From Candidatus Gastranaerophilales bacterium (GTDB taxonomy: Bacteria > Cyanobacteriota > Vampirovibrionia > Gastranaerophilales > Gastranaerophilaceae): a stretch of DNA of 56,373 bases. The position numbers and the translations under genes are program-made. The notes below the pieces were generated by a model. It saw nothing but the letters and a program-made list of their open reading frames with translations, was not told the DNA's origin and ran no database searches. How positions within the stretch are numbered: the first letter of the stretch is position 1; the number at the start of each line of letters is the position of its first letter. Below are positions 1 through 56,373 of the stretch, in pieces. The DNA lies in NCBI GenBank assembly GCA_944322935.1, contig CALUQO010000014.1, forward strand, positions 1-56,373. Direction: 5' to 3'.

Positions 1-80
1 ATTATCACACTCGGAAATGAAAATTAAATAACAACACTTACCTCGTAAGCGGTGTGCGGCTCTGCCGCAGGAATACGACT

Positions 81-167
81 AAACACTGTTAGTTTTTAGA
101 GTAAATTTTGACAGACCGTAACGTAGTGGAGTGGATGCAAAATTTATTCTAAAAATTTACAGTGTTT
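81..167. repeat. Long imperfect inverted repeat (30-bp arms)
   Basis: Positions 81-110 and 138-167 are reverse complements at 27 of 30 positions, separated by 27 bases. One of the three differences is a G-T wobble in the RNA form. The arms are AT-rich and end in AACACTG/CAGTGTT. The structure could be a miniature inverted-repeat element, a REP-like dispersed repeat or an RNA hairpin; one window does not allow a choice. Confidence 0.6.
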
Positions 168-196
168 TTTGATTAGCGTCTTTTTCTTTCTTTTGC

Positions 197-240
197 GATA
201 CTTTTCTTTCTTTTCGTCGCAAAAAAGAAAGAAAAGTATC
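197..240. repeat. Perfect 18-bp stem-loop
   Basis: The arms GATACTTTTCTTTCTTTT (197-214) and its exact reverse complement (223-240) flank an 8-base loop. A second partial copy of the TTTTCTTTCTTTT tract lies just upstream (182-194), so the 5' arm is itself tandemly duplicated. The hairpin has almost no GC pairs at its base and no adjoining gene end, so it is unlikely to be an ordinary terminator. Confidence 0.6.
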
Positions 241-328
241 TAAAGAAAATAAAGCGTATAATAATGCACACATTTTAGTGAATAAAAAATTTTACATCAA
301 CAATTAAGTCGGATTCCGCTACTGGTCA

Positions 329-392
329 GATTCTGAACACAAACGATTGATAAATACCCAAAAAGCCTGATGCTTCAGAATGACAGCAGGAT
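329..392. repeat. 64-bp direct repeat, copy 1
   Basis: This stretch matches 539-602 over exactly 64 bases without gaps, sharing blocks such as GATTCTGAA, ACAAACGA, TGATAAA, CAAAAAGC/CAAAAGC, ATGCTTC and AATGACAG. The text around TGCTTCAGAATGACAG resembles a dispersed intergenic repeat rather than coding sequence. Confidence 0.65.
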
Positions 393-538
393 TTTGCGTT
401 GGACAGGTATGCCCAAGCGACCTTCCATCATTGCTTTTGTCGCTCCTCACCTCCGGCCCCCCACAATTAAAAAAAAAGTCTTGCATTATTTGCCACCCAT
501 TCTTTGGTAAGAATGGATGGTAATTCCACCATCGATAA

Positions 539-602
539 GATTCTGAATACAAACGACTGATAAAGACTCCAAAAGCTTTATGCTTCGTAATGACAGTGAG
601 AT
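539..602. repeat. 64-bp direct repeat, copy 2
   Basis: Second copy of the 329-392 unit, same length and orientation, about 80 percent identical by eye. It begins GATTCTGAATACAAACGAC. A hairpin CCATTCTT-tggt-AAGAATGG (497-516) lies between the two copies. Confidence 0.65.
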
Positions 603-648
603 ATATCTTCTGTTGTGTTTGGCAGATAAACGACTGTTAATAATAAAG

Positions 649-678
649 AAAAGGCGGGATTATTCAATCCTGCCTTTT
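649..678 (-). terminator. Intrinsic terminator of the Gln-rich coiled-coil gene
   Basis: A 13-bp stem, AAAAGGCGGGATT (649-661) with AATCCTGCCTTTT (666-678), contains one G-T wobble and closes a 4-base loop. On the minus strand it is followed by CTTTATTATT and lies about 50 bases beyond the stop codon of the leftward gene. Confidence 0.8.
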
Positions 679-725
679 GTAATAGATGATGTATATAGTT
701 AAGTTTAATAGATAGAAATATTTAA

Positions 726-2615
726 TTAGTAAATCTGCTGATACGGAGATGCGTATAACTCTTCAAAACCTAAGCCGGAACTTACCGGAGGCTGCATATA
801 CATTGATGAGTACATTGCTTGATTATAAGGGTTTGTTGCGCCTTGCTGCTGTGTTGTCTGCTGACTGCCTGAAAGAAACTCATCAGTGTTATTTAATGCC
901 TGTTGACTGCTGTTCATTGCATTTATGTAATCCTGCATAGCCTGTGCCGATTCAAACCCGTATGATTGGGCAATCATGTCTGCTTCGTTTAAGGCGTCTG
1001 CAGAAAGCTGCGGTGCAGGATTAGAGAGATAATAAGTACCGTATGCAATCCCTACATCCGGAAGATGTTTTTGTGCAGCCGTCATATAGTTTGCGTTTCG
1101 TAAAATTTGTTTGTCTTTTACTATTGATTTTTCAATTTTTTGGATTCTTGCAGCAATGCTTTGTTTTTGAGCATCAGTTGCAGCATTACGCAACTGGTCA
1201 TTCAGTCTTACAATGTCGGCTTGTGCTCTTTGCACGTTGTGCTGTGCAACTTCGACATGTTTTTGCTGTTTTAATCCCTTTAACAGTGATTTTTCCATTC
1301 TAAGTTCAAATTCAAGAGCTTTTTTGTCATTACCTTGGGCTGTTTTCAAGCGCTGCTGAATATTTTTGATATACTGCTCTTTAGCTTCCAGATTTTTGTT
1401 AAAGCTTACTTTGTATTTTGAATCAATTGCATCAGCCATTCTGTAGAGCTGTTCCCGTTGCAGGGTCAATCTTTCTTTAGCTGCTGCCGACAATGACGGG
1501 TCATTGAGTTTTGCCTCAACATTTGTTATCTGTTCCTCAAGTCCGTTTAATGCCTTGTTTTTGCCGTTGTTGGCATTTTGCCTCAATTGATTTAGTCGTT
1601 TTTCGTTCTTAAGTTGTGTTATTTTATCATTGAGTTTTGCAGCATGTTTTGCATCTGTGGTAGTTGCAAGCTCATCGTTTAATGATTTGATTTTTGCATC
1701 AATATCTTTGATATTTTTGTTGAACTTTTGCTCCATAGCTTCTGTATAGTTTTGGTGACCGTTTTTGTAAGAAAACGCCTGCTGCATATTTGGTTTAACA
1801 GTGTTTTGGTAATAGCCTCTTATTGCAGAGTAAGTTTTTACAGGCGACTGCGTGAATAACGCTTTGCCCCCCTGTGCAACGGCTTTGCCTGATATTTTAA
1901 AGCATTCACCTGTTGCTTTCAGAGAACTTGTCAATGCATTGCCTTTTGGAACAGCAGCGCCTGATGACTTTAATGCGCCTTTTGCTCCGGCAACTGATCC
2001 GACAACAGCAGTTGTACCGGAACCGATTTCCTGCCATGCCGCTTCAGCTTCGGCGTCCGTTTTTGCCGTTGCTGCTTTATATATACCTTTGCCTGTTTGT
2101 ACTGCACCTATTGTAGCACCGGCTGCTACTAAAAACGGCGCGGCTGCACCGCCTGTTGCGACTGTTAGTGCCACTGCCCCGGCTGCCACTGCAGCTGTTG
2201 TCAGTGTACGTTTTATGCTGAATTTTCCTTCTTCATCGCAGACCATTCCTTTAAAGAAATTGCCGACACCTTTAAAGAAGTTTTTGAATTTTTTGCCTGC
2301 GCTTATTTTTCCGTCATCACTGCCGTCACCTTGCGGAATTTGTTGTGCGGCAGATGTTTGCTGCTGTGTTGTCTGCAGGGTATCAACGGGAGATTGTGCA
2401 GAAGAGGCACTTGCGGTTTGTGTAGCCTGTGCAGTCTGAATTGCAGCTTGAGAGGCAGCCTGCTGCTGTTGCGTTTGCTGCTGTGTTTGAAGCTGATTAT
2501 ACATGGCCTGCTGCATTTGTTGTGCTTGCTGCATTGATTGCATTAAGTACATCCAGTACAGGCCGTTTTGATAATTAGACGGCAGTCCGGAGTAAAAACT
2601 CATTCCGTATCCCAT
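726..2615 (-). CDS. Gln-rich coiled-coil protein with hydrophobic alanine/glycine segment, function unknown
   Basis: This 629-residue protein has no family I recognise. Residues 20-90 are dominated by Gln (QQ and QQQ runs) with Met, Ala and Thr. Residues about 135-215 form an Ala/Gly/Val-rich, glycine-zipper-like hydrophobic stretch. Residues about 290-500 are charged heptad-like helices (predicted coiled coil), and the C-terminus is again Gln/Met/Tyr/Pro-rich (YMQPP, SPYQQIY). There is no cleavable signal peptide. The plan of low-complexity head, hydrophobic middle and coiled-coil tail recurs in the protein at 15860-16804, so the two may belong to one lineage-specific group. A surface, secreted or membrane-scaffold role is only a guess. 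Coding is supported by the uninterrupted length, the codon pattern and a strong terminator at 649-678; the opposite-strand open frames here are shadows. Confidence 0.8.
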   Translation of the reverse strand: MGYGMSFYSGLPSNYQNGLYWMYLMQSMQQAQQMQQAMYNQLQTQQQTQQQQAASQAAIQTAQATQTASASSAQSPVDTLQTTQQQTSAAQQIPQGDGSDDGKISAGKKFKNFFKGVGNFFKGMVCDEEGKFSIKRTLTTAAVAAGAVALTVATGGAAAPFLVAAGATIGAVQTGKGIYKAATAKTDAEAEAAWQEIGSGTTAVVGSVAGAKGALKSSGAAVPKGNALTSSLKATGECFKISGKAVAQGGKALFTQSPVKTYSAIRGYYQNTVKPNMQQAFSYKNGHQNYTEAMEQKFNKNIKDIDAKIKSLNDELATTTDAKHAAKLNDKITQLKNEKRLNQLRQNANNGKNKALNGLEEQITNVEAKLNDPSLSAAAKERLTLQREQLYRMADAIDSKYKVSFNKNLEAKEQYIKNIQQRLKTAQGNDKKALEFELRMEKSLLKGLKQQKHVEVAQHNVQRAQADIVRLNDQLRNAATDAQKQSIAARIQKIEKSIVKDKQILRNANYMTAAQKHLPDVGIAYGTYYLSNPAPQLSADALNEADMIAQSYGFESAQAMQDYINAMNSSQQALNNTDEFLSGSQQTTQQQGATNPYNQAMYSSMYMQPPVSSGLGFEELYASPYQQIY

Positions 2616-2857
2616 ATAATACCTTTCTCTAAATAAAAATTCCCTGTGTAAATAAATCCTATATTCCCTTATTTTAATAAAGTATTTTTTTGCTCAAATA
2701 TTGACTGGAAAACTGAATATGTTAAGTAATATTAAGCGATATTAAATAATGGCGCAAACATGTTGTATGCAAAAAATAAACAGCGGCTCAATGCATGGAC
2801 GAAGCATGAATGTTGTAATAAAATAAGATAAGCAGCGGATATTGAGGATGAAAATAT
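2616..2857. other. Divergent intergenic region between the Gln-rich gene and the SIS gene
   Basis: 242 AT-rich bases between two divergently transcribed starts. I see a small inverted repeat TAATAT-taagcg-ATATTA near 2730-2750 and no promoter good enough to annotate. The rightward gene has GAGG about 12 bases before its ATG. Confidence 0.4.
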
Positions 2858-3919
2858 ATGGAACAAGAACAAATGTCGATAATGCAAAAAGAAATTTTTG
2901 AAGAACCGGCTGTCATAAAAAAATTGACAGAAACCTACATAACTTCCGACGGAAAGATAAATATTGACCTGCCGGATAGAATAAGCAACATAGTAATTGT
3001 TGCCAGCGGTTCTTCTTACAATTGCGCGGCAATTGCCTGTCCGCTTGTTATGGAATATGCGGACATTCCTTGTGACTGTGAGTATTCAAGCGAATTTGTT
3101 CTGCAAAAGAAACATTTTGTAACACAGGATTCCCTCTATATCTTTATTTCCCAATCAGGTGAAACATCGGATACGCTGAACGCAATAAAAGCGATAAAGA
3201 AAGAGGGGGTAAAAACACTTTGTATTACCAATACAAAAGACTCAACAATGTGGAATCTATGTGATTTTAAAATACTTTCCGACGCGGGAGAAGAAAAAAG
3301 TATTGCTTCAACAAAGGCGCTGTGTGCACAGATTTTTTGCTCAATACTTGTGATTTTAAAAATACTTTCTCAAAAAGAAAAAGATGTGGATATTTCCTGT
3401 CAAATAAACACAATGAGAAGATTGAGCGCATATCTTGAGCGTATAATCATGGATTCCGATAAAATAAAAAACGCTGCACAAACGGTTGCACAATATGAAA
3501 ATATATCCATACTCGGCAACAAAAACTATTACCCTGTTGCAAAAGAGGGGGCCCTGAAAATGAAAGAAACTTGTTACTTAAATGTTATGGCTTATCCGTT
3601 CGGGGAGTTTATGCACGGTCATGTTGCTGTGCTCAACCAAACTTCAATAGTTATAGCAATTATTGATGAAGAAAACGCCTCATTTGCACAGCGGAATCTG
3701 GAAAAAATAAGAAAAAACTACAACCCCAAAATAGTCTGTATAACATCTGTTCAGGAATTCAAGGCAGGTGATGTAAATATATACATCAAGACTAAACGCA
3801 AGACAAAAGCTATTTTCGGGGCACTTTTAACTCTTCAGCTTATGGCTTGCACAATGGCCAAAATTCTGAATAAAAATCCTGATTCCCCCAGAGGACTGAC
3901 AAAAGTTGTAAAGGACTAA
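2858..3919 (+). CDS. GlmS-isomerase-like double-SIS sugar phosphate isomerase/deaminase
   Basis: The 353-residue protein matches the C-terminal isomerase half of glucosamine-6-phosphate synthase. It has two SIS domains (about 40-170 and 210-345), the phosphate-binding SQSGETSDT (98-106), STK (151-153), the base-catalysis region KEGALKMKE (229-237), GEFMHGH (249-255) and a C-terminal NPDSPRGLTK that carries the lysine used for sugar ring opening in GlmS. The N-terminal glutaminase domain with its catalytic Cys is absent, so it cannot take ammonia from glutamine. Family knowledge makes a glucosamine-6-phosphate deaminase (NagB-II type) or a related amino-sugar or fructosamine deglycase likely. 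It stands alone, with no sugar transporter beside it. The start is the ATG after a GAGG motif. Confidence 0.82.
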   Translation: MEQEQMSIMQKEIFEEPAVIKKLTETYITSDGKINIDLPDRISNIVIVASGSSYNCAAIACPLVMEYADIPCDCEYSSEFVLQKKHFVTQDSLYIFISQSGETSDTLNAIKAIKKEGVKTLCITNTKDSTMWNLCDFKILSDAGEEKSIASTKALCAQIFCSILVILKILSQKEKDVDISCQINTMRRLSAYLERIIMDSDKIKNAAQTVAQYENISILGNKNYYPVAKEGALKMKETCYLNVMAYPFGEFMHGHVAVLNQTSIVIAIIDEENASFAQRNLEKIRKNYNPKIVCITSVQEFKAGDVNIYIKTKRKTKAIFGALLTLQLMACTMAKILNKNPDSPRGLTKVVKD

Positions 3920-3948
3920 TTTTCTCGCGGCTGTTTCCGATACGCTAT

Positions 3949-4488
3949 TCAAGAGCCTAGTGCAAGATAAGTTAATTTTTTATCCGCATAAATTTTTTCT
4001 TTTATGACGGCAAATCCGTCCGTTATTATCGCTAAATCCTTTGGGTGCTCCAGAATAAGAACTCCGTTTGTTTTCAAAAGCCGGCGTGCTTTTATGGCGG
4101 ACAATACCTCATCATACAGCCCACTTTGATACGGCGGGTCAACGTAAATTACATCAAAGACTGATTCAATTTTCTTCAGTATTTTTAAAGTATCACCTGC
4201 AAAAAAGTCGGCCTCTATGCCAAGATTTTGCGCGTTGCTTTTAATCTGATAAAAAGTTTTTTTGTCCTTTTCTATAAAAGTAACGTTCTTGAAGCCTCGT
4301 GATGCAGCCTCAAACCCCATAATCCCCGAACCGGCAAAGGCGTCAAGAAAGTTCTTTTCTTCAAATTCCATAAGAGAATATAATGTGCTAAAAATACTTT
4401 CACGTATTTGTGAAAGCGTTGGGCGTACATTTGCACCTTTAGGGGAAACTATTTTCCTTGATTTTAAATAACCGCCAGTTATTTGCAT
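3949..4488 (-). CDS. rsmD: 16S rRNA (guanine966-N2)-methyltransferase RsmD
   Basis: About 179 residues, the normal RsmD length. It begins with the family's ITGGYLKSRKI, followed by the RPTLSQIRESIFSTL segment, the SAM-binding DAFAGSGIMGFEAASRG and the catalytic DPPY (about 117-120). It methylates guanine 966 of 16S rRNA during 30S assembly. Two starts are possible: an ATG at 4497, overlapping the stop of the upstream aldolase gene, or the ATG at 4488, which gives the canonical MxITGG start; I chose the latter. Either way the two genes are translationally coupled. It converges with the SIS gene, 29 bases away. Confidence 0.93.
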   Translation of the reverse strand: MQITGGYLKSRKIVSPKGANVRPTLSQIRESIFSTLYSLMEFEEKNFLDAFAGSGIMGFEAASRGFKNVTFIEKDKKTFYQIKSNAQNLGIEADFFAGDTLKILKKIESVFDVIYVDPPYQSGLYDEVLSAIKARRLLKTNGVLILEHPKDLAIITDGFAVIKEKIYADKKLTYLALGS

Positions 4489-4490
4489 AG

Positions 4491-5135
4491 TCAGCATTTC
4501 GTTTCGCAGCGCAAAGAGTATATTTCTTCAATCTCTTTTTTGCTCAATTCTTTTGCACCGCCCAAAAGCATGGAGTTAAGATAGATTTGGGCATATGTTT
4601 CAGCTGTTTCCATCAGGTAATATGCGTTTTTTATATCCTTTGCTCCGAGTATAATACCGTGGTTTGCGAGCAAAACGGCATTATGCTTGGCAAAAAATTT
4701 TGCGCTGTTTTCAACGAGCTTTTCAGAACCAGGCAAAGCATAAGGCGCAACCGGTATTTCTCCAAAATAAAATACATTTTCGGAAATTATAGGCTTAGAC
4801 AGCGGGATTCTGCAAACGGCAAAAGCCGATGCATACGGTGAGTGACAGTGTATTATAGCGTTTATATCAGGACGAATTGCATAAATTGCAGTATGCAGAT
4901 TTTTTTCCGAAGACGGTTTTATCTTTCCGTCAATCAGGTTTGCATTGCTGTCAATAATTACAATTTCATCTTCACACAAGTCAGCAAGACAGGTACCTGA
5001 GCCGGTGATTAAAATTTGCCCGTCTTTGCGGACGCTTATGTTGCCAGATGTAGCCGGCGACATATTCTTTTCACCGAGTTTTTTTCCATAGTGTATTATT
5101 TGTTGTTTTAATTCGCAAATTTCGTTTAAGGTCAT
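4491..5135 (-). CDS. Class II aldolase/adducin family protein (fuculose-phosphate aldolase-like)
   Basis: 214 residues with the class II aldolase fold signature: NISVRKDGQILITGSG, the acid/base Glu in PSSEKNLH (E77), the zinc ligands HCHS (H96, H98) and LANHG (H159). Zinc-dependent members cleave L-fuculose-1-phosphate or L-ribulose-5-phosphate, or dehydrate methylthioribulose-1-phosphate (MtnB). The sequence alone does not fix the substrate; the FucA-like length and ANHG motif make an aldolase the best guess. It is the first gene of a two-gene unit with rsmD. An extended -10 box lies 6 bases before the ATG, so its mRNA may be leaderless. Confidence 0.85.
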   Translation of the reverse strand: MTLNEICELKQQIIHYGKKLGEKNMSPATSGNISVRKDGQILITGSGTCLADLCEDEIVIIDSNANLIDGKIKPSSEKNLHTAIYAIRPDINAIIHCHSPYASAFAVCRIPLSKPIISENVFYFGEIPVAPYALPGSEKLVENSAKFFAKHNAVLLANHGIILGAKDIKNAYYLMETAETYAQIYLNSMLLGGAKELSKKEIEEIYSLRCETKC

Positions 5136-5141
5136 GAGTTT

Positions 5142-5150
5142 ATTTTAGCA
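5142..5150 (-). promoter_or_regulatory. Extended -10 promoter of the aldolase gene (leaderless spacing)
   Basis: On the minus strand TGC-TAAAAT is followed by six bases and the ATG at 5135. There is no Shine-Dalgarno motif. I see no convincing -35, as expected for an extended -10 promoter. The sigma factor promoter lies back to back with it. Confidence 0.5.
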
Positions 5151-5165
5151 AATTTTTTATTAAAA

Positions 5166-5174
5166 TGGTATAAT
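5166..5174 (+). promoter_or_regulatory. Extended -10 promoter of the sigma factor gene
   Basis: TGG-TATAAT, a consensus -10 with an upstream TGN extension. Transcription should begin about 5181, leaving a short leader that contains AGAGAGG before the TTG start at 5206. Confidence 0.55.
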
Positions 5175-5205
5175 AAATTAGCAAAGTAGAGAGAGGCAGG
5201 TATTT

Positions 5206-5988
5206 TTGTTTGATTTTGTAAATTTTGAGCAAGTTGACGATTGGCTTAAAGAATATTTAAAGCTAAAAAACCCTCAAAAAAAAGTTCAACTTCAAAATTT
5301 AATAACAATGGCATGTATGCCTTTGGTTAAACGTGTTGCCAGAACGCTTGCACGCCGTAGTACTGACCCTGTTGAAGATATAATTCAAATTGGCAGTCTG
5401 GGGCTTATTAAGGCGGTCAGGTCTTTTGATCCTGCAGTCAGCACAAATTTTAAGTCGTATGCAACATATCTTATAACAGGCGAAATCAGACATTATCTGC
5501 GCGATAAAGCTACTATGATAAAAGCTCCGAGAGCTATACAAGAGTTGTGCTACAGAGTCAACAAAATTACCTCGGAAATGCTCGATGAAATAGGTGAAAA
5601 ACCTACGGACAAAGATATTGCAGACAAAATGGATATGCCTGTTTCGGATTTAAAACATGCTATTGATGCGGACAGAAGAACTTCTATAATATCTTTGGAT
5701 CAGTTGAATTTGCAGTGCGAAGATGATTTTACAAACTGGGGGGATAAAATAGCTGATATAAGTTATGAAGAAATGCAGGAGTTGAAAGAAGACAAACTAA
5801 TGCTTGTGGATTGTCTTAAAGGTATCGAACCCGAGTTGAAACAAATTATTGATATGACATATTTTCAGGATCTTAGCCAGAAGGAAATAGCTGAAAATCT
5901 CGGAATATCGCAAATGCAGGTTTCCAGAAAGCTTAAACGTGCATTGAACAAACTTTATGCTCTTGTGCAGCAGCGTCAGAGCGCTTAG
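5206..5988 (+). CDS. RNA polymerase sigma factor, SigB/SigF/SigG group (group 3)
   Basis: 260 residues without region 1.1. Region 2 spans about 35-105 and contains DIIQIGSLGLIKAVRSFDP and the core-binding/-10 helix FKSYATYLITGEIRHYLRD. Region 3 follows (about 110-175). The region 4 helix-turn-helix, SQKEIAENLGISQMQVSRKLKRAL, ends the protein. This arrangement is that of the stress/sporulation SigB-SigF-SigG class, which in Cyanobacteria is SigF (linked to motility, pili and envelope). The start is a TTG preceded by AGAGAGG with good spacing. No anti-sigma factor or anti-anti-sigma factor gene is adjacent. The next gene, 26 bases downstream, is a prepilin peptidase, which fits a pilus link by inference. 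Confidence 0.92.
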   Translation: MFDFVNFEQVDDWLKEYLKLKNPQKKVQLQNLITMACMPLVKRVARTLARRSTDPVEDIIQIGSLGLIKAVRSFDPAVSTNFKSYATYLITGEIRHYLRDKATMIKAPRAIQELCYRVNKITSEMLDEIGEKPTDKDIADKMDMPVSDLKHAIDADRRTSIISLDQLNLQCEDDFTNWGDKIADISYEEMQELKEDKLMLVDCLKGIEPELKQIIDMTYFQDLSQKEIAENLGISQMQVSRKLKRALNKLYALVQQRQSA

Positions 5989-6014
5989 GTATTTTGTATA
6001 GAGGATGGATTTAA

Positions 6015-6998
6015 ATGGAATGGTTTTGGGTTTTATATGCATTAGTTACGGGGTTATGCGTGGGCAGTTTTCTGAATGTAGTTGTGCTGCGAGGCTTGAG
6101 CGGTGAATCCATTGTTCTTCCGCCGTCGCATTGCACAAGCTGTAATCATAAACTTGCCTGGTATGATAACATACCGCTGTTTTCTTATTTAATTTTGCGG
6201 GGAAAATGCCGTTACTGCGGTGAAAAAATCAGTGCTCAGTACCCGATTGTGGAATTTTTTACCGGAATTATTTTTGCGGCAATTTATTATAAATATTCCT
6301 TTGCAACAATTAATCTAAACCTTTTCTTTCTGCTTGCTGCTGCTTCTTTGTGCATCGTAATGACCGTAACCGATATAAAAGAAAAGGTTATACTTGATGC
6401 ACATGCATACATACTTATGGGGCTCGGGCTTGTATACAATATGTTCAATATAGCAGGGGTTAATAACACAAAGATTATGTTCTGGTTGTTCGGACACAAG
6501 ATTGTTATTTATCAGGCTTTTATATATTCAATACTCGGACTAATCGGGGGATTTGGGGTTCTTGCCGCCATATCCGCAATTGCAAAATTAGTGACAAAGC
6601 GCGATTGCTTTGGGGAAGGCGATGCTTATATTCTCGGCGCCCTGGGAGCCTTTTGGGGGATTTCCAACGCAATTGTAATACTTATTTTAAGTATTTTTGT
6701 CTGGGGCGGTTTGTCTATTCCCGTATTTATGTACAAATGGTTTAAAAACAAAGAGTATAAACTCTTTTATGGTATGCTGCTTTTTATTATAACTCTTGTT
6801 TTATTTTTTACCGGTGAATTTTTGAATGTATTTGATTCCGTAACCTTCCAGTGGTTTGCACTGCTTTTGATAGCAAGCATAGGTTTTTATTGCTGCAGGC
6901 ATTTGCTTAAATCAATAAAGCAAGGGTCTGCTCTTACTGTTATACCGTATGGCCCGGCTTTAATATTCGGAGCATTTGTAGTAATGTTTTTGTTGTAA
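6015..6998 (+). CDS. pilD: Prepilin peptidase / N-methyltransferase (type 4 prepilin leader peptidase)
   Basis: 327 residues, polytopic. The N-terminal methyltransferase part has GSFLNVVVLR and the zinc site CxxC...CxxC (C40, C43, C65, C68). The aspartic protease part has the first catalytic Asp in TDIKEKV (D120) and the second in GEGD (D203). The first site reads VILDAH instead of the usual IPD form. It cleaves the leader of type IV pilin-like proteins and methylates the new N-terminus at the inner membrane. The protein is longer than the usual 250-290 residues because of an extended C-terminal membrane region. It is co-directional with the sigma factor and probably in its operon. Confidence 0.93.
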   Translation: MEWFWVLYALVTGLCVGSFLNVVVLRGLSGESIVLPPSHCTSCNHKLAWYDNIPLFSYLILRGKCRYCGEKISAQYPIVEFFTGIIFAAIYYKYSFATINLNLFFLLAAASLCIVMTVTDIKEKVILDAHAYILMGLGLVYNMFNIAGVNNTKIMFWLFGHKIVIYQAFIYSILGLIGGFGVLAAISAIAKLVTKRDCFGEGDAYILGALGAFWGISNAIVILILSIFVWGGLSIPVFMYKWFKNKEYKLFYGMLLFIITLVLFFTGEFLNVFDSVTFQWFALLLIASIGFYCCRHLLKSIKQGSALTVIPYGPALIFGAFVVMFLL

Positions 6999-7154
6999 AA
7001 AACAGCACTACACCCTCAACTGTTTTGCTCAGGGGCTTTCTTGTTCCATTGGACATCGTGCAGCTTTTTTACTGTGCGGCTTAATTTCTTAAAAACAGAA
7101 AATAATCCGTTATTCTGCCGGAACTCAGAAAAGTAGATTGGATAACTAAAAAAA

Positions 7155-8615
7155 CTATACTCTGTCGTAAATTTCTGTTGTATAGCCGTTTGCGATTTCT
7201 TCTCTTGCAACGACTTTCACTGACGGCATAAGCCTTGAGAGCACAACGCTTGTTACCTGACGGATTTCCATCGGAACTATAACCACTATCTCATCAGCGT
7301 TTATGTTGTGCTTATCAATGACTTTATATATGTTATTCACAACGGTTTGCATTTTTGTATTGTCAATTCTGATAACAGCGCTCTTGCCCGAAACTTTTGA
7401 AGCAAGATATTTTACCGTTTCCTCAGAAAGCTCAAACGCCTGAATAACGTTGTTTTCATTTGCAATGCTTTTTGAAATCTGGCGCGAAAGCGAATGTCTT
7501 ACGCGGCTCAATAAATCCTCTTTTGTTTCTTCATCAGCAAAGTCATTGATTTTTTCAAAAATATAAACAATATCTTTGATAGAAACTTTTTCTTTTATAA
7601 GACTTGTCAAAATATATTTCAACTCTGCAATCGAAACAAAATCCGGAATTATATTTTCTATTAGATAAAGATTATTCTCGCTCACAATTTCTATGTAGTT
7701 GTTTATGTCGTTATAGTCGAAAATTTCTTCAACATTTTTTATGCAAACATATTCTAAAATACGTGCGATAACTTCCTCCGGTTTGTAGCCCTGAGCCCAG
7801 AAATCTTTTGTTTTTTCTTCTGTTATCCACAGAACCTGCTTGCCTGTTATGGGGTCTGTGTCTTTGATAATATCTTTAGATGTTTTTTCAAGTTTTAAAT
7901 CGTCTTTGAAAAACATCTTGTACCCGCAAAAAACAACACCCTTTGCCGCGCACACTCCGCGAACATCTATTTCAAACTCGTTAGCCTGAAGCGACTCGTC
8001 GTTTTCGAACTTTATTTTAGGAATAATATACCCGAGCTCTGATGCAAGATTCTGGCGAACTTTTACTGTTTGAGCAACGAGATTTGCTTCTGCATCGGGG
8101 TTAACAAGCTCGATATTTTCTTCGCTCAGCTTTATCCTGATTTTGTCCTCTCCGATTTTGTCCAGCATAATCTCGGGTGAAATCGTTCTTTGAAGCTGTT
8201 TTTTTAACTCGTTAAGCTCTTCGATTGTTTTAGACATCTCGCTGTTGAGTTCCTGTCTTTGGGTTTCGTTTGTTTCGTCAATCAAAGATTTTATACTGTT
8301 AATTTTTTTTCTTTTGTCTTTAATTTTTGTCTGGATATCGACGCATTTTTCATAAGGCTCGTTTTGTGCGGAAATAATTTTTTGCATAGGTGTTCTGTAG
8401 CCGAATTCGCTGTCGTCGTCTTCGTCAGTTTCCTGTTCAACATCAACTTCTTTTACAAAAATACAGTTAAAGTTGAATCCGTCGTCGCTTTCCGCCTCGT
8501 GCATTGTATACAATTCCCAGCCGTCTGCTGACATTTCGTTAAGCAGGGATTCCATTTTAAAAGTGTCATCGCTCGGAACGGATTTTATACAGTATTGCAT
8601 TCTTGTTGATTTCAT
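7155..8615 (-). CDS. Soluble FHIPEP (FlhA C-terminal) domain protein with N-terminal DUF4177-like domain
   Basis: 486 residues in three parts. Residues 4-55 (YCIKSVPSDDTFKMESLLNE and following, with DGWEL and IFVKE) look like a DUF4177 small alpha-beta domain. Residues about 90-150 are a predicted coiled coil. Residues about 155-486 match the cytoplasmic tail of FlhA/InvA export-gate proteins: LVAQTVKVRQNLASELGYIIPKI, an LWITEE block where FlhA has AVWI, GYKPEEVIARIL, IIPDFVSIAELKYILTSL and KVSIKDIVYIFEKI. The eight membrane helices of the export gate are entirely missing, so it cannot form an export channel. In FlhA this domain forms a nonameric ring that docks chaperones and substrates. No flagellar gene is in the window. 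It sits 22 bases behind ricT in what looks like one operon. Confidence 0.78.
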   Translation of the reverse strand: MKSTRMQYCIKSVPSDDTFKMESLLNEMSADGWELYTMHEAESDDGFNFNCIFVKEVDVEQETDEDDDSEFGYRTPMQKIISAQNEPYEKCVDIQTKIKDKRKKINSIKSLIDETNETQRQELNSEMSKTIEELNELKKQLQRTISPEIMLDKIGEDKIRIKLSEENIELVNPDAEANLVAQTVKVRQNLASELGYIIPKIKFENDESLQANEFEIDVRGVCAAKGVVFCGYKMFFKDDLKLEKTSKDIIKDTDPITGKQVLWITEEKTKDFWAQGYKPEEVIARILEYVCIKNVEEIFDYNDINNYIEIVSENNLYLIENIIPDFVSIAELKYILTSLIKEKVSIKDIVYIFEKINDFADEETKEDLLSRVRHSLSRQISKSIANENNVIQAFELSEETVKYLASKVSGKSAVIRIDNTKMQTVVNNIYKVIDKHNINADEIVVIVPMEIRQVTSVVLSRLMPSVKVVAREEIANGYTTEIYDRV

Positions 8616-8637
8616 AGTTTATTCCCACATACTCTGT

Positions 8638-9564
8638 CTATACGTTGCCGGTTGAGCTGTTTCTGTCATCTTCCAGCTGTTTTATATCCACATTATAATC
8701 GGACTGTTCCTGATAAAGGTTCGTTGTATCCTGAATATCGATATCAATGTTAACGTCGCCGTCCACCATTTCAATCTCTTCTTTTTTATAATTTTTAATT
8801 TTTCCGTCTTCTGTCTTAACCGCAATTTCGTTGCATAAGAAATGAAGTGAACAAACTCTTCCCAGTCCGTCCGGTGTCATAACGCCGCTGCCTATAGGCG
8901 GCATGTCTTTTGCTGCATCGATATAGTTTTTGTATTCATAATTTAAACAGCACAAAAGTCTTCCGCAGGTGCCGGAGATTTTTCCGGGAGTAATCGGCAT
9001 TCCCTGATCTTTAGCAAGTTTTATATTTATGGAGTCGAACTTTCTTAAAAACGAACAGCAGCAAAACGGTCTGCCGCATAGCCCGTTGCCCTCCATAATA
9101 GATGTTTCATCTCTTACACCGATATGCCTGAGATCTATTCTTACGCGTTTAAAAGCCTGTGTTAAATCTTTTAAAAGTGCTCTAAAGTCCACTCTTTCAG
9201 GCGCCGTATAATAAAATGTAATTTTTCTTCTGTCAAAAGTGTATTTTGCCTGTACAAGATTCATACAAAGATTGTGCTGTGCAACGAGTTCTTTGCAGAT
9301 TTTAAAAGCCTCTTCCTGAGCTATTTCTATTTCATCAAGAGTCTGCATATCCTGTTTGCCCATTACCCTGATAAGAGGGACGGGCTCAGGCATTTTCTTT
9401 TCCCATGCTTTTGCAATCATAGGGTTTACGACAAAAACCTTTGCAACTTCTTCACCCTTTTCCGTGCGAACAAGCACAAGCTGTCCGTGTTGTACATGTG
9501 CACTTTCTGCTACCTGCAGAGGATGAAATGTATTTTTTATTAAATTAACCGCATACTTTATCAT
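8638..9564 (-). CDS. ricT: PSP1 domain protein, RicT (YaaT)-like
   Basis: 308 residues. The conserved PSP1 core contains two Cys-rich blocks, GLCGRPFCCCSFL and GTCGRLLCCLNYEY, with the typical GMPITPGKISGTCG linker, so the Fe-S-binding cysteines are present. In Bacillus RicT works with RicA and RicF as a [4Fe-4S] complex that helps RNase Y process mRNA and affects phosphorelay signalling; those partners are not in the window. The C-terminal 50 residues are an acidic tail. A good AAAGGAAAT precedes the ATG. It is the first gene of an operon with the FHIPEP-tail protein. Confidence 0.9.
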   Translation of the reverse strand: MIKYAVNLIKNTFHPLQVAESAHVQHGQLVLVRTEKGEEVAKVFVVNPMIAKAWEKKMPEPVPLIRVMGKQDMQTLDEIEIAQEEAFKICKELVAQHNLCMNLVQAKYTFDRRKITFYYTAPERVDFRALLKDLTQAFKRVRIDLRHIGVRDETSIMEGNGLCGRPFCCCSFLRKFDSINIKLAKDQGMPITPGKISGTCGRLLCCLNYEYKNYIDAAKDMPPIGSGVMTPDGLGRVCSLHFLCNEIAVKTEDGKIKNYKKEEIEMVDGDVNIDIDIQDTTNLYQEQSDYNVDIKQLEDDRNSSTGNV

Positions 9565-9691
9565 TTATATTTCCTTTTGATGTTAATCGTATTTTAGCAT
9601 AAAATTGCCATCTTGAGGGGAAGTATATTCTGTTGATAAAATATGCTTTTTGAGAGTATTGCGCTATCCGGTTAATGGTTCAACACACACT

Positions 9692-10024
9692 TTAGTTTTT
9701 ATTCTTTTTTGATGTTTTCAGTTCTTTTAATGATTGATGGTATTCCTGTTTAAGGCACATTTTTTGATTAGTTAAATCGATAATTTGTTTTTGGTAAGCA
9801 AGAATTTGTGCTTTAACCGTAGGGTCATTGCAGTAATCATCTGATGCAAGTTCTTGTATTGCAAGCATTTTCCCCTTTACCTGCGCATTAATTACTTTAT
9901 TTTTTATCATTTTTCGATTATGCAGCATTTTTTTCTGCTGGCGATAGGTGCAGCTGCTATACGCCTTTTGTCCGCTTAATGCTGCTATAATTATAATTAG
10001 CAGCAGAGATAATACTTTTTTCAT
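9692..10024 (-). CDS. Small secreted basic helical protein, function unknown
   Basis: 110 residues. A classical signal peptide (MKKVLSLLLIIIIAALSGQKAYS) is followed by a Lys/Gln-rich helical chain with three Cys. AAGGAG precedes the ATG at the right distance. I recognise no family. It lies on the same strand as, and apart from, the secreted TPR operon to its right. Confidence 0.7.
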   Translation of the reverse strand: MKKVLSLLLIIIIAALSGQKAYSSCTYRQQKKMLHNRKMIKNKVINAQVKGKMLAIQELASDDYCNDPTVKAQILAYQKQIIDLTNQKMCLKQEYHQSLKELKTSKKNKN

Positions 10025-10201
10025 AAATACTCCTTATTATTTTATTTATGAAAATAGTAAAGATTAATATTTTTTACAATTACCCTGCGGAATATGTCCG
10101 TCTGTAATAAAAAGTTAATTTGCTTTATTGAAAAATTTTGTTGTTGATAGTATGCCGGATTTGAGTGAAGATTTCATAAAAACATCAATATTACTAAAAT
10201 A

Positions 10202-10609
10202 TTATTTTAAATATTCCTCAAATTTTTTATTAATTTTTATTTTAAAACCGCAGCTGTCAAAAGTCTCGCAGCCTCCCAGCCGTATTTTAGAATTTACCAT
10301 CGGATACATTCTGCAATACAGAGAGCGGAAAATGTAATCCCTGCATTTATTATTTTCATCCAGTGATTTACATTTAAAAAGTAATACACCCTTATCGTTT
10401 TTACCGGCAATTTCAAAGCAGTTATATTTTTTATCAAATTTTTTTAAATCCTCAAACTGTTTTATTTCTTTTACATATTCATCTTCAATCATAAAAACTA
10501 TGTTTCGGCAGCAGGCACCGCATTTTAAGCATTTGCCCTCTATCTTATATTTTGAAGAAAACAAGGTATCATAATAAAATTTTATATATAATAATAAATC
10601 TTTAAGCAC
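10202..10609 (-). CDS. YkgJ-type CxxxCxxC domain protein
   Basis: 135 residues. The N-terminal KCLKCGACC and later C-rich positions (CKSLDENNKCRDY, LYCRMYP, GGCETFDSCGF) are the signature of the YkgJ (UPF0153) family, thought to bind an Fe-S cluster or zinc; the biochemical role is unknown. The start is a GTG whose G is shared with the TAG stop of the upstream gene, so translation is coupled. It is the third gene of the TPR operon. A second YkgJ protein is at 48379-48987. Confidence 0.8.
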   Translation of the reverse strand: MLKDLLLYIKFYYDTLFSSKYKIEGKCLKCGACCRNIVFMIEDEYVKEIKQFEDLKKFDKKYNCFEIAGKNDKGVLLFKCKSLDENNKCRDYIFRSLYCRMYPMVNSKIRLGGCETFDSCGFKIKINKKFEEYLK

Positions 10610-11037
10610 TATTTACCAATCCAGAAATCGTTTCTTATAATAGGCCAATCAAAATCATCAAAAGAAAAAATTTGCATAAAGTAATATCCCGGTTCATCAA
10701 TAACAAAATACGATTTAAAGTAATCTAAAGATGTATCTATCTGAAAATCTTTTGACCAGTATATTTTATACCCCCAGTGGTTGGTTTTTTCTTCCTTTTT
10801 AACTATCTGTACCCTTATATAATCATCTTTAAAGCCTTCATTGTTAATTAAAATATAATAGACTTTTTCACCCGCTGCAAAATGTCTGCCGGCATTGTTG
10901 ATTGTTTGGTTTGTTATCGGCTGGCTGTTGAAAAGCAATAATGCGTCATGTTTTCGGCATCTGAAACCAAAGCCTGTGCAAATGAATATACACAACAAAC
11001 ACAATAAAACTAAACTGTATTTTGCCTTATTTTTCAT
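10609..11037 (-). CDS. Secreted/periplasmic protein of unknown function
   Basis: 142 residues with an N-terminal hydrophobic signal (KYSLVLLCLLCIFICTGFGF) and a mature part rich in aromatic residues (DYIRVQIVKK, YFKSYFVIDEPGYYFMQIF), suggesting a small beta-sandwich. I see no clean lipobox. Its ATG overlaps the end of the TPR gene by 11 bases and its stop overlaps the YkgJ start by one base, so the three form a tight operon. No family recognised. Confidence 0.72.
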   Translation of the reverse strand: MKNKAKYSLVLLCLLCIFICTGFGFRCRKHDALLLFNSQPITNQTINNAGRHFAAGEKVYYILINNEGFKDDYIRVQIVKKEEKTNHWGYKIYWSKDFQIDTSLDYFKSYFVIDEPGYYFMQIFSFDDFDWPIIRNDFWIGK

Positions 11038-13036
11038 TTACTCTGGTTTTTAAATATTCAATCTGTTTTTTGACATCACTTTTCATCTGCGCGTCATCTG
11101 TAAGCCCAACAAATTTTTCATAATTGGCAATTGCTTGTGTGTAATTTTTTTCTTCTTCATAAGCCATGCCGAGTGCGTAATATGCATATGCATACTTTGG
11201 ATTTATTGATATTACTGTATTAAACGCTTCTTTTGCTTTATCTTTTTGTTTTAGTTCGAAATAGCATAGACCCGCATTAAACATTGCGTCTGTATTTTTG
11301 GAATTAAGCGTCAACACTCTTTCGTATTGTAATAAAGCACTGTTTGTGTTGTCTCCGGCTTTGTATGTATTGCCAAGTTTTATGAGTACAGCTTCATTAT
11401 CAGAGGCAAGCTCAAGTGTTTTTTCGTATTCACCCACTGCCTTATCAAGCATTTTTTCTTTCATATATAAATCTGCAAGTGCCTCGTGAGCCTGAGCGTT
11501 TTTGGTATCTATAGATAATATTTTATTGTAAACAGCTATTGCTGCCGTGTTTTTTTCATATTTTGTCAAAAGTTTGGCATAATCGAGCATAACCCCGACA
11601 TTGTCCGGCGCAATAACCAATGCCTCTTCATACTGTTCTATAGCCTTTGTTTTGGACCCCATAGAATCATACAACGCAGCTAATGCTCTTAATGCTGCAA
11701 CATCATTAGCATTTAAGTCTGCAGCCTCTGTGTATAAAGCAAGGGCTTTTTTGGTTTGCCCGTTTTTGTTGTAGTTATCACCTTGGGCAATGTATGCTTT
11801 GTAAAGATATTCTCTGACTTTTGGTTCGTTCCTTTGCTGATAAAGATTTTTGTAAATAGAAATTGCCGAGTCGTAATTTCCCAGTGCATGTTCAGCTATA
11901 GCCTTATTGAAAAGGACATTGTAATCGTTTTTATCCACTGTCAGCAGCTCGTCATACAACTTTATGGCTTCGTTGTAATTTTTACAAAGGTGATACGTTC
12001 TTGCCAGCTCTTTTTTTGTGTCCACATTGGTTGAATCAATAGCAAGTGCTGATTTAAAAGAAGAAACTGCATCATCGTATTTTTCATTCTTTTGATATAC
12101 AATACCAAGATTGTAATATGCGGCTACATCTTTGGGCTTGTATTGAATGTACTCTTTGTACATATTTATGGCCTCCTGAGTTTTACCCATATCAGCCAAA
12201 AGATTTGCATAATCAAGTTTTAAATCATTCAAATCCGGTTTTATAGTGAATGCATTCCTAAACTCGATTAAAGCCAGTTCGTCTTTTGACAGTCTGACAT
12301 AAGCCAGAGCCATATTTGCGTGAGAGGCATAGTCCGTAGAGTCATTTCTGACTGCCTTTTTAAACATTTCAACTGCATTTGTATAATCACCCGAACGCAG
12401 TAATGCCAGCCCGTAATTAGCGTACTCTTTAAATACAGTCGGGTTTTTTGTATACAAAGTGGCATATTCATCAGCAGCATCCTGATATTTGTCCATTTTT
12501 AAATAAATTGATGCAAGATTGGCTCTTGCCTCTGCGTCATCAGGGTAGTATCCCAAAAAGGTTTTATAATATTTTATTGCTTCTTGATCATCACCTTGCA
12601 GTGATTTTACACTGGCAAGATTCAGATAGTTGTACTTGTAATCGGGAAAAATTGTTAAGGCCTGATTATATGCGGCAAAAGCATTTTCATAATCGTGCTG
12701 CTGTTGCAGAATATTGCCAATACTGATATAAACAACAGCATCATTAGGCTTTAACTTGATAGCTTTTTTGTAAGCAATCAGGGCATTTTCCCAGTCTCCC
12801 ATTTCTGTATACAGGCCGCCAAGTTTTATATACAAAATAGCCTCATCCGGCGAAAGCTCAATTGCGCTTTTTATTCTTTCAATAGCCATTGAATAATTGC
12901 AGTCTTTTTCAAGAACATTTGATTCCTGAAAAAGTTTGTATGATTCCGTAGACATCTTGGCCTCAGCCCTGAAATCAGAACATATGGGAGTCAGTGCCAA
13001 TATTAAAGATACCGCTAAAGTTATTTGCTTTTTCAT
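11027..13036 (-). CDS. Secreted tetratricopeptide repeat (TPR) protein
   Basis: 669 residues: a signal peptide (MKKQITLAVSLILALTPICSDFRAEA) followed by about 17-18 consecutive 34-residue TPR units to the C-terminus, for example EAILYIKLGGLYTEMGDWEN and ALIAYKKAIKLKPND. It contains no enzymatic domain. Such proteins are periplasmic or outer-membrane assembly scaffolds; the partner is unknown, but the two small genes that overlap its 3' end are candidates. Its promoter (TTGATT-17-GATAAT) ends six bases before the ATG and no Shine-Dalgarno motif is present, so the mRNA is predicted to be leaderless. Confidence 0.9.
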   Translation of the reverse strand: MKKQITLAVSLILALTPICSDFRAEAKMSTESYKLFQESNVLEKDCNYSMAIERIKSAIELSPDEAILYIKLGGLYTEMGDWENALIAYKKAIKLKPNDAVVYISIGNILQQQHDYENAFAAYNQALTIFPDYKYNYLNLASVKSLQGDDQEAIKYYKTFLGYYPDDAEARANLASIYLKMDKYQDAADEYATLYTKNPTVFKEYANYGLALLRSGDYTNAVEMFKKAVRNDSTDYASHANMALAYVRLSKDELALIEFRNAFTIKPDLNDLKLDYANLLADMGKTQEAINMYKEYIQYKPKDVAAYYNLGIVYQKNEKYDDAVSSFKSALAIDSTNVDTKKELARTYHLCKNYNEAIKLYDELLTVDKNDYNVLFNKAIAEHALGNYDSAISIYKNLYQQRNEPKVREYLYKAYIAQGDNYNKNGQTKKALALYTEAADLNANDVAALRALAALYDSMGSKTKAIEQYEEALVIAPDNVGVMLDYAKLLTKYEKNTAAIAVYNKILSIDTKNAQAHEALADLYMKEKMLDKAVGEYEKTLELASDNEAVLIKLGNTYKAGDNTNSALLQYERVLTLNSKNTDAMFNAGLCYFELKQKDKAKEAFNTVISINPKYAYAYYALGMAYEEEKNYTQAIANYEKFVGLTDDAQMKSDVKKQIEYLKTRVNEK

Positions 13037-13042
13037 AGTTAG

Positions 13043-13071
13043 ATTATCTTATGATTTTTTAAAAAAATCAA
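13043..13071 (-). promoter_or_regulatory. Promoter of the TPR operon, leaderless spacing
   Basis: On the minus strand TTGATT (13066-13071) is 17 bases from GATAAT (13043-13048), which is six bases from the ATG ending at 13036. Transcription is expected at or next to the A of ATG. Confidence 0.65.
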
Positions 13072-13084
13072 TCGTCCTTCTTTG

Positions 13085-13540
13085 TTACTTTGTATTTAAT
13101 TCTTTTTGTGCCTCTTTTATCGACATTTTTGTTATAAGTTGTTTATTGCTTTTTTTAAATATGTCCCTGTTGTATACTGCCAGCCAGTAGTTTTGATTTG
13201 TTGTCGGAACAGAGAATGTAATTTTCTGCGTTACCGGTTTGTTAAATTTTAGCGGCTTAAAAAAGCTTATAGCCTCTTTGTTGTCAGCCTTGTATGTCTT
13301 ACCGGCTCCATCAACGAGTTCGACATAAACTTCCTGACTTAGCATTGATTTATTCTTGGCTTCAACAGTGACTTCTATATTTTTTTGTTGAATTTTTACA
13401 TCACAGATTTGAAAATACAGCCCGTTAGAGACTATACCGGTTTTGCCGGTTTGAACAACAACCCTTTCCTTCGCTTGGAGCGGAAGAAATACACCGGAAC
13501 ACATCACCAGAAACAACACTGTAATAAACACTTTGTTCAT
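13085..13540 (-). CDS. Secreted protein of unknown function (Ig-like, DUF4352-type)
   Basis: 151 residues with a signal peptide (MNKVFITVLFLVMCSGVFLPLQA). The mature part reads as alternating beta strands (VTVEAKNKSMLSQEVYVELVDG and a KITFSVPTT block), reminiscent of the immunoglobulin-like DUF4352 fold that describes conditional changes in secreted proteins. The assignment is tentative. It precedes the TPR operon on the same strand but has its own near-consensus promoter with leaderless spacing. Confidence 0.72.
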   Translation of the reverse strand: MNKVFITVLFLVMCSGVFLPLQAKERVVVQTGKTGIVSNGLYFQICDVKIQQKNIEVTVEAKNKSMLSQEVYVELVDGAGKTYKADNKEAISFFKPLKFNKPVTQKITFSVPTTNQNYWLAVYNRDIFKKSNKQLITKMSIKEAQKELNTK

Positions 13541-13546
13541 ATCAAT

Positions 13547-13575
13547 ATTCTATAAATTTTATAGCACATTGTCAA
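13547..13575 (-). promoter_or_regulatory. Near-consensus promoter with leaderless spacing
   Basis: On the minus strand TTGACA (13570-13575), a 17-base spacer, TAGAAT (13547-13552), six bases, then the ATG ending at 13540. No ribosome binding site is present. Confidence 0.75.
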
Positions 13576-13612
13576 TGAATGCCGCCGGTTTTTATATAAA
13601 AAAATTTGTAAA

Positions 13613-13649
13613 AAACCAAGGGCGGTACAAATATTACCTCCCTTGGTTT
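13613..13649 (-). terminator. Intrinsic terminator of the pfkB kinase gene
   Basis: AAACCAAGGG (13613-13622) pairs perfectly with CCCTTGGTTT (13640-13649), with inner GGTA/TACC pairs. On the minus strand the stem is followed by a T-rich tract, six bases after the stop codon. Confidence 0.85.
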
Positions 13650-13654
13650 AAATA

Positions 13655-14698
13655 CTATACTTCTTCTACCCTGAAAGCAGGTGTCTGTTTTAACCTTTCT
13701 TCCATCTGCTCAAAGGTTAAAAATCCTTCCTGCGCACCGAAGTGAGATACAACAGAGGCCGCATTAACAGATGCCAGCATAAGAGATTTTTTAATATCCC
13801 AGTTTGTATATTCCAATGCCGCAGTGAAAGTAGACGACAAGGCATCTCCGGCCCCGAGTGTGCTCACTACTTTAGCCGGAAATTCAGGACAGCGGTAATA
13901 TTTCTTGCCGTCAAAAGCATATACACCGTGTTTTCCGTCAGTGATAATAACAACCTTTGCGTCAGTTGATTTCAGTTTGTCGAGCATTGCTCTAACATCG
14001 GGATGGATAGCTTCAGAGGAGAAACTTTCTGTTTTGGTATCAGGACGAACCTGAATTTTGGTAACAAGCGAAGCCTCCTCCTTGTTCATTACAACAACCT
14101 CGGCTGTTGCAAGAATTTTTTCAAAATATTTTAATCCTCTTTTAAGACTGGAGCTGCCGGGGTTTATGGCGACATTCGTGTTGTGTTCTTGCGCAAAATG
14201 AGCCAGCTTATCGAGAACAGCACCGGATTCACCGTTTAAAGGAGCAATATAGAGCCATTTTGCCTTTTTTACAGCATCAAAATTTATATCTTCTTCTCTT
14301 ATCTTTCCGTTTGCACCGCGGTATGCAAGAACGGTTCTGTTGCCTTCAAAACTGAGCAAAATAACTGATGAGCCGGAGTTATCAGTTTTGCTTTTTACAA
14401 CAAGAGAAGTATCAACGCCAGCTTGCTCAACCTTTTCAAGGATATTACGTCCCTGAAAATCGTCACCTATTTTAAATATAGCAGAAGTTCGCGCTCCAAG
14501 ATGCGCAAAATTTGCAGCAGCATTGAGCCCGCCGCCGCCTACGGCAGTTTTATAGCTTTCTACTTCCACCTTTGCCCCGTACGGATATGACATAAATTCA
14601 AAACCGTTCTCTTTCGTACTTACGGAAACAACATTCGCAGCATCAGACTCCACAAAAGAATCTATTGTTGCGCTTCCGATTGTGATTACATCAAACAT
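13655..14698 (-). CDS. PfkB-family sugar kinase (ribokinase-like)
   Basis: 347 residues. N-terminal GSATIDSF, the glycine-rich substrate motif AVGGGGLNAAANFAHLGA, and the C-terminal ATP/anion-hole motif STLGAGDALSSTF with the catalytic Asp define a PfkB kinase. The substrate is not determined by sequence; ADP-dependent or ribose/adenosine-type kinases are possible. The internal TKIQVRPDTKTESFSSEAIHPD insertion is unusual. AGAGGGAGAAG precedes the ATG. It appears monocistronic, with a terminator directly behind it. Confidence 0.85.
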   Translation of the reverse strand: MFDVITIGSATIDSFVESDAANVVSVSTKENGFEFMSYPYGAKVEVESYKTAVGGGGLNAAANFAHLGARTSAIFKIGDDFQGRNILEKVEQAGVDTSLVVKSKTDNSGSSVILLSFEGNRTVLAYRGANGKIREEDINFDAVKKAKWLYIAPLNGESGAVLDKLAHFAQEHNTNVAINPGSSSLKRGLKYFEKILATAEVVVMNKEEASLVTKIQVRPDTKTESFSSEAIHPDVRAMLDKLKSTDAKVVIITDGKHGVYAFDGKKYYRCPEFPAKVVSTLGAGDALSSTFTAALEYTNWDIKKSLMLASVNAASVVSHFGAQEGFLTFEQMEERLKQTPAFRVEEV

Positions 14699-14753
14699 AC
14701 TCTTCTCCCTCTATTAACATAACAAAATCTTTTTCATTTTCGGCTGTAAATAA

Positions 14754-15668
14754 TTATGCCCTTGGATGTGTACTATCATACACCGCTTTTAGTCGTTCTG
14801 TCGATACATGGGTATAAATTTGTGTATTTGAAATAGATGCGTGGCCTAAAAGCTCCTGTACAACCCTTAAATCAGCGCCGTTTTCCAGCAGTTTCGTCGC
14901 AAAACTGTGCCTGAAAACGTGAGGCGTAACTTTTTTAGGCAGCTCGATTTTTTTTACAATATCATTCAAAACAGTTCTTATGCTCTGCGGCTGAAGCCTG
15001 TAACCTGTTTTGTTAATAAAAACAGGGCTGTCCTCGTTTTCTTCAATATCAGAGCCTTCTTCCGCAACCATATATCGCACTGTCTTTATATACTTTTGCA
15101 AAAAATCTTTTGCACGCTCGGATACAAGAACAATCCGCTCTTTTGCACCTTTTCCCATAACAGTAATCTCGTTTTCCTCGAGGTTAAGGTTTCCAAAATT
15201 CAAATTACTCAGCTCCGAAATTCTCATGCCCGTAGCGTATAAAAGCTCTAGTATAGTACGGTTGCGGTATCCGGCAGGAGTGGAAATTTGTATATTGTTC
15301 AGAATCTGCTCAATCTCTTTGCCTGTTAAAAATTTCGGCAGGCTTTTACTTTTTTTCGGAGCGTGCACACTGTTAGCGGGGTTTGTATCTATAATCTTTT
15401 CCCTGTACAAAAATCTGTAGAACGTTCTTATCGCAGCAATTTTTCGAGAAAGCGTAGTTTTGGAATAGTTAAAACGCTGGATAAAAACAAGGTAATCTTT
15501 TAGCTTTGTATGGTCAGTTTGTTCTATCGGGGTTGTGTCCAGCCACAGTAAAAAGCTTAATATATCAGAGTTGTAGGCACGTATAGTATGTACAGAGAAA
15601 TTCTTCTCAACTTCCAGATAGATTAAAAAATCTTTTAGATATCTTTTTGTAATTTCACTTAGACCCAT
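14754..15668 (-). CDS. xerC: Tyrosine recombinase XerC/XerD
   Basis: 304 residues, standard Xer length: an N-terminal core-binding SAM-like domain (1-95) and a catalytic domain with all active-site residues, R149 (TGMRISEL), K173 (MGKGAKER), H250 and R253 (HVFRH), H276 (LLGHASI) and nucleophile Y285 (IYTHV). It resolves chromosome dimers at dif together with FtsK; whether it is XerC or XerD, or a single-recombinase system, cannot be told. No dif site was recognised nearby. The -10 TATAAT is seven bases from its ATG. Confidence 0.92.
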   Translation of the reverse strand: MGLSEITKRYLKDFLIYLEVEKNFSVHTIRAYNSDILSFLLWLDTTPIEQTDHTKLKDYLVFIQRFNYSKTTLSRKIAAIRTFYRFLYREKIIDTNPANSVHAPKKSKSLPKFLTGKEIEQILNNIQISTPAGYRNRTILELLYATGMRISELSNLNFGNLNLEENEITVMGKGAKERIVLVSERAKDFLQKYIKTVRYMVAEEGSDIEENEDSPVFINKTGYRLQPQSIRTVLNDIVKKIELPKKVTPHVFRHSFATKLLENGADLRVVQELLGHASISNTQIYTHVSTERLKAVYDSTHPRA

Positions 15669-15675
15669 AAATATA

Positions 15676-15705
15676 ATTATATGACACCATAATGAAAATA
15701 AACAA
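15676..15705 (-). promoter_or_regulatory. xer promoter, leaderless spacing
   Basis: On the minus strand TTGTTT (15700-15705), 18 bases, consensus TATAAT (15676-15681), seven bases, ATG ending at 15668. The -35 touches the first GTATATAC palindrome at 15706. Confidence 0.6.
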
Positions 15706-15806
15706 GTATATACGCTATGCCTCTGTTACAAGCGACTTTGTGCTTGTTTGTTAAGAAATGTAACAGAAGTATATACTAAAAAGGCAATTATTTAATTGGT
15801 ATATAC
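15706..15806. promoter_or_regulatory. Three GTATATAC palindromes plus a TCTGTTACA/TGTAACAGA inverted repeat
   Basis: The self-complementary octamer GTATATAC occurs at 15706-15713, 15769-15776 and 15799-15806, 63 and 30 bases apart (about six and three helical turns). Between the first two lies a perfect 9-bp inverted repeat, TCTGTTACA (15722-15730) with TGTAACAGA (15759-15767). All lie between the divergent xer gene and the coiled-coil gene at 15860, so they are a candidate multi-site operator. Confidence 0.5.
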
Positions 15807-15859
15807 TTTATATATATACAGAGAGTTTAAGTTATTAGAATTATAAGAGAGGCTTAAAA

Positions 15860-16804
15860 ATGACTGAAAAAAACAGTTTATATGAATATAAAGGAAACCT
15901 GACATCAGGTCAGCCGGCTAATAACTTTAACCGTCCGAGTTTGAATTATAAAAATGGCGGCAGATTAGAGTCAACAAACTGGAATACAATAAAATCTTCA
16001 ACTCCTTCAGTTAACTGGAACGGTTATCGTTCTTCTGACCCTATCTTACGTTTTGGCAATACAAGCTCAAGTTTATCAGGCGGCGGCTTCCTTAATACAT
16101 TAGGAAATATAGCTTCTGGTATTTCATTGTTCGGCGGTGTTGCAATGACTGCTGTGGGTATTGCAACTGCTGTAAAAACAATTAAGGGTGCAAACAATTC
16201 CGCTGGCAATTCAAATGCTGTTTTTTCAAGAAAAGAATCTAAAGAAATTAATAGAAATACAAGTAATACAGATGACGCAATGAATGCTCTTGATTCAAGC
16301 ATTACTACGGCAGAAGAAGTTCTTAATACTTCAAATGATCCGGATACAATTCAAAGCGCACATGAAAACCTTATGGCATCCATTACTAACGCACAGACTG
16401 CAAGAACCGATGCCTACGGCAAAAAGGAAACTGCAAGCAACACTAAACGTAATATTGAAACACAAAAACAGACTAAAGAAAATGAATGCAACGGTTTGAA
16501 AAATGAAAAGGCAACTTTGACAAATCAATTAAATGAATTAAAGGGGCAGGATACGTCAAACATGACAGATGAACAAAAAACTGCTCTTAAAAAACAAATT
16601 TCAGAGCTTGAAACACAAATAAAACAAAAAGATAAAGATATTGAGAAAGTACAAAAACAAATAAATGAATATGCACAGCAGATTGCAGTTCAACAGCAGA
16701 TAATCGATAACAATACAGCACTTATAGCAAGCCTTGATGCAAATATTCGTACAGGTAACACGCTTTCTAACAGACTAGCAAGCAAATCAGGTGTAGCTCA
16801 ATAA
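15860..16804 (+). CDS. Coiled-coil protein with central hydrophobic segment, function unknown
   Basis: 314 residues. An Asn/Ser/Gly-rich head (1-75) contains three NW(N)/NGYRSS-like patches. A Gly/Ala/Ile hydrophobic segment follows (about 75-110, GGGFLNTLGNIASGISLFGG). A long Lys/Gln/Glu/Thr helical region (120-300) has the heptad pattern of a coiled coil. No signal peptide or known domain. The head-hydrophobic-coil plan resembles the 726-2615 protein. GAGAGG precedes the ATG, and a strong terminator follows at 16807. Confidence 0.75.
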   Translation: MTEKNSLYEYKGNLTSGQPANNFNRPSLNYKNGGRLESTNWNTIKSSTPSVNWNGYRSSDPILRFGNTSSSLSGGGFLNTLGNIASGISLFGGVAMTAVGIATAVKTIKGANNSAGNSNAVFSRKESKEINRNTSNTDDAMNALDSSITTAEEVLNTSNDPDTIQSAHENLMASITNAQTARTDAYGKKETASNTKRNIETQKQTKENECNGLKNEKATLTNQLNELKGQDTSNMTDEQKTALKKQISELETQIKQKDKDIEKVQKQINEYAQQIAVQQQIIDNNTALIASLDANIRTGNTLSNRLASKSGVAQ

Positions 16805-16806
16805 TA

Positions 16807-16850
16807 AAAACAAGCTTCAAAGATTAATTAAGGAGCTTGTTTTTTATTTT
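16807..16850 (+). terminator. Intrinsic terminator after the coiled-coil gene
   Basis: AAAACAAGCTTC (16807-16818) pairs with GGAGCTTGTTTT (16832-16843) with one wobble, followed by a T run to 16850. Confidence 0.85.
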
Positions 16851-16979
16851 GTTACTATAAATTTAAACATGTTTATATATATTTTTTATAAGAAATTGCA
16901 ACAAAGCTTATTAATCAATTGTATTTAGCACACGTTTAATATATTCTTTAATAAAAAGATTACTACGGGTGTTAAAAAT

Positions 16980-18056
16980 ATGGAATTAAATAAAAGATTT
17001 ATTGTTGATTTATCACAGTCCCAAAGCCCTGCTGATGTCGTTTTTGAGATTAGCAATGTTTTGGAAAATCCTGATGCGAAAAATCGCAAAATATGGCTTA
17101 AGCTTGGAAATGTCGCACTCAACCAGTCACAGCTTTTGAGCATAAAATCACTAATAAGCAGCATAAACTCTACGCTGTCACTTATCGAATCCGAGTGTGA
17201 ACAAACTGAACTTGCTGCTGCGACTCTAGGTATAAACACAAAAGATGTGGAAGAAGAACTTCAGGCAGAATTAAGCTCTCTCGAGCCTGAATCTCCTAAA
17301 GACATACCTTCTGAGCAGTATATTCCTCTTGAAGACTATAAAGAGGAGGACAAACCACAGGAACCTCAAGAAACTCCTGTTGAACCACCAATTAGTGAAG
17401 AAAAACAGGAATCTCAAGATGATAATAACGATTCCTCCTCACAGGAGGCCTCGATTGTGCAAAAAGAAGAACCTGAGTCTAAAGAAGATGATAATTCTAC
17501 AAAATCAGCTCAGGAAGAAGAAAAACAGGAAATTCAAACAGAGCTGGACAGCATTTTTGATTCAGAGGTAAAGCTTGAAAACATACTTTCTGATGAAAAG
17601 GATCTTGCACAGATGCAAAACTGGCCGTTGACAAAGGAATCCGGTATTGATGATATTGAAATTCCGGAAGAAGTTATGACCGATGAAGATTATGCAATCC
17701 TTCAAATGCACACACAGTATCACAAACAGACAGTGCGCTCGGGTCAGGTTATCCAATCTAACGGGAATGTAGTTATCATAGGCGACTGCCACCCCGGATG
17801 CGAAATCCACGCAGCAGGCGACATTACTGTCTGGGGTATATTAGGCGGTATTGCTCACGCAGGCTGCAACGGCAACACAAAAGCCAGAATAAGAGCACTG
17901 ACTCTCAACGCAATCCAGTTAAGAATTGCCGAGTCTTACGCAAGAAGACCCGACCATATTAAAAATATCTATGTTGAAAAGTCCAACACATTTACACCGG
18001 AAGAAGCCCGATATGTTAACGGCAACATAGTTATTTTGAAAACTAACGACAAATAA
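16980..18056 (+). CDS. minC: Septum site-determining protein MinC, with long acidic linker
   Basis: 358 residues against about 230 in Escherichia coli. The C-terminal MinC_C beta-helix (about 238-350) is clear: QVIQSNGNVVIIGDCHPGCE, ITVWGILGGIAHAG and the RI(A)ESYARRP region that contacts MinD. An N-terminal domain (1-95) resembles the FtsZ-inhibiting MinC_N. Between them lies an insertion of roughly 130 residues rich in Glu, Gln, Ser and Pro, which accounts for the extra length. MinC blocks FtsZ rings away from mid-cell. It heads a minC-minD-minE operon with gaps of 28 and 15 bases. The ribosome binding site is weak (GGGTG). Confidence 0.92.
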   Translation: MELNKRFIVDLSQSQSPADVVFEISNVLENPDAKNRKIWLKLGNVALNQSQLLSIKSLISSINSTLSLIESECEQTELAAATLGINTKDVEEELQAELSSLEPESPKDIPSEQYIPLEDYKEEDKPQEPQETPVEPPISEEKQESQDDNNDSSSQEASIVQKEEPESKEDDNSTKSAQEEEKQEIQTELDSIFDSEVKLENILSDEKDLAQMQNWPLTKESGIDDIEIPEEVMTDEDYAILQMHTQYHKQTVRSGQVIQSNGNVVIIGDCHPGCEIHAAGDITVWGILGGIAHAGCNGNTKARIRALTLNAIQLRIAESYARRPDHIKNIYVEKSNTFTPEEARYVNGNIVILKTNDK

Positions 18057-18084
18057 TCACATAACAAGATAAGGAGTAGACTAT

Positions 18085-18897
18085 ATGACAGGGAGAGTAA
18101 TTGTAATTACTTCCGGAAAAGGCGGTGTAGGCAAAACAACTACATCTGCTAATATTGGTACTGCGCTTGCTAAAAGCGGTTCAAGCGTTGTTTTGATTGA
18201 TACCGATATAGGATTGAGAAATTTGGATTTGTTACTGGGGTTAGAAAACCGTATTGTCTACACTCTGGTCGACGTTGTGGAAGAAAGATGCAAGCTGAAA
18301 CAGGCGCTCGTTAAAGATAAAAAGAACCCCAACCTCTGTCTGCTTGCTGCAGCACAGACAAGAGATAAATCCGCTGTAGACGCTGATCAGCTTAAATCGA
18401 TTTGCGAACAGCTTCAGGAGGATTTTGATTTTGTTCTTGTTGACTGTCCAGCAGGTATTGAAGAAGGTTTTAAAACAGCTATATCCGGTGCTTCCGAGGC
18501 TATAGTAGTCACTACTCCTGAAATGTCGGCAGTGCGTGACGCTGACAGAATTATCGGGCTGCTTGAAGCAAAAGAAGAAATAAAATCATACAAGCTTCTC
18601 GTTAACCGCGTCAGACCCAACCTCGTTAAGTCTAATGACATGATGAGCGTGGATGATGTTGTTGAAATTTTATCGTGCGAGCTTATAGGCATAATTCCTG
18701 AAGATACAGGCATCATCACCTCAACAAATAGAGGCGAGCCTATTGTCAACGATGAAAACTCACCGGCCGGCAAAGCATATACAAACGTTGCAAACCGCAT
18801 CAAAGGCGAAGATGTTCCTTTCCTTGATATAAACGAACCTAAAGGCTTTGACGCTTTTCTTGTAAAAGTTAAAAGTTTGTTCGGTATTAAAGCATAG
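18085..18897 (+). CDS. minD: Septum site-determining ATPase MinD
   Basis: 270 residues. The deviant Walker A, SGKGGVGKTTTSANIG, carries both lysines (K12, K17). DTDIGLRNLDLLLGL, FVLVDCPAGIEEGF (Walker B) and VTTPEMSAVRDADR are typical of MinD, and the C-terminus (FLVKVKSLFGIKA) is the amphipathic membrane-targeting helix. It dimerises on the membrane with ATP, recruits MinC and is released by MinE. AAGGAG precedes the ATG. Confidence 0.97.
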   Translation: MTGRVIVITSGKGGVGKTTTSANIGTALAKSGSSVVLIDTDIGLRNLDLLLGLENRIVYTLVDVVEERCKLKQALVKDKKNPNLCLLAAAQTRDKSAVDADQLKSICEQLQEDFDFVLVDCPAGIEEGFKTAISGASEAIVVTTPEMSAVRDADRIIGLLEAKEEIKSYKLLVNRVRPNLVKSNDMMSVDDVVEILSCELIGIIPEDTGIITSTNRGEPIVNDENSPAGKAYTNVANRIKGEDVPFLDINEPKGFDAFLVKVKSLFGIKA

Positions 18898-18912
18898 AAA
18901 GGAGCGAAAAAC

Positions 18913-19494
18913 ATGAGTGAAAATATTTTTAGCAATTTTTACAACAGAGTACTGAACTTCTTTCAGAATGAAAAAAGTGACGGAGATTCTTCTAAAAATA
19001 CAGCCACAAACAGATTAAAGCTCGTTCTTATGCAGGACCGCTCAAACCTTGACGGCGCCACAATGCAAAAAATGAGAGAACAGCTTATTGCTGTTATTTC
19101 AAAGTATATTGAAATCGACAAAGACGCACTTAACCTCAATCTGGAATCAGAAGGAGATGAAATTGCGCTTATGCTGAATATTCCGGTAATAAGAGCAAGA
19201 ACTCCAGAAGAGATAGACGAGCTTGAAAAAGCCGAAGAAGAAGCCAAAAAAGAGAATATAAAAGCGGCTATTGAAGCTGAAATTGCACAGCTTTCAAATG
19301 ACTCTGAAAATTCTGATGACAGTGCTGAAAATGAAGAGGAAAAAGACAGCACAGAAGAGAATGATGAAAATACAGAAGAAGCAGAAGCTGAGGAAGAATC
19401 TTTAGCAGAAGAAGAAACATCAGAAAATCAAAAAGAACAGGATACTGAAAATAATTCTTCAGAAGAAAACAACCATCCAAAAAAGAAAAAATAA
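18913..19494 (+). CDS. minE: Cell division topological specificity factor MinE with long acidic C-terminal tail
   Basis: 193 residues, about twice the usual 85-100. The first 95 residues are a normal MinE: membrane-binding N-terminal helix (NIFSNFYNRVLNFF), the MinD-contacting NRLKLVLMQDRSNL, and the dimer strands (IDKDALNLNLESEGDEIALMLNIPV). Residues about 100-190 are almost entirely Glu, Asp, Ser, Asn and Ala, ending in PKKKK. Acidic extensions occur in both MinC and MinE of this operon, which suggests a shared constraint such as tuning of MinD release. AAAGGAG precedes the ATG and a strong terminator follows. Confidence 0.93.
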   Translation: MSENIFSNFYNRVLNFFQNEKSDGDSSKNTATNRLKLVLMQDRSNLDGATMQKMREQLIAVISKYIEIDKDALNLNLESEGDEIALMLNIPVIRARTPEEIDELEKAEEEAKKENIKAAIEAEIAQLSNDSENSDDSAENEEEKDSTEENDENTEEAEAEEESLAEEETSENQKEQDTENNSSEENNHPKKKK

Positions 19495-19514
19495 AATACA
19501 TAAAGAATTAATAC

Positions 19515-19551
19515 AAAAAGTCCGGTGCTATTTTTCAGGCTCGGACTTTTT
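19515..19551 (+). terminator. Intrinsic terminator of the min operon
   Basis: AAAAAGTCCG (19515-19524) pairs perfectly with CGGACTTTTT (19542-19551), with a T run included in the 3' arm. Confidence 0.85.
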
Positions 19552-19694
19552 ATATTGCTCAAAAAAAAGTTTAATAAATTTAAAAATTATCCTCAATAAA
19601 TTTGAAAAAAAAACTTGTTATTGTATTATAGACATACGGGCTGTATCGTTATGCGTAAGATATTTGGCCTTCATACAAAATAAAGGAGAGGAAA

Positions 19695-20510
19695 TTGTCT
19701 ATTGTTCTGGATAAAAAACAGTGTTTAATAGCCGGCGACGGTGAACTTCCCGTTGCTATGGCAGAGTCTGCACAAAAAAACGGTTTTGATGTTGTAGCAA
19801 TTTCCCTGTCGTCTGATAACAGAAACAGACTCAAAAAGTTTTGCACAAAGGTGTATAATTTCGGCCCCGGAGAGGTTTTAAAAATAAAACAAACTCTTAT
19901 CGACGAAAAAATTACACAGGTAACGTTTATAGGCAAAGTACACAAGGGCTTGCTCTTAAGACGCCCGAAACTCGATATGGAAGCGATACGTCTTATGAAA
20001 GAAGCTCAAAGACTTAATGATGACGCTGTTATGCTCATCATTGTCGAACAGCTTGAAAAAATGGGCATAAGAGTCCTTGATCAAACAATTTTTATCAAAA
20101 ACCTTATGGCCCCCCCCGGAGTACTGGGCGTGCATGAACCTGATGAAGAACAGGCTCTGGACGTTGAATACGGATACTGGCTTGCTAAAGAAATGGGCAA
20201 ACTCGATGTCGGTCAGTCTGTCGTTATCAAGAACAAAATGATTATGGCTGTAGAAGCAATCGAAGGTACGGACAAATGTATTGAAAGAGGCTGCAAACTC
20301 GGCGGCAAAGGTATTACCGTTGTTAAAGTCAGCAAACCCACTCAGGACAAGCGTTTTGATATACCTGCTATAGGGCTTAATACTTTAAAAACAATGGACA
20401 GATTCGGGGCAAAAATTCTTGCCATAGAAGCTAACGAAACCATTATTGTTGACCAGAAAAAGGTTATTGATTTTGCCAACAAAAAAGGCATCATTGTAAT
20501 GGCTATTTAG
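19695..20510 (+). CDS. lpxI: UDP-2,3-diacylglucosamine diphosphatase LpxI
   Basis: 271 residues, the LpxI length. The N-terminal domain begins with LIAGDGELPVAMAESA, continues through the TFIGKVHKGLLLRRP segment, and the C-terminal catalytic domain includes LMAPPGVLG, GQSVVIKNKMIMAVEAIEGTD and GKGITVVKVSKPTQDKRFDIPAIG. LpxI makes lipid X from UDP-2,3-diacylglucosamine and replaces LpxH in many lineages. It directly precedes lpxB, the next enzyme of the pathway. The start is a TTG with GGAGAGG just upstream, because no ATG gives a full N-terminus. Confidence 0.95.
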   Translation: MSIVLDKKQCLIAGDGELPVAMAESAQKNGFDVVAISLSSDNRNRLKKFCTKVYNFGPGEVLKIKQTLIDEKITQVTFIGKVHKGLLLRRPKLDMEAIRLMKEAQRLNDDAVMLIIVEQLEKMGIRVLDQTIFIKNLMAPPGVLGVHEPDEEQALDVEYGYWLAKEMGKLDVGQSVVIKNKMIMAVEAIEGTDKCIERGCKLGGKGITVVKVSKPTQDKRFDIPAIGLNTLKTMDRFGAKILAIEANETIIVDQKKVIDFANKKGIIVMAI

Positions 20511-20557
20511 ACGCCATATTGATATGATAGATGGGGTCTGCAGGGAGTTTAATAATT

Positions 20558-21694
20558 ATGAAGAAAAAAAAGCTATTTATTGTTACAGGCGAACTCTCGG
20601 GCGACAAACATGCCTCGCTGGTTGTTGAACATCTTTTGCAAAATCGAAACGACATAGAAATCGAAGCCATTGGCGGCGAAAATCTTAAAAAAGCCGGTGT
20701 AAAGCTTTTTATCGACCATACAAAAGCTCACATGTCGGCAATGGGGCTTACGCCTAAAATTCTGATTGACCACCTTACTTTAGGCAAAAGGGTCGTGGAT
20801 TATCTGACAAAAGAGTTCAAGCCGGATTTGGTGCTGCTGATAGATTACGGCGGATTTAATCTTAATATTTCAAAATTTTTAAAAAAAGCCGGAATAAAAG
20901 TGTTTTATTACATTCCGCCCCAGATATGGGCTTCCCGTAAATGGAGAATCAAAACCGTTAAAAAAAATATAGCAAAGGTTATGCCAATTTTTCCGTTCGA
21001 AGAGGACATGTACAAAAAAGAAGGGATAGATGTTCAATTCGTCGGCCACCCGCTTGTGTCACAGATGCCTGCTCCGGCAAACAGAGATGAGGTGTTTGAA
21101 AAATACGGTCTGGATAAAAGTAAAAAGCTCGTTTCAATTTTCCCCGGAAGCAGAACTTTTGAACTCCATTATCTTGCAAAAACTTTTCTCGAAGCTTCAA
21201 AAATTATCAAGAAACAATACAATGATGTGCAATTTGTGATTGCTCAGGCAGACAGTTTAAGCGACAAAACTTTTAAAAAATTTATAAAAGATACAGATAT
21301 AAAAATTGTAAAAAATGCAAACTATGAACTGTTAAGCGTATCTGACGCATTGATGCTGGCGTCTGGGACTGTAGCCCTTGAGGCTGCTTTGTATAATACA
21401 CCGATGATAATCAGCTACAAAGGCCCGTGGTTTGCTTATCTGATTTATAGACTGGTAAGATGTATTGACAGAGTATGCCTGCCCAACATCATTATGGACA
21501 AGGATATTGTGCCCGAACTATTAATGTCTGACTCAAATCCTCACACTATTGCTGATTACATTTTAAAAATTTTAAAAGACGACAAATACAGACAAAACAT
21601 GATACAGGATTTGTCACAGGTTAAGGCTATTCTATCAAAACATGAGGCCGCAAAAGAAGTTGCGCAGATTCTAAGCGCGGAGCTGAAGCAATGA
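20558..21694 (+). CDS. lpxB: Lipid-A-disaccharide synthase LpxB
   Basis: About 378 residues, GT19 family: FIVTGELSGDKHAS at the N-terminus, AIGGENLKKAGV, DYGGFNLNISKFLKK, YYIPPQIWASRKWR, FPGSRTFELHYL and ALMLASGTVALEAAL. It joins lipid X to UDP-diacylglucosamine at the inner membrane. The start MKKKKLFIVTG follows GGGAG; an ATG nine codons upstream lacks support. Its stop overlaps the chromate transporter start (ATGA). Confidence 0.95.
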   Translation: MKKKKLFIVTGELSGDKHASLVVEHLLQNRNDIEIEAIGGENLKKAGVKLFIDHTKAHMSAMGLTPKILIDHLTLGKRVVDYLTKEFKPDLVLLIDYGGFNLNISKFLKKAGIKVFYYIPPQIWASRKWRIKTVKKNIAKVMPIFPFEEDMYKKEGIDVQFVGHPLVSQMPAPANRDEVFEKYGLDKSKKLVSIFPGSRTFELHYLAKTFLEASKIIKKQYNDVQFVIAQADSLSDKTFKKFIKDTDIKIVKNANYELLSVSDALMLASGTVALEAALYNTPMIISYKGPWFAYLIYRLVRCIDRVCLPNIIMDKDIVPELLMSDSNPHTIADYILKILKDDKYRQNMIQDLSQVKAILSKHEAAKEVAQILSAELKQ

Positions 21695-22326
21695 GCAGCG
21701 AGGACAAAACATCAGAAATAAAAAGAATAAGCCTGTTAAAACTGTTTTGGATATTCTTTAAAATCGGACTGGTTCTTTTCGGAGGCGGATATGCTATTTT
21801 GCCCTTTTTAAAAAGCGAAATGTGCGACAAAGAAAAAATCTGTACAATGGAAGAAATAACAGACTACTATGCACTAAGCCAGTGTTTTCCGGGGCTTGTG
21901 GCCGGCAATGTGTCAATGTTCACAGGATATAAGGCAAGAGGGGTTGCCGGTGCAATTGCTGCGGTGACAGGAGTTTGCCTGCCGGCGTATTTGAGCATTG
22001 TTTTGATATTTTCTTTTCTGTCTGTTATCACTCACTACCCGATAGTTCAAAGCATATTTTCCGTGCTTGATATTGCGGTATGCGTGCTGATATTTTTGAC
22101 AATACTTGAGCTGTGGAATTTTTCTGTTTACGACAAATTCACTACCCTGATTTTTATTTTAGCTGTGAGTGCTGCGCTGCTTAATGTTTCACCTTTTATA
22201 ATTGTTATTTCAGCGGGGCTTTTAGGATTGTTCAGACATTTTGCTTTCCCTAAAAAAGCAGCGCCTTGCTGTTCAACGCAATGCGGTGAAAATTCTGAAG
22301 AAAAGGAGCACGAAGAAGATGCATAA
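21691..22326 (+). CDS. Chromate transporter (CHR) family half-protein, subunit 1
   Basis: 211 residues, one CHR domain: FFKIGLVLFGGGYAILPFL, ALSQCFPGLVAGNVSMFTGYKARGVAGAI and four to six membrane helices, ending in a Cys-rich acidic tail. Bidomain ChrA exports chromate; short-chain CHR proteins usually work as pairs encoded side by side, as here. The true substrate may be another anion. It overlaps lpxB by four bases and the second half-gene by eight. Confidence 0.88.
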   Translation: MSSEDKTSEIKRISLLKLFWIFFKIGLVLFGGGYAILPFLKSEMCDKEKICTMEEITDYYALSQCFPGLVAGNVSMFTGYKARGVAGAIAAVTGVCLPAYLSIVLIFSFLSVITHYPIVQSIFSVLDIAVCVLIFLTILELWNFSVYDKFTTLIFILAVSAALLNVSPFIIVISAGLLGLFRHFAFPKKAAPCCSTQCGENSEEKEHEEDA

Positions 22327-22885
22327 TATATTGCTCCTTGCTTTTGAATACATGAAAATAGGTGCTGTCGCAATCGGCGGCGGCTACACTGTGATACCGT
22401 TTTTGTATTACCTTGTGGAAAAATACAACTGGTTTAACGTATCCGAAATCACACAGATGATTGCCGTGTCTAACCTTACACCGGGGCCTATCGGGATAAA
22501 TATGGCCACCTTTGTCGGTGTAAAAGTCGGCGGAGCCTTAGGGTCATTGTTTACGACAATTGCTTTTATGATTCCGTCGGTTACAATCATCTGCTGTCTT
22601 GCAAAGTTTTTGAAGAAAAACAAAGAAAACAAATATATAAACCATGTTATGTACGGTTTGCGGCCGGCTGCTGTGGCTTTAATCGGGGTTGCGGGGTTGA
22701 AGATTATGAACACAACCTTTTTTCATTTTGAAAAATTCAAAACCTCTCACAACTTTTTTGACATAATTTCGCTAAAGGCGTTCATATTGCTTGCCGTATT
22801 TACCCTAATCGGGTTAAAATTAAAAAAGAACCCTATGATTTTGATTGTAATGGCAATCGTTCTCGGGTGTTTTATAAGAATTTAG
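22319..22885 (+). CDS. Chromate transporter (CHR) family half-protein, subunit 2
   Basis: 188 residues, second CHR half: YMKIGAVAIGGGYTVIPFL, MIAVSNLTPGPIGINMATFVGVKVGG and GLRPAAVALIGVAGLKI. The start is the ATG inside the end of subunit 1, with AAAAGGAG upstream; the open frame extends further 5' but that part is only overlap. The two halves probably form a heterodimer. Confidence 0.88.
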   Translation: MHNILLLAFEYMKIGAVAIGGGYTVIPFLYYLVEKYNWFNVSEITQMIAVSNLTPGPIGINMATFVGVKVGGALGSLFTTIAFMIPSVTIICCLAKFLKKNKENKYINHVMYGLRPAAVALIGVAGLKIMNTTFFHFEKFKTSHNFFDIISLKAFILLAVFTLIGLKLKKNPMILIVMAIVLGCFIRI

Positions 22886-22898
22886 CAGGCGGCATATT

Positions 22899-23621
22899 TT
22901 GAACAAATTTATACAAAGAATAGTAAACTACATACTTCAACGCAGGCGTGACAGGCTGGCAAAAACTCTGGACATGCTAAAGCCGTGCACCTATACAAAT
23001 TCATCAACAAAAACACATATAAATTCGTCGGAAACCCTCACTATTACGTCTGAAACGAACAAAATTCTCGACACTATTACCTCAGAAGTGATAAATATAG
23101 TCAAAACCTGCGAAACAGACCCTAAAAAGCTTCTCGACTTTGTGCAAGACCATGGCACACCTGTATACAGAATTAAAAAAGCTGATAAAATACTTAAACG
23201 AATAAAAGAAGAAGAAGGTTTTATCTCTCCGATTAGCGGTTTAAAGGCTTTTTATCTTAATTTTTTTACAGCGCTTTTATCAGAAAAAAGACTGAAGTTT
23301 TCTTTTAAACCAGAAGCCATGTTTGTTTTAAAAGATGCAGAGCCCAGCATATATTTTATACTGCACCAGTTTTATCTATGGTACGGCTATACAAAAGGGC
23401 TGCCCGGATATGATGAAAAATCACGCAGTCTGTTAAAGGCTCACATAGATGTTATGTCAGAATCTGATGTCAACGGGATGTCTGTCGAGGAGATTATAGG
23501 TCTAAAAGAGGCTATTGCGCGCGACAGAGAAGCGGCAGAGTTTGTTATACAACTAGCTAAAGAAAGTTCCGGAGCAAAAAAGGCTCTGGAGAAAATGCAG
23601 CAGGGCGGAGCAAATATTTAA
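22899..23621 (+). CDS. Conserved-looking protein of unknown function
   Basis: 240 residues, soluble and mainly helical, with a basic start (YILQRRRDRLAKTL), a Ser/Thr-rich patch (35-60) and a compact C-terminal domain (IYFILHQFYLWYGYTKGLPGYD). No family recognised. It starts at a TTG 13 bases after the CHR subunit 2 stop (AGGCGG upstream), so it is the last gene of the lpxI-lpxB-chr operon, closed by the terminator at 23656. Confidence 0.72.
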   Translation: MNKFIQRIVNYILQRRRDRLAKTLDMLKPCTYTNSSTKTHINSSETLTITSETNKILDTITSEVINIVKTCETDPKKLLDFVQDHGTPVYRIKKADKILKRIKEEEGFISPISGLKAFYLNFFTALLSEKRLKFSFKPEAMFVLKDAEPSIYFILHQFYLWYGYTKGLPGYDEKSRSLLKAHIDVMSESDVNGMSVEEIIGLKEAIARDREAAEFVIQLAKESSGAKKALEKMQQGGANI

Positions 23622-23655
23622 TTTTGACGAACTTAAAATAAACATAGCTATAAAC

Positions 23656-23686
23656 AAAACCGCACAAGATGTGCGGTTTTTATTTT
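23656..23686. terminator. Bidirectional intrinsic terminator
   Basis: AAAACCGCAC (23656-23665) and GTGCGGTTTT (23671-23680) form a perfect 10-bp stem with a 5-base loop; T runs occur on both strands. It separates the lpx operon from the convergent gene ending at 23685. Confidence 0.85.
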
Positions 23687-24140
23687 ATCTTCTTTTGTAA
23701 TTATGTTTTACGTATTGTCTTTGTTCATGCTTTTTGTTTTTGTAATTTGCTTTTACTTCATTTTTTCTATTTTTTTGAGCCTGTTTGTATTGTTTTTTAT
23801 TGTTCTTTATTTCAGTTTTCTTGTTTTGCTTATAGTTTTTTACATTCTTTCTATGCTGTTGTGCTCGTACTTTGGACTCATGTTTTTTATTATGATAGGT
23901 TGCCTTTTTTGTATCCGAAGCTTTTTTTATTTTGTCGTGTCTTTGGTCTTTTTTGTTTTTGATGCTTTGTTTTTTTTCATTTGCTTTTTGTTTGTGATGC
24001 AGCCCAAATTCTTTGTGCTGTCTGTTTTTAGCGTAATCATGGTGATTGTTGTGTGAAGAAGCAGCAAAACATTCTGCGCTCAATCCCATTCCCGCAAACA
24101 ATGCGCCTATAATAAATAATGATAAAATTTTCTTTTTCAT
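23685..24140 (-). CDS. Secreted, extremely basic Lys/His/Asn/Gln-rich protein
   Basis: 151 residues. A signal peptide (MKKKILSLFIIGALFAGMGLSAECFA) is followed by a mature chain of about 125 residues made almost only of Lys, His, Gln, Asn, Arg, Tyr and Ala (KNKKH- and QHRKN-like units). It is predicted to be disordered and strongly cationic, so it could bind LPS phosphates, nucleic acid or metals through His. No family recognised. AGGAG precedes the ATG. The opposite strand has long open frames rich in Phe/Leu that are artefacts of this composition. Confidence 0.75.
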   Translation of the reverse strand: MKKKILSLFIIGALFAGMGLSAECFAASSHNNHHDYAKNRQHKEFGLHHKQKANEKKQSIKNKKDQRHDKIKKASDTKKATYHNKKHESKVRAQQHRKNVKNYKQNKKTEIKNNKKQYKQAQKNRKNEVKANYKNKKHEQRQYVKHNYKRR

Positions 24141-24241
24141 ACTAACTCCTATTCTCTCTGTATTTTTAATTTGCTCTCAATTGATATAACGAATCCAAAA
24201 TAAAAATGTTCATTTGTCATGAAAATGATTTTATATACAGA

Positions 24242-25465
24242 TTAGATTTTTCTAAAAATCAAAGAGGTGTTAATTCCGCCAAAAGCAAAGTTGTTCGACA
24301 TAACAATATCCGTTTTGATTTCACGGCCATCTTTTTTTATATAATCGAGGTTTGCGCAATCGGCATCTACGTTTTCAAGATTCAATGTAGGAGAGAACCA
24401 GCCTCTGTTCATCATTTCAATAGACAAAATAGCCTCTATCGCTCCGCATGCGCCTAATGTGTGGCCGGTATAGCTTTTTATTGAACTTATCGGCACCGCA
24501 CGATTAAATACCTCAAACGTAGCAATGCTTTCGGCAATATCCCCGTTGCGGGTTGCCGTGCCGTGCGCGTTTATGTAGCCTATTTTTTCAGGGTCGAGCT
24601 GTGCGTCTTTGAGTGCTCTTTTTAGTGCATTGCCCATTGTTTCGTGGTTAGGGTTGGTTATATGCGAGCCGTCTGTCGTTGTGCCAAAACCTATAACCTC
24701 CGCGTAAATTTTTGCACCGCGTTTTTTTGCATGTTCGTATTCTTCAAGAATAAGCGTGCCGGCCCCTTCCCCAATAACAAGCCCGTCACGGTCTTTATCA
24801 AAGGGCCTCGGGGTAAGTTCAGGATGAGCGTTTTGCAGACTCGTTGCATAAAGCGTGTCAAAAACTGCAATCTGTGTCGGGTGCAGCTCCTCGGCTCCGC
24901 CTGATATCATAACAGTTTCATATCCGTTTTTTATCGCCTCATAAGCAAAACCTATCCCCATTGAGCCGGAAGTACAGGCTGTAGAAGACGGCATAAGCCG
25001 GCCTTTTGTTTTAAAATAAAGCGAAATATTAACGCTTGTTGTTTGCGGCATCATTTTTATATAAGAGCCGGAGTTTATCCCCTTAACCTTTTTCTCTGCT
25101 TCCATCGTGTAAAAATCAATGATGGACTCCAGCGAACCCGAAGAAGAACCGTAGCTCACACCTGTATTTTCAGAGGAAATAATTTCATCACCAAGAAGCC
25201 CCGCATCAGCCAGCGCCTGTTCTGTCACAACCGTGCTCATCAGAGCAACACGCCCCATGGTTCTTGTGACTTTTCTGTTGAAATGTTCGGGCACGACAAA
25301 ATCCCTGACTTTCGAGCAGAGTTTTGCATTAAGGTGCTGATAAACCTCATAAGCAGGCTCGTATTCAATGCAGTTTTTAAGACGCATAAGCCTCGAATAA
25401 GCATCGTTGACACTGCTTCCGAGCGGGCTTGCAAGCGCCATCCCAGTAACAACAACCCTCCTCAC
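24242..25465 (-). CDS. Beta-ketoacyl-ACP synthase II-type (FabF-like, aryl-polyene type)
   Basis: 407 residues with a complete elongating ketosynthase triad: C164 (TACTSGS), H301 (NAHGTAT) and H335 (YTGHTLGA). It condenses malonyl-ACP onto a growing acyl-ACP. It is the last of three co-directional genes (ketosynthase-dehydratase fusion, ketoreductase, this gene) and overlaps the ketoreductase by four bases. The set corresponds to the ApeO/ApeQ/ApeR core of aryl polyene clusters rather than to the housekeeping fab operon. The region is noticeably richer in GC than its surroundings. Confidence 0.9.
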   Translation of the reverse strand: MRRVVVTGMALASPLGSSVNDAYSRLMRLKNCIEYEPAYEVYQHLNAKLCSKVRDFVVPEHFNRKVTRTMGRVALMSTVVTEQALADAGLLGDEIISSENTGVSYGSSSGSLESIIDFYTMEAEKKVKGINSGSYIKMMPQTTSVNISLYFKTKGRLMPSSTACTSGSMGIGFAYEAIKNGYETVMISGGAEELHPTQIAVFDTLYATSLQNAHPELTPRPFDKDRDGLVIGEGAGTLILEEYEHAKKRGAKIYAEVIGFGTTTDGSHITNPNHETMGNALKRALKDAQLDPEKIGYINAHGTATRNGDIAESIATFEVFNRAVPISSIKSYTGHTLGACGAIEAILSIEMMNRGWFSPTLNLENVDADCANLDYIKKDGREIKTDIVMSNNFAFGGINTSLIFRKI

Positions 25466-26190
25466 GAATAGAGCCCCCCGTTAACAGATATCACCTGCCC
25501 CGTTATATAAGAAGCGTCTTCGCTCATAAGATAGTTTACAAGGCTGGCAACTTCTTTGCCTGTTCCCATTCGTTTCATCGGGATAAGTTTTTTTACCTCG
25601 TCTTGCGGCAAATCTTTTGTCATATCGGATTCTATAACACCCGGGGCAACGCAGTTCACCGTGATACAGCGTTTTGCAAGCTCAAGGCTCAGTGCTTTTG
25701 TTGCGCCTATTATACCGGCTTTAGACGCGCTGTAGTTCACCTGTCCGCGGTTTCCGCGCAGGCCGGAAATAGAAGAAAGCGTCACTATTCTCCCTTTAAT
25801 CTTTTTCTCAATCATCGGCATGATTACCGGTTTTAAAACATTATAAAAGCTGCCGAGGTTTGTACCGATAACGTCATCCCATTCGGTTTCTTCCATAATC
25901 GGAAACACGTTATCCCTTGCAATACCGGCGTTAAGCACTACACCAAAATATACACCGTTTTGTTTAATATCGTTTTCAAGAATTTCAAAACATTTTTTTC
26001 GGTCTTTTACGTCGAATTGAAGAACCCTTGCTTTTTGTCCGACGGCCTGTATCTGTTTTTGGACTTCAAGCGCCTGTTCTATATTGTTTCTGCAGTTCAA
26101 AACCACATCGTATCCGCTGTTAGCAAGATAAAGTGCGATTTCTTTGCCGATACCTCTGGATGAGCCTGTCACAAGAATTTCTTTACTCAT
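25462..26190 (-). CDS. 3-oxoacyl-ACP reductase FabG-like (short-chain dehydrogenase)
   Basis: 242 residues, classical SDR: NADP-binding TGSSRGIG (8-15), NAG at about 88-90, Ser in TLSSISG (139/140) and the active site YSASK (Y153, K157), closing with YITGQVISVNGGL. It reduces beta-ketoacyl-ACP. Its position between two ketosynthases suits the ApeQ-like ketoreductase of a polyene pathway. ATGA overlap with the next gene shows translational coupling. Confidence 0.92.
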   Translation of the reverse strand: MSKEILVTGSSRGIGKEIALYLANSGYDVVLNCRNNIEQALEVQKQIQAVGQKARVLQFDVKDRKKCFEILENDIKQNGVYFGVVLNAGIARDNVFPIMEETEWDDVIGTNLGSFYNVLKPVIMPMIEKKIKGRIVTLSSISGLRGNRGQVNYSASKAGIIGATKALSLELAKRCITVNCVAPGVIESDMTKDLPQDEVKKLIPMKRMGTGKEVASLVNYLMSEDASYITGQVISVNGGLYS

Positions 26191-26208
26191 TTAATTCTCC
26201 CCGCAAGC

Positions 26209-27822
26209 CTAAAGATCTATTTTTGAAGAATCAAAATCTTCGGGCTGATATGCGTTAACCACCGCTTTTGCACATTCTATACCATCATTATAGATAAAAC
26301 ACTCGAATGAAACAAGTTCGTTGTCGCCAAACACCTCTCTCGCAACAACTTCATAGCTTTTGCCGTCCTCAAACTTTTCAAGCGAACAGCTGTAAGAGCG
26401 GCTGCCGAGCAAAAAGCCCACCTTCGGCTCACCGCCGCCGCGCCTGAAATAAGAGTAGCAGCCTATTGATTGGGCCATAAACTCTATTCCCGCGAGCGGT
26501 GAAACGCCTTGTATTGTTTCATCAAAAAACACTTTGTCTTTATTTATTTCAACAACTGTCCGGACATATTTTTCCTCAAGGTTTACCTCTAAAATGCCGT
26601 CTATGAGTATCATCGGCGCATCGTGCGGAAGAATCTGCGACAAAAAAGCTTTTGTATAATCCGGCTCAGCGCTTCCGGCTCCGGATTTTCCAAAGATAAT
26701 AACCGCATTCGAACCGCCGAAGCCAAAGGCGTTGCACATAACATAACGGTTGTTTTTAGCCTTTTCACCGTGTTTTGCCAGTCTTATTTCGGGAATTGAG
26801 GTATCATAAACCCCGTCAAAGTTATGCGGAATAAGATATTTTTCAGGATTTATTTCATCATCAAGAAAGGCAAGACATAATGCGCTTTCCACGCCTGACG
26901 AAGCCCCGAGACAATGGCCGGTGAGGGATTTTGTCGAGCTGGTCGGGATTTTATCTTTAAAAATCTTATAAACCGCATTCGCTTCCATAATGTCATTTGT
27001 GAGCGTGCCCGTGCCGTGAAGGTTTATATAATCAATATCCTCGGGCTCAAGTCCGGCTTGCTTCAGCGCAAGTTCTATTGCCTTTGCAGCCTGAACTCCT
27101 TGCGGGTCAGGGGTTGCACTGTGATAAGCGTCCGAGGTCTCGCCGATACCGAGTATTTTTATGCCTTTATTCGCGTTTTTTTCCAGCACAAAAAGCGCTG
27201 CGCCCTCGCCTATGTTAATCCCGTCCCTGTTCTTTGAAAAAGGTTTGCACTTTGAGGCTGACATAACCTCGAGCGCGCTGAACCCGAAAACAGGTGTTTT
27301 AGACAGTGAGTCGGCAGCAGCACATAAAACAGCGTCGCATACTCCGTTTTCGAGAAGTTTTACGCCTGTTGAAAACGCTTTAATACCTGAGGTACACGCT
27401 GTAGAAACGCCTGTGCAATAGCTTTTTAAGCCGAGATGTTCTTTTAAAAATATTGCAACAGAGCCAATCTGCGAATGAAAAACTTCCCCGCTCAACTCAT
27501 ACTCGTTGACGCCGGCGTTTGTTGTTCCGGCGACTACGCCGATTCTATCTTTGCCGTATTTTTCAACAAGCGCGTCTATATCCTTGCGGATTGCGTTAAC
27601 GCAATGCAAAAGCAGTGCATTTGTTCTTGTGTTAAATTTAGGGTCGCTGATTTCCGGCAAAGGTGTTTTAACCTTGCCAAAATACAGATTTGTTCCCTTA
27701 ACAATGCAATCATCGCATTCAAAAAAATCCGCGTCAGGTAAAAGCGAATTTTTAAAAATCTCTTTTACCCCGCTTCCGAGGTCACAAATCGAGCTGTATG
27801 ATGTGATAGAAATATTTGTCAT
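26209..27822 (-). CDS. Ketosynthase fused to ApeP/FabZ-like hotdog dehydratase
   Basis: About 537 residues. The first 385 form a ketosynthase with triad C143 (TACTSG), H269 (NLHGTGT) and H303 (LTGHCLGA). After a short GAGSAEP linker, residues about 395-535 form a hotdog domain with LPHDAPMILIDGI, the ApeP/FabZ-type dehydratase signature. Condensation and dehydration are thus joined in one chain, whereas aryl polyene clusters normally encode them separately. I start it at the ATG at 27822, which gives the normal ketosynthase N-terminus MTNISITSYSS; an upstream ATG would overlap the divergent gene. Confidence 0.88.
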   Translation of the reverse strand: MTNISITSYSSICDLGSGVKEIFKNSLLPDADFFECDDCIVKGTNLYFGKVKTPLPEISDPKFNTRTNALLLHCVNAIRKDIDALVEKYGKDRIGVVAGTTNAGVNEYELSGEVFHSQIGSVAIFLKEHLGLKSYCTGVSTACTSGIKAFSTGVKLLENGVCDAVLCAAADSLSKTPVFGFSALEVMSASKCKPFSKNRDGINIGEGAALFVLEKNANKGIKILGIGETSDAYHSATPDPQGVQAAKAIELALKQAGLEPEDIDYINLHGTGTLTNDIMEANAVYKIFKDKIPTSSTKSLTGHCLGASSGVESALCLAFLDDEINPEKYLIPHNFDGVYDTSIPEIRLAKHGEKAKNNRYVMCNAFGFGGSNAVIIFGKSGAGSAEPDYTKAFLSQILPHDAPMILIDGILEVNLEEKYVRTVVEINKDKVFFDETIQGVSPLAGIEFMAQSIGCYSYFRRGGGEPKVGFLLGSRSYSCSLEKFEDGKSYEVVAREVFGDNELVSFECFIYNDGIECAKAVVNAYQPEDFDSSKIDL

Positions 27823-27825
27823 ATT

Positions 27826-27834
27826 TGATATAAT
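27826..27834 (+). promoter_or_regulatory. Extended -10 promoter of the chain-length-factor gene, leaderless spacing
   Basis: TGA-TATAAT ends six bases before the ATG at 27841. No Shine-Dalgarno motif precedes the ATG. The divergent ketosynthase starts only 18 bases away, so the two starts share this element region. Confidence 0.6.
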
Positions 27835-27840
27835 ACTACC

Positions 27841-28524
27841 ATGAATCAAAAAAATGTATTTTATATTTCTAACATAAACTTTTTAGACGGAGAGGACGTT
27901 CAAGAAAAGATTGACCTGTCTTTTATACCGCCTATGTCCAGAAGAAAGCTCAGCCTTGTGGACAAAATAGCGCTAAGTGTTATGCACAAAGCTTACACAG
28001 GCCGCGGAAGCGAGATAGTTTTTGCCTCGCAATACGGTGAACTCGACAGGCTGAACAAAATAATAAGCCAGTATCAGCAGGACAACGAGGTGTCGCCGTT
28101 TACCTTCGGCAGTTCTGTGCACAATAGCGTTGCGGGCCAGTTTTCACTGCTCAACAAAATAAATAGCAGCTACAACGCTCTTGCAGCCGGCGAAAACACC
28201 TTCAGTGCGGGGCTGCTCGAGAGTTTTATGAGAACAAAAGACAGCGAGGTGCTCTTTTGTTTTGCGGACGCGTACAAAGAACCACATGCCTGCGCTTTTA
28301 CAGTTTCTGCGTCGCCGTCTGATATCGCGTTAGAGGTAAAACTTCATCTTGCGAAAACTCAATACAAAACACCTAATAATTTCAACAATGAATGTATGCC
28401 AGACGACATTCAATGCCAAACGCCTAATATTGAATACAGCACATTCAAAGATTTTATAGAAGGCAGGTGTGAAAGTTTTTCCGGCTGTGACGGGGTTTTT
28501 AGTATTGTAAGGGGCAAAGATTAG
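27841..28524 (+). CDS. Beta-ketoacyl synthase chain length factor (ApeC-like, Ketoacyl-synt_2 domain)
   Basis: 227 residues, a truncated ketosynthase homologue with no catalytic Cys motif: FIPPMSRRKLSLVDKIAL, EIVFASQYGELDRL, PFTFGSSVHNSVAGQFSL and AAGENTFSAGLLES are the standard signature of this family. It pairs with a ketosynthase as a heterodimer and sets chain length. Family members are nearly always found in aryl polyene, flexirubin or related clusters, so this is the strongest evidence for the pathway. It is divergent from the ketosynthase genes and one base upstream of the acyltransferase gene. Confidence 0.88.
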   Translation: MNQKNVFYISNINFLDGEDVQEKIDLSFIPPMSRRKLSLVDKIALSVMHKAYTGRGSEIVFASQYGELDRLNKIISQYQQDNEVSPFTFGSSVHNSVAGQFSLLNKINSSYNALAAGENTFSAGLLESFMRTKDSEVLFCFADAYKEPHACAFTVSASPSDIALEVKLHLAKTQYKTPNNFNNECMPDDIQCQTPNIEYSTFKDFIEGRCESFSGCDGVFSIVRGKD

Positions 28525-28525
28525 G

Positions 28526-29275
28526 ATGAAAAAATGGTTTCGTTCCTTTATGGTACTGTTCGCCTTTGCCTTCTTCGGGGCGGGGTCGTTAGTGCTCGGG
28601 CTTGTTGTGATTCCTGTGATGAGTTTATTCATAAAAAGGGAAAAGAGAAGGGCGGTATTTTGTTCTGTTGTACACAGGCTGTGGGCGTTTTTTAGCAGAT
28701 TTATTGAAAAAACAGGCTCGATAAAATTCAATGTAACAACGAAGCAGCGGGAGTTTTTGACAGGGCTTAAGGGCTGCATTATCGTGGCAAACCATCCGAG
28801 TTACATTGATATTGTGCTTTTAATCGGGCTTATACCAAATACGCTTTGTGTTGTGAAAAAAGAAATAAAAAACAATCCGATTATGAGTAATATTGTCCAA
28901 TCTACCTACCTTATCAACGATGAAGAAAACAATACACTTCAACAGGAAGCAAAACAGGCATTAGATGCTGGATACAACGTAATAATATTTCCGACAGGTA
29001 CACGCACTGTCGAGGGTGAAACGCTCAAACTCCACAGCGGCGCGGCATCGCTGGCTATTTTTTCGAAAGCACCTGTTATTCCTTTGCATATATCATGCGA
29101 TTACAGGTTTCTGGCCAAACATCAGAAAATATACGATGCCGGAGAAAAAGTTGTTAATTATTATTTAAAAATTAACGAAACTATACGCCTCGATGATTTT
29201 CAAACCCCTGATATTACGGAAACGAAGCTTCGGCGCCGCATAAATACCGTGATAAAAGAGAGAATTGTAAATTAG
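28526..29275 (+). CDS. Lysophospholipid acyltransferase family protein (PlsC-like)
   Basis: 249 residues with an N-terminal membrane helix (about 8-35), the acyltransferase motif NHPSYID (H90, D95) and FPTGTR (155-160), where Thr replaces the usual Glu of FPEGTR. It transfers an acyl group from acyl-ACP or acyl-CoA to a lipid acceptor at the membrane. In polyene clusters such enzymes attach the polyene to a lipid anchor, which I infer here from the neighbouring chain-length factor. Its start lies one base after the stop of that gene. Confidence 0.85.
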   Translation: MKKWFRSFMVLFAFAFFGAGSLVLGLVVIPVMSLFIKREKRRAVFCSVVHRLWAFFSRFIEKTGSIKFNVTTKQREFLTGLKGCIIVANHPSYIDIVLLIGLIPNTLCVVKKEIKNNPIMSNIVQSTYLINDEENNTLQQEAKQALDAGYNVIIFPTGTRTVEGETLKLHSGAASLAIFSKAPVIPLHISCDYRFLAKHQKIYDAGEKVVNYYLKINETIRLDDFQTPDITETKLRRRINTVIKERIVN

Positions 29276-29279
29276 AGTA

Positions 29280-32201
29280 TTAAAACAGACTCAGCTGATT
29301 AGACTCATCTTTTATTTTACGTTCACGTTCATATTTTGATAGAGTTAATAAATCCTCTTCTATTTTTTCAAGAAAAGGAGAGATTTCAAAATGTTCAGTT
29401 TTGCCGTATAATCGTCTTTTCAATGCTCTGCACAAAAACAGACGCTGTTTTGCTCTGGTAATCCCTACATACAAAAGCCTTCTTTCTTCTTCAATTTCCT
29501 CTTGATTTTCTGCTTTTGAAAGAGGAAGCAAACCGTCCTCAAGACCGACTATAAAAACATTCTTAAACTCCAATCCTTTAGACGAATGCAATGTCATAAG
29601 AGCAATTCTGTCAGCACGTTCATCAAGAGCATCAGATTCTTTAAGGAGTGAAACCTCATGGATAAAATCGCCGCGCTCAGGATATTTTGCAGCAACACCT
29701 TTTAAATACGTGAAAATGTAATCCTGTATTTTCTCCTTAAATAAGTCGCTCAGTTTGTCAATTTGCACATCAACAGGCAATTTATCGTCAAGAGCCTTCA
29801 AAAGCTCACGTACCGGTTTTCTGTCACAGAGTAAATCATCAGACAACTGCACAAAAGGCATGCCGGAGCGTTGCAACGCTTCTATTAAACATGGAAGCTG
29901 TGACGAGGTGCGGTATAATACAGCAAAATCGGAAAAAGAATAATTTTCTTTTTGCCCGTCAGACCTCTCAGAATCAAACGAGAAAAAGCTGTTTCCGCCT
30001 ATCAAATTTTCGATTGTACTGACAACGAATTCGGCCTCTGCTTTATCAGTAGGTGCCGTATGTATTGTTATTTTGTCATAAGCTCCGGTACACTTTGATA
30101 CAATATTAAAGCTGTCAATCATCTGGTTTGAGGCGTTCACAATATATCCGGAGGAACGGTAGTTGTTTTTAAGGTTTACAATTTCCGCTAAAGGATAATC
30201 CTCTTTGAAATGGTTAAAGTACTTAGCACTGCCGCCTCTAAAGCCGTAAATTGCCTGATTAGGGTCGCCTATGGCAAAAATATTACCGTATGAAGGCACA
30301 AGCAGCTTTATTAATTCGTACTGATTTTCATCAATATCCTGATACTCGTCCACAAAAACGTACGCGAAAAGCTGTCTATATTTCCGGTTGATTTCAGGAA
30401 AATCTTTAAATAACTTCAGTGTATAAGTAATTAAATCATCAAATTCCAGCACATTATCCGGCAGTTCGTCTTCTTTATAAAGAGCTTTTTCCTGCTCGCT
30501 GATTACACTAAAGTCCTGTGATAATCCGGCCTGTTCATAATTTTCTTTTAGTATGGAAAGACACAGTGAATGGAAAGTATGGATATTTATTCTCTCTGAT
30601 TCAGCTCCCAGCAGATTATTAAGACGTTCTCTCATTTCCTGTGCGGCTTTGCGGGTAAAAGTTATGGCCAGAATATTTTCAGCACCAATATTTTTATCTT
30701 TTATTAAATGAGCAATACGTCTTGTTAGCACTGTTGTTTTGCCGGAACCCGGCCCCGCAACAATCAAAATTTGACTATTTTCATTTTGAACAGCAGCTTT
30801 CTGAAACTCATCAAGCTCATTATTTTTAAAAAAGTTTTCCTGCTTTTGTATATCAGTATTAATTCTATATTCTTTTGTTGAAACAGAATATTTTGGCTTA
30901 GTTTCCTGCTGTATTGATTTTGGAATATCAATATCCAGCTTAAGGTTTACAAAGTTTTTTTTTACAAGTTCATCGGGTTCAAAAAGTTTTATTACTCCAT
31001 ATTCTCCATCATAGCCGGCATGTTTTATTACTTTTCCGGCCCTTAGCCTTGTAACAGCCTCTGCAAGCAGCGGCGAATCTTTATCTATTTCATCAACAGG
31101 CACATTTCTTAAAATCTCAAGTTCTGCGCCAAACTTGTTTATCAATCGTTCGTATTCTTCATTAAGCGCTTTGCTGGCTGTGCCAACCTGCATAATTTCA
31201 GACAGAATTTCAGCAAGAGGCACAAGGCTAAATACCTGACCTGCTGTAGCAGGTTTAAAGTCAGAATTTTCATCCCTGTCTGACAATTCCATAACTCGAT
31301 TTAAAACCCCTATTGTAAGCGGTTTTCCGCAAACAGGACAAATACCGTTATATTTTTTAGTTTCAGAAGGGGTTAAACAAACATTGCACTTTCTGTGACC
31401 GTCCTCATGGTATTTTCCTTCTTCGGGGAAAAATTCAACAGTACCAACATATCCGTCGCCTGTTTTTAGGGCGTTCATAATGCTAAAATAATCAGGATTT
31501 GTGTCAAATACGGTAGCTTCTCTTGCCAGTTTAGCCGGTGAATGAGCATCAGAATTTGAAACAAGACGGTATTTATCGAGCTTTGAAACTTTCCAGTTCA
31601 TTTCAGGGTCAGAGGAAAGCCCCGTTTCCAACGCAAAAATATGTTCAGACAAATCTTCATAACAGTCTTCTATGGAATCAAATCCTGACTTCGAGCCAAG
31701 AACAGAAAACCACGGTGTCCAGATGTGCGCTGGTATAATATAAGAGCCCTCGCCTGATTCAAGAGCAATTTCAAGTAAATCACGCGAATCCAGCCCCAGT
31801 ATAGGTCGACCGTCAGAAACAATATTGCCTATTGCCCCTAATTTACTTCTAAAATTTTGCGCAATTTCCATATCCGGCGCAAAAACTACGTGGTGGACTT
31901 TGCGGGTTTTATCACCCTTTTTGTATATTGTTGAGATTTCAACAGACAGCAAAAACCTTACCTGTGTGCCGTTTGGGAAAATCTGTTTTTCAATCTCAGG
32001 CTTAAGCTTAAATACTCCGTTATCAACTGGTATAAGTTTTTCCTGTATTTCTTTAAACCAGGCGGGGTGTGTAAAATCGCCGGTAGATATTACACCTATC
32101 CCTTTTTTGTGTGCCCACAGAGCAAGTTCTTCAAGATTGCAGCTTTTGCTTGTTGCTCTTGAATATTTTGAGTGTATATGTAAATCCGCATAAAAAAGCA
32201 T
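29280..32201 (-). CDS. PHP-domain nuclease fused to UvrD/PcrA-type helicase, with C-terminal clamp-binding motif
   Basis: 973 residues. Residues 1-300 are a TIGR00375-type PHP protein: metal motifs DLHIHSKYS, STGDFTHPAW, PAHIWTPWF and SNSDAHSPAKL, then a zinc ribbon with C272, C275, C288 and C291. Residues about 300-450 link to a superfamily 1A helicase: Q-motif DEFQKAA, Walker A AGPGSGKTT (482-490), VDEYQD (617-622), GDPNQAIYGFRGG and LLYVGITRAK. The helicase part is about 520 residues, so the 1B/2B subdomains are shorter than in UvrD. The last residues, QLSLF (969-973), match the beta sliding clamp consensus. A replication-linked repair nuclease-helicase is the natural reading; the PHP activity is untested. 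Confidence 0.92.
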   Translation of the reverse strand: MLFYADLHIHSKYSRATSKSCNLEELALWAHKKGIGVISTGDFTHPAWFKEIQEKLIPVDNGVFKLKPEIEKQIFPNGTQVRFLLSVEISTIYKKGDKTRKVHHVVFAPDMEIAQNFRSKLGAIGNIVSDGRPILGLDSRDLLEIALESGEGSYIIPAHIWTPWFSVLGSKSGFDSIEDCYEDLSEHIFALETGLSSDPEMNWKVSKLDKYRLVSNSDAHSPAKLAREATVFDTNPDYFSIMNALKTGDGYVGTVEFFPEEGKYHEDGHRKCNVCLTPSETKKYNGICPVCGKPLTIGVLNRVMELSDRDENSDFKPATAGQVFSLVPLAEILSEIMQVGTASKALNEEYERLINKFGAELEILRNVPVDEIDKDSPLLAEAVTRLRAGKVIKHAGYDGEYGVIKLFEPDELVKKNFVNLKLDIDIPKSIQQETKPKYSVSTKEYRINTDIQKQENFFKNNELDEFQKAAVQNENSQILIVAGPGSGKTTVLTRRIAHLIKDKNIGAENILAITFTRKAAQEMRERLNNLLGAESERINIHTFHSLCLSILKENYEQAGLSQDFSVISEQEKALYKEDELPDNVLEFDDLITYTLKLFKDFPEINRKYRQLFAYVFVDEYQDIDENQYELIKLLVPSYGNIFAIGDPNQAIYGFRGGSAKYFNHFKEDYPLAEIVNLKNNYRSSGYIVNASNQMIDSFNIVSKCTGAYDKITIHTAPTDKAEAEFVVSTIENLIGGNSFFSFDSERSDGQKENYSFSDFAVLYRTSSQLPCLIEALQRSGMPFVQLSDDLLCDRKPVRELLKALDDKLPVDVQIDKLSDLFKEKIQDYIFTYLKGVAAKYPERGDFIHEVSLLKESDALDERADRIALMTLHSSKGLEFKNVFIVGLEDGLLPLSKAENQEEIEEERRLLYVGITRAKQRLFLCRALKRRLYGKTEHFEISPFLEKIEEDLLTLSKYERERKIKDESNQLSLF

Positions 32202-32216
32202 TTAAAAACTCCATAC

Positions 32217-32759
32217 TCAACTGTTTTTATTATATTCTCTCAAGACAAAAATCCAATGTTCCATATTTTTGCCCTTTACGTTTTTAACAAAGGTGTCCAT
32301 CTGTATCGCACCGAGTCTTTTGGCAACATTGATTGATTTTTGATTAACGGGACGGATTTCAAAAATAACTTCACTTAAATGTATTTTGTTTAGTGCATAA
32401 TCCGCCATAAAAGCGGCTCCTTCTGTTGCATAGCCATTATGTTCATACTTTTCTTTTAAAATATATCCGATTTCATAATGAACGGTGCCATTTATTACAT
32501 CAGGCATCAGGCCTATTTGTCCGACAATTTTATTTGTACTTTTTTCTTCAGCAAGGAAATAACCTGTATTATACTGCTCGTAAAATTTCTGACACTTTTC
32601 TATCCATTGATGCACATCACAGTCGGAGAAGTAATATTCCCAGATTTTTTGAACATTACTTCCACGCATAATTTCTGCAATTTCGGTGAAATCATCATAA
32701 GTTATTTTTCTTAAAAAAAGTCTCTCTGTCTCACCCCAAAAATTTGTATTTTTTTCCAT
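32217..32759 (-). CDS. GNAT acetyltransferase, RimJ/RimL type
   Basis: About 180 residues. ETERLFLRKITYDDF starts the fold, IVGQIGLMPD and EIGYILKEKYEHNGYATEG (acetyl-CoA-binding region, with GYATEG in place of the usual Q/RxxGxG/A) follow, and RPVNQKSINVAKRLG is the typical RimJ/L end. The substrate is unknown. The start is the ATG at 32759, with AGGAG at good spacing; the longer frame upstream is unsupported. A palindrome (32769-32784) abuts the ribosome binding site. Confidence 0.87.
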   Translation of the reverse strand: MEKNTNFWGETERLFLRKITYDDFTEIAEIMRGSNVQKIWEYYFSDCDVHQWIEKCQKFYEQYNTGYFLAEEKSTNKIVGQIGLMPDVINGTVHYEIGYILKEKYEHNGYATEGAAFMADYALNKIHLSEVIFEIRPVNQKSINVAKRLGAIQMDTFVKNVKGKNMEHWIFVLREYNKNS

Positions 32760-32768
32760 TTTTTCTCC

Positions 32769-32784
32769 TGTATCATCTGATACA
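32769..32784 (-). promoter_or_regulatory. Perfect inverted repeat upstream of the GNAT gene (candidate operator or RNA hairpin)
   Basis: TGTATCA and TGATACA, seven bases each, are exact reverse complements separated by two bases, and the element touches the AGGAG of the acetyltransferase gene. It could be a repressor site or control ribosome access. Confidence 0.4.
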
Positions 32785-32824
32785 AAATTACTTAAAAATG
32801 ATAAGAAATACAAATATGGGTAAA

Positions 32825-35437
32825 TTAAATACTTATTCTTAAACCGAACATTAACGCAATACCGCTGCGTCCGCCGTTTCTTATCATTGTTTCAAAAAAT
32901 CCGGTAATTCTATCTCCCCATCTTTTTTGTACTCCGGCTCCATATTGTACAAACGGCTCTACGGAAATATTTGGCAGATAAACATCATTAGCCTGAAATT
33001 TTGCGTGGTCTATTACATTCCATACCATAGAAACAGAAATGTATGGCTGCAAATAATCTTTAAAATTCCCGATAAACTTTATTCTTGGCTCAAGCTGCAA
33101 GGCATGCAGCGGTGACGTATTTATGTGCACATTTGAAGATGTGGTGTAATTAAAAGTATTAATAAAAGAATAAGAGGCAAGAAAGCTTGGTTGTATGATG
33201 AGACGGCGTTTAAGAGTTTCAAAATTGTAACCTGTCATTTGCGCAATTCCGGTATTTAGCATTGCAAAATTATCCCGTCCGTCAATCGTTGAAGCTTCTG
33301 CAGAGGTTGCACCGACATTTGCAGTCCAGGCAGAAAAAAATTTCCCTTTATAAAAAACCGTGTTCAAGCCGATTAATCCGCCGTTATTATATATACTGTT
33401 GCCTTGCCATGCCTGATGAGAACCGTTGTAAGAAGCATAAGCCCCGTATAAAGCGTACCAGCCGTTTTTTCTCAGTTTTTTTAATCCGCTTTCTACACCG
33501 ACAAGACTTCCGTAACTGACGTTAGAAACATCCGGACCTCGCCTTAGGGAAACATTTTCGAAAGTTGAATAGGGTTTAAACCAGATGCCGTTTCTTTGTT
33601 CAGGCATTAAGAATGGTGAATAGGTGAAGTTTTTATCAGAGGAAACAAGTTTGTTTAATGAATTATATCCTGTTTTTACCTCGGGGGGAGTAATCATTAC
33701 CATATCAAGGTTGGCAAAAATGTTTCTGTAGGTATCAATCTGCGTCAGATAACCGGCAAGCTGTGCGGCAATGGGTGCAGCGAGTATTGCGGAATTAAAA
33801 CCGCCTCTTGTAAAATCGAAATGTCCGTTTGATGCGTTATAACTTGCTTTATAGTCATAAATAGAAGAGTGTATTGTGGTGGGTGTATATTGGACAGAAT
33901 CTTTTAAAACATTGTTTGCAAAGGGTATTGAAATTTCTTCCCCAACCGGTGCTCCCTGCAGTGCAAGATTACGCACAAACAGGCTTCCGGTTCCGCTGAG
34001 GGAATCTGCCGTAATTGTATCCATTGTATTGGTGTTAAAATTTACATCCGCAAAAATATTCGCTGTGCCGTTTAGGGACAGATTGTGAAAATTAACATTG
34101 TTAATTTGGCTGTTTACCATATTGAAGTTAATATTATTGAAAAAATTAGTATCTTGAGCATTGAAATAGCTGCTGTTTGCAAGTAAATTGAGTGTGCCGC
34201 CTGTAAAATCAAATGTACCGGTGTAGTTTTCGTTTTTACCGCCAAGATTTAATATGCCGCTGTCATTTTTGCTTACGGTTCCGCTGCCTTTAATCCCGCT
34301 TAAGACAGAAGTAGTTCCGTTAGCGTTAAACTCAACAACACCGCTGTTGGTATTGTATATATCATTCAGTTCTCCGTTTCTGTCATAGTTATCTTTTAAT
34401 GTTGAGTTTTCTATAACCATCCGCCCCTGATTGTAAACTGCACCGCCGTCTGATAATGATGCAGAAGAATCAACATTATTATTTTCTAAAAGAGAGTTTG
34501 TTATTCTTGTATTTCCGTTTGTATCGTTATAGATAGCTGCTCCGTCTGCGTAATAAGAAGATTTTACCGTATTGTTACGAAAAACCGAGTTGTTTATTGT
34601 AAGAGCTGCATTATTATATATTGCCCCGCCAACAGCAGGGGCAGTTGCAGAGTCTTCCGCTGCGTTGTTTTCAAAATTAGCCCCGTTTATTGTCATTGTA
34701 CCGACATTGTACAGTGCACCTCCATATACAAGCATTGCGTTTGCTCCTTGTACATTATTGTTTTCAAAACTTGTATTGTTTATTGTTATTTGACCATTAT
34801 TAAATATGGCGCCCCCATGTGGAATAACCGTACCGTATGCATAGTTATCCTTAAAAACAGAGTTGTTGATTGTCATGTTTGCTACGTAAACGCTTTCTTT
34901 GTAACCGTTTGCGATTGCACCACCGTATGATGACGCCCCGTATGTATAATTTTTTTCAAAAACAGCAGAATCTATATTAACGGTTCCACCGCTTAAATTG
35001 TATAAAGCTCCGGCAACGCCAAAGTTTTGACCTGCAGCATTAACAAAATTTTCGCTAAAGGTAGAGTTGTGTACATCCAGTTCACCACCGTCATTAAATA
35101 TTGCTCCGGCAAAGGTTGAACCTTGATAATTTTGACCTTTGCAATTTCTTATTCCTACATCGTTAAATGTACTATCCTGGGTTAAAACAAAACCTCCAAA
35201 GTCATCGTCACCGTTGAGATAATGGTTGTTTCCGTCAAATGCCACGTTAAAGCCGGCAAAATGTCTGCCGATTGTTTCATCCGAGTTTAAATCATCGCTA
35301 AATATATAAACATCTCCGTCGTGTACTTCTGAGTTAATAAGCTCTTGAAACGTTGATATGTTTACGTCATTAGCATACACCTGACATTGAAATATGCAGA
35401 ATAAAAATACCAATAATATAATCTTACAGTTTTTCAT
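32825..35437 (-). CDS. Autotransporter (type V secretion) with beta-helical passenger
   Basis: 870 residues: a signal peptide (KIILLVFLFCIFQCQVYA), a passenger (25-570) of repeated units such as GGAIYNN, TINNSVF and ENN typical of right-handed beta-helices, and a C-terminal beta-barrel (about 590-870) with GIWFKPYSTFENVS, GALYGAYASYNGS-like and alternating aromatic strands. The final residues are FGLRISI, so the last residue is Ile instead of the usual Phe/Trp. The barrel inserts in the outer membrane through BAM and presents the passenger at the surface. No protease or adhesin motif is visible. It stands alone. The nearest -10-like TAATAT is six bases before the ATG. Confidence 0.9.
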   Translation of the reverse strand: MKNCKIILLVFLFCIFQCQVYANDVNISTFQELINSEVHDGDVYIFSDDLNSDETIGRHFAGFNVAFDGNNHYLNGDDDFGGFVLTQDSTFNDVGIRNCKGQNYQGSTFAGAIFNDGGELDVHNSTFSENFVNAAGQNFGVAGALYNLSGGTVNIDSAVFEKNYTYGASSYGGAIANGYKESVYVANMTINNSVFKDNYAYGTVIPHGGAIFNNGQITINNTSFENNNVQGANAMLVYGGALYNVGTMTINGANFENNAAEDSATAPAVGGAIYNNAALTINNSVFRNNTVKSSYYADGAAIYNDTNGNTRITNSLLENNNVDSSASLSDGGAVYNQGRMVIENSTLKDNYDRNGELNDIYNTNSGVVEFNANGTTSVLSGIKGSGTVSKNDSGILNLGGKNENYTGTFDFTGGTLNLLANSSYFNAQDTNFFNNINFNMVNSQINNVNFHNLSLNGTANIFADVNFNTNTMDTITADSLSGTGSLFVRNLALQGAPVGEEISIPFANNVLKDSVQYTPTTIHSSIYDYKASYNASNGHFDFTRGGFNSAILAAPIAAQLAGYLTQIDTYRNIFANLDMVMITPPEVKTGYNSLNKLVSSDKNFTYSPFLMPEQRNGIWFKPYSTFENVSLRRGPDVSNVSYGSLVGVESGLKKLRKNGWYALYGAYASYNGSHQAWQGNSIYNNGGLIGLNTVFYKGKFFSAWTANVGATSAEASTIDGRDNFAMLNTGIAQMTGYNFETLKRRLIIQPSFLASYSFINTFNYTTSSNVHINTSPLHALQLEPRIKFIGNFKDYLQPYISVSMVWNVIDHAKFQANDVYLPNISVEPFVQYGAGVQKRWGDRITGFFETMIRNGGRSGIALMFGLRISI

Positions 35438-35507
35438 AAGATTATATTATTTTTTTATAAAGTTAATACTATTAATCAGTGAGGCAAAAATAACTTATAC
35501 AAATATC

Positions 35508-36122
35508 TTAGCCATCTATTACACGAGCAATTGCTGTTGCAATTTTTCTGTTTTCTTCTACGCCATAGTGTAAACCGTCAATATTTGATGTTTCTGCTAT
35601 ATAATTTAAATCAATAAAAAAGCAGCCTTGCTCTTTTGCAATATTTTCATATACTTTGCAAATGTTTTTTGATTTTTCTATCGAAGTTTCGTCAAACATC
35701 TGCGCAAAAAAGCTGTTTAAAATGTCATGTTTAATAACGGAAGGTCCGAGGATTAAAATTTTTATCTCAGGAAATTTTTTATAAACTTTTTCAATTAAAC
35801 ACAACATTCCCTGCTTGAAGGTGTCTTCGGTTGCATCATACAAAAACTGAGTATCGTTTACTCCCAGAGCAAGTATTGCCCAATCAAGCTTATCATACTT
35901 TTTTAAACATTCACAAAAATATTCACAGCCGCTTTGTTCAAAACCTGCTGCATTTTTAAAGTACATTGTTCTATTGTTGCAGCCTTCTTCAATAACATTA
36001 TATTGGTTGCCGAGAATTTCTGAGAGCACACCTGTCCAACGCTCCTGCTTTTTGTAACGTGAACCGTCAACAGGATTAAATCCGAAAGTATTGCTGTCAC
36101 CATAGCAAAGTATATTTTTCAT
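35508..36122 (-). CDS. SGNH/GDSL-family hydrolase
   Basis: 204 residues. Block I CYGDSNTFGF holds the nucleophile Ser, block III ALGVND holds the oxyanion Asn and block V DGLHYG holds the catalytic Asp and His. Family members are esterases, lipases or carbohydrate O-deacetylases; the closest layout is the arylesterase/acyl-CoA thioesterase I group, without a signal peptide. It follows the CoA transferase beta subunit by two bases, so it belongs to that operon, and thioester or ester hydrolysis linked to acyl-CoA metabolism is a reasonable inference. Confidence 0.88.
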   Translation of the reverse strand: MKNILCYGDSNTFGFNPVDGSRYKKQERWTGVLSEILGNQYNVIEEGCNNRTMYFKNAAGFEQSGCEYFCECLKKYDKLDWAILALGVNDTQFLYDATEDTFKQGMLCLIEKVYKKFPEIKILILGPSVIKHDILNSFFAQMFDETSIEKSKNICKVYENIAKEQGCFFIDLNYIAETSNIDGLHYGVEENRKIATAIARVIDG

Positions 36123-36124
36123 TG

Positions 36125-36820
36125 CTATATTTCCATATATTTAAGGTTTGGTGCAACTTTAAAATCAGCTTCCACTGTGTTTTTAATATCTTCAATATCA
36201 AACATAGGATTTATTTCTATTAAAACAAGTCCATCGTTGGAAATATCAAAAACACATCTTTCGGTAATTATTGTGTCAACTTCTTTGTATGCAGTTAAGG
36301 GGAGTGAACATTTTTTGACGATTTTAATATGTCCTTTAGAAAGATGCTCCATTGCAACAATAACTTTTTTTGCACCGACTACAAGATCCATAGAACCCCC
36401 CATGCCTGGAACCATTTTCCCCGGAATCATCCAGCTTGCAAGGCTGCCCTCTTCGTCAACCTGTAGTGCACCCAAAACAGTAGCGTCAATATGACCGCCT
36501 CTCATCATTGTAAATGCCATTTGAGAGTCATAAAAACATGCACCTTTTTTAGCCTCAACATATCCGCCGCCGGCGTTAATAATACGAGGGTCGATGTTGT
36601 CTTCTTTTTGCTTTTTGCCTACACCAAGCAAACCGTTTTCGGATTGAAAAATTACGTGCATGTCCTCTGGAACATAATTTGCCACCTCTGTCGGAAGCCC
36701 GATTCCGAGTGTTACAACATCGCCTTCTTTAAACTCTTTTGCTGCTCTTTTGGCAATGATTTCTCTTATTTTTTCTTTTGTAAGTTCTGTGTTAATTTCT
36801 TTTTCCATAGCTAAGACCAT
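36125..36820 (-). CDS. atoA: 3-oxoacid / acetate CoA-transferase subunit B
   Basis: 231 residues, family I CoA-transferase beta chain: EGDVVTLGIGLPTEVANYVP, QSENGLLGVG with the catalytic Glu that forms the CoA thioester, and MVPGMGGSMDLVVGAKKV. With subunit A upstream it moves CoA between short-chain acids (acetate, butyrate or acetoacetate), as in fermentation or ketone body use. The gap to subunit A is 17 bases. The exact acid cannot be read from sequence. Confidence 0.92.
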   Translation of the reverse strand: MVLAMEKEINTELTKEKIREIIAKRAAKEFKEGDVVTLGIGLPTEVANYVPEDMHVIFQSENGLLGVGKKQKEDNIDPRIINAGGGYVEAKKGACFYDSQMAFTMMRGGHIDATVLGALQVDEEGSLASWMIPGKMVPGMGGSMDLVVGAKKVIVAMEHLSKGHIKIVKKCSLPLTAYKEVDTIITERCVFDISNDGLVLIEINPMFDIEDIKNTVEADFKVAPNLKYMEI

Positions 36821-36837
36821 ACACGATTCTCCAAAGG

Positions 36838-37488
36838 TTAAGAGTTCTCTTTTACAACGATGTAATCAATAAATAATCCGGGGATAACAACTTCATTAGG
36901 GTCAAGACAGTCCACAAGCTCATCAGCCTGAACAATAACCGTGTCCGCTGCAGTAGCCATAACTGTGTTGAGGTTTCTTGTAGTTCCGTAATACGCAACA
37001 TTGCCGAATTTGTCGACCTTTGTTCCGTATATCAGTGCAAAATCCGCACCAATCGGCTCTTCAAAAATAAACTTTTTGCCGCCGATTTCCATAGTTTCTT
37101 TGTTTTCTTCAAGTATTGTATTAACCCCGGTAGGCGTTAACACACCGCCAAGCCCGGTACCGTGGGCTCTTATTTTTTCAATCAGTGTACCCATTGGCAC
37201 AAGCTCAACATCCAGCTCTCCCGAGTTCATCTGCCTGCCGGTTTCGGGATTTGTACCGATATGTGAAGTTATAAGCCTTTTTACCTGTTTGTTTACGATT
37301 AACTTGCCTTTATCCGCATCAGGATAAGAAGTATCATTTGAAATAATCGTAAGTTTAGAAATATGTTGATTAGCAAGTTCATCTACTAATTCATCAGGCG
37401 CACCACAGCTTAAAAAACCGCCTATCATAACGGTGGAACCTTCTTCTATTAAGCTTATAGCCTGTTGTGCAGATAAAATTTGTTTCAT
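36838..37488 (-). CDS. atoD: 3-oxoacid / acetate CoA-transferase subunit A
   Basis: 216 residues, family I CoA-transferase alpha chain: GSTVMIGGFLSCGAPDELVDEL, the CoA-binding GTNPETGRQMNSGELDVELVPMGTLIEKIRA and GTGLGGVLTPTGVNT are typical. It forms the heterodimer or heterotetramer with subunit B and heads the CoA-transferase/SGNH operon. Confidence 0.92.
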   Translation of the reverse strand: MKQILSAQQAISLIEEGSTVMIGGFLSCGAPDELVDELANQHISKLTIISNDTSYPDADKGKLIVNKQVKRLITSHIGTNPETGRQMNSGELDVELVPMGTLIEKIRAHGTGLGGVLTPTGVNTILEENKETMEIGGKKFIFEEPIGADFALIYGTKVDKFGNVAYYGTTRNLNTVMATAADTVIVQADELVDCLDPNEVVIPGLFIDYIVVKENS

Positions 37489-37560
37489 AATTCAATACTT
37501 CAAAAATATTCTATTACAAATATCTGCTTTATTATATAAAAAATCGCAAAAATAACAAAA

Positions 37561-38607
37561 TTATTTACATTTGTGGCTGCGGGTGTAGACATGTATGTCT
37601 CTTTTATCTGTTTTTTGTATGGTGTTGTGATTGTCACTGACATGATGTTTGTCTTTGTCGCAATTGGGAACATTTCTGTAACCTATACCGGCTCTGTAGC
37701 CCGAGATTGAGTACAGAATCGGCAGCGCTGGTTCAATCCATTTTAACCCCGAAAGCACAGCAACTGTGGCAATGTCATCAACATGCAGACCGACATCGAG
37801 TGCCTCGGGCTTTCTGCCCGAAGCTGATGAGTTTTTGAAAAGAGGATCAATACATTTTTTACCGATAAAGTTGGCTATGCAGTTTCCGCCAATAATACCT
37901 GTTGCTATAATTCCCGTAATCATACCCGCAGCACGTGCGGATTTGCTTTTTATATTGAATTTTTCCATTATACCCAAAGCTGCACCGGCACCGACATTGC
38001 ACAGAAATATATTTGCCAGAAACTGATATGCTCCTTCTTTTATTTTGTCAGGTAATTTTTTTTTCCAGTTTCGTTCTGTCAGTGCATCTCCGATTATGCC
38101 GCCGCTAACCCCGCCTACAACAGGCATAAGCCCCATTAAAGAAAGCCATTTTATCTCTTTGAAAATTTCTTTTGAGGTAATGTTTTCTGGCTCAGGGATA
38201 AGTTTGTTAAAAAACTTTTTACCTTCCTTTGTTTGAGATAAATTTTGGTCGAGAAGTTTTATATCGTTGGGAGATAAAATTTTGTTTTTTGCTTTTTCAA
38301 GCGCGTTTCCGATTTTGGAAACAAGTTTTTTGTCTGCGGTTTTAACAAAATCATCAATCAATGCCGCCTGCTTAACCTTGTCAAAATCGGGTTTTCGCCT
38401 TAACAGCAGTGCTGATGCCCCTGTTAAAGATAAGACGGACATGAGTCTGATTGCGGTATTTTTCTTTTTACCTTTCGGTGCATCACATACTTGTTTTGCC
38501 CCGTATAAACCCATGCCCGTTGTTAATAGTAAGGGTACTTTATCAGCAAACTCTGAAACCAATTTTGGCTGGTCCAGATATTTTCCGGCTATGCGTAAAA
38601 CTCTCAT
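37561..38607 (-). CDS. Multi-pass membrane protein of unknown function
   Basis: 348 residues with several Gly/Ala-rich hydrophobic segments (about 25-50, 155-180, 200-215 and 230-260, the last MITGIIATGIIGGNCIANFIG) and a His/Asp/Lys-rich polar C-terminus. The phrase EALDVGLHVDDIA resembles EAIDVGFKMAG in the 47039-48319 protein, hinting at distant relationship with the SFKG-motif membrane proteins. No known domain. AAAGG precedes the ATG. Confidence 0.72.
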   Translation of the reverse strand: MRVLRIAGKYLDQPKLVSEFADKVPLLLTTGMGLYGAKQVCDAPKGKKKNTAIRLMSVLSLTGASALLLRRKPDFDKVKQAALIDDFVKTADKKLVSKIGNALEKAKNKILSPNDIKLLDQNLSQTKEGKKFFNKLIPEPENITSKEIFKEIKWLSLMGLMPVVGGVSGGIIGDALTERNWKKKLPDKIKEGAYQFLANIFLCNVGAGAALGIMEKFNIKSKSARAAGMITGIIATGIIGGNCIANFIGKKCIDPLFKNSSASGRKPEALDVGLHVDDIATVAVLSGLKWIEPALPILYSISGYRAGIGYRNVPNCDKDKHHVSDNHNTIQKTDKRDIHVYTRSHKCK

Positions 38608-38674
38608 TATTACCTTTCTTGTGTTTCAATACTATAACATTGTTTGAAACAACAAACATTTTTTGCAAAAAAAT

Positions 38675-39064
38675 TTAACTGCTGTTGTTTACAAAATCAA
38701 TCAATGAGCGAAATGCCTTTTCAGAAAGCACATGCTCAACGCGGCAGGCGTTTTCCTGTGCTTCTTGCTCATCAAGATTGAGCGTATTTTTGAAAAAACC
38801 GTACAAAACCTTATGGCGTTCTATAACGTTTTTAGCTGCTTCTTCACCTGTCGGTGTCAATGATAAAACACCATACCGGCTATAGTTGACCAGATGTTTT
38901 TGAGCAAGAGTTTTGAGCGCTTCTGTTACAGAAGAACGCCCGACGCCGAGTTTTTTTGATATATCAATAGCTCTGACGCCTCGTTTTTCCGTATAAATTT
39001 CATATATTGCCTCAAGATAATCCTCAAGACTGGATGAAATATTTTTGCCTTTAATTTCTTGCAT
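38675..39064 (-). CDS. DtxR/MntR-family metal-dependent transcriptional regulator
   Basis: About 129 residues: an N-terminal winged helix (VRAIDISKKLGVGRSSVTEALKTL) and a dimer/metal domain with ERHKVL and CRVEHVLS. The ligand set (DYLE at the N-terminus, His, then Cys-x-x-Glu-His) mixes manganese-type and iron-type features; the Cys is like DtxR/IdeR. There is no SH3 domain, as in MntR. The start is the ATG at 39064, because a longer frame would run through its own promoter. It should repress metal-uptake genes when metal is plentiful. Its promoter contains a palindrome, so autoregulation is likely. No metal transporter is adjacent. Confidence 0.9.
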   Translation of the reverse strand: MQEIKGKNISSSLEDYLEAIYEIYTEKRGVRAIDISKKLGVGRSSVTEALKTLAQKHLVNYSRYGVLSLTPTGEEAAKNVIERHKVLYGFFKNTLNLDEQEAQENACRVEHVLSEKAFRSLIDFVNNSS

Positions 39065-39068
39065 AAAA

Positions 39069-39094
39069 AAATTGTACGGATAACCGAACAATTT
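39069..39094 (-). promoter_or_regulatory. Palindromic operator inside the dtxR-type gene promoter
   Basis: AAATTGT-a-CGG (39069-39079) and CCG-a-ACAATTT (39084-39094) are mirror arms with a single mismatch around ATAA. The palindrome fills the spacer and covers the -10 box, the classical place for repression. The half-site with CGG/CCG and AT flanks is reasonable for a DtxR-family dimer. Confidence 0.65.
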
Positions 39095-39099
39095 GTCAA
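39071..39099 (-). promoter_or_regulatory. Promoter of the DtxR-type gene, leaderless spacing
   Basis: On the minus strand consensus TTGACA (39094-39099), 17 bases, TACAAT (39071-39076), six bases, then the ATG ending at 39064. There is no ribosome binding site, so the transcript should begin at the start codon. Confidence 0.8.
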
Positions 39100-39162
39100 G
39101 TATGTTATTTTATTTTGAGGAGCTCATTTAATATCAAAATTAAATTATATTTACAATAAAAA

Positions 39163-39191
39163 TAAACAATATCATAATTTTACACTATAAT
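39163..39191 (+). promoter_or_regulatory. mnmA promoter, leaderless spacing
   Basis: Consensus TATAAT (39186-39191) lies six bases before the ATG at 39198; a poor -35 (TAAACA, 39163-39168) is 17 bases upstream. No Shine-Dalgarno motif. Confidence 0.55.
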
Positions 39192-39197
39192 TGTCTT

Positions 39198-40253
39198 ATG
39201 GATACAAAAAATTCAAAAGTGGCAGTGGCCTTATCCGGCGGATTGGACAGCAGTGTAACCTGTTATCTTTTAAAACAGCAGGGTTATGACGTATGTGCAA
39301 TAACAGTTAAAATGGTTGATGACGAAAAATTCGACACTATAGTGAACAACGCAAAAAATGTTGCACAAAAGTTGGATATTCCTCATTATGTTTTGAATTT
39401 AAGAAAAGAATTTAAACATGATGTCATTGATTACTTTGAAAATTCGTATAAACAAGGCAAAACCCCTAACCCTTGTATATTGTGCAACCGTACAATAAAA
39501 TGGGGGAGGCTATTCGATTATGCAACAGAAACCCTCGGCTGTGATTACGTTGCGTCAGGACATTATGCACGCATTGTTGATGATAACGGAATAAAAAAAA
39601 TGTATCCCGCACGTGATGAAAAAAAAGACCAGCAATACTATTTGTTTGAACTTGAGCAGAGACATTTAAACAAAATTTTATTTCCACTCAGTGATTATGT
39701 AAAAGAAGAAATAAGGCAAATAGCAATTGATAACGACCTGCCATCCAAATCTTCAAAGGAAAGTCAGGATATTTGTTTTATAACAAAACCTATGACTACA
39801 AAAAAATATCTGTTAGACAGGTTCGGAACAAAAAAAGGCGATTTTGTTTACATAAAAGATGGCAGAAAACTCGGCGTGCACGAGGGTTTCTGGCAATACA
39901 CTATCGGACAGAGAAAAGGCATTGGCATAGCATTTGAAGAGCCTTTGTATGTTGTAAAGCTAGATGCTGCAAATAATATCGTGTATGTCGGAACAAAAGA
40001 GGATTTATACAGCGGCTCTGTTGTAGTTAAAGAGGTAAAATTCCAATATCCTTTTGATAAAAGCACATTTAATGCAATGGTGAAGATTCGCTACAACATG
40101 CAGGCACAGCCGGCACAAATTAATTATGACAAAGAAACAAAAACAGCTGCGGTTAATTTTGCAGCTCCGGTTGCCTCAGTAACCCCAGGTCAGGCTGTTG
40201 TTTTTTACGATGTTAATGACAGACACTTAATCGGCGGAGGTTGGATTGACTGA
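39198..40253 (+). CDS. mnmA: tRNA-specific 2-thiouridylase MnmA
   Basis: 351 residues. PP-loop SGGLDSS (13-19), the catalytic Cys pair C96 (PCILCNR) and C193 (DICFI), ASGHYARI and the C-terminal WQYTIGQRKGIGIAFEEPLYV domain are all present. It thiolates uridine 34 of Lys, Glu and Gln tRNAs. Its start lies directly after a -10 box. It shares its last eight bases with hydE, an unusual pairing. Confidence 0.95.
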   Translation: MDTKNSKVAVALSGGLDSSVTCYLLKQQGYDVCAITVKMVDDEKFDTIVNNAKNVAQKLDIPHYVLNLRKEFKHDVIDYFENSYKQGKTPNPCILCNRTIKWGRLFDYATETLGCDYVASGHYARIVDDNGIKKMYPARDEKKDQQYYLFELEQRHLNKILFPLSDYVKEEIRQIAIDNDLPSKSSKESQDICFITKPMTTKKYLLDRFGTKKGDFVYIKDGRKLGVHEGFWQYTIGQRKGIGIAFEEPLYVVKLDAANNIVYVGTKEDLYSGSVVVKEVKFQYPFDKSTFNAMVKIRYNMQAQPAQINYDKETKTAAVNFAAPVASVTPGQAVVFYDVNDRHLIGGGWID

Positions 40254-41283
40254 CCTTGTTAATGTTATAAAAAATGCACAAAGTACGCATTCCTTGAGTG
40301 AGTCGGAAATTGTTGAGATATTAAAGAATGACACAGTAAATGAGTTGTTGTTTGATACTGCCGATAAAGTGCGCAAACAATATGTCGGAGATGAGGTTCA
40401 TCTTAGAGGTTTGATTGAATTTTCCAATATCTGCAGGTGTAACTGTTTTTACTGCGGGTTAAGAAAAGACAACACGGCTGTACAACGCTACAGAATGGCT
40501 TTGGAAGAGATTCTTTTGCTTGCACAAAAAGCAAAGGATTTCGGCTACAAAACAGTGGTTTTGCAATCAGGTGAAGATTCGTTTTTTGATGTTGATAAGA
40601 TGTGTGCAATAATCCGCGAAATAAAAAAACTCGACCTGGCTCTTACTCTCAGTATCGGAGAAAAGTCTTATGAAGAATACAAAGCTTACAAAGACGCTGG
40701 CGCTGACAGGTATCTTTTGCGTATAGAAACAACAGACAGGGAACTTTATAAAAAACTCCATCCCTCAATGAGTTTTGAAAACAGAGTAAGGTGTCTTAAT
40801 GACCTAAAAACTCTGGGGTTTGAAGTCGGTACGGGCTGTCTTGTCGGGTTGCCTCATCAGAGTGATGAATCCTTGGCTCGAGATATACTGTTTTTTAAAA
40901 ATATCGATGCTGATATGATAGGACTGGGCCCGTTTATTCCCAGCCCCCAAACTCCTTTGCAAAATGAAAACGGCGGCACACTGATAAAAGTATTAAAGGT
41001 CATGGCTTTAACAAGGCTGCTGCTGCCTGATATAAATATACCGGCAACAACAGCAATGGAAACTTTGCAGGAAAACGGGCGCCTGCTTGCGTTAAAAAGC
41101 GGGGCAAATGTTGTTATGCCTAATGTTACCGATGAAGAATGCAAACAGAAATACACTATATACCCCGGCAAAGCCGGATTGAACAACACCGCACAAGAAT
41201 ATAGAAACAGCATTGTTAAAAAGATAGAAGCTATCGGACGTACAATCTCAAACGGATACGGCTTTCATAAAAAGACCGTTTAA
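40246..41283 (+). CDS. hydE: [FeFe]-hydrogenase H-cluster maturation radical SAM protein HydE
   Basis: 345 residues of the BioB-like radical SAM group. HLRGLIEFSNICRCNCFYCGLR contains the cluster ligands C63, C67 and C70 and the HydE-specific RG-IEFSN lead. IETTDRELYKKLHP, VGTGCLVGLPHQ and LGPFIPSPQTPL are HydE signatures. It helps assemble the diiron site of [FeFe]-hydrogenase; HydF, HydG and the hydrogenase are not in the window. The start is a TTG with a GGAGG five bases upstream, overlapping mnmA. A PylB-like methylornithine synthase is the main alternative but less likely. Confidence 0.9.
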   Translation: MTDLVNVIKNAQSTHSLSESEIVEILKNDTVNELLFDTADKVRKQYVGDEVHLRGLIEFSNICRCNCFYCGLRKDNTAVQRYRMALEEILLLAQKAKDFGYKTVVLQSGEDSFFDVDKMCAIIREIKKLDLALTLSIGEKSYEEYKAYKDAGADRYLLRIETTDRELYKKLHPSMSFENRVRCLNDLKTLGFEVGTGCLVGLPHQSDESLARDILFFKNIDADMIGLGPFIPSPQTPLQNENGGTLIKVLKVMALTRLLLPDINIPATTAMETLQENGRLLALKSGANVVMPNVTDEECKQKYTIYPGKAGLNNTAQEYRNSIVKKIEAIGRTISNGYGFHKKTV

Positions 41284-41311
41284 TCATATGCCGTTATTTA
41301 ATGCCGTTAAA

Positions 41312-42784
41312 TTATGCCGATTTTTTATGCGGCTGAATTTTTTCACTAATCCAGTTTGCAAACGGAGTAACAACAACCGGTCCTACAAATCTGTATATTG
41401 TCGTAAAGATTACGATAGGTCCTAAGAGTCTGATACCGATTAATTTATTATTCAATGTTTTATTTGCTTCTTTGAGAGGTTTATATTTGTCAACCGTTGC
41501 TAATTTTTCTAAAATTTCCGGATTGTTTGCATAACGTTTTAACAAACCTTCATAAAGGTTAGATTTTCTAACCATGGCAGGGTTCATTCTCTTATATACT
41601 TCTTTGTATTTATTAAGCTTTTCGTTTATTACGCCGTCAAGTTTGTATGCGCCCCAGGTGCATAAAGCGGCGGTAATACCCTGATTCAATATCATTGGCA
41701 GCTTCTGGTCCTTTTCAATTGTTTTGGACTTAGCCGTTTGCTGCATATAAAAACCGGACAACCATAAGCTTTCACCTGCAATCAAATGCGGGAACCAGTT
41801 TTTCTGGTCTTTAAACCATAAAATAAACTGCTTAAACTTGTTTGTATCAGCAAGTTTTCCTACACCCTTTGCAATTCCCTCAGTTACCATTGCACCGGCA
41901 CCTTTAAATGACGGTGTTGAATTGTTAGCCTTAGCAGCCTTGTCAGAAGCTTTATCATAACTTGATTTTACTTTTGCGAATCCCTTAAAGGATTTTGAAT
42001 CCGCACCTTTAAAGCTCATAAACGAATAATCAACTTTAGCCTTGTCTGAAGGTTTAACCTCTTTAACAGTCTTAGACAAACCAAACATCTTAAGTATCGG
42101 CGGAACAATTGCAATTGTTAATGCTGCTCTTAACGGTAAGAAAATAGGCTGGTGGAGTCTGCCTGCGGTTTCTTTAAAGACCCTTGCATTTTCTTTAATG
42201 TAAGATGCGTCCTTTTTCATGTATTTTGAAGGATTGTTCATTAACTTTTTAACACCACGCTTAACCGGCTCTGCCACCGTAAATGTGGTTGCAAGCCCAA
42301 AAATTCCGGTTGAAATTGAATGTGCTACCTGATAATTATTCTTTTTCTTTTCATGCGGATCTTTTGTAGGGATAATATAGATTGACGCAGGTCTTGCGAT
42401 AGTTGTTAAACCTAACGCAATAAGTGCATCAGCTATAAGAGAATTGTCAGCAAGAATATCAAGAAATTTATTAAACCATTTGTTTACAGCAAATTTTTCG
42501 CCCATTGTTTTGGCCACAACCTGATAAGCAGGGTTATTTTCTCTCAATACTCTTGCAACTGCCTGAGCCGGTGCCCCTTTAAAACTCAAACGACCGCTCG
42601 GATTTTGTCCTGCGGTCGTTTTTGTCACACTTTTATTCACTTCAAAATTGTCATAGCCCTGCACATTATTCCCTCTGAACACAGGTCTTGCGCTCACTGC
42701 TGTTATTTGCTCTCGCATTTTGCCCTTCGGGGTTTTTGTGGACTGAAAATTTTGAATATTATATACTAGATTTTCGGTTTTCAT
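41312..42784 (-). CDS. Multi-pass membrane protein with repeated SFKG motifs, function unknown
   Basis: 490 residues. Four exact SFKG motifs occur at 67-70, 257-260, 265-268 and 292-295, plus VFRG at 35-38; all sit in polar, probably disordered segments. Hydrophobic segments lie at about 115-140, 155-175, 215-235, 340-350 and 440-470. A Lys/Asp-rich linker (240-300) divides two membrane halves. No known domain. Together with 37561-38607, 47039-48319 and 53946-54950 it looks like a lineage-specific membrane protein group. Confidence 0.75.
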   Translation of the reverse strand: MKTENLVYNIQNFQSTKTPKGKMREQITAVSARPVFRGNNVQGYDNFEVNKSVTKTTAGQNPSGRLSFKGAPAQAVARVLRENNPAYQVVAKTMGEKFAVNKWFNKFLDILADNSLIADALIALGLTTIARPASIYIIPTKDPHEKKKNNYQVAHSISTGIFGLATTFTVAEPVKRGVKKLMNNPSKYMKKDASYIKENARVFKETAGRLHQPIFLPLRAALTIAIVPPILKMFGLSKTVKEVKPSDKAKVDYSFMSFKGADSKSFKGFAKVKSSYDKASDKAAKANNSTPSFKGAGAMVTEGIAKGVGKLADTNKFKQFILWFKDQKNWFPHLIAGESLWLSGFYMQQTAKSKTIEKDQKLPMILNQGITAALCTWGAYKLDGVINEKLNKYKEVYKRMNPAMVRKSNLYEGLLKRYANNPEILEKLATVDKYKPLKEANKTLNNKLIGIRLLGPIVIFTTIYRFVGPVVVTPFANWISEKIQPHKKSA

Positions 42785-43033
42785 AGGTTTTCCAATCTAT
42801 TTTTTTATTTTACTAAGTCTTGGCAAATGCTTTAAGTTGGTAAATTTTATTATTTGCTAATTATAAACAAAAATCATTAGAAAAGTAAAGTTTTTTTACA
42901 ATTCTTAATAAAGTGTATAAATAACAATTATTTTATACGGTCGTAAACAGACAAAGGCTGATTAAAATACATTAACCCGCCTTTTGTTTACTGTCTTATA
43001 CCTGTGTAAAACACAGCCAAAAATAATATTATA
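42785..43033. other. Intergenic region between lptA and the SFKG membrane protein gene
   Basis: 249 AT-rich bases. A minus-strand TATAAT (42860-42865) with TTTACT 18 bases upstream is a plausible promoter for the leftward membrane protein gene, giving a leader of about 70 nt. An imperfect hairpin, GTATAAATAA with TTATTTTATAC (42915-42938), and a small hairpin CTGTGT-aaa-ACACAG (43002-43016) behind lptA are also present. Confidence 0.4.
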
Positions 43034-44011
43034 TTATTCCGTCAAATTATTATTTTTGCTGTCAACGTTTCTGATAACGGTTTTTACATTGCCTTCTGCA
43101 AAGAAGTTTTTCGGATTAATATACATTTTGATTCTGTCCGCCTCGATAGAACGCATTTGTTCAACGATTGTAGAACGCCCGATAAAAATTATTTCGTTAG
43201 GCTTATTTGTTTTTGGATCGGGATATACTGTTGCTTTGGGCCCCTTTGCATCGTAATCCTTGTAAATTACATGAACCTTGCCGGAAGCCTGAATTATATT
43301 GCTGGCTTTATAATATTCCTGTCTGTCAGACCACACGTTTATTCTTGTGCCGTCCATATCAACATCGCTGTGTGCGTTGCCAAGACCGTAGGCCACTTCT
43401 GTTACGGCATCATAAATAAACTTGTCGGCTGTAATAACACTGTCTTTTTGTTTCAGCCTGCCATGCCCGGTGAGGGTTATTTTTTGCAAATCACCATTTT
43501 TATTGAGATTTGCCACTGCCGAATCAGAAAAAGTTTCCACATCCTTATAATAAATAATTACACCGCCGTTCGCTGTTAATGTTTTAGTTTTTGTATCATA
43601 AGACTGAGTGTCAGCGGTTATTATTACAGTAGGTTTTGGTGCATCTTTCGGAGTTACGGTTGTTTGAGTATTCCCTTCTGCTTTTAAGGTTTTATTGAGC
43701 AGAGACATTTTTAAAATATTTGCTTTAATTTCGTTTGTCTTATCCTGTTTTACCTGTACAACATAAGGTTTGTCGTACATAACCGCATCTGTTAGTTGTT
43801 TTGTTTTTGGGTCAATATATACCTCTGCTCTGGGCGACTTAGCGTTTATGTCATCCATTTTAACCCTGACATTGCCGTCGAATTTTGCTTTATTTTCTTC
43901 CATTTTAAAAGTTTGTTTGTCAGATTCAATAGACAAATCAGCAGCAAAAACTATGCCGGCACTTGCCAATAACAAAGCGAATAAAATAAATATATGTTTA
44001 AATCTTTCCAT
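43034..44011 (-). CDS. lptA: LptA/OstA-like periplasmic LPS transport protein
   Basis: About 325 residues: a signal peptide (HIFILFALLLASAGIVFA), then OstA-type beta-jellyroll repeats, recognisable as KAKFDGNVRVKMDD, TLTANGGVIIYYKD, ITADKFIYDAVTEVAYGLGNA and IIQASGKVHVIYKD. It is about 140 residues longer than Escherichia coli LptA, so one chain may make more of the periplasmic bridge, as in Cyanobacteria. It carries LPS from LptC to LptD. The start is the ATG inside the end of lptC. Confidence 0.88.
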   Translation of the reverse strand: MERFKHIFILFALLLASAGIVFAADLSIESDKQTFKMEENKAKFDGNVRVKMDDINAKSPRAEVYIDPKTKQLTDAVMYDKPYVVQVKQDKTNEIKANILKMSLLNKTLKAEGNTQTTVTPKDAPKPTVIITADTQSYDTKTKTLTANGGVIIYYKDVETFSDSAVANLNKNGDLQKITLTGHGRLKQKDSVITADKFIYDAVTEVAYGLGNAHSDVDMDGTRINVWSDRQEYYKASNIIQASGKVHVIYKDYDAKGPKATVYPDPKTNKPNEIIFIGRSTIVEQMRSIEADRIKMYINPKNFFAEGNVKTVIRNVDSKNNNLTE

Positions 44012-44579
44012 CAAAATTCCCCTTTTTGTACAGTTCGGTTCTTGAGCGGCCTATGATTTTTATATTGGTCATTTTATCGCTCAATACGGCTTCCTTGCTA
44101 AAGGTTCTAAGCTCTCCGCTTTTTCTTATAATAACATTTCCCTGTGCTTTAATATCCTTATCGTTTCCTTCCCAGACAAATCTGTCCGCTCTGACATCGG
44201 TGCCGTCTTTATATATAAAGTAAGAATTGTCGTAAAGCACAACCTTTTTCTTTTCTTCACTGTATGTTCCCATAGAAGATTCCATGCTCAGAACCACTTC
44301 ATCCTTGTCATAGAAATTGCCTATGACGTTATAAAGTATAACAACCTTATTCTGATTGTCATAGTATCCTTTTTCAGCATATAGCTCCCAGTATTTTTTG
44401 TCCTCTTTTGTTTCCGTGATAATAAGGTTTTTTACGTTAACTTCCTGTTTCTCACCGGCACTTTTAAGAGCTTCTTTTTTAAAATTTTTTGTAATAACAC
44501 CCGCAGCAATAAATGCCCAGGCACATCCTATAACTACCGCAAGTAAAATTACTGTATATGCTATTTTCCTTTTGGACAT
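43998..44579 (-). CDS. lptC: LPS export protein LptC
   Basis: About 193 residues with one N-terminal membrane anchor (KIAYTVILLAVVIGCAWAFIA) and a periplasmic LptC jellyroll (VNVKNLIITETKEDKKYWELYAEKGYY, TDVRADRFVWEGND). It receives LPS from the LptBFG transporter. The start is the ATG preceded by AGAAGGA. It overlaps lptA by 14 bases. Confidence 0.88.
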   Translation of the reverse strand: MSKRKIAYTVILLAVVIGCAWAFIAAGVITKNFKKEALKSAGEKQEVNVKNLIITETKEDKKYWELYAEKGYYDNQNKVVILYNVIGNFYDKDEVVLSMESSMGTYSEEKKKVVLYDNSYFIYKDGTDVRADRFVWEGNDKDIKAQGNVIIRKSGELRTFSKEAVLSDKMTNIKIIGRSRTELYKKGNFDGKI

Positions 44580-44778
44580 GTCTATCCTTCTCATGTTATG
44601 CTCGTGCGCATTTATTTTGCGCAGAACCTCATAAATAAAATTTTAACATGAAGAAACATTGTAAACAGACTGATGTAACAAAATATTTCATTTAAAAAAA
44701 TTTTTAGTCATAAAATGACAAATTTTTTTGTTTATGGCTTTAATAAATATACATCTAGCGAAACAAACGGAAATAATA

Positions 44779-46254
44779 ATGATTAAATTTGTCAAAGGTG
44801 TGGTCGTACCGGTAATAACAAAAACGTCCGCCGTAATAAAAAAACAAACGGAACAAATTCAAAACAAGGCAATAAACACACTTGAGCGCACGCCCGGGCA
44901 GGATTCTTTTGTTGCTTCTGCATCAACTGCGGAAAAAACAGCAGCAACTCCTTCAATAACAGCAAGCAGGAAAATTACCGATGCGACACAACACCAAACA
45001 CTTGTTGACTATGAATTTATAAAGAAAGAAAAACTTTTTAATGATGCGATAATATTTTTGCTTCAGCCCAAAACAACGGCAACCGGGGCAAAAATATTTA
45101 CGCCTAACCAAACAAAGATTATAAATCTTGCCGCAAAAAAAATTACTTTTTATAAAGGTACGGCAAAAAGACTCGAACAAATGGGAACAGAAACAATTGA
45201 CAGAGTAATAAAAGATGTTAAAACAATTTTTGGCGGAGAAAAAAATTACGGTAAATACCTGCATGCAAGAAACAAAAACGGAGTGCCATCATCTAAAGAC
45301 TCAGTTTCTATTTACAACAAAATAATAAAAGAGTTTAACGACCAAAAAGTTAATACGGAAATAATGAATATCTTTGCAAAAAGACTGTATCAAAAACCGT
45401 ATAAACTTCTTGATAAAACAGAAAAAGAACTTGTAAAACTTTCGATTTTTGACGGAGATGTAAAATTTGAATCAAGGGATTATAAGACATTTGAAAAAAT
45501 ACTCAAAACTGGCAAAAGGGATTATGAAGAAGCAGTCAACTGGATAAAAGACCTTATCGGTTTAAGAATGATTATTCCTGATACAGCCGATATGTCGGTG
45601 GTTGCTGAGTATCTGACAAACGGAATACTTTCCGGAAAATTGAATGCAACAAGGGTAAGCAATTATCACTCAAGCCACATTTATCCTTATATCAGTCAAG
45701 ATACGGTAAAGCTCTGGAAACAATCGGTTCCGGGGATTGAGCTTGTCCAATCAAGCGCAATCAGAAAACAAAACGGATACACAACCACACAGATTAATAT
45801 TTTGCATCCGGTTAAAGATAAAAGCGGAAAAATCAGATACGTTTTTGTCGAACTTCAGGTTCGAAGCGAAGAGCTTAATAAAATCGGACAGATTGAACAC
45901 TTGATTTATGATATTCTTGCCAAGAAAAACATAGGCAAAAATATACCTGAGCTTGAAAAATACTACGAGTCTATAGGTATAGAAAAGGCTGTTAATGAAG
46001 TTTTCGGAAATTCTAAAAAAGAAGCTGCATACACTGATTACGAGCGTGCAATGTATTCGTGGATAAGACACAATGAAACTCCGGAGGCAAAAGCCCGTTT
46101 GTCATACACAAGGCCGATTTTAACAGATTTTGGTCTGGGTGAATATGAGCATTTATTGAGTTTTGATGCTCTGCAGCAAATTGATGATACCGCCTGTATC
46201 TTAAAGGCAAGATACGGAAAACCGAATTTAAAAACGTTTACACCAAAGAAATAA
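44779..46254 (+). CDS. RelA/SpoT-fold nucleotidyltransferase-like protein with long N-terminal extension
   Basis: About 491 residues. Residues about 160-385 resemble the (p)ppGpp synthetase domain: K-DSVSIYNK (173-181, the donor-ATP segment, but the usual Arg two residues before is Ser), WIKDLIGLRMII with the metal-binding Asp (D258), the guanine-stacking NGYTTTQINI (Y334) and VELQVRSEELNKIGQIEHLIYD (E358, R362, H374). There is no HD hydrolase, TGS or ACT domain. The first 150 residues are Thr/Lys/Ala-rich and unlike any known small alarmone synthetase. A toxSAS-type toxin, a tRNA/nucleotide pyrophosphokinase or a dead homologue are options. The start is the ATG at 44779; no strong Shine-Dalgarno motif is visible. 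Confidence 0.7.
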   Translation: MIKFVKGVVVPVITKTSAVIKKQTEQIQNKAINTLERTPGQDSFVASASTAEKTAATPSITASRKITDATQHQTLVDYEFIKKEKLFNDAIIFLLQPKTTATGAKIFTPNQTKIINLAAKKITFYKGTAKRLEQMGTETIDRVIKDVKTIFGGEKNYGKYLHARNKNGVPSSKDSVSIYNKIIKEFNDQKVNTEIMNIFAKRLYQKPYKLLDKTEKELVKLSIFDGDVKFESRDYKTFEKILKTGKRDYEEAVNWIKDLIGLRMIIPDTADMSVVAEYLTNGILSGKLNATRVSNYHSSHIYPYISQDTVKLWKQSVPGIELVQSSAIRKQNGYTTTQINILHPVKDKSGKIRYVFVELQVRSEELNKIGQIEHLIYDILAKKNIGKNIPELEKYYESIGIEKAVNEVFGNSKKEAAYTDYERAMYSWIRHNETPEAKARLSYTRPILTDFGLGEYEHLLSFDALQQIDDTACILKARYGKPNLKTFTPKK

Positions 46255-46281
46255 TTTAATAACTAAATAATGGAGATAAGT

Positions 46282-46698
46282 ATGAACAAGTTAAATGCAA
46301 CAACGACAACTCAGCGAATATTTAGACCTCGTGTGCCGAATGCAACAGCGCTAACATACTCGCAAAAAATAGATGCTGCTTTAAAGCAATTAAGAGAACA
46401 GTTCTCTCAAATCGTAGAAATCGGGAAATTTAAGCCAATAAAAGCGGATATACAAGAACCGATGAAAGATTCAGCAATAAAAAAGGCGTCTATTGTAATA
46501 GAACCGCTTGCTGATAAAAGAGATTTCAGAACAAGAACAATATCATTCGTTGCCTACTCACCTTATGAAGATGGCAAAGTCCATGATATTACTATTGCAA
46601 ACGGCAACAAATTTTCCATAGAATCAGCACTAAGAAATCCGCAAATAAAAACAGCCTTCAAAGATTTTATAAAAAGAGCGGAAACAGCTCTTACATAA
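46282..46698 (+). CDS. Small protein of unknown function downstream of the RelA/SpoT-like gene
   Basis: About 138 residues: a Thr/Arg-rich head (NATTTTQRIFRPRVPNAT), a helix (SQKIDAALKQLREQFSQIVEIG) and a compact alpha-beta end (RTRTISFVAYSPYEDGKVHD, FKDFIKRAETALT). No family recognised. It starts 27 bases after the RelA/SpoT-like gene with a TGGAG motif, so the two are likely cotranscribed. If the neighbour is a toxin, this is the natural antitoxin or chaperone candidate, which is inference only. Confidence 0.7.
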   Translation: MNKLNATTTTQRIFRPRVPNATALTYSQKIDAALKQLREQFSQIVEIGKFKPIKADIQEPMKDSAIKKASIVIEPLADKRDFRTRTISFVAYSPYEDGKVHDITIANGNKFSIESALRNPQIKTAFKDFIKRAETALT

Positions 46699-46704
46699 AA
46701 TTTT

Positions 46705-46745
46705 ACAAGCCCGAAATCTTGTATTAACAGAGGTTTTGGGCTTGT
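46705..46745 (+). terminator. Probable terminator of the RelA/SpoT-like operon
   Basis: ACAAGCCC (46705-46712) pairs with GGGCTTGT (46738-46745) around a 25-base loop with some internal complementarity; the following CTTTA is only weakly T-rich. Confidence 0.5.
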
Positions 46746-46804
46746 CTTTAACGTTGAATTGATAAAGTATATAAAATATTGTTACACATAGTGTTGTTGA
46801 ACGG

Positions 46805-46833
46805 TTGAAAAATATTATTTCGTGTGTTATTGT
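46805..46833 (+). promoter_or_regulatory. Candidate promoter of the structured leader
   Basis: TTGAAA (46805-46810), 17 bases, TATTGT (46828-46833). A second candidate with the same spacing, TTGAAT/TATTGT, is at 46754-46782. Either would place the RNA element at 46918-47016 in the 5' leader of the 47039 gene. Confidence 0.35.
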
Positions 46834-46917
46834 TTTTCTACTGAGACATTTTTGAATTTTTGGATTAAATAATGAACACATTGTTATTCACTAAACATCA
46901 TCATAACCATCATATAG

Positions 46918-47016
46918 TCCCGATAAGGCTATAGGGTTATTTTTGATGTTCGAGTGATAACCGATTCTTTTATAAGAAATCAGCCTTTTCGGGATAAACG
47001 GACAGGCTGTTTTTTT
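46918..47016 (+). promoter_or_regulatory. Structured leader: three-way-junction RNA with terminator/antiterminator switch
   Basis: P1: TCCCGATAAGGCT (46918-46930) pairs with AGCCTTTTCGGGA (46982-46994) at 12 of 13 positions. It encloses P2, GGTTAT/ATAACC (46935-46940, 46957-46962), and P3, GATTCTT/AAGAAATC with one bulge (46963-46981); P2, P3 and the 3' arm of P1 follow with no unpaired bases. The alternative helix CAGCCT (46981-46986) with AGGCTG (47004-47009), followed by seven T, is an intrinsic terminator that needs the same AGCCT bases as P1. The gene begins at 47039 with its own CGGAG. The layout is that of an attenuator or riboswitch; it matches no class I can recall. Confidence 0.6.
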
Positions 47017-47038
47017 ATGTAAATAATCGGAGAATATA

Positions 47039-48319
47039 ATGTCATTAACAACTATAATATCAGCTATCGGTAACACTAATAAACAATACCCGCTTATAGT
47101 CAGAGACTGCGGAATCGAAGTACCGACAAAGATTGTACTTACCTATAATCAGAATAAGGATGAATCAAAGGATGTTGCAAAACTTGCGGCACGTGAACGA
47201 TTTTTAGATGAATACGCAGTGTCTGCAGTTTGGCTCGGCGGAATTCCGTTAGTCAGCAAACTGTGCGACAGCTTTATAAAGAAAAAAGGTTACAATCCCA
47301 ATATTAATCTTAATCTTTTTAAACAAAGCAAATACCAGGGCATTGATATTAACATAAAGAATTTTGAAGGCAAGGTCAGTCAGGGTGTGATAGATGAACT
47401 TAAAAAGGTAAAAAACAACAAAGCTGTTTTTGAAAAATTACTTGCCCTGAAGTTTGGATTATCAACAACAATACCTATGCTGTTTATGGGGGTAATACTT
47501 CCAAAACTTATTTTTGCCTCATCCGCACGAAAAATAGAAAAATTAAAAGCCCGAAAATTACAAAAAGAAAAACAATACCAAACGATTTACGAAAACCCGA
47601 TGTCTTATATAAAAGACGGAAAAATATCTTTTAAAGGTAATACAATATCAAAGATTGCAAATTTTTCCACCGTGGATAAAATGGCCGTAACTGACGGCGG
47701 TTACGCTCTGGGCAGAGTTGCTACCGCACGTAATAAGAACGAAGCAATCGATGTCGGGTTCAAAATGGCAGGCATGTTGTTTTTGAACTTTGTTGCGCCA
47801 CCATACCTTGCAAAATTTCTCGATAAAATGACTTATAAACTCAGCGGGCTGAATGTTGCGCTTGACCCTATTATACTGGATGACAAAAAATTTATGGAAA
47901 CAATTAAAAATAACTCTTTGCTGCTTCCAAAAAATAATACAGAAAAAGAGATTATTGAATTTTTGGATAAAAACCCGCAAAGTCTGTTTGCAAAATACGC
48001 AAAACAGTTCTGTGATGTTAAATATTTGAAAAACGATGTCAGAGACCCGAGAGCCTGGGTGAACATAAAAAAAGTTGTCGGGCTGAAAGAAGAAATGGAA
48101 AAATTCGCAATAAATGCAATTAAAAGCCGGGATATTTACGCATTTGCCAAAAAGGCGAAATGGGCAAAATCTTTTAATATTCTTACAAATATTGGTTTAA
48201 GCAGTGCTCTGCTCGCTTTTGCTTTGCCTAAAGCCCAGTTTGCGTTCAGAAAATTTATTACCGGGTCTGATTTGGAACCTGGGCTCGCTGACAGCAAGGA
48301 TAAATTTTCTGAAAAATAA
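47039..48319 (+). CDS. Membrane protein with an SFKG motif, function unknown, behind a putative attenuator
   Basis: 426 residues. Hydrophobic segments at about 58-75, 135-165, 225-245 and 375-390 suggest a multi-pass protein with long charged loops. ISFKG occurs at 196-200, just after the second membrane hairpin, the same relative place as in the 41312-42784 protein. EAIDVGFKMAG (about 240) recalls EALDVGLHVDD in the 37561-38607 protein. No known domain. CGGAG precedes the ATG. Confidence 0.75.
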   Translation: MSLTTIISAIGNTNKQYPLIVRDCGIEVPTKIVLTYNQNKDESKDVAKLAARERFLDEYAVSAVWLGGIPLVSKLCDSFIKKKGYNPNINLNLFKQSKYQGIDINIKNFEGKVSQGVIDELKKVKNNKAVFEKLLALKFGLSTTIPMLFMGVILPKLIFASSARKIEKLKARKLQKEKQYQTIYENPMSYIKDGKISFKGNTISKIANFSTVDKMAVTDGGYALGRVATARNKNEAIDVGFKMAGMLFLNFVAPPYLAKFLDKMTYKLSGLNVALDPIILDDKKFMETIKNNSLLLPKNNTEKEIIEFLDKNPQSLFAKYAKQFCDVKYLKNDVRDPRAWVNIKKVVGLKEEMEKFAINAIKSRDIYAFAKKAKWAKSFNILTNIGLSSALLAFALPKAQFAFRKFITGSDLEPGLADSKDKFSEK

Positions 48320-48343
48320 GAAGATAATTTGCAAGAAAAAAAC

Positions 48344-48372
48344 TTAACATAAAAAATAAACGGCTGTATAAT
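48344..48372 (+). promoter_or_regulatory. Promoter of the second YkgJ gene, leaderless spacing
   Basis: TTAACA (48344-48349), 17 bases, consensus TATAAT (48367-48372), six bases, then GTG at 48379. An in-frame ATG at 48406 is an alternative start with a short leader. Confidence 0.65.
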
Positions 48373-48378
48373 CTTACT

Positions 48379-48987
48379 GTGATAGTTACGGATGAGCACA
48401 GTATTATGATTGGCAATTATCTTGCCTATCTGGAGTTTTTAAACAAAAAACTCCTAAAGTTCTTTGCGTCTCAAAAACCTTATATTTTTTGCAAACAGGG
48501 ATGCTCAAGATGCTGCAGGCATGCACAGTTCCCTTATACAGCCATTGAATTTCGCTTTTTGCTCGCAGGAGCATTGACCCTCGATGATGCAACACAGAAA
48601 AAAATCGAGTCCAACATAAAAGCTATTCTTGAAAAAAAGAAAAAATACAGAGGAAAAAAATTTCTTTATGATTGTCCATTTTTAATAGACAACGCTTGCA
48701 GTGTATATGATTACCGCGGTGTGATTTGCAGAACGTTCGGTCTTATGACAAATACGGAAAATAATAAAATAAGAGCTCCGTTTTGTGCGTTTAAAGGCTT
48801 GAATTATTCCAATGTTTTAAATCTTAAAAAGAAAACAATTTCCGTAAGAAAGTTTAAAAAACTAAACACAACAAGCGAACCGCTCGGGTTTAATGTAAGC
48901 TACAAATATTTGACGGGAGAAGACTACGAGCAGGCCTTTAATCTTAAATTCGGAGAAAGCAAACCTCTTATAGATTGGTTTGAGTAA
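48379..48987 (+). CDS. YkgJ-type Cys-rich protein (putative Fe-S or zinc binding)
   Basis: 202 residues. CKQGCSRCC, YDCPFLIDNACSVYDYRGVICRTFG and APFCAF give the YkgJ/UPF0153 cysteine pattern, in a longer version than the 10202-10609 protein. The role is unknown. The GTG start falls where transcription should begin. It may be cotranscribed with rimO, 26 bases downstream, though rimO also has its own promoter. Confidence 0.82.
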   Translation: MIVTDEHSIMIGNYLAYLEFLNKKLLKFFASQKPYIFCKQGCSRCCRHAQFPYTAIEFRFLLAGALTLDDATQKKIESNIKAILEKKKKYRGKKFLYDCPFLIDNACSVYDYRGVICRTFGLMTNTENNKIRAPFCAFKGLNYSNVLNLKKKTISVRKFKKLNTTSEPLGFNVSYKYLTGEDYEQAFNLKFGESKPLIDWFE

Positions 48988-49007
48988 ATAATTCTTTAAT
49001 GTACAAT
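48980..49007 (+). promoter_or_regulatory. rimO promoter, leaderless spacing
   Basis: TTGAGT (48980-48985), 16 bases, TACAAT (49002-49007), six bases, ATG at 49014. It overlaps the 3' end of the preceding gene. No ribosome binding site is visible. Confidence 0.6.
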
Positions 49008-49013
49008 AATCTT

Positions 49014-50327
49014 ATGAACAAAAACAAAATTGCATTGATAAATCACGGATGTGCAAAAAACCTCGTCGATTCCGAACTTATGCTTGGTCTGCTTGCACAA
49101 AACGGTTTTAATATAACATTAAACGATGATGAGGCAGATATTGTAATTATTAACACTTGCTCATTTATCCACGATGCGGAACGAGAATCAGTTCAATCTA
49201 TAATAGAAACAGCTGATAAAGGCAAAAAAATAATTATAACTGGCTGTTTACCGCAAAAGCACAAAGACGAGCTTAAAAAAGCCGTGCCAGAGGCAGTTGC
49301 AATGCTCGGTACATCAGACATTGAAAAAATAGTCGAGGCTGTAAAATCCGCAGCACAAAATAAAGAATACTTTTGCGCAATATCTGAAAAACCTGTGTAT
49401 ATTTATCCCGAAAATGTTCAAAGACAGCAAATAACGGTGGGTGCCAGCTCTTATGTAAAAATTGCTGAGGGATGCAATTACCAATGCGGTTACTGTATTA
49501 TTCCAAAATTACGCGGTTCGTATCGTTCAAGAACCATTGAAAATATTGTAAAGGAAGTGAAAGAACTCGCTCAAAAAGGTGTGTCTGAAATTGTTTTAAT
49601 AGCACAGGATACAACTGCCTACGGGATTGACCTGTATAAAAAGCCCTCACTTGCAAGGCTTTTAAAAGAGTTGAACCAAATTGAAGGAATAAATTGGATA
49701 CGCGTAATGTATACATACCCGTCAATGTTTGATGATGAACTAATTGATGCATACGCAAACTGTGACAAGGTTGTAAAGTACGTTGATATACCTCTTCAGC
49801 ATTCTCACCCTGAAATGCTCAGGGCAATGCGTCGACCTGTTATGGACTATTCGGAATTTCTGGCTAAATTGAGAGAAAAAATTAAAGGCGTTGCTATTCG
49901 TACAACATTTATCGTTGGATATCCCGGGGAAACACCCGAGATGTTTGAGCATCTGTATGAGTTTACCAAACAGGCAAAATTCGACAAAATGGGTGCGTTT
50001 GAATTTTCAAAAGAAAAGGGAACCTATGCTTATACACTGCCGGAACAAGTTCCTGCCAAAATTAAAAAGCAAAGAAAAAACAAGCTTATGAAATTGCAAA
50101 AGAGTATTTCTCTTGAAATAAATCAATCTTTTATTGATAAACAACTACCGTGCATAATCGAATCATTAACAGATGACGGCACTGTAATAGCCCGTTCTTA
50201 CAGGGATGCTCCTGAAGTTGACGGGCTTGTGTATATAAAAACTGATGAATTGCTGGTTCCGGGTGATATTGAAACAGTTCAAATAACCGGCTGCGATGAT
50301 TATGACTTATACGGCGTAATTAATTAG
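49014..50327 (+). CDS. rimO: Ribosomal protein S12 methylthiotransferase RimO
   Basis: About 437 residues. Auxiliary-cluster cysteines C13 (HGCAKN), C49 (NTCSF) and C78 (TGCLP), radical SAM cysteines C154, C158 and C161 (EGCNYQCGYC), AQDTTAYGIDLY and DIPLQHSHPEMLRAMRR are RimO-specific, and a C-terminal TRAM domain follows. It methylthiolates an Asp of ribosomal protein S12. MNKNKIALINHGCAKN is the canonical N-terminus, so I reject the ATG five codons upstream, which lies inside the -10 region. Its stop overlaps the convergent gene by four bases. Confidence 0.94.
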   Translation: MNKNKIALINHGCAKNLVDSELMLGLLAQNGFNITLNDDEADIVIINTCSFIHDAERESVQSIIETADKGKKIIITGCLPQKHKDELKKAVPEAVAMLGTSDIEKIVEAVKSAAQNKEYFCAISEKPVYIYPENVQRQQITVGASSYVKIAEGCNYQCGYCIIPKLRGSYRSRTIENIVKEVKELAQKGVSEIVLIAQDTTAYGIDLYKKPSLARLLKELNQIEGINWIRVMYTYPSMFDDELIDAYANCDKVVKYVDIPLQHSHPEMLRAMRRPVMDYSEFLAKLREKIKGVAIRTTFIVGYPGETPEMFEHLYEFTKQAKFDKMGAFEFSKEKGTYAYTLPEQVPAKIKKQRKNKLMKLQKSISLEINQSFIDKQLPCIIESLTDDGTVIARSYRDAPEVDGLVYIKTDELLVPGDIETVQITGCDDYDLYGVIN

Positions 50328-50833
50328 ATTAAAAGATTACGCTGTCCTGTTGCCATTACATCGTTGCTGTCGTAAAAACTATTCTCTGCCGCAGCAGGTG
50401 CCGAATTAAACGGACTTCCGTTGCGCAAATCAAGGCGTGAGCCATCTTCTTTGCCTTTTTTAAGTTCATCAATTTTGGCCTGTATAAGACTTTGCTGGCC
50501 TTTTAGCTTTGCAATTTGACCATCAATTGATTTATCGTAGCGGTCTAATGCAAAATGCCAGAATTTTAATGAATCAATTTGTGCATTTGCATTCTTCAAA
50601 TCATCCATATTGGAATTAATACTCGGATTAATCCCCGCAATTTTATTTTTGAGCAGTTCTGTATTTTCTGCTTGAATTTTTGCTTGCAGTTCTGCCTTAT
50701 ACTGCTCGATACGTTTGTTATAATCTTCTATTGACTCCGTAGCACCGCGAGAAAGCTGCGATGTTGTATAATAGGCCTGCATGTATTTTTGCAGTATCGG
50801 ATCTGTTGACATAGCTTTGACTGTGAATGCCAT
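50324..50833 (-). CDS. Small coiled-coil protein of unknown function
   Basis: 169 residues, no signal peptide. Two helical blocks (ESIEDYNKRIEQYKAELQAKI and DKSIDGQIAKLKGQQSLIQAKIDELKK) predict coiled coils, ending in an Asn/Ala/Ser-rich tail. No family recognised. AAAGG precedes the ATG. It is convergent with rimO, sharing four bases. Confidence 0.7.
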   Translation of the reverse strand: MAFTVKAMSTDPILQKYMQAYYTTSQLSRGATESIEDYNKRIEQYKAELQAKIQAENTELLKNKIAGINPSINSNMDDLKNANAQIDSLKFWHFALDRYDKSIDGQIAKLKGQQSLIQAKIDELKKGKEDGSRLDLRNGSPFNSAPAAAENSFYDSNDVMATGQRNLLI

Positions 50834-50969
50834 TTTACCTTTTCCCCAAATTTAATTATAATCTTCCCTAAATATATAAAAACATTTTATCTGTAAGAAT
50901 TGCCTGAAAATAAAAATTGTTAACAAAATGAAACAATCATTATATTTTTCCAATTTATTAAATACAATT

Positions 50970-50998
50970 TTTACATTAATTGATATTTGTGATAAATT
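50970..50998 (+). promoter_or_regulatory. Promoter of the kdgK-csaB pair
   Basis: TTTACA (50970-50975), 17 bases, TAAATT (50993-50998); the start at about 51005 leaves a short leader with TGAGGAAAA before the ATG at 51017. A 10-bp palindrome, TTGTTAACAA, lies upstream at 50917-50926. Confidence 0.5.
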
Positions 50999-51016
50999 CT
51001 TTTTGAGGAAAATATT

Positions 51017-51952
51017 ATGGGTGAACATTTAGACATAATAACTATAGGAGAAAGCCTTATTGAGCTGTCAAGCAGCACAGGCTTGGCGTATACGCAGACT
51101 TTTAACAAATATTACGGCGGGGATACATTGTGTACTGCAGTTGCTGCGCAGCGTCTTGGGTCTAAAGCCGGATACATAACGAGAGTCGGCAATGACCCTT
51201 TTAAAGAATTTTTAATGGAAAGCTGGCAGCTGGAAGGTTTGGATATATCACAGGTCAAGCTCATAGACGGATTTAACGGGGTTTATTTTATAGGCCATCC
51301 CGAAAATACTGAAAAAGAATTTGTTTATTACAGAAAAAAAACTGCGGCAACAAAACTTTCCATAGACGATATTTCGCCGGATTATATTTTAAGTGCTGAT
51401 ATCATATACACAACAGGCAGTACACAATCGCTGTCTTTAAGTGCACGCGAGGCCGTGCAAAAAGCGTTCCAAATTGCTTATGAAAATCAGATGAGTACTG
51501 CTTATGACTTAAATTACGACAGTCGTCTTTGGAGCAGTGATGAGGCTAAAGAAGCTTTTGAAGAGCTATCTCCATATATTGAAATAATGTTTTTAAGCCT
51601 TGAGCATGATTCAGTAAGAGTGTTTGATGTAGATTCTCCTGACAAATGCATAAAATATCTGTGGGATACGGGGATAACCAAAGTTATTATTAAATCTGCA
51701 AAAGATAAAGGGTACTTTGTAGGTTCAGAAGGCGACATAGTATTTGTTGAATTTAAAACAGACGAAATTGTTGATTCAACAGGCTCTGGTGATGCATTTA
51801 ACGGAGCATTTTTGCATGGATTAAACTCCGGCATGACGATAGTAGAAGCAGCGAAACTTGCTTCTATTGATGCTGCAATTCAATGTCACGGCATGGGGGC
51901 TATAAAATCTACCCCTTACAAAGAACAGGTTTATGCAGCATATTACAGTTAA
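51017..51952 (+). CDS. PfkB-family sugar kinase, 2-keto-3-deoxygluconate kinase-like
   Basis: 311 residues. IGESLIELS, the substrate motif KYYGGDTLCTAVAAQRLG and VDSTGSGDAFNGAFLHG (catalytic Asp) define a PfkB kinase; the N-terminal GGDTLC form and the YDLNYDSRLW segment favour a KDG kinase. It phosphorylates 2-keto-3-deoxygluconate or a related sugar acid. It lies 21 bases before csaB, an association without obvious pathway logic. Confidence 0.85.
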   Translation: MGEHLDIITIGESLIELSSSTGLAYTQTFNKYYGGDTLCTAVAAQRLGSKAGYITRVGNDPFKEFLMESWQLEGLDISQVKLIDGFNGVYFIGHPENTEKEFVYYRKKTAATKLSIDDISPDYILSADIIYTTGSTQSLSLSAREAVQKAFQIAYENQMSTAYDLNYDSRLWSSDEAKEAFEELSPYIEIMFLSLEHDSVRVFDVDSPDKCIKYLWDTGITKVIIKSAKDKGYFVGSEGDIVFVEFKTDEIVDSTGSGDAFNGAFLHGLNSGMTIVEAAKLASIDAAIQCHGMGAIKSTPYKEQVYAAYYS

Positions 51953-51973
51953 TGACATTCAATAGAGGTACAA

Positions 51974-52999
51974 ATGTCGGATACAAGATACATTGCAATC
52001 TCAGGTTATTACGGTTTTGAAAACTTTGGCGATGAAGCTATTTTAAGTGTTTTAGCAAAAGAGCTGAAATCCCGTGGACACAATGTAACAGTGTTTTCCA
52101 AAAATCCGCGGTTTACATCTGCAAAATTAGGTGTAAATTCTGTTTATACATTTTCTTTAAAGTCGATAATAAACACTCTAAAGAATTGTGATGTCTTAAT
52201 CAGCGGCGGAGGAAGTCTTTTGCAAGATGCAACAAGCCTTAAAAGCCTTTTTTACTACCTTTTTGTAATATTTATTGCACAGTTTTTTAAAAAGGACGTC
52301 GTTATTTTTGCTCAGGGAATTGGCCCGTTGAAAAATCCAATCGGACGTTTTTGTACAAAAGAATTGCTAAAAAAGTGTAAATATATTACAGTCCGTGATG
52401 AAAAAAGCCTGTTCCTTTTAAGAGGCTGGAACTTAAAGCCGGATTTGGTTTCCGACCCAGTATGGAACATAGAGACTAAACCCAAAGTTTCTATGAACAG
52501 AGTAGGCGTGCAGCTTCGAAGCTGGAAAAATATGCCGCAAAAATATTTGTTTGCACTGGCACGTGAGATAAACAAAAATTTTTCTGACAGGGAAATTTAC
52601 ATTTATTCTTTTCAGGATGCTCTTGATTCAGATATTTGCAAGCATTTTAACGCACAGTTGCAGCTAGTAAACCCTAAAATTAAAACAAAATTTTTGCCTG
52701 CAATGTCAATAGATGAGACGGTTCAATCTTTTTCCAATCTGGATTATGTCATTGCAATGCGCTACCATGCCTGCCTTCTGGCTTTGAAATACGGCATTCC
52801 GACACTGGCATTGAGCTATGATGAAAAGGTTGAAAAAATAGCCAAAAGATTCAATATACCCTGCTCGTTCTTAAATGATGAAGAAAAACTTGGTGAATAC
52901 TTTAACCAATTAACTTCATTAAACGCAAAAGAACTTTTTGCTAAGGCAGAAGAATGCAGATTCGACTTTTTTAAAATTATTAATGCAATAGAAAAATAA
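51974..52999 (+). CDS. csaB: Polysaccharide pyruvyl transferase CsaB
   Basis: 341 residues. SGYYGFENFGDEAILSVLAKEL, SGGGSLLQDATS, FAQGIGPL and AMRYHACLLALKYGIPTLALSYDEKV are the CsaB signature. CsaB adds pyruvate ketals to a cell-wall polysaccharide, which then binds SLH-domain proteins. In diderms of this branch SLH proteins are outer-membrane porins, so the enzyme helps tie the outer membrane to the wall. The UDP-GlcNAc 2-epimerase at 55071 could supply the ManNAc that is pyruvylated. Confidence 0.92.
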   Translation: MSDTRYIAISGYYGFENFGDEAILSVLAKELKSRGHNVTVFSKNPRFTSAKLGVNSVYTFSLKSIINTLKNCDVLISGGGSLLQDATSLKSLFYYLFVIFIAQFFKKDVVIFAQGIGPLKNPIGRFCTKELLKKCKYITVRDEKSLFLLRGWNLKPDLVSDPVWNIETKPKVSMNRVGVQLRSWKNMPQKYLFALAREINKNFSDREIYIYSFQDALDSDICKHFNAQLQLVNPKIKTKFLPAMSIDETVQSFSNLDYVIAMRYHACLLALKYGIPTLALSYDEKVEKIAKRFNIPCSFLNDEEKLGEYFNQLTSLNAKELFAKAEECRFDFFKIINAIEK

Positions 53000-53098
53000 A
53001 CAAATAAATTTTAATATAATCTTAATAAAACACGCTTTAAATTTGTACGCATTTTGCGTTATACTTAGCGTGTCAAAACAAACAGAGGATTTAATAAA

Positions 53099-53809
53099 AT
53101 GTTATTAGGTGTGAATATTGATCATATAGCTACATTAAGAAACGCAAGAGGAGGTCTGGAACCTAACCTGATTCAGGCAGCACTTGTGTGTGAAAAAGCG
53201 GGTGCGGACGGAATTACGGTACACTTACGTGAAGACAGACGCCACACAAGAGATAATGATGTTTATGAACTTAAAAAGATTCTTAAAACAAGACTCAATC
53301 TCGAAATGGCTTTAACGGATGAAATGCAAAAGATTGCATTAGATGTTTGCCCGCAAAATATCTGTCTTGTACCTGAAAAAAGAGAAGAAGTCACAACGGA
53401 AGGCGGCCTTGATGTTGCATCACGTGTTGAATTTGTTACTGATTTCGTAAAACCGCTTATAGAAGCTGGTATAGTTGTAAGTTTGTTTATTGACCCTGAC
53501 AAACATCAGGTTCAGGCTGCGGCAAAAACCGGTGCTCAGTTTATAGAATTGCATACGGGCAGATACTCTGAGGCTTTTGGCAGAGAAAATGAAGAACTTG
53601 AGTTTGATAATCTTAAAGAAGCATCTAAACTTGCTCAAAGGCTGGGATTAAAGGTTAATGCAGGACATGGTCTGACTTATGAAAATGTACACAGAATGAA
53701 AGCAATTCCGCAGCTTATTGAATTGAATATAGGGCATAATATCATTGCACATGCAGTATTTGACGGACTTGAAAAGGCTGTTAAAGACATGAAAGATTTG
53801 ATATCTTAA
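53099..53809 (+). CDS. pdxJ: Pyridoxine 5'-phosphate synthase PdxJ
   Basis: 236 residues, standard length. LGVNIDHIATLRNARGG at the N-terminus, DGITVHLREDRRHT, NLEMALTDEM, LVPEKREEVTTEGGLDV, IELHTGRYSEAF and VNAGHGLTYENV are the PdxJ motifs; the catalytic Glu and His are present. It condenses 3-amino-1-hydroxyacetone phosphate with deoxyxylulose phosphate in DXP-dependent vitamin B6 synthesis. ACAGAGG precedes the ATG. TATACT at 53060-53065 is its probable -10. Confidence 0.96.
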   Translation: MLLGVNIDHIATLRNARGGLEPNLIQAALVCEKAGADGITVHLREDRRHTRDNDVYELKKILKTRLNLEMALTDEMQKIALDVCPQNICLVPEKREEVTTEGGLDVASRVEFVTDFVKPLIEAGIVVSLFIDPDKHQVQAAAKTGAQFIELHTGRYSEAFGRENEELEFDNLKEASKLAQRLGLKVNAGHGLTYENVHRMKAIPQLIELNIGHNIIAHAVFDGLEKAVKDMKDLIS

Positions 53810-53945
53810 AAAAGATGCCTGTTGGGTTTCTTATTATCTTATTCAAAACTGTTACTAATGTAATATATTTTAAAAAAGCGGCTGTATTTGTAGTATTCTG
53901 ATTTTGTTTGAGTAACAATGAAAATGTACATATAAGGATGACAAA

Positions 53946-54950
53946 ATGAACCTACTTCAGCTTTCTGCAACAATTTCACCTAATACCCCACAAACACAGC
54001 CGGCTCAAAAGATAACAAATGAAACACCAAATAAAACACGTAATTCCATTGTTGGCGGTTTTGCAGGATATGGTGCTGCTTCTGTTATATCATCTTCTTT
54101 AAAAGAACCTTTGATTTTTTATTCCGATGAAATTGCGAATAACATAAAAGAAGAATTAGGCAAGGAAAATTTAAAGTCTATTATAGACACGGCCGATAAA
54201 TTTATTGAAGATAAAAAATTAAAAGAAAAAGGTTTAAAGGTATTTAAAGTCAGCAAGGACATATCGCCTGAAGAGCAACAAAAAGTTATGGCTGCTGTTT
54301 TTGAAGGCCGCAATGCTGCCGGAAAATTTTTGTATAAAAAAAGCTTAAAGTATGATAGCAAACTGCTTAAAACTATGGCTGATATGGTTTCTTTCGGGCT
54401 TAACGGATTATCAAGATCAGCATTGTACCTGCCTAAATCACGAGCACTTTTGCTGGGGCAAAAATATGCAGGGATTGAAACATTTAAAGAATTAGCACTT
54501 GCAGCCGGAAAATTTTCAAAATTACAAGCTGCAACAACACCCGTATATAAAGGGTTGAAATATTTGGCAATTCCTATAATACTTATAGCCACTTGCAGCA
54601 GAAATAAAGATATACCGGAAGGACAACAGCTCACTAAAAAAGAAAAATTTGATAAGTTTACAAACTTTGTCAGAAATAATGCCGCTAAACTGTCCATGGC
54701 CGCATTTGTTCCTGCTTTATTTATGAATATTAGCAATTCAACAAATGCGGTAAGGATAGCGCAAAAATATGCTTCAAAAGAAATTGCGCAAGCTGTGTAT
54801 ACTCAAGAGGGAGTTAATGCCGCAAGGACTCTGTTGTCAACACTTATAACAGGGCTTTCTGCCGTGTCTGGCGTAAAAGTCAAAGACTGGTTCCAAAAAC
54901 GCAATGACAAAAGAGCTTTAGCTGTACAGGATACTTCTACAATAAAATAA
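53946..54950 (+). CDS. Membrane protein of unknown function
   Basis: 334 residues. A Thr/Pro/Gln-rich head (1-35) is followed by a Gly/Ala segment (SIVGGFAGYGAASVISSS), a charged region (50-120) and hydrophobic segments near 205-220 and 245-265 plus 295-315. It shares the polar-head, membrane-pair and Lys-rich-loop layout of the SFKG proteins but lacks SFKG itself. No known domain. AAGGATG precedes the ATG. Confidence 0.73.
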   Translation: MNLLQLSATISPNTPQTQPAQKITNETPNKTRNSIVGGFAGYGAASVISSSLKEPLIFYSDEIANNIKEELGKENLKSIIDTADKFIEDKKLKEKGLKVFKVSKDISPEEQQKVMAAVFEGRNAAGKFLYKKSLKYDSKLLKTMADMVSFGLNGLSRSALYLPKSRALLLGQKYAGIETFKELALAAGKFSKLQAATTPVYKGLKYLAIPIILIATCSRNKDIPEGQQLTKKEKFDKFTNFVRNNAAKLSMAAFVPALFMNISNSTNAVRIAQKYASKEIAQAVYTQEGVNAARTLLSTLITGLSAVSGVKVKDWFQKRNDKRALAVQDTSTIK

Positions 54951-55070
54951 CGATTACAAAATAAATAGTTTGAACTATAATATCTTTAGTTTGTAGTGCT
55001 GATTTTAATCCGAGACATAATATCGGCACTGCATCTGAATAGAATATTACGGCTAAGGATATTACATTAT

Positions 55071-56189
55071 ATGGCAAAAATCAGAGTTTTAACGGTATTC
55101 GGTACACGCCCGGAAGCAATAAAAATGGCTCCATTGGTAAAAGAGCTGGAAAAACAGCCTGATGTTTTTAAAAGTATAGTATGCGTTACTGCACAGCACA
55201 GACAAATGCTTGATCAGGTGTTAAAGTTGTTTCACATATACCCGGACTATGATTTAAATATAATGAAACCTAATCAAGATCTCTGGAGCATAACTACTGA
55301 AGTATTGATGCTGATGAAAGAAGTTTTTGATAAAAGTAAACCGGATATTGTACTTGTCCACGGTGATACAACAACATCTATGGCTGCGGCATTGTCCGCT
55401 TTTTATGCCAAAATTCCGGTCGGGCATGTTGAAGCAGGTTTGAGAACGTTCAACAAATTTTACCCGTTTCCTGAAGAAATAAATAGGGTTTTTGCTGATG
55501 CGGTAAGCTCTTATCACTTTGCGCCAACTGATACAAGCGTACAAAATCTTGTTAACTCGTCAATTAACAATGAGCACATATATAAAACAGGCAATACTGT
55601 TATAGATGCGCTTTTACACACAGTAGAAAATAACAGGGCTGATTTAAGCTATATTGGGCTTAATCCGGACTTGAAAACCATTCTTCTGACTTCTCACAGG
55701 CGGGAAAACTTTGGCGAGCCGATTCGAAATATTTGCAAAGCAGTATTGGAACTTGTTGAAAAAAACAAAGACATTCAGGTCGTATATCCTGTTCACCTTA
55801 ATCCTAACGTGCAGCAGCCGGTAAATGAACTGTTGGCTGGCAAAGAACGTATACATTTGATTGCCCCTATGGAGTATGCACCGTTTTGTACATTGATGAA
55901 AGAATCTCATATTATTATGACGGATTCTGGAGGCGTGCAGGAAGAGGCACCATCTTTGGGAAAACCAGTACTTGTTCTTAGAACTACGACAGAACGTCCG
56001 GAAGCTGTCGAGTATGGTACTGTTAAACTAGTAGGAACAGATACTCAAAAAATTGTTAATGAAGTACAGAAACTGCTTGACAACTCCGATGAATACAAAA
56101 AAATGTCAGAGTCTGTTAATCCTTATGGAGACGGGCTTGCCAGCAAACGAATTGTTGAAATAATTCAAAAGGAATTTGCTAAAGAGTAG
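55071..56189 (+). CDS. wecB: UDP-N-acetylglucosamine 2-epimerase (non-hydrolysing)
   Basis: About 372 residues. FGTRPEAIKMAPLVKEL, VHGDTTTSMAAALSAFY, GHVEAGLRTF, PEEINRVFADAVS, LTSHRRENFGEP and TDSGGVQEEAPSLGKPVLVLR with TTERPEA are diagnostic for WecB/MnaA. It interconverts UDP-GlcNAc and UDP-ManNAc for cell-surface polymers. The start is the ATG at 55071, giving MAKIRVLTVFGTRPE, after AAGGAT; a longer frame upstream is not supported. It fits the csaB pathway. Confidence 0.95.
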   Translation: MAKIRVLTVFGTRPEAIKMAPLVKELEKQPDVFKSIVCVTAQHRQMLDQVLKLFHIYPDYDLNIMKPNQDLWSITTEVLMLMKEVFDKSKPDIVLVHGDTTTSMAAALSAFYAKIPVGHVEAGLRTFNKFYPFPEEINRVFADAVSSYHFAPTDTSVQNLVNSSINNEHIYKTGNTVIDALLHTVENNRADLSYIGLNPDLKTILLTSHRRENFGEPIRNICKAVLELVEKNKDIQVVYPVHLNPNVQQPVNELLAGKERIHLIAPMEYAPFCTLMKESHIIMTDSGGVQEEAPSLGKPVLVLRTTTERPEAVEYGTVKLVGTDTQKIVNEVQKLLDNSDEYKKMSESVNPYGDGLASKRIVEIIQKEFAKE

Positions 56190-56208
56190 TTATTTGTTTT
56201 TGAATGAC

Positions 56209-56373
56209 ATGCCGGGGACAGGACTGAGCGAGCCTTGGCTTGCGATTCTTACAAATTGTCCTGCGCAGGTCGCAGGTTCGCAACGGACAAAAAAATATGC
56301 CGGGGACAGGACTGAGCGAGCCTTGGCTTGCGATTCTTACAAATTGTCCTGCGCAGGTCGCAGGTTCGCAACG
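56209..56373. repeat. 88-bp tandem direct repeat, second copy cut by the window edge
   Basis: Unit 1 spans 56209-56296; unit 2 begins at 56297 and matches it for all 77 visible bases. Each unit is GC-rich compared with its surroundings and contains small hairpins: CCTGCG/CGCAGG, GCGAGCC/GGCTTGC (one wobble) and CAGGAC/GTCCTG at a distance. An open frame runs through both copies, but 88 is not a multiple of three, so each copy is read in a different frame, arguing against coding. Confidence 0.9.

Follow-up and report, generated by a model that had tools for sequence, protein, structure and literature searches.

Which signal is read by the compact RNA structure that precedes a gene without assigned function in Candidatus Gastranaerophilales? 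The window, i.e., the whole analysed stretch of 56,373 nucleotides, carries this structure at 46918-47016, where an earlier note had proposed an attenuator built around a riboswitch of unknown class, with a three-way junction that senses a ligand, a protein or a tRNA. Here, we conclude from comparative sequence analysis that the element is very probably a histidine-specific, ribosome-mediated attenuator of the hisL type. This confidence covers the histidine attenuator only and does not extend to the function of the protein.

The leader peptide and its RNA elements

All structural parts described earlier were recovered in place (Table 1): a helix between TCCCGATAAGGCT (46918-46930) and AGCCTTTTCGGGA (46982-46994) with 12 out of 13 possible pairs, two directly abutting hairpins enclosed by it, and a terminator stem built from the 3' strand of the helix and followed by seven T. 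What had been overlooked is the short ORF 46872-46934. The proposed span starts too late, as it misses the start of this leader at 46872 and the first three His codons (46896-46904).

Table 1. Features of the histidine leader and the regulated gene, in window coordinates
Feature	Position	Strand	Basis
Putative promoter-like site TTGAAA-17-TATTGT, extended TG	46805..46833	+	consensus match only; similar boxes in closest relatives (alignment)
GGA, the leader's weak ribosome binding site	46862..46864	+	sequence; AAAGGA or similar in other clades
ORF of the leader peptide, MNTLLFTKHHHNHHIVPIRL*, including the stop	46872..46934	+	frame kept in 9 distinct leaders of close relatives
Regulatory codons CAT CAT CAT AAC CAT CAT (HHHNHH)	46896..46913	+	sequence; His cluster in 153 of 153 collected leaders
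Antiterminator 5' arm, inside the leader ORF	46918..46930	+	pairing with 46982-46994; covariation
Junction inner hairpin 1, GGTTAT/ATAACC (arms 46935-46940 / 46957-46962)	46935..46962	+	sequence; stalled-ribosome fold; AGAATTGA/TCAATTCT equivalent in other genera
CCGATT, 5' arm of the outer helix enclosing the terminator	46961..46966	+	pairs with 47025-47030; CAATT/AATTG in other genera; weaker covariation
Junction inner hairpin 2, GATTCTT/AAGAAATC (arms 46963-46969 / 46974-46981)	46963..46981	+	stalled-ribosome fold; closest relatives only
Intrinsic terminator CAGCCT-loop-AGGCTG + T7 (stem 46981-46986 / 47004-47009; T7 47010-47016)	46981..47016	+	sequence; covariation; comparison against shuffles
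Switching strand: antiterminator 3' arm and terminator 5' arm	46982..46994	+	duplex compared with shuffles; covariation of both folds
AATCGGAG, outer helix 3' arm, overlapping with the gene's ribosome binding site	47025..47032	+	full fold; presumed role
Regulated gene, 426 aa, mostly helical, probably a membrane protein, no histidine	47039..48319	+	family without assigned function

The leader ORF reads ATG AAC ACA TTG TTA TTC ACT AAA CAT CAT CAT AAC CAT CAT ATA GTC CCG ATA AGG CTA TAG and thus encodes 20 residues, five of them specified by His codons. The 5' arm of the long helix sits in codons 16-20, right after these. As in leader ORFs of the hisL type, there is a start codon, a (weak) ribosome binding site and a group of clustered His codons. 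Matches to the promoter consensus number 4 in a pattern scan where 2.6 are expected.

The leader was found upstream of the gene in 14 out of 14 orthologues of the genus. Among nine distinct leaders from close relatives, variable columns are distributed 3/5/10 over the codon positions, the third being the most variable. A larger collection of 153 upstream regions was gathered from overlapping sources and spans about 25 genera. Every one carries the His cluster (151 recognised by an automatic pattern; the other two, MTINFLQKHYKNHHIDLKRL and MKKALIKMYHHSYGTHG, scored by eye), and MIISNVIKFHHHHHCNLKRL, MFTPSVKRHHHNHHHCH and MNKFYLTTEHRHHHIIPKGL are examples. The leaders hold 3-7 His codons, mostly CAT (630, as compared with 39 CAC), with varying spacing and free interruptions, and the residues separating the histidines vary freely. 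C-terminal residues NLKRL, VPIRL and NPKGL are seen repeatedly across genera.

A search of 60 genomes with a leader covariance model gave 26 strong sites, each with E 1.3e-7 or better. A coordinate comparison places all 26 directly before the regulated gene, and there are no strong sites in those of the 60 genomes that lack the gene. Convincing copies of the element were not found elsewhere in the window's own genome, where none of the other CAYCAYCAYNNNCAY sites, judged by their ORF only, resembles a leader of the same design.

Competing folds and the position of the ribosome

The segment as a whole folds with z = -4.2, and none of 200 shuffles is as good. For the free RNA, the lowest-energy fold is the terminator state, while in our folding calculations the three-way junction takes this place only if a ribosome covers the 5' part, first His codons included. 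An intrinsic terminator lies between leader ORF and gene, as in hisL; it went unreported in a pattern scan, which permits loops of 3-8 bases only.

Covariation was assessed in an alignment of 47 leaders that was not fitted to the structure. The antiterminator helix shows compensatory changes at 11 of its 13 pairs (87 cells, compared with 27.6 after shuffling), and the signal drops sharply when the helix is slid along the alignment. Changes on both sides yield CCCGA/TCGGG, CCTGA/TCAGG, CCTTG/CAAGG and CCCTCGGG/CCCGGGG. The duplex of the two arms, i.e., of the codons following the His run with the terminator 5' strand, is better than all 20 shuffles in 104 out of 131 leaders. Covariation of the terminator is present and weaker than that of the antiterminator. 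These covarying pairs in homologous leaders bear out the earlier proposal of two mutually exclusive folds acting as an attenuator, and control of the downstream gene is likewise supported.

Conservation is less uniform in the other parts. Inner hairpin 2 is seen only among the closest relatives and is absent from the second clade of the genus; it was dropped as a core feature because its conservation ends there. The outer helix, CCGATT/AATCGG here and CAATT/AATTG elsewhere, encloses the terminator, covaries more weakly and may act as a second block on translation. A strong terminator was found in 68 distinct leaders, and in some genera other hairpins replace it. The T-run is absent or poor in several genera (g24, g28, g34, g40 and others), where the gene's ribosome binding site can become involved with the 3' segment or hairpin instead, and the output within the leader family seems to shift between termination and translation. 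Two genera (g9 and g29) and one genome of a third (G076 of g20) have kept the His codons while antiterminator arm and such a terminator are missing, which calls for a different output in these cases.

Since the 5' strand of the helix encodes part of a conserved, His-rich peptide, the sensor is most simply a ribosome that translates the His codons. We modelled the switch by folding the region downstream of an assumed ribosome footprint in the 68 leaders with strong terminators. Mean pairing of the terminator is 0.18 for a ribosome whose A site contains the first His codon and 0.13 for one two codons further on, compared with 0.92 when the stop codon occupies the A site and 0.81 without a ribosome. 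The respective values for the window's leader are 0.00, 0.00, 0.74 and 0.73, and its stalled-ribosome fold is the very three-way junction of the earlier note. In three relatives of the window (G010, G011 and G021), a stall at the first His codon fails to beat the terminator in the model; with the ribosome two codons further on, the stalled state wins in each of them, by the smallest margin in G021 (0.38). In these calculations, an antiterminator that excludes the terminator depending on the position of the ribosome is thus obtained, as expected for the hisL type.

We propose the following mechanism. As RNA polymerase transcribes the leader (roughly 180 nt), a ribosome would translate the 20-residue peptide. 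When charged tRNA-His is scarce, the ribosome would stall at the His codons and leave CCCGATAAGGCT free to pair with AGCCTTTTCGGG. This would close the three-way junction, consume the 5' strand of the terminator and allow transcription of the gene. With plentiful histidine, the ribosome would reach the stop codon and mask the 5' arm, and the terminator would form. The product, a protein with hardly any histidine, could be made even while histidine is lacking. The tRNA option of the earlier note comes close to this, as charged tRNA-His would be the signal, yet one read via the ribosome.

A metabolite-binding riboswitch of a new class, with the junction as its aptamer, would be in line with the compact junction, its strong fold, its overlap with the terminator and the lack of any Rfam family at its threshold. 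We nevertheless consider it extremely improbable, and the ligand-sensing part of the earlier note unsupported: the closing helix lies within a conserved ORF bearing His codons, even the second clade of the genus has no inner hairpin 2, and the leader alignment displays conserved pairing with no conserved unpaired core in the junction that could bind a ligand. It is very improbable, too, that the peptide itself rather than charged tRNA-His halts the ribosome, be it by nascent-chain arrest or as a metal-sensing His-rich peptide. The recurrent C-terminal residues would suit such a peptide, as would the different leader-like ORF, ending in NLxWGL, of distant relatives of the gene. However, the C-terminal residues are accounted for by the covarying RNA helix, the His codons differ in number and spacing and are freely interrupted, and a protein that avoids histidine, encoded by a gene that replaces histidine biosynthesis (see below), indicates the amino acid. 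The chance that we see a plain intrinsic terminator with accompanying hairpins and no control function appears negligible. The free RNA does fold to the terminator state, but no leader examined has lost the His codons, and compensatory changes maintain the alternative helix in different genera; the latter finding already refutes this reading in the main.

The regulated protein and histidine biosynthesis

The product of 47039-48319 comprises 426 mostly helical residues (AlphaFold mean pLDDT 77.6) with at least two clearly hydrophobic segments. Searches against Pfam, NCBIfam and PDB sequences returned no significant match, and a comparison of the fold with the PDB (Foldseek, VIA-align) no convincing one, with Z 5 at most for a helical protein. 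The protein may nonetheless be a transporter.

Histidine is nearly absent from this protein. It makes up 0.09% of all residues in 80 named orthologues, 59 of which contain none, compared with 1.81% in paralogues and 1.96% in neighbouring ORFs; among 111 neighbouring ORFs of at least 380 aa, none is free of histidine. The window's protein alone (0 His, 6.3 expected, Poisson P 0.002) is less striking than the orthologue set. Enzymes required while an amino acid is in short supply are known to be poor in that very residue (PMC4209129).

The distribution of the gene points the same way. Orthologues with strong scores occur in 167 out of 288 genomes of the family: 162 genomes have the gene only, 74 HisG only, 5 both and 47 neither (Fisher p about 6e-30, a value inflated by relatedness, which the test ignores). 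The complementarity repeats inside three genera (g1, g21 and g41). HisG (PF01634) and HisD (PF00815) are absent from the window's own genome, which is 99.8% complete, and from nearly all gene-bearing genomes. The link to the pathway is not absolute, given the 5 genomes with both and the 47 with neither. One of these five (G183:C10:29015-30756) carries adjacent hisG and hisD genes whose scores set them apart from the others in the family; this his operon may have been acquired. Among HisG-bearing relatives, His leaders before hisG amount to one weak ORF in 30 loci, so that the his genes there seem not to share the element. A gene with a His leader that occurs mostly in species without histidine synthesis suggests an unrecognised way of obtaining histidine.

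The best reading of the protein is therefore that of a histidine-starvation-induced protein of histidine auxotrophs. Histidine supply from outside would be its most likely role, either as a direct importer or as a helper. More specifically, but tentatively and at somewhat less than an even chance, we suggest a new family of importers of histidine or histidine peptides, or an essential part of one, that replaced the lost biosynthesis in Gastranaerophilales and shed nearly all of its own histidines to be makeable during starvation. A general starvation or envelope protein that is induced by histidine shortage is a further possibility, which we regard as falling short of an even chance as well. 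It concerns the function of the protein only and is compatible with the attenuator. The lack of a match to known transporters by sequence or fold, the presence of only two or so clearly hydrophobic segments and the RelA/SpoT-type gene upstream in many loci all speak in its favour, whereas the near-complementarity with the his pathway better fits histidine supply.

Some observations were made on the genomic context. The upstream gene of the window (44728-46254) encodes a 508-residue protein with a RelA/SpoT domain (Pfam E 9.7e-7), and a full-length gene of this type lies divergently upstream, on the minus strand, in 37 of the 80 named loci (L165-L189 and others; judged by eye from the sequence). 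Downstream neighbours (48379-50327) encode a CxxCxxCC protein and a RimO-like radical SAM/TRAM methylthiotransferase and are not among the most recurrent neighbours across the named loci. A 334-aa ORF at 53946-54950 also lacks histidine and has no Pfam match. A different short ORF is conserved before paralogues of the window's gene and before its relatives in other families of the order (G000:C11:46878-47639; L041-L056; L285-L290). It reads, e.g., MFNNRRNTQSRANSQIVLVMNLVWGL or MINTRRITQANRKLVRIANLIWGL, ends in NLxWGL just before the gene and may be an arrest peptide or another leader.

Significance and relation to known attenuators

A protein family without assigned function in uncultured gut bacteria gains a concrete, testable role. 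Histidine is indicated by three lines of evidence that are independent of each other, namely the codons of the leader, the nearly complementary distribution of gene and his pathway, and a protein that has lost almost all of its histidines. The combination of leader codons with avoidance of the cognate residue could reveal other uncharacterised amino-acid supply genes in auxotrophs. In addition, His-leader attenuation is extended to a lineage next to Cyanobacteria, for which we found none in the literature searched, and to a target other than a his operon; on histidine auxotrophy or attenuation in Gastranaerophilales/Melainabacteria, the search yielded nothing relevant.

Among Proteobacteria, histidine attenuation via the ribosome is a known mechanism. 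When Rfam was scanned at gathering and at permissive thresholds, the only hits were sub-threshold, namely to Yfr10, to the PyrR binding site (RF00515; 24.9 bits, threshold 54) and to His_leader (RF00514; 16.6 bits, threshold 49). The element shares with hisL of Escherichia coli and Salmonella (RF00514) a short peptide with a His run, an antiterminator that competes with a terminator and a stalled ribosome as sensor. Homology to hisL is not detectable, however. Here, the antiterminator arm occupies the codons immediately behind the His run, and the controlled gene, which is not a his biosynthetic operon, occurs mostly in genomes lacking such an operon. The theory of ribosome-mediated attenuation has been treated before (PMC1183508).

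Outside the Proteobacteria, candidate His-leader attenuators were described in the Bacillus cereus group, Peptostreptococcaceae and Erysipelotrichales (PMC9413887). These Firmicutes candidates likewise combine a predicted His leader peptide with terminator and antiterminator, but control known his operons or transporters, in contrast to the uncharacterised family of Gastranaerophilales studied here. His-specific T-boxes of Firmicutes also read the charging of tRNA-His and control terminator formation; they bind uncharged tRNA directly, however, and have a conserved T-box sequence, which was not found in the window, nor did the T-box covariance model in Rfam match there. SD-sequestering translational attenuators are resembled in g24 and similar genera, where the T-run is missing and a 3' hairpin can pair with the ribosome binding site, except that both kinds of output seem to be present in one orthologous leader family here. 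Novelty lies not in the type of mechanism, which is known, but in the lineage, the uncharacterised target and the histidine loss of that target.
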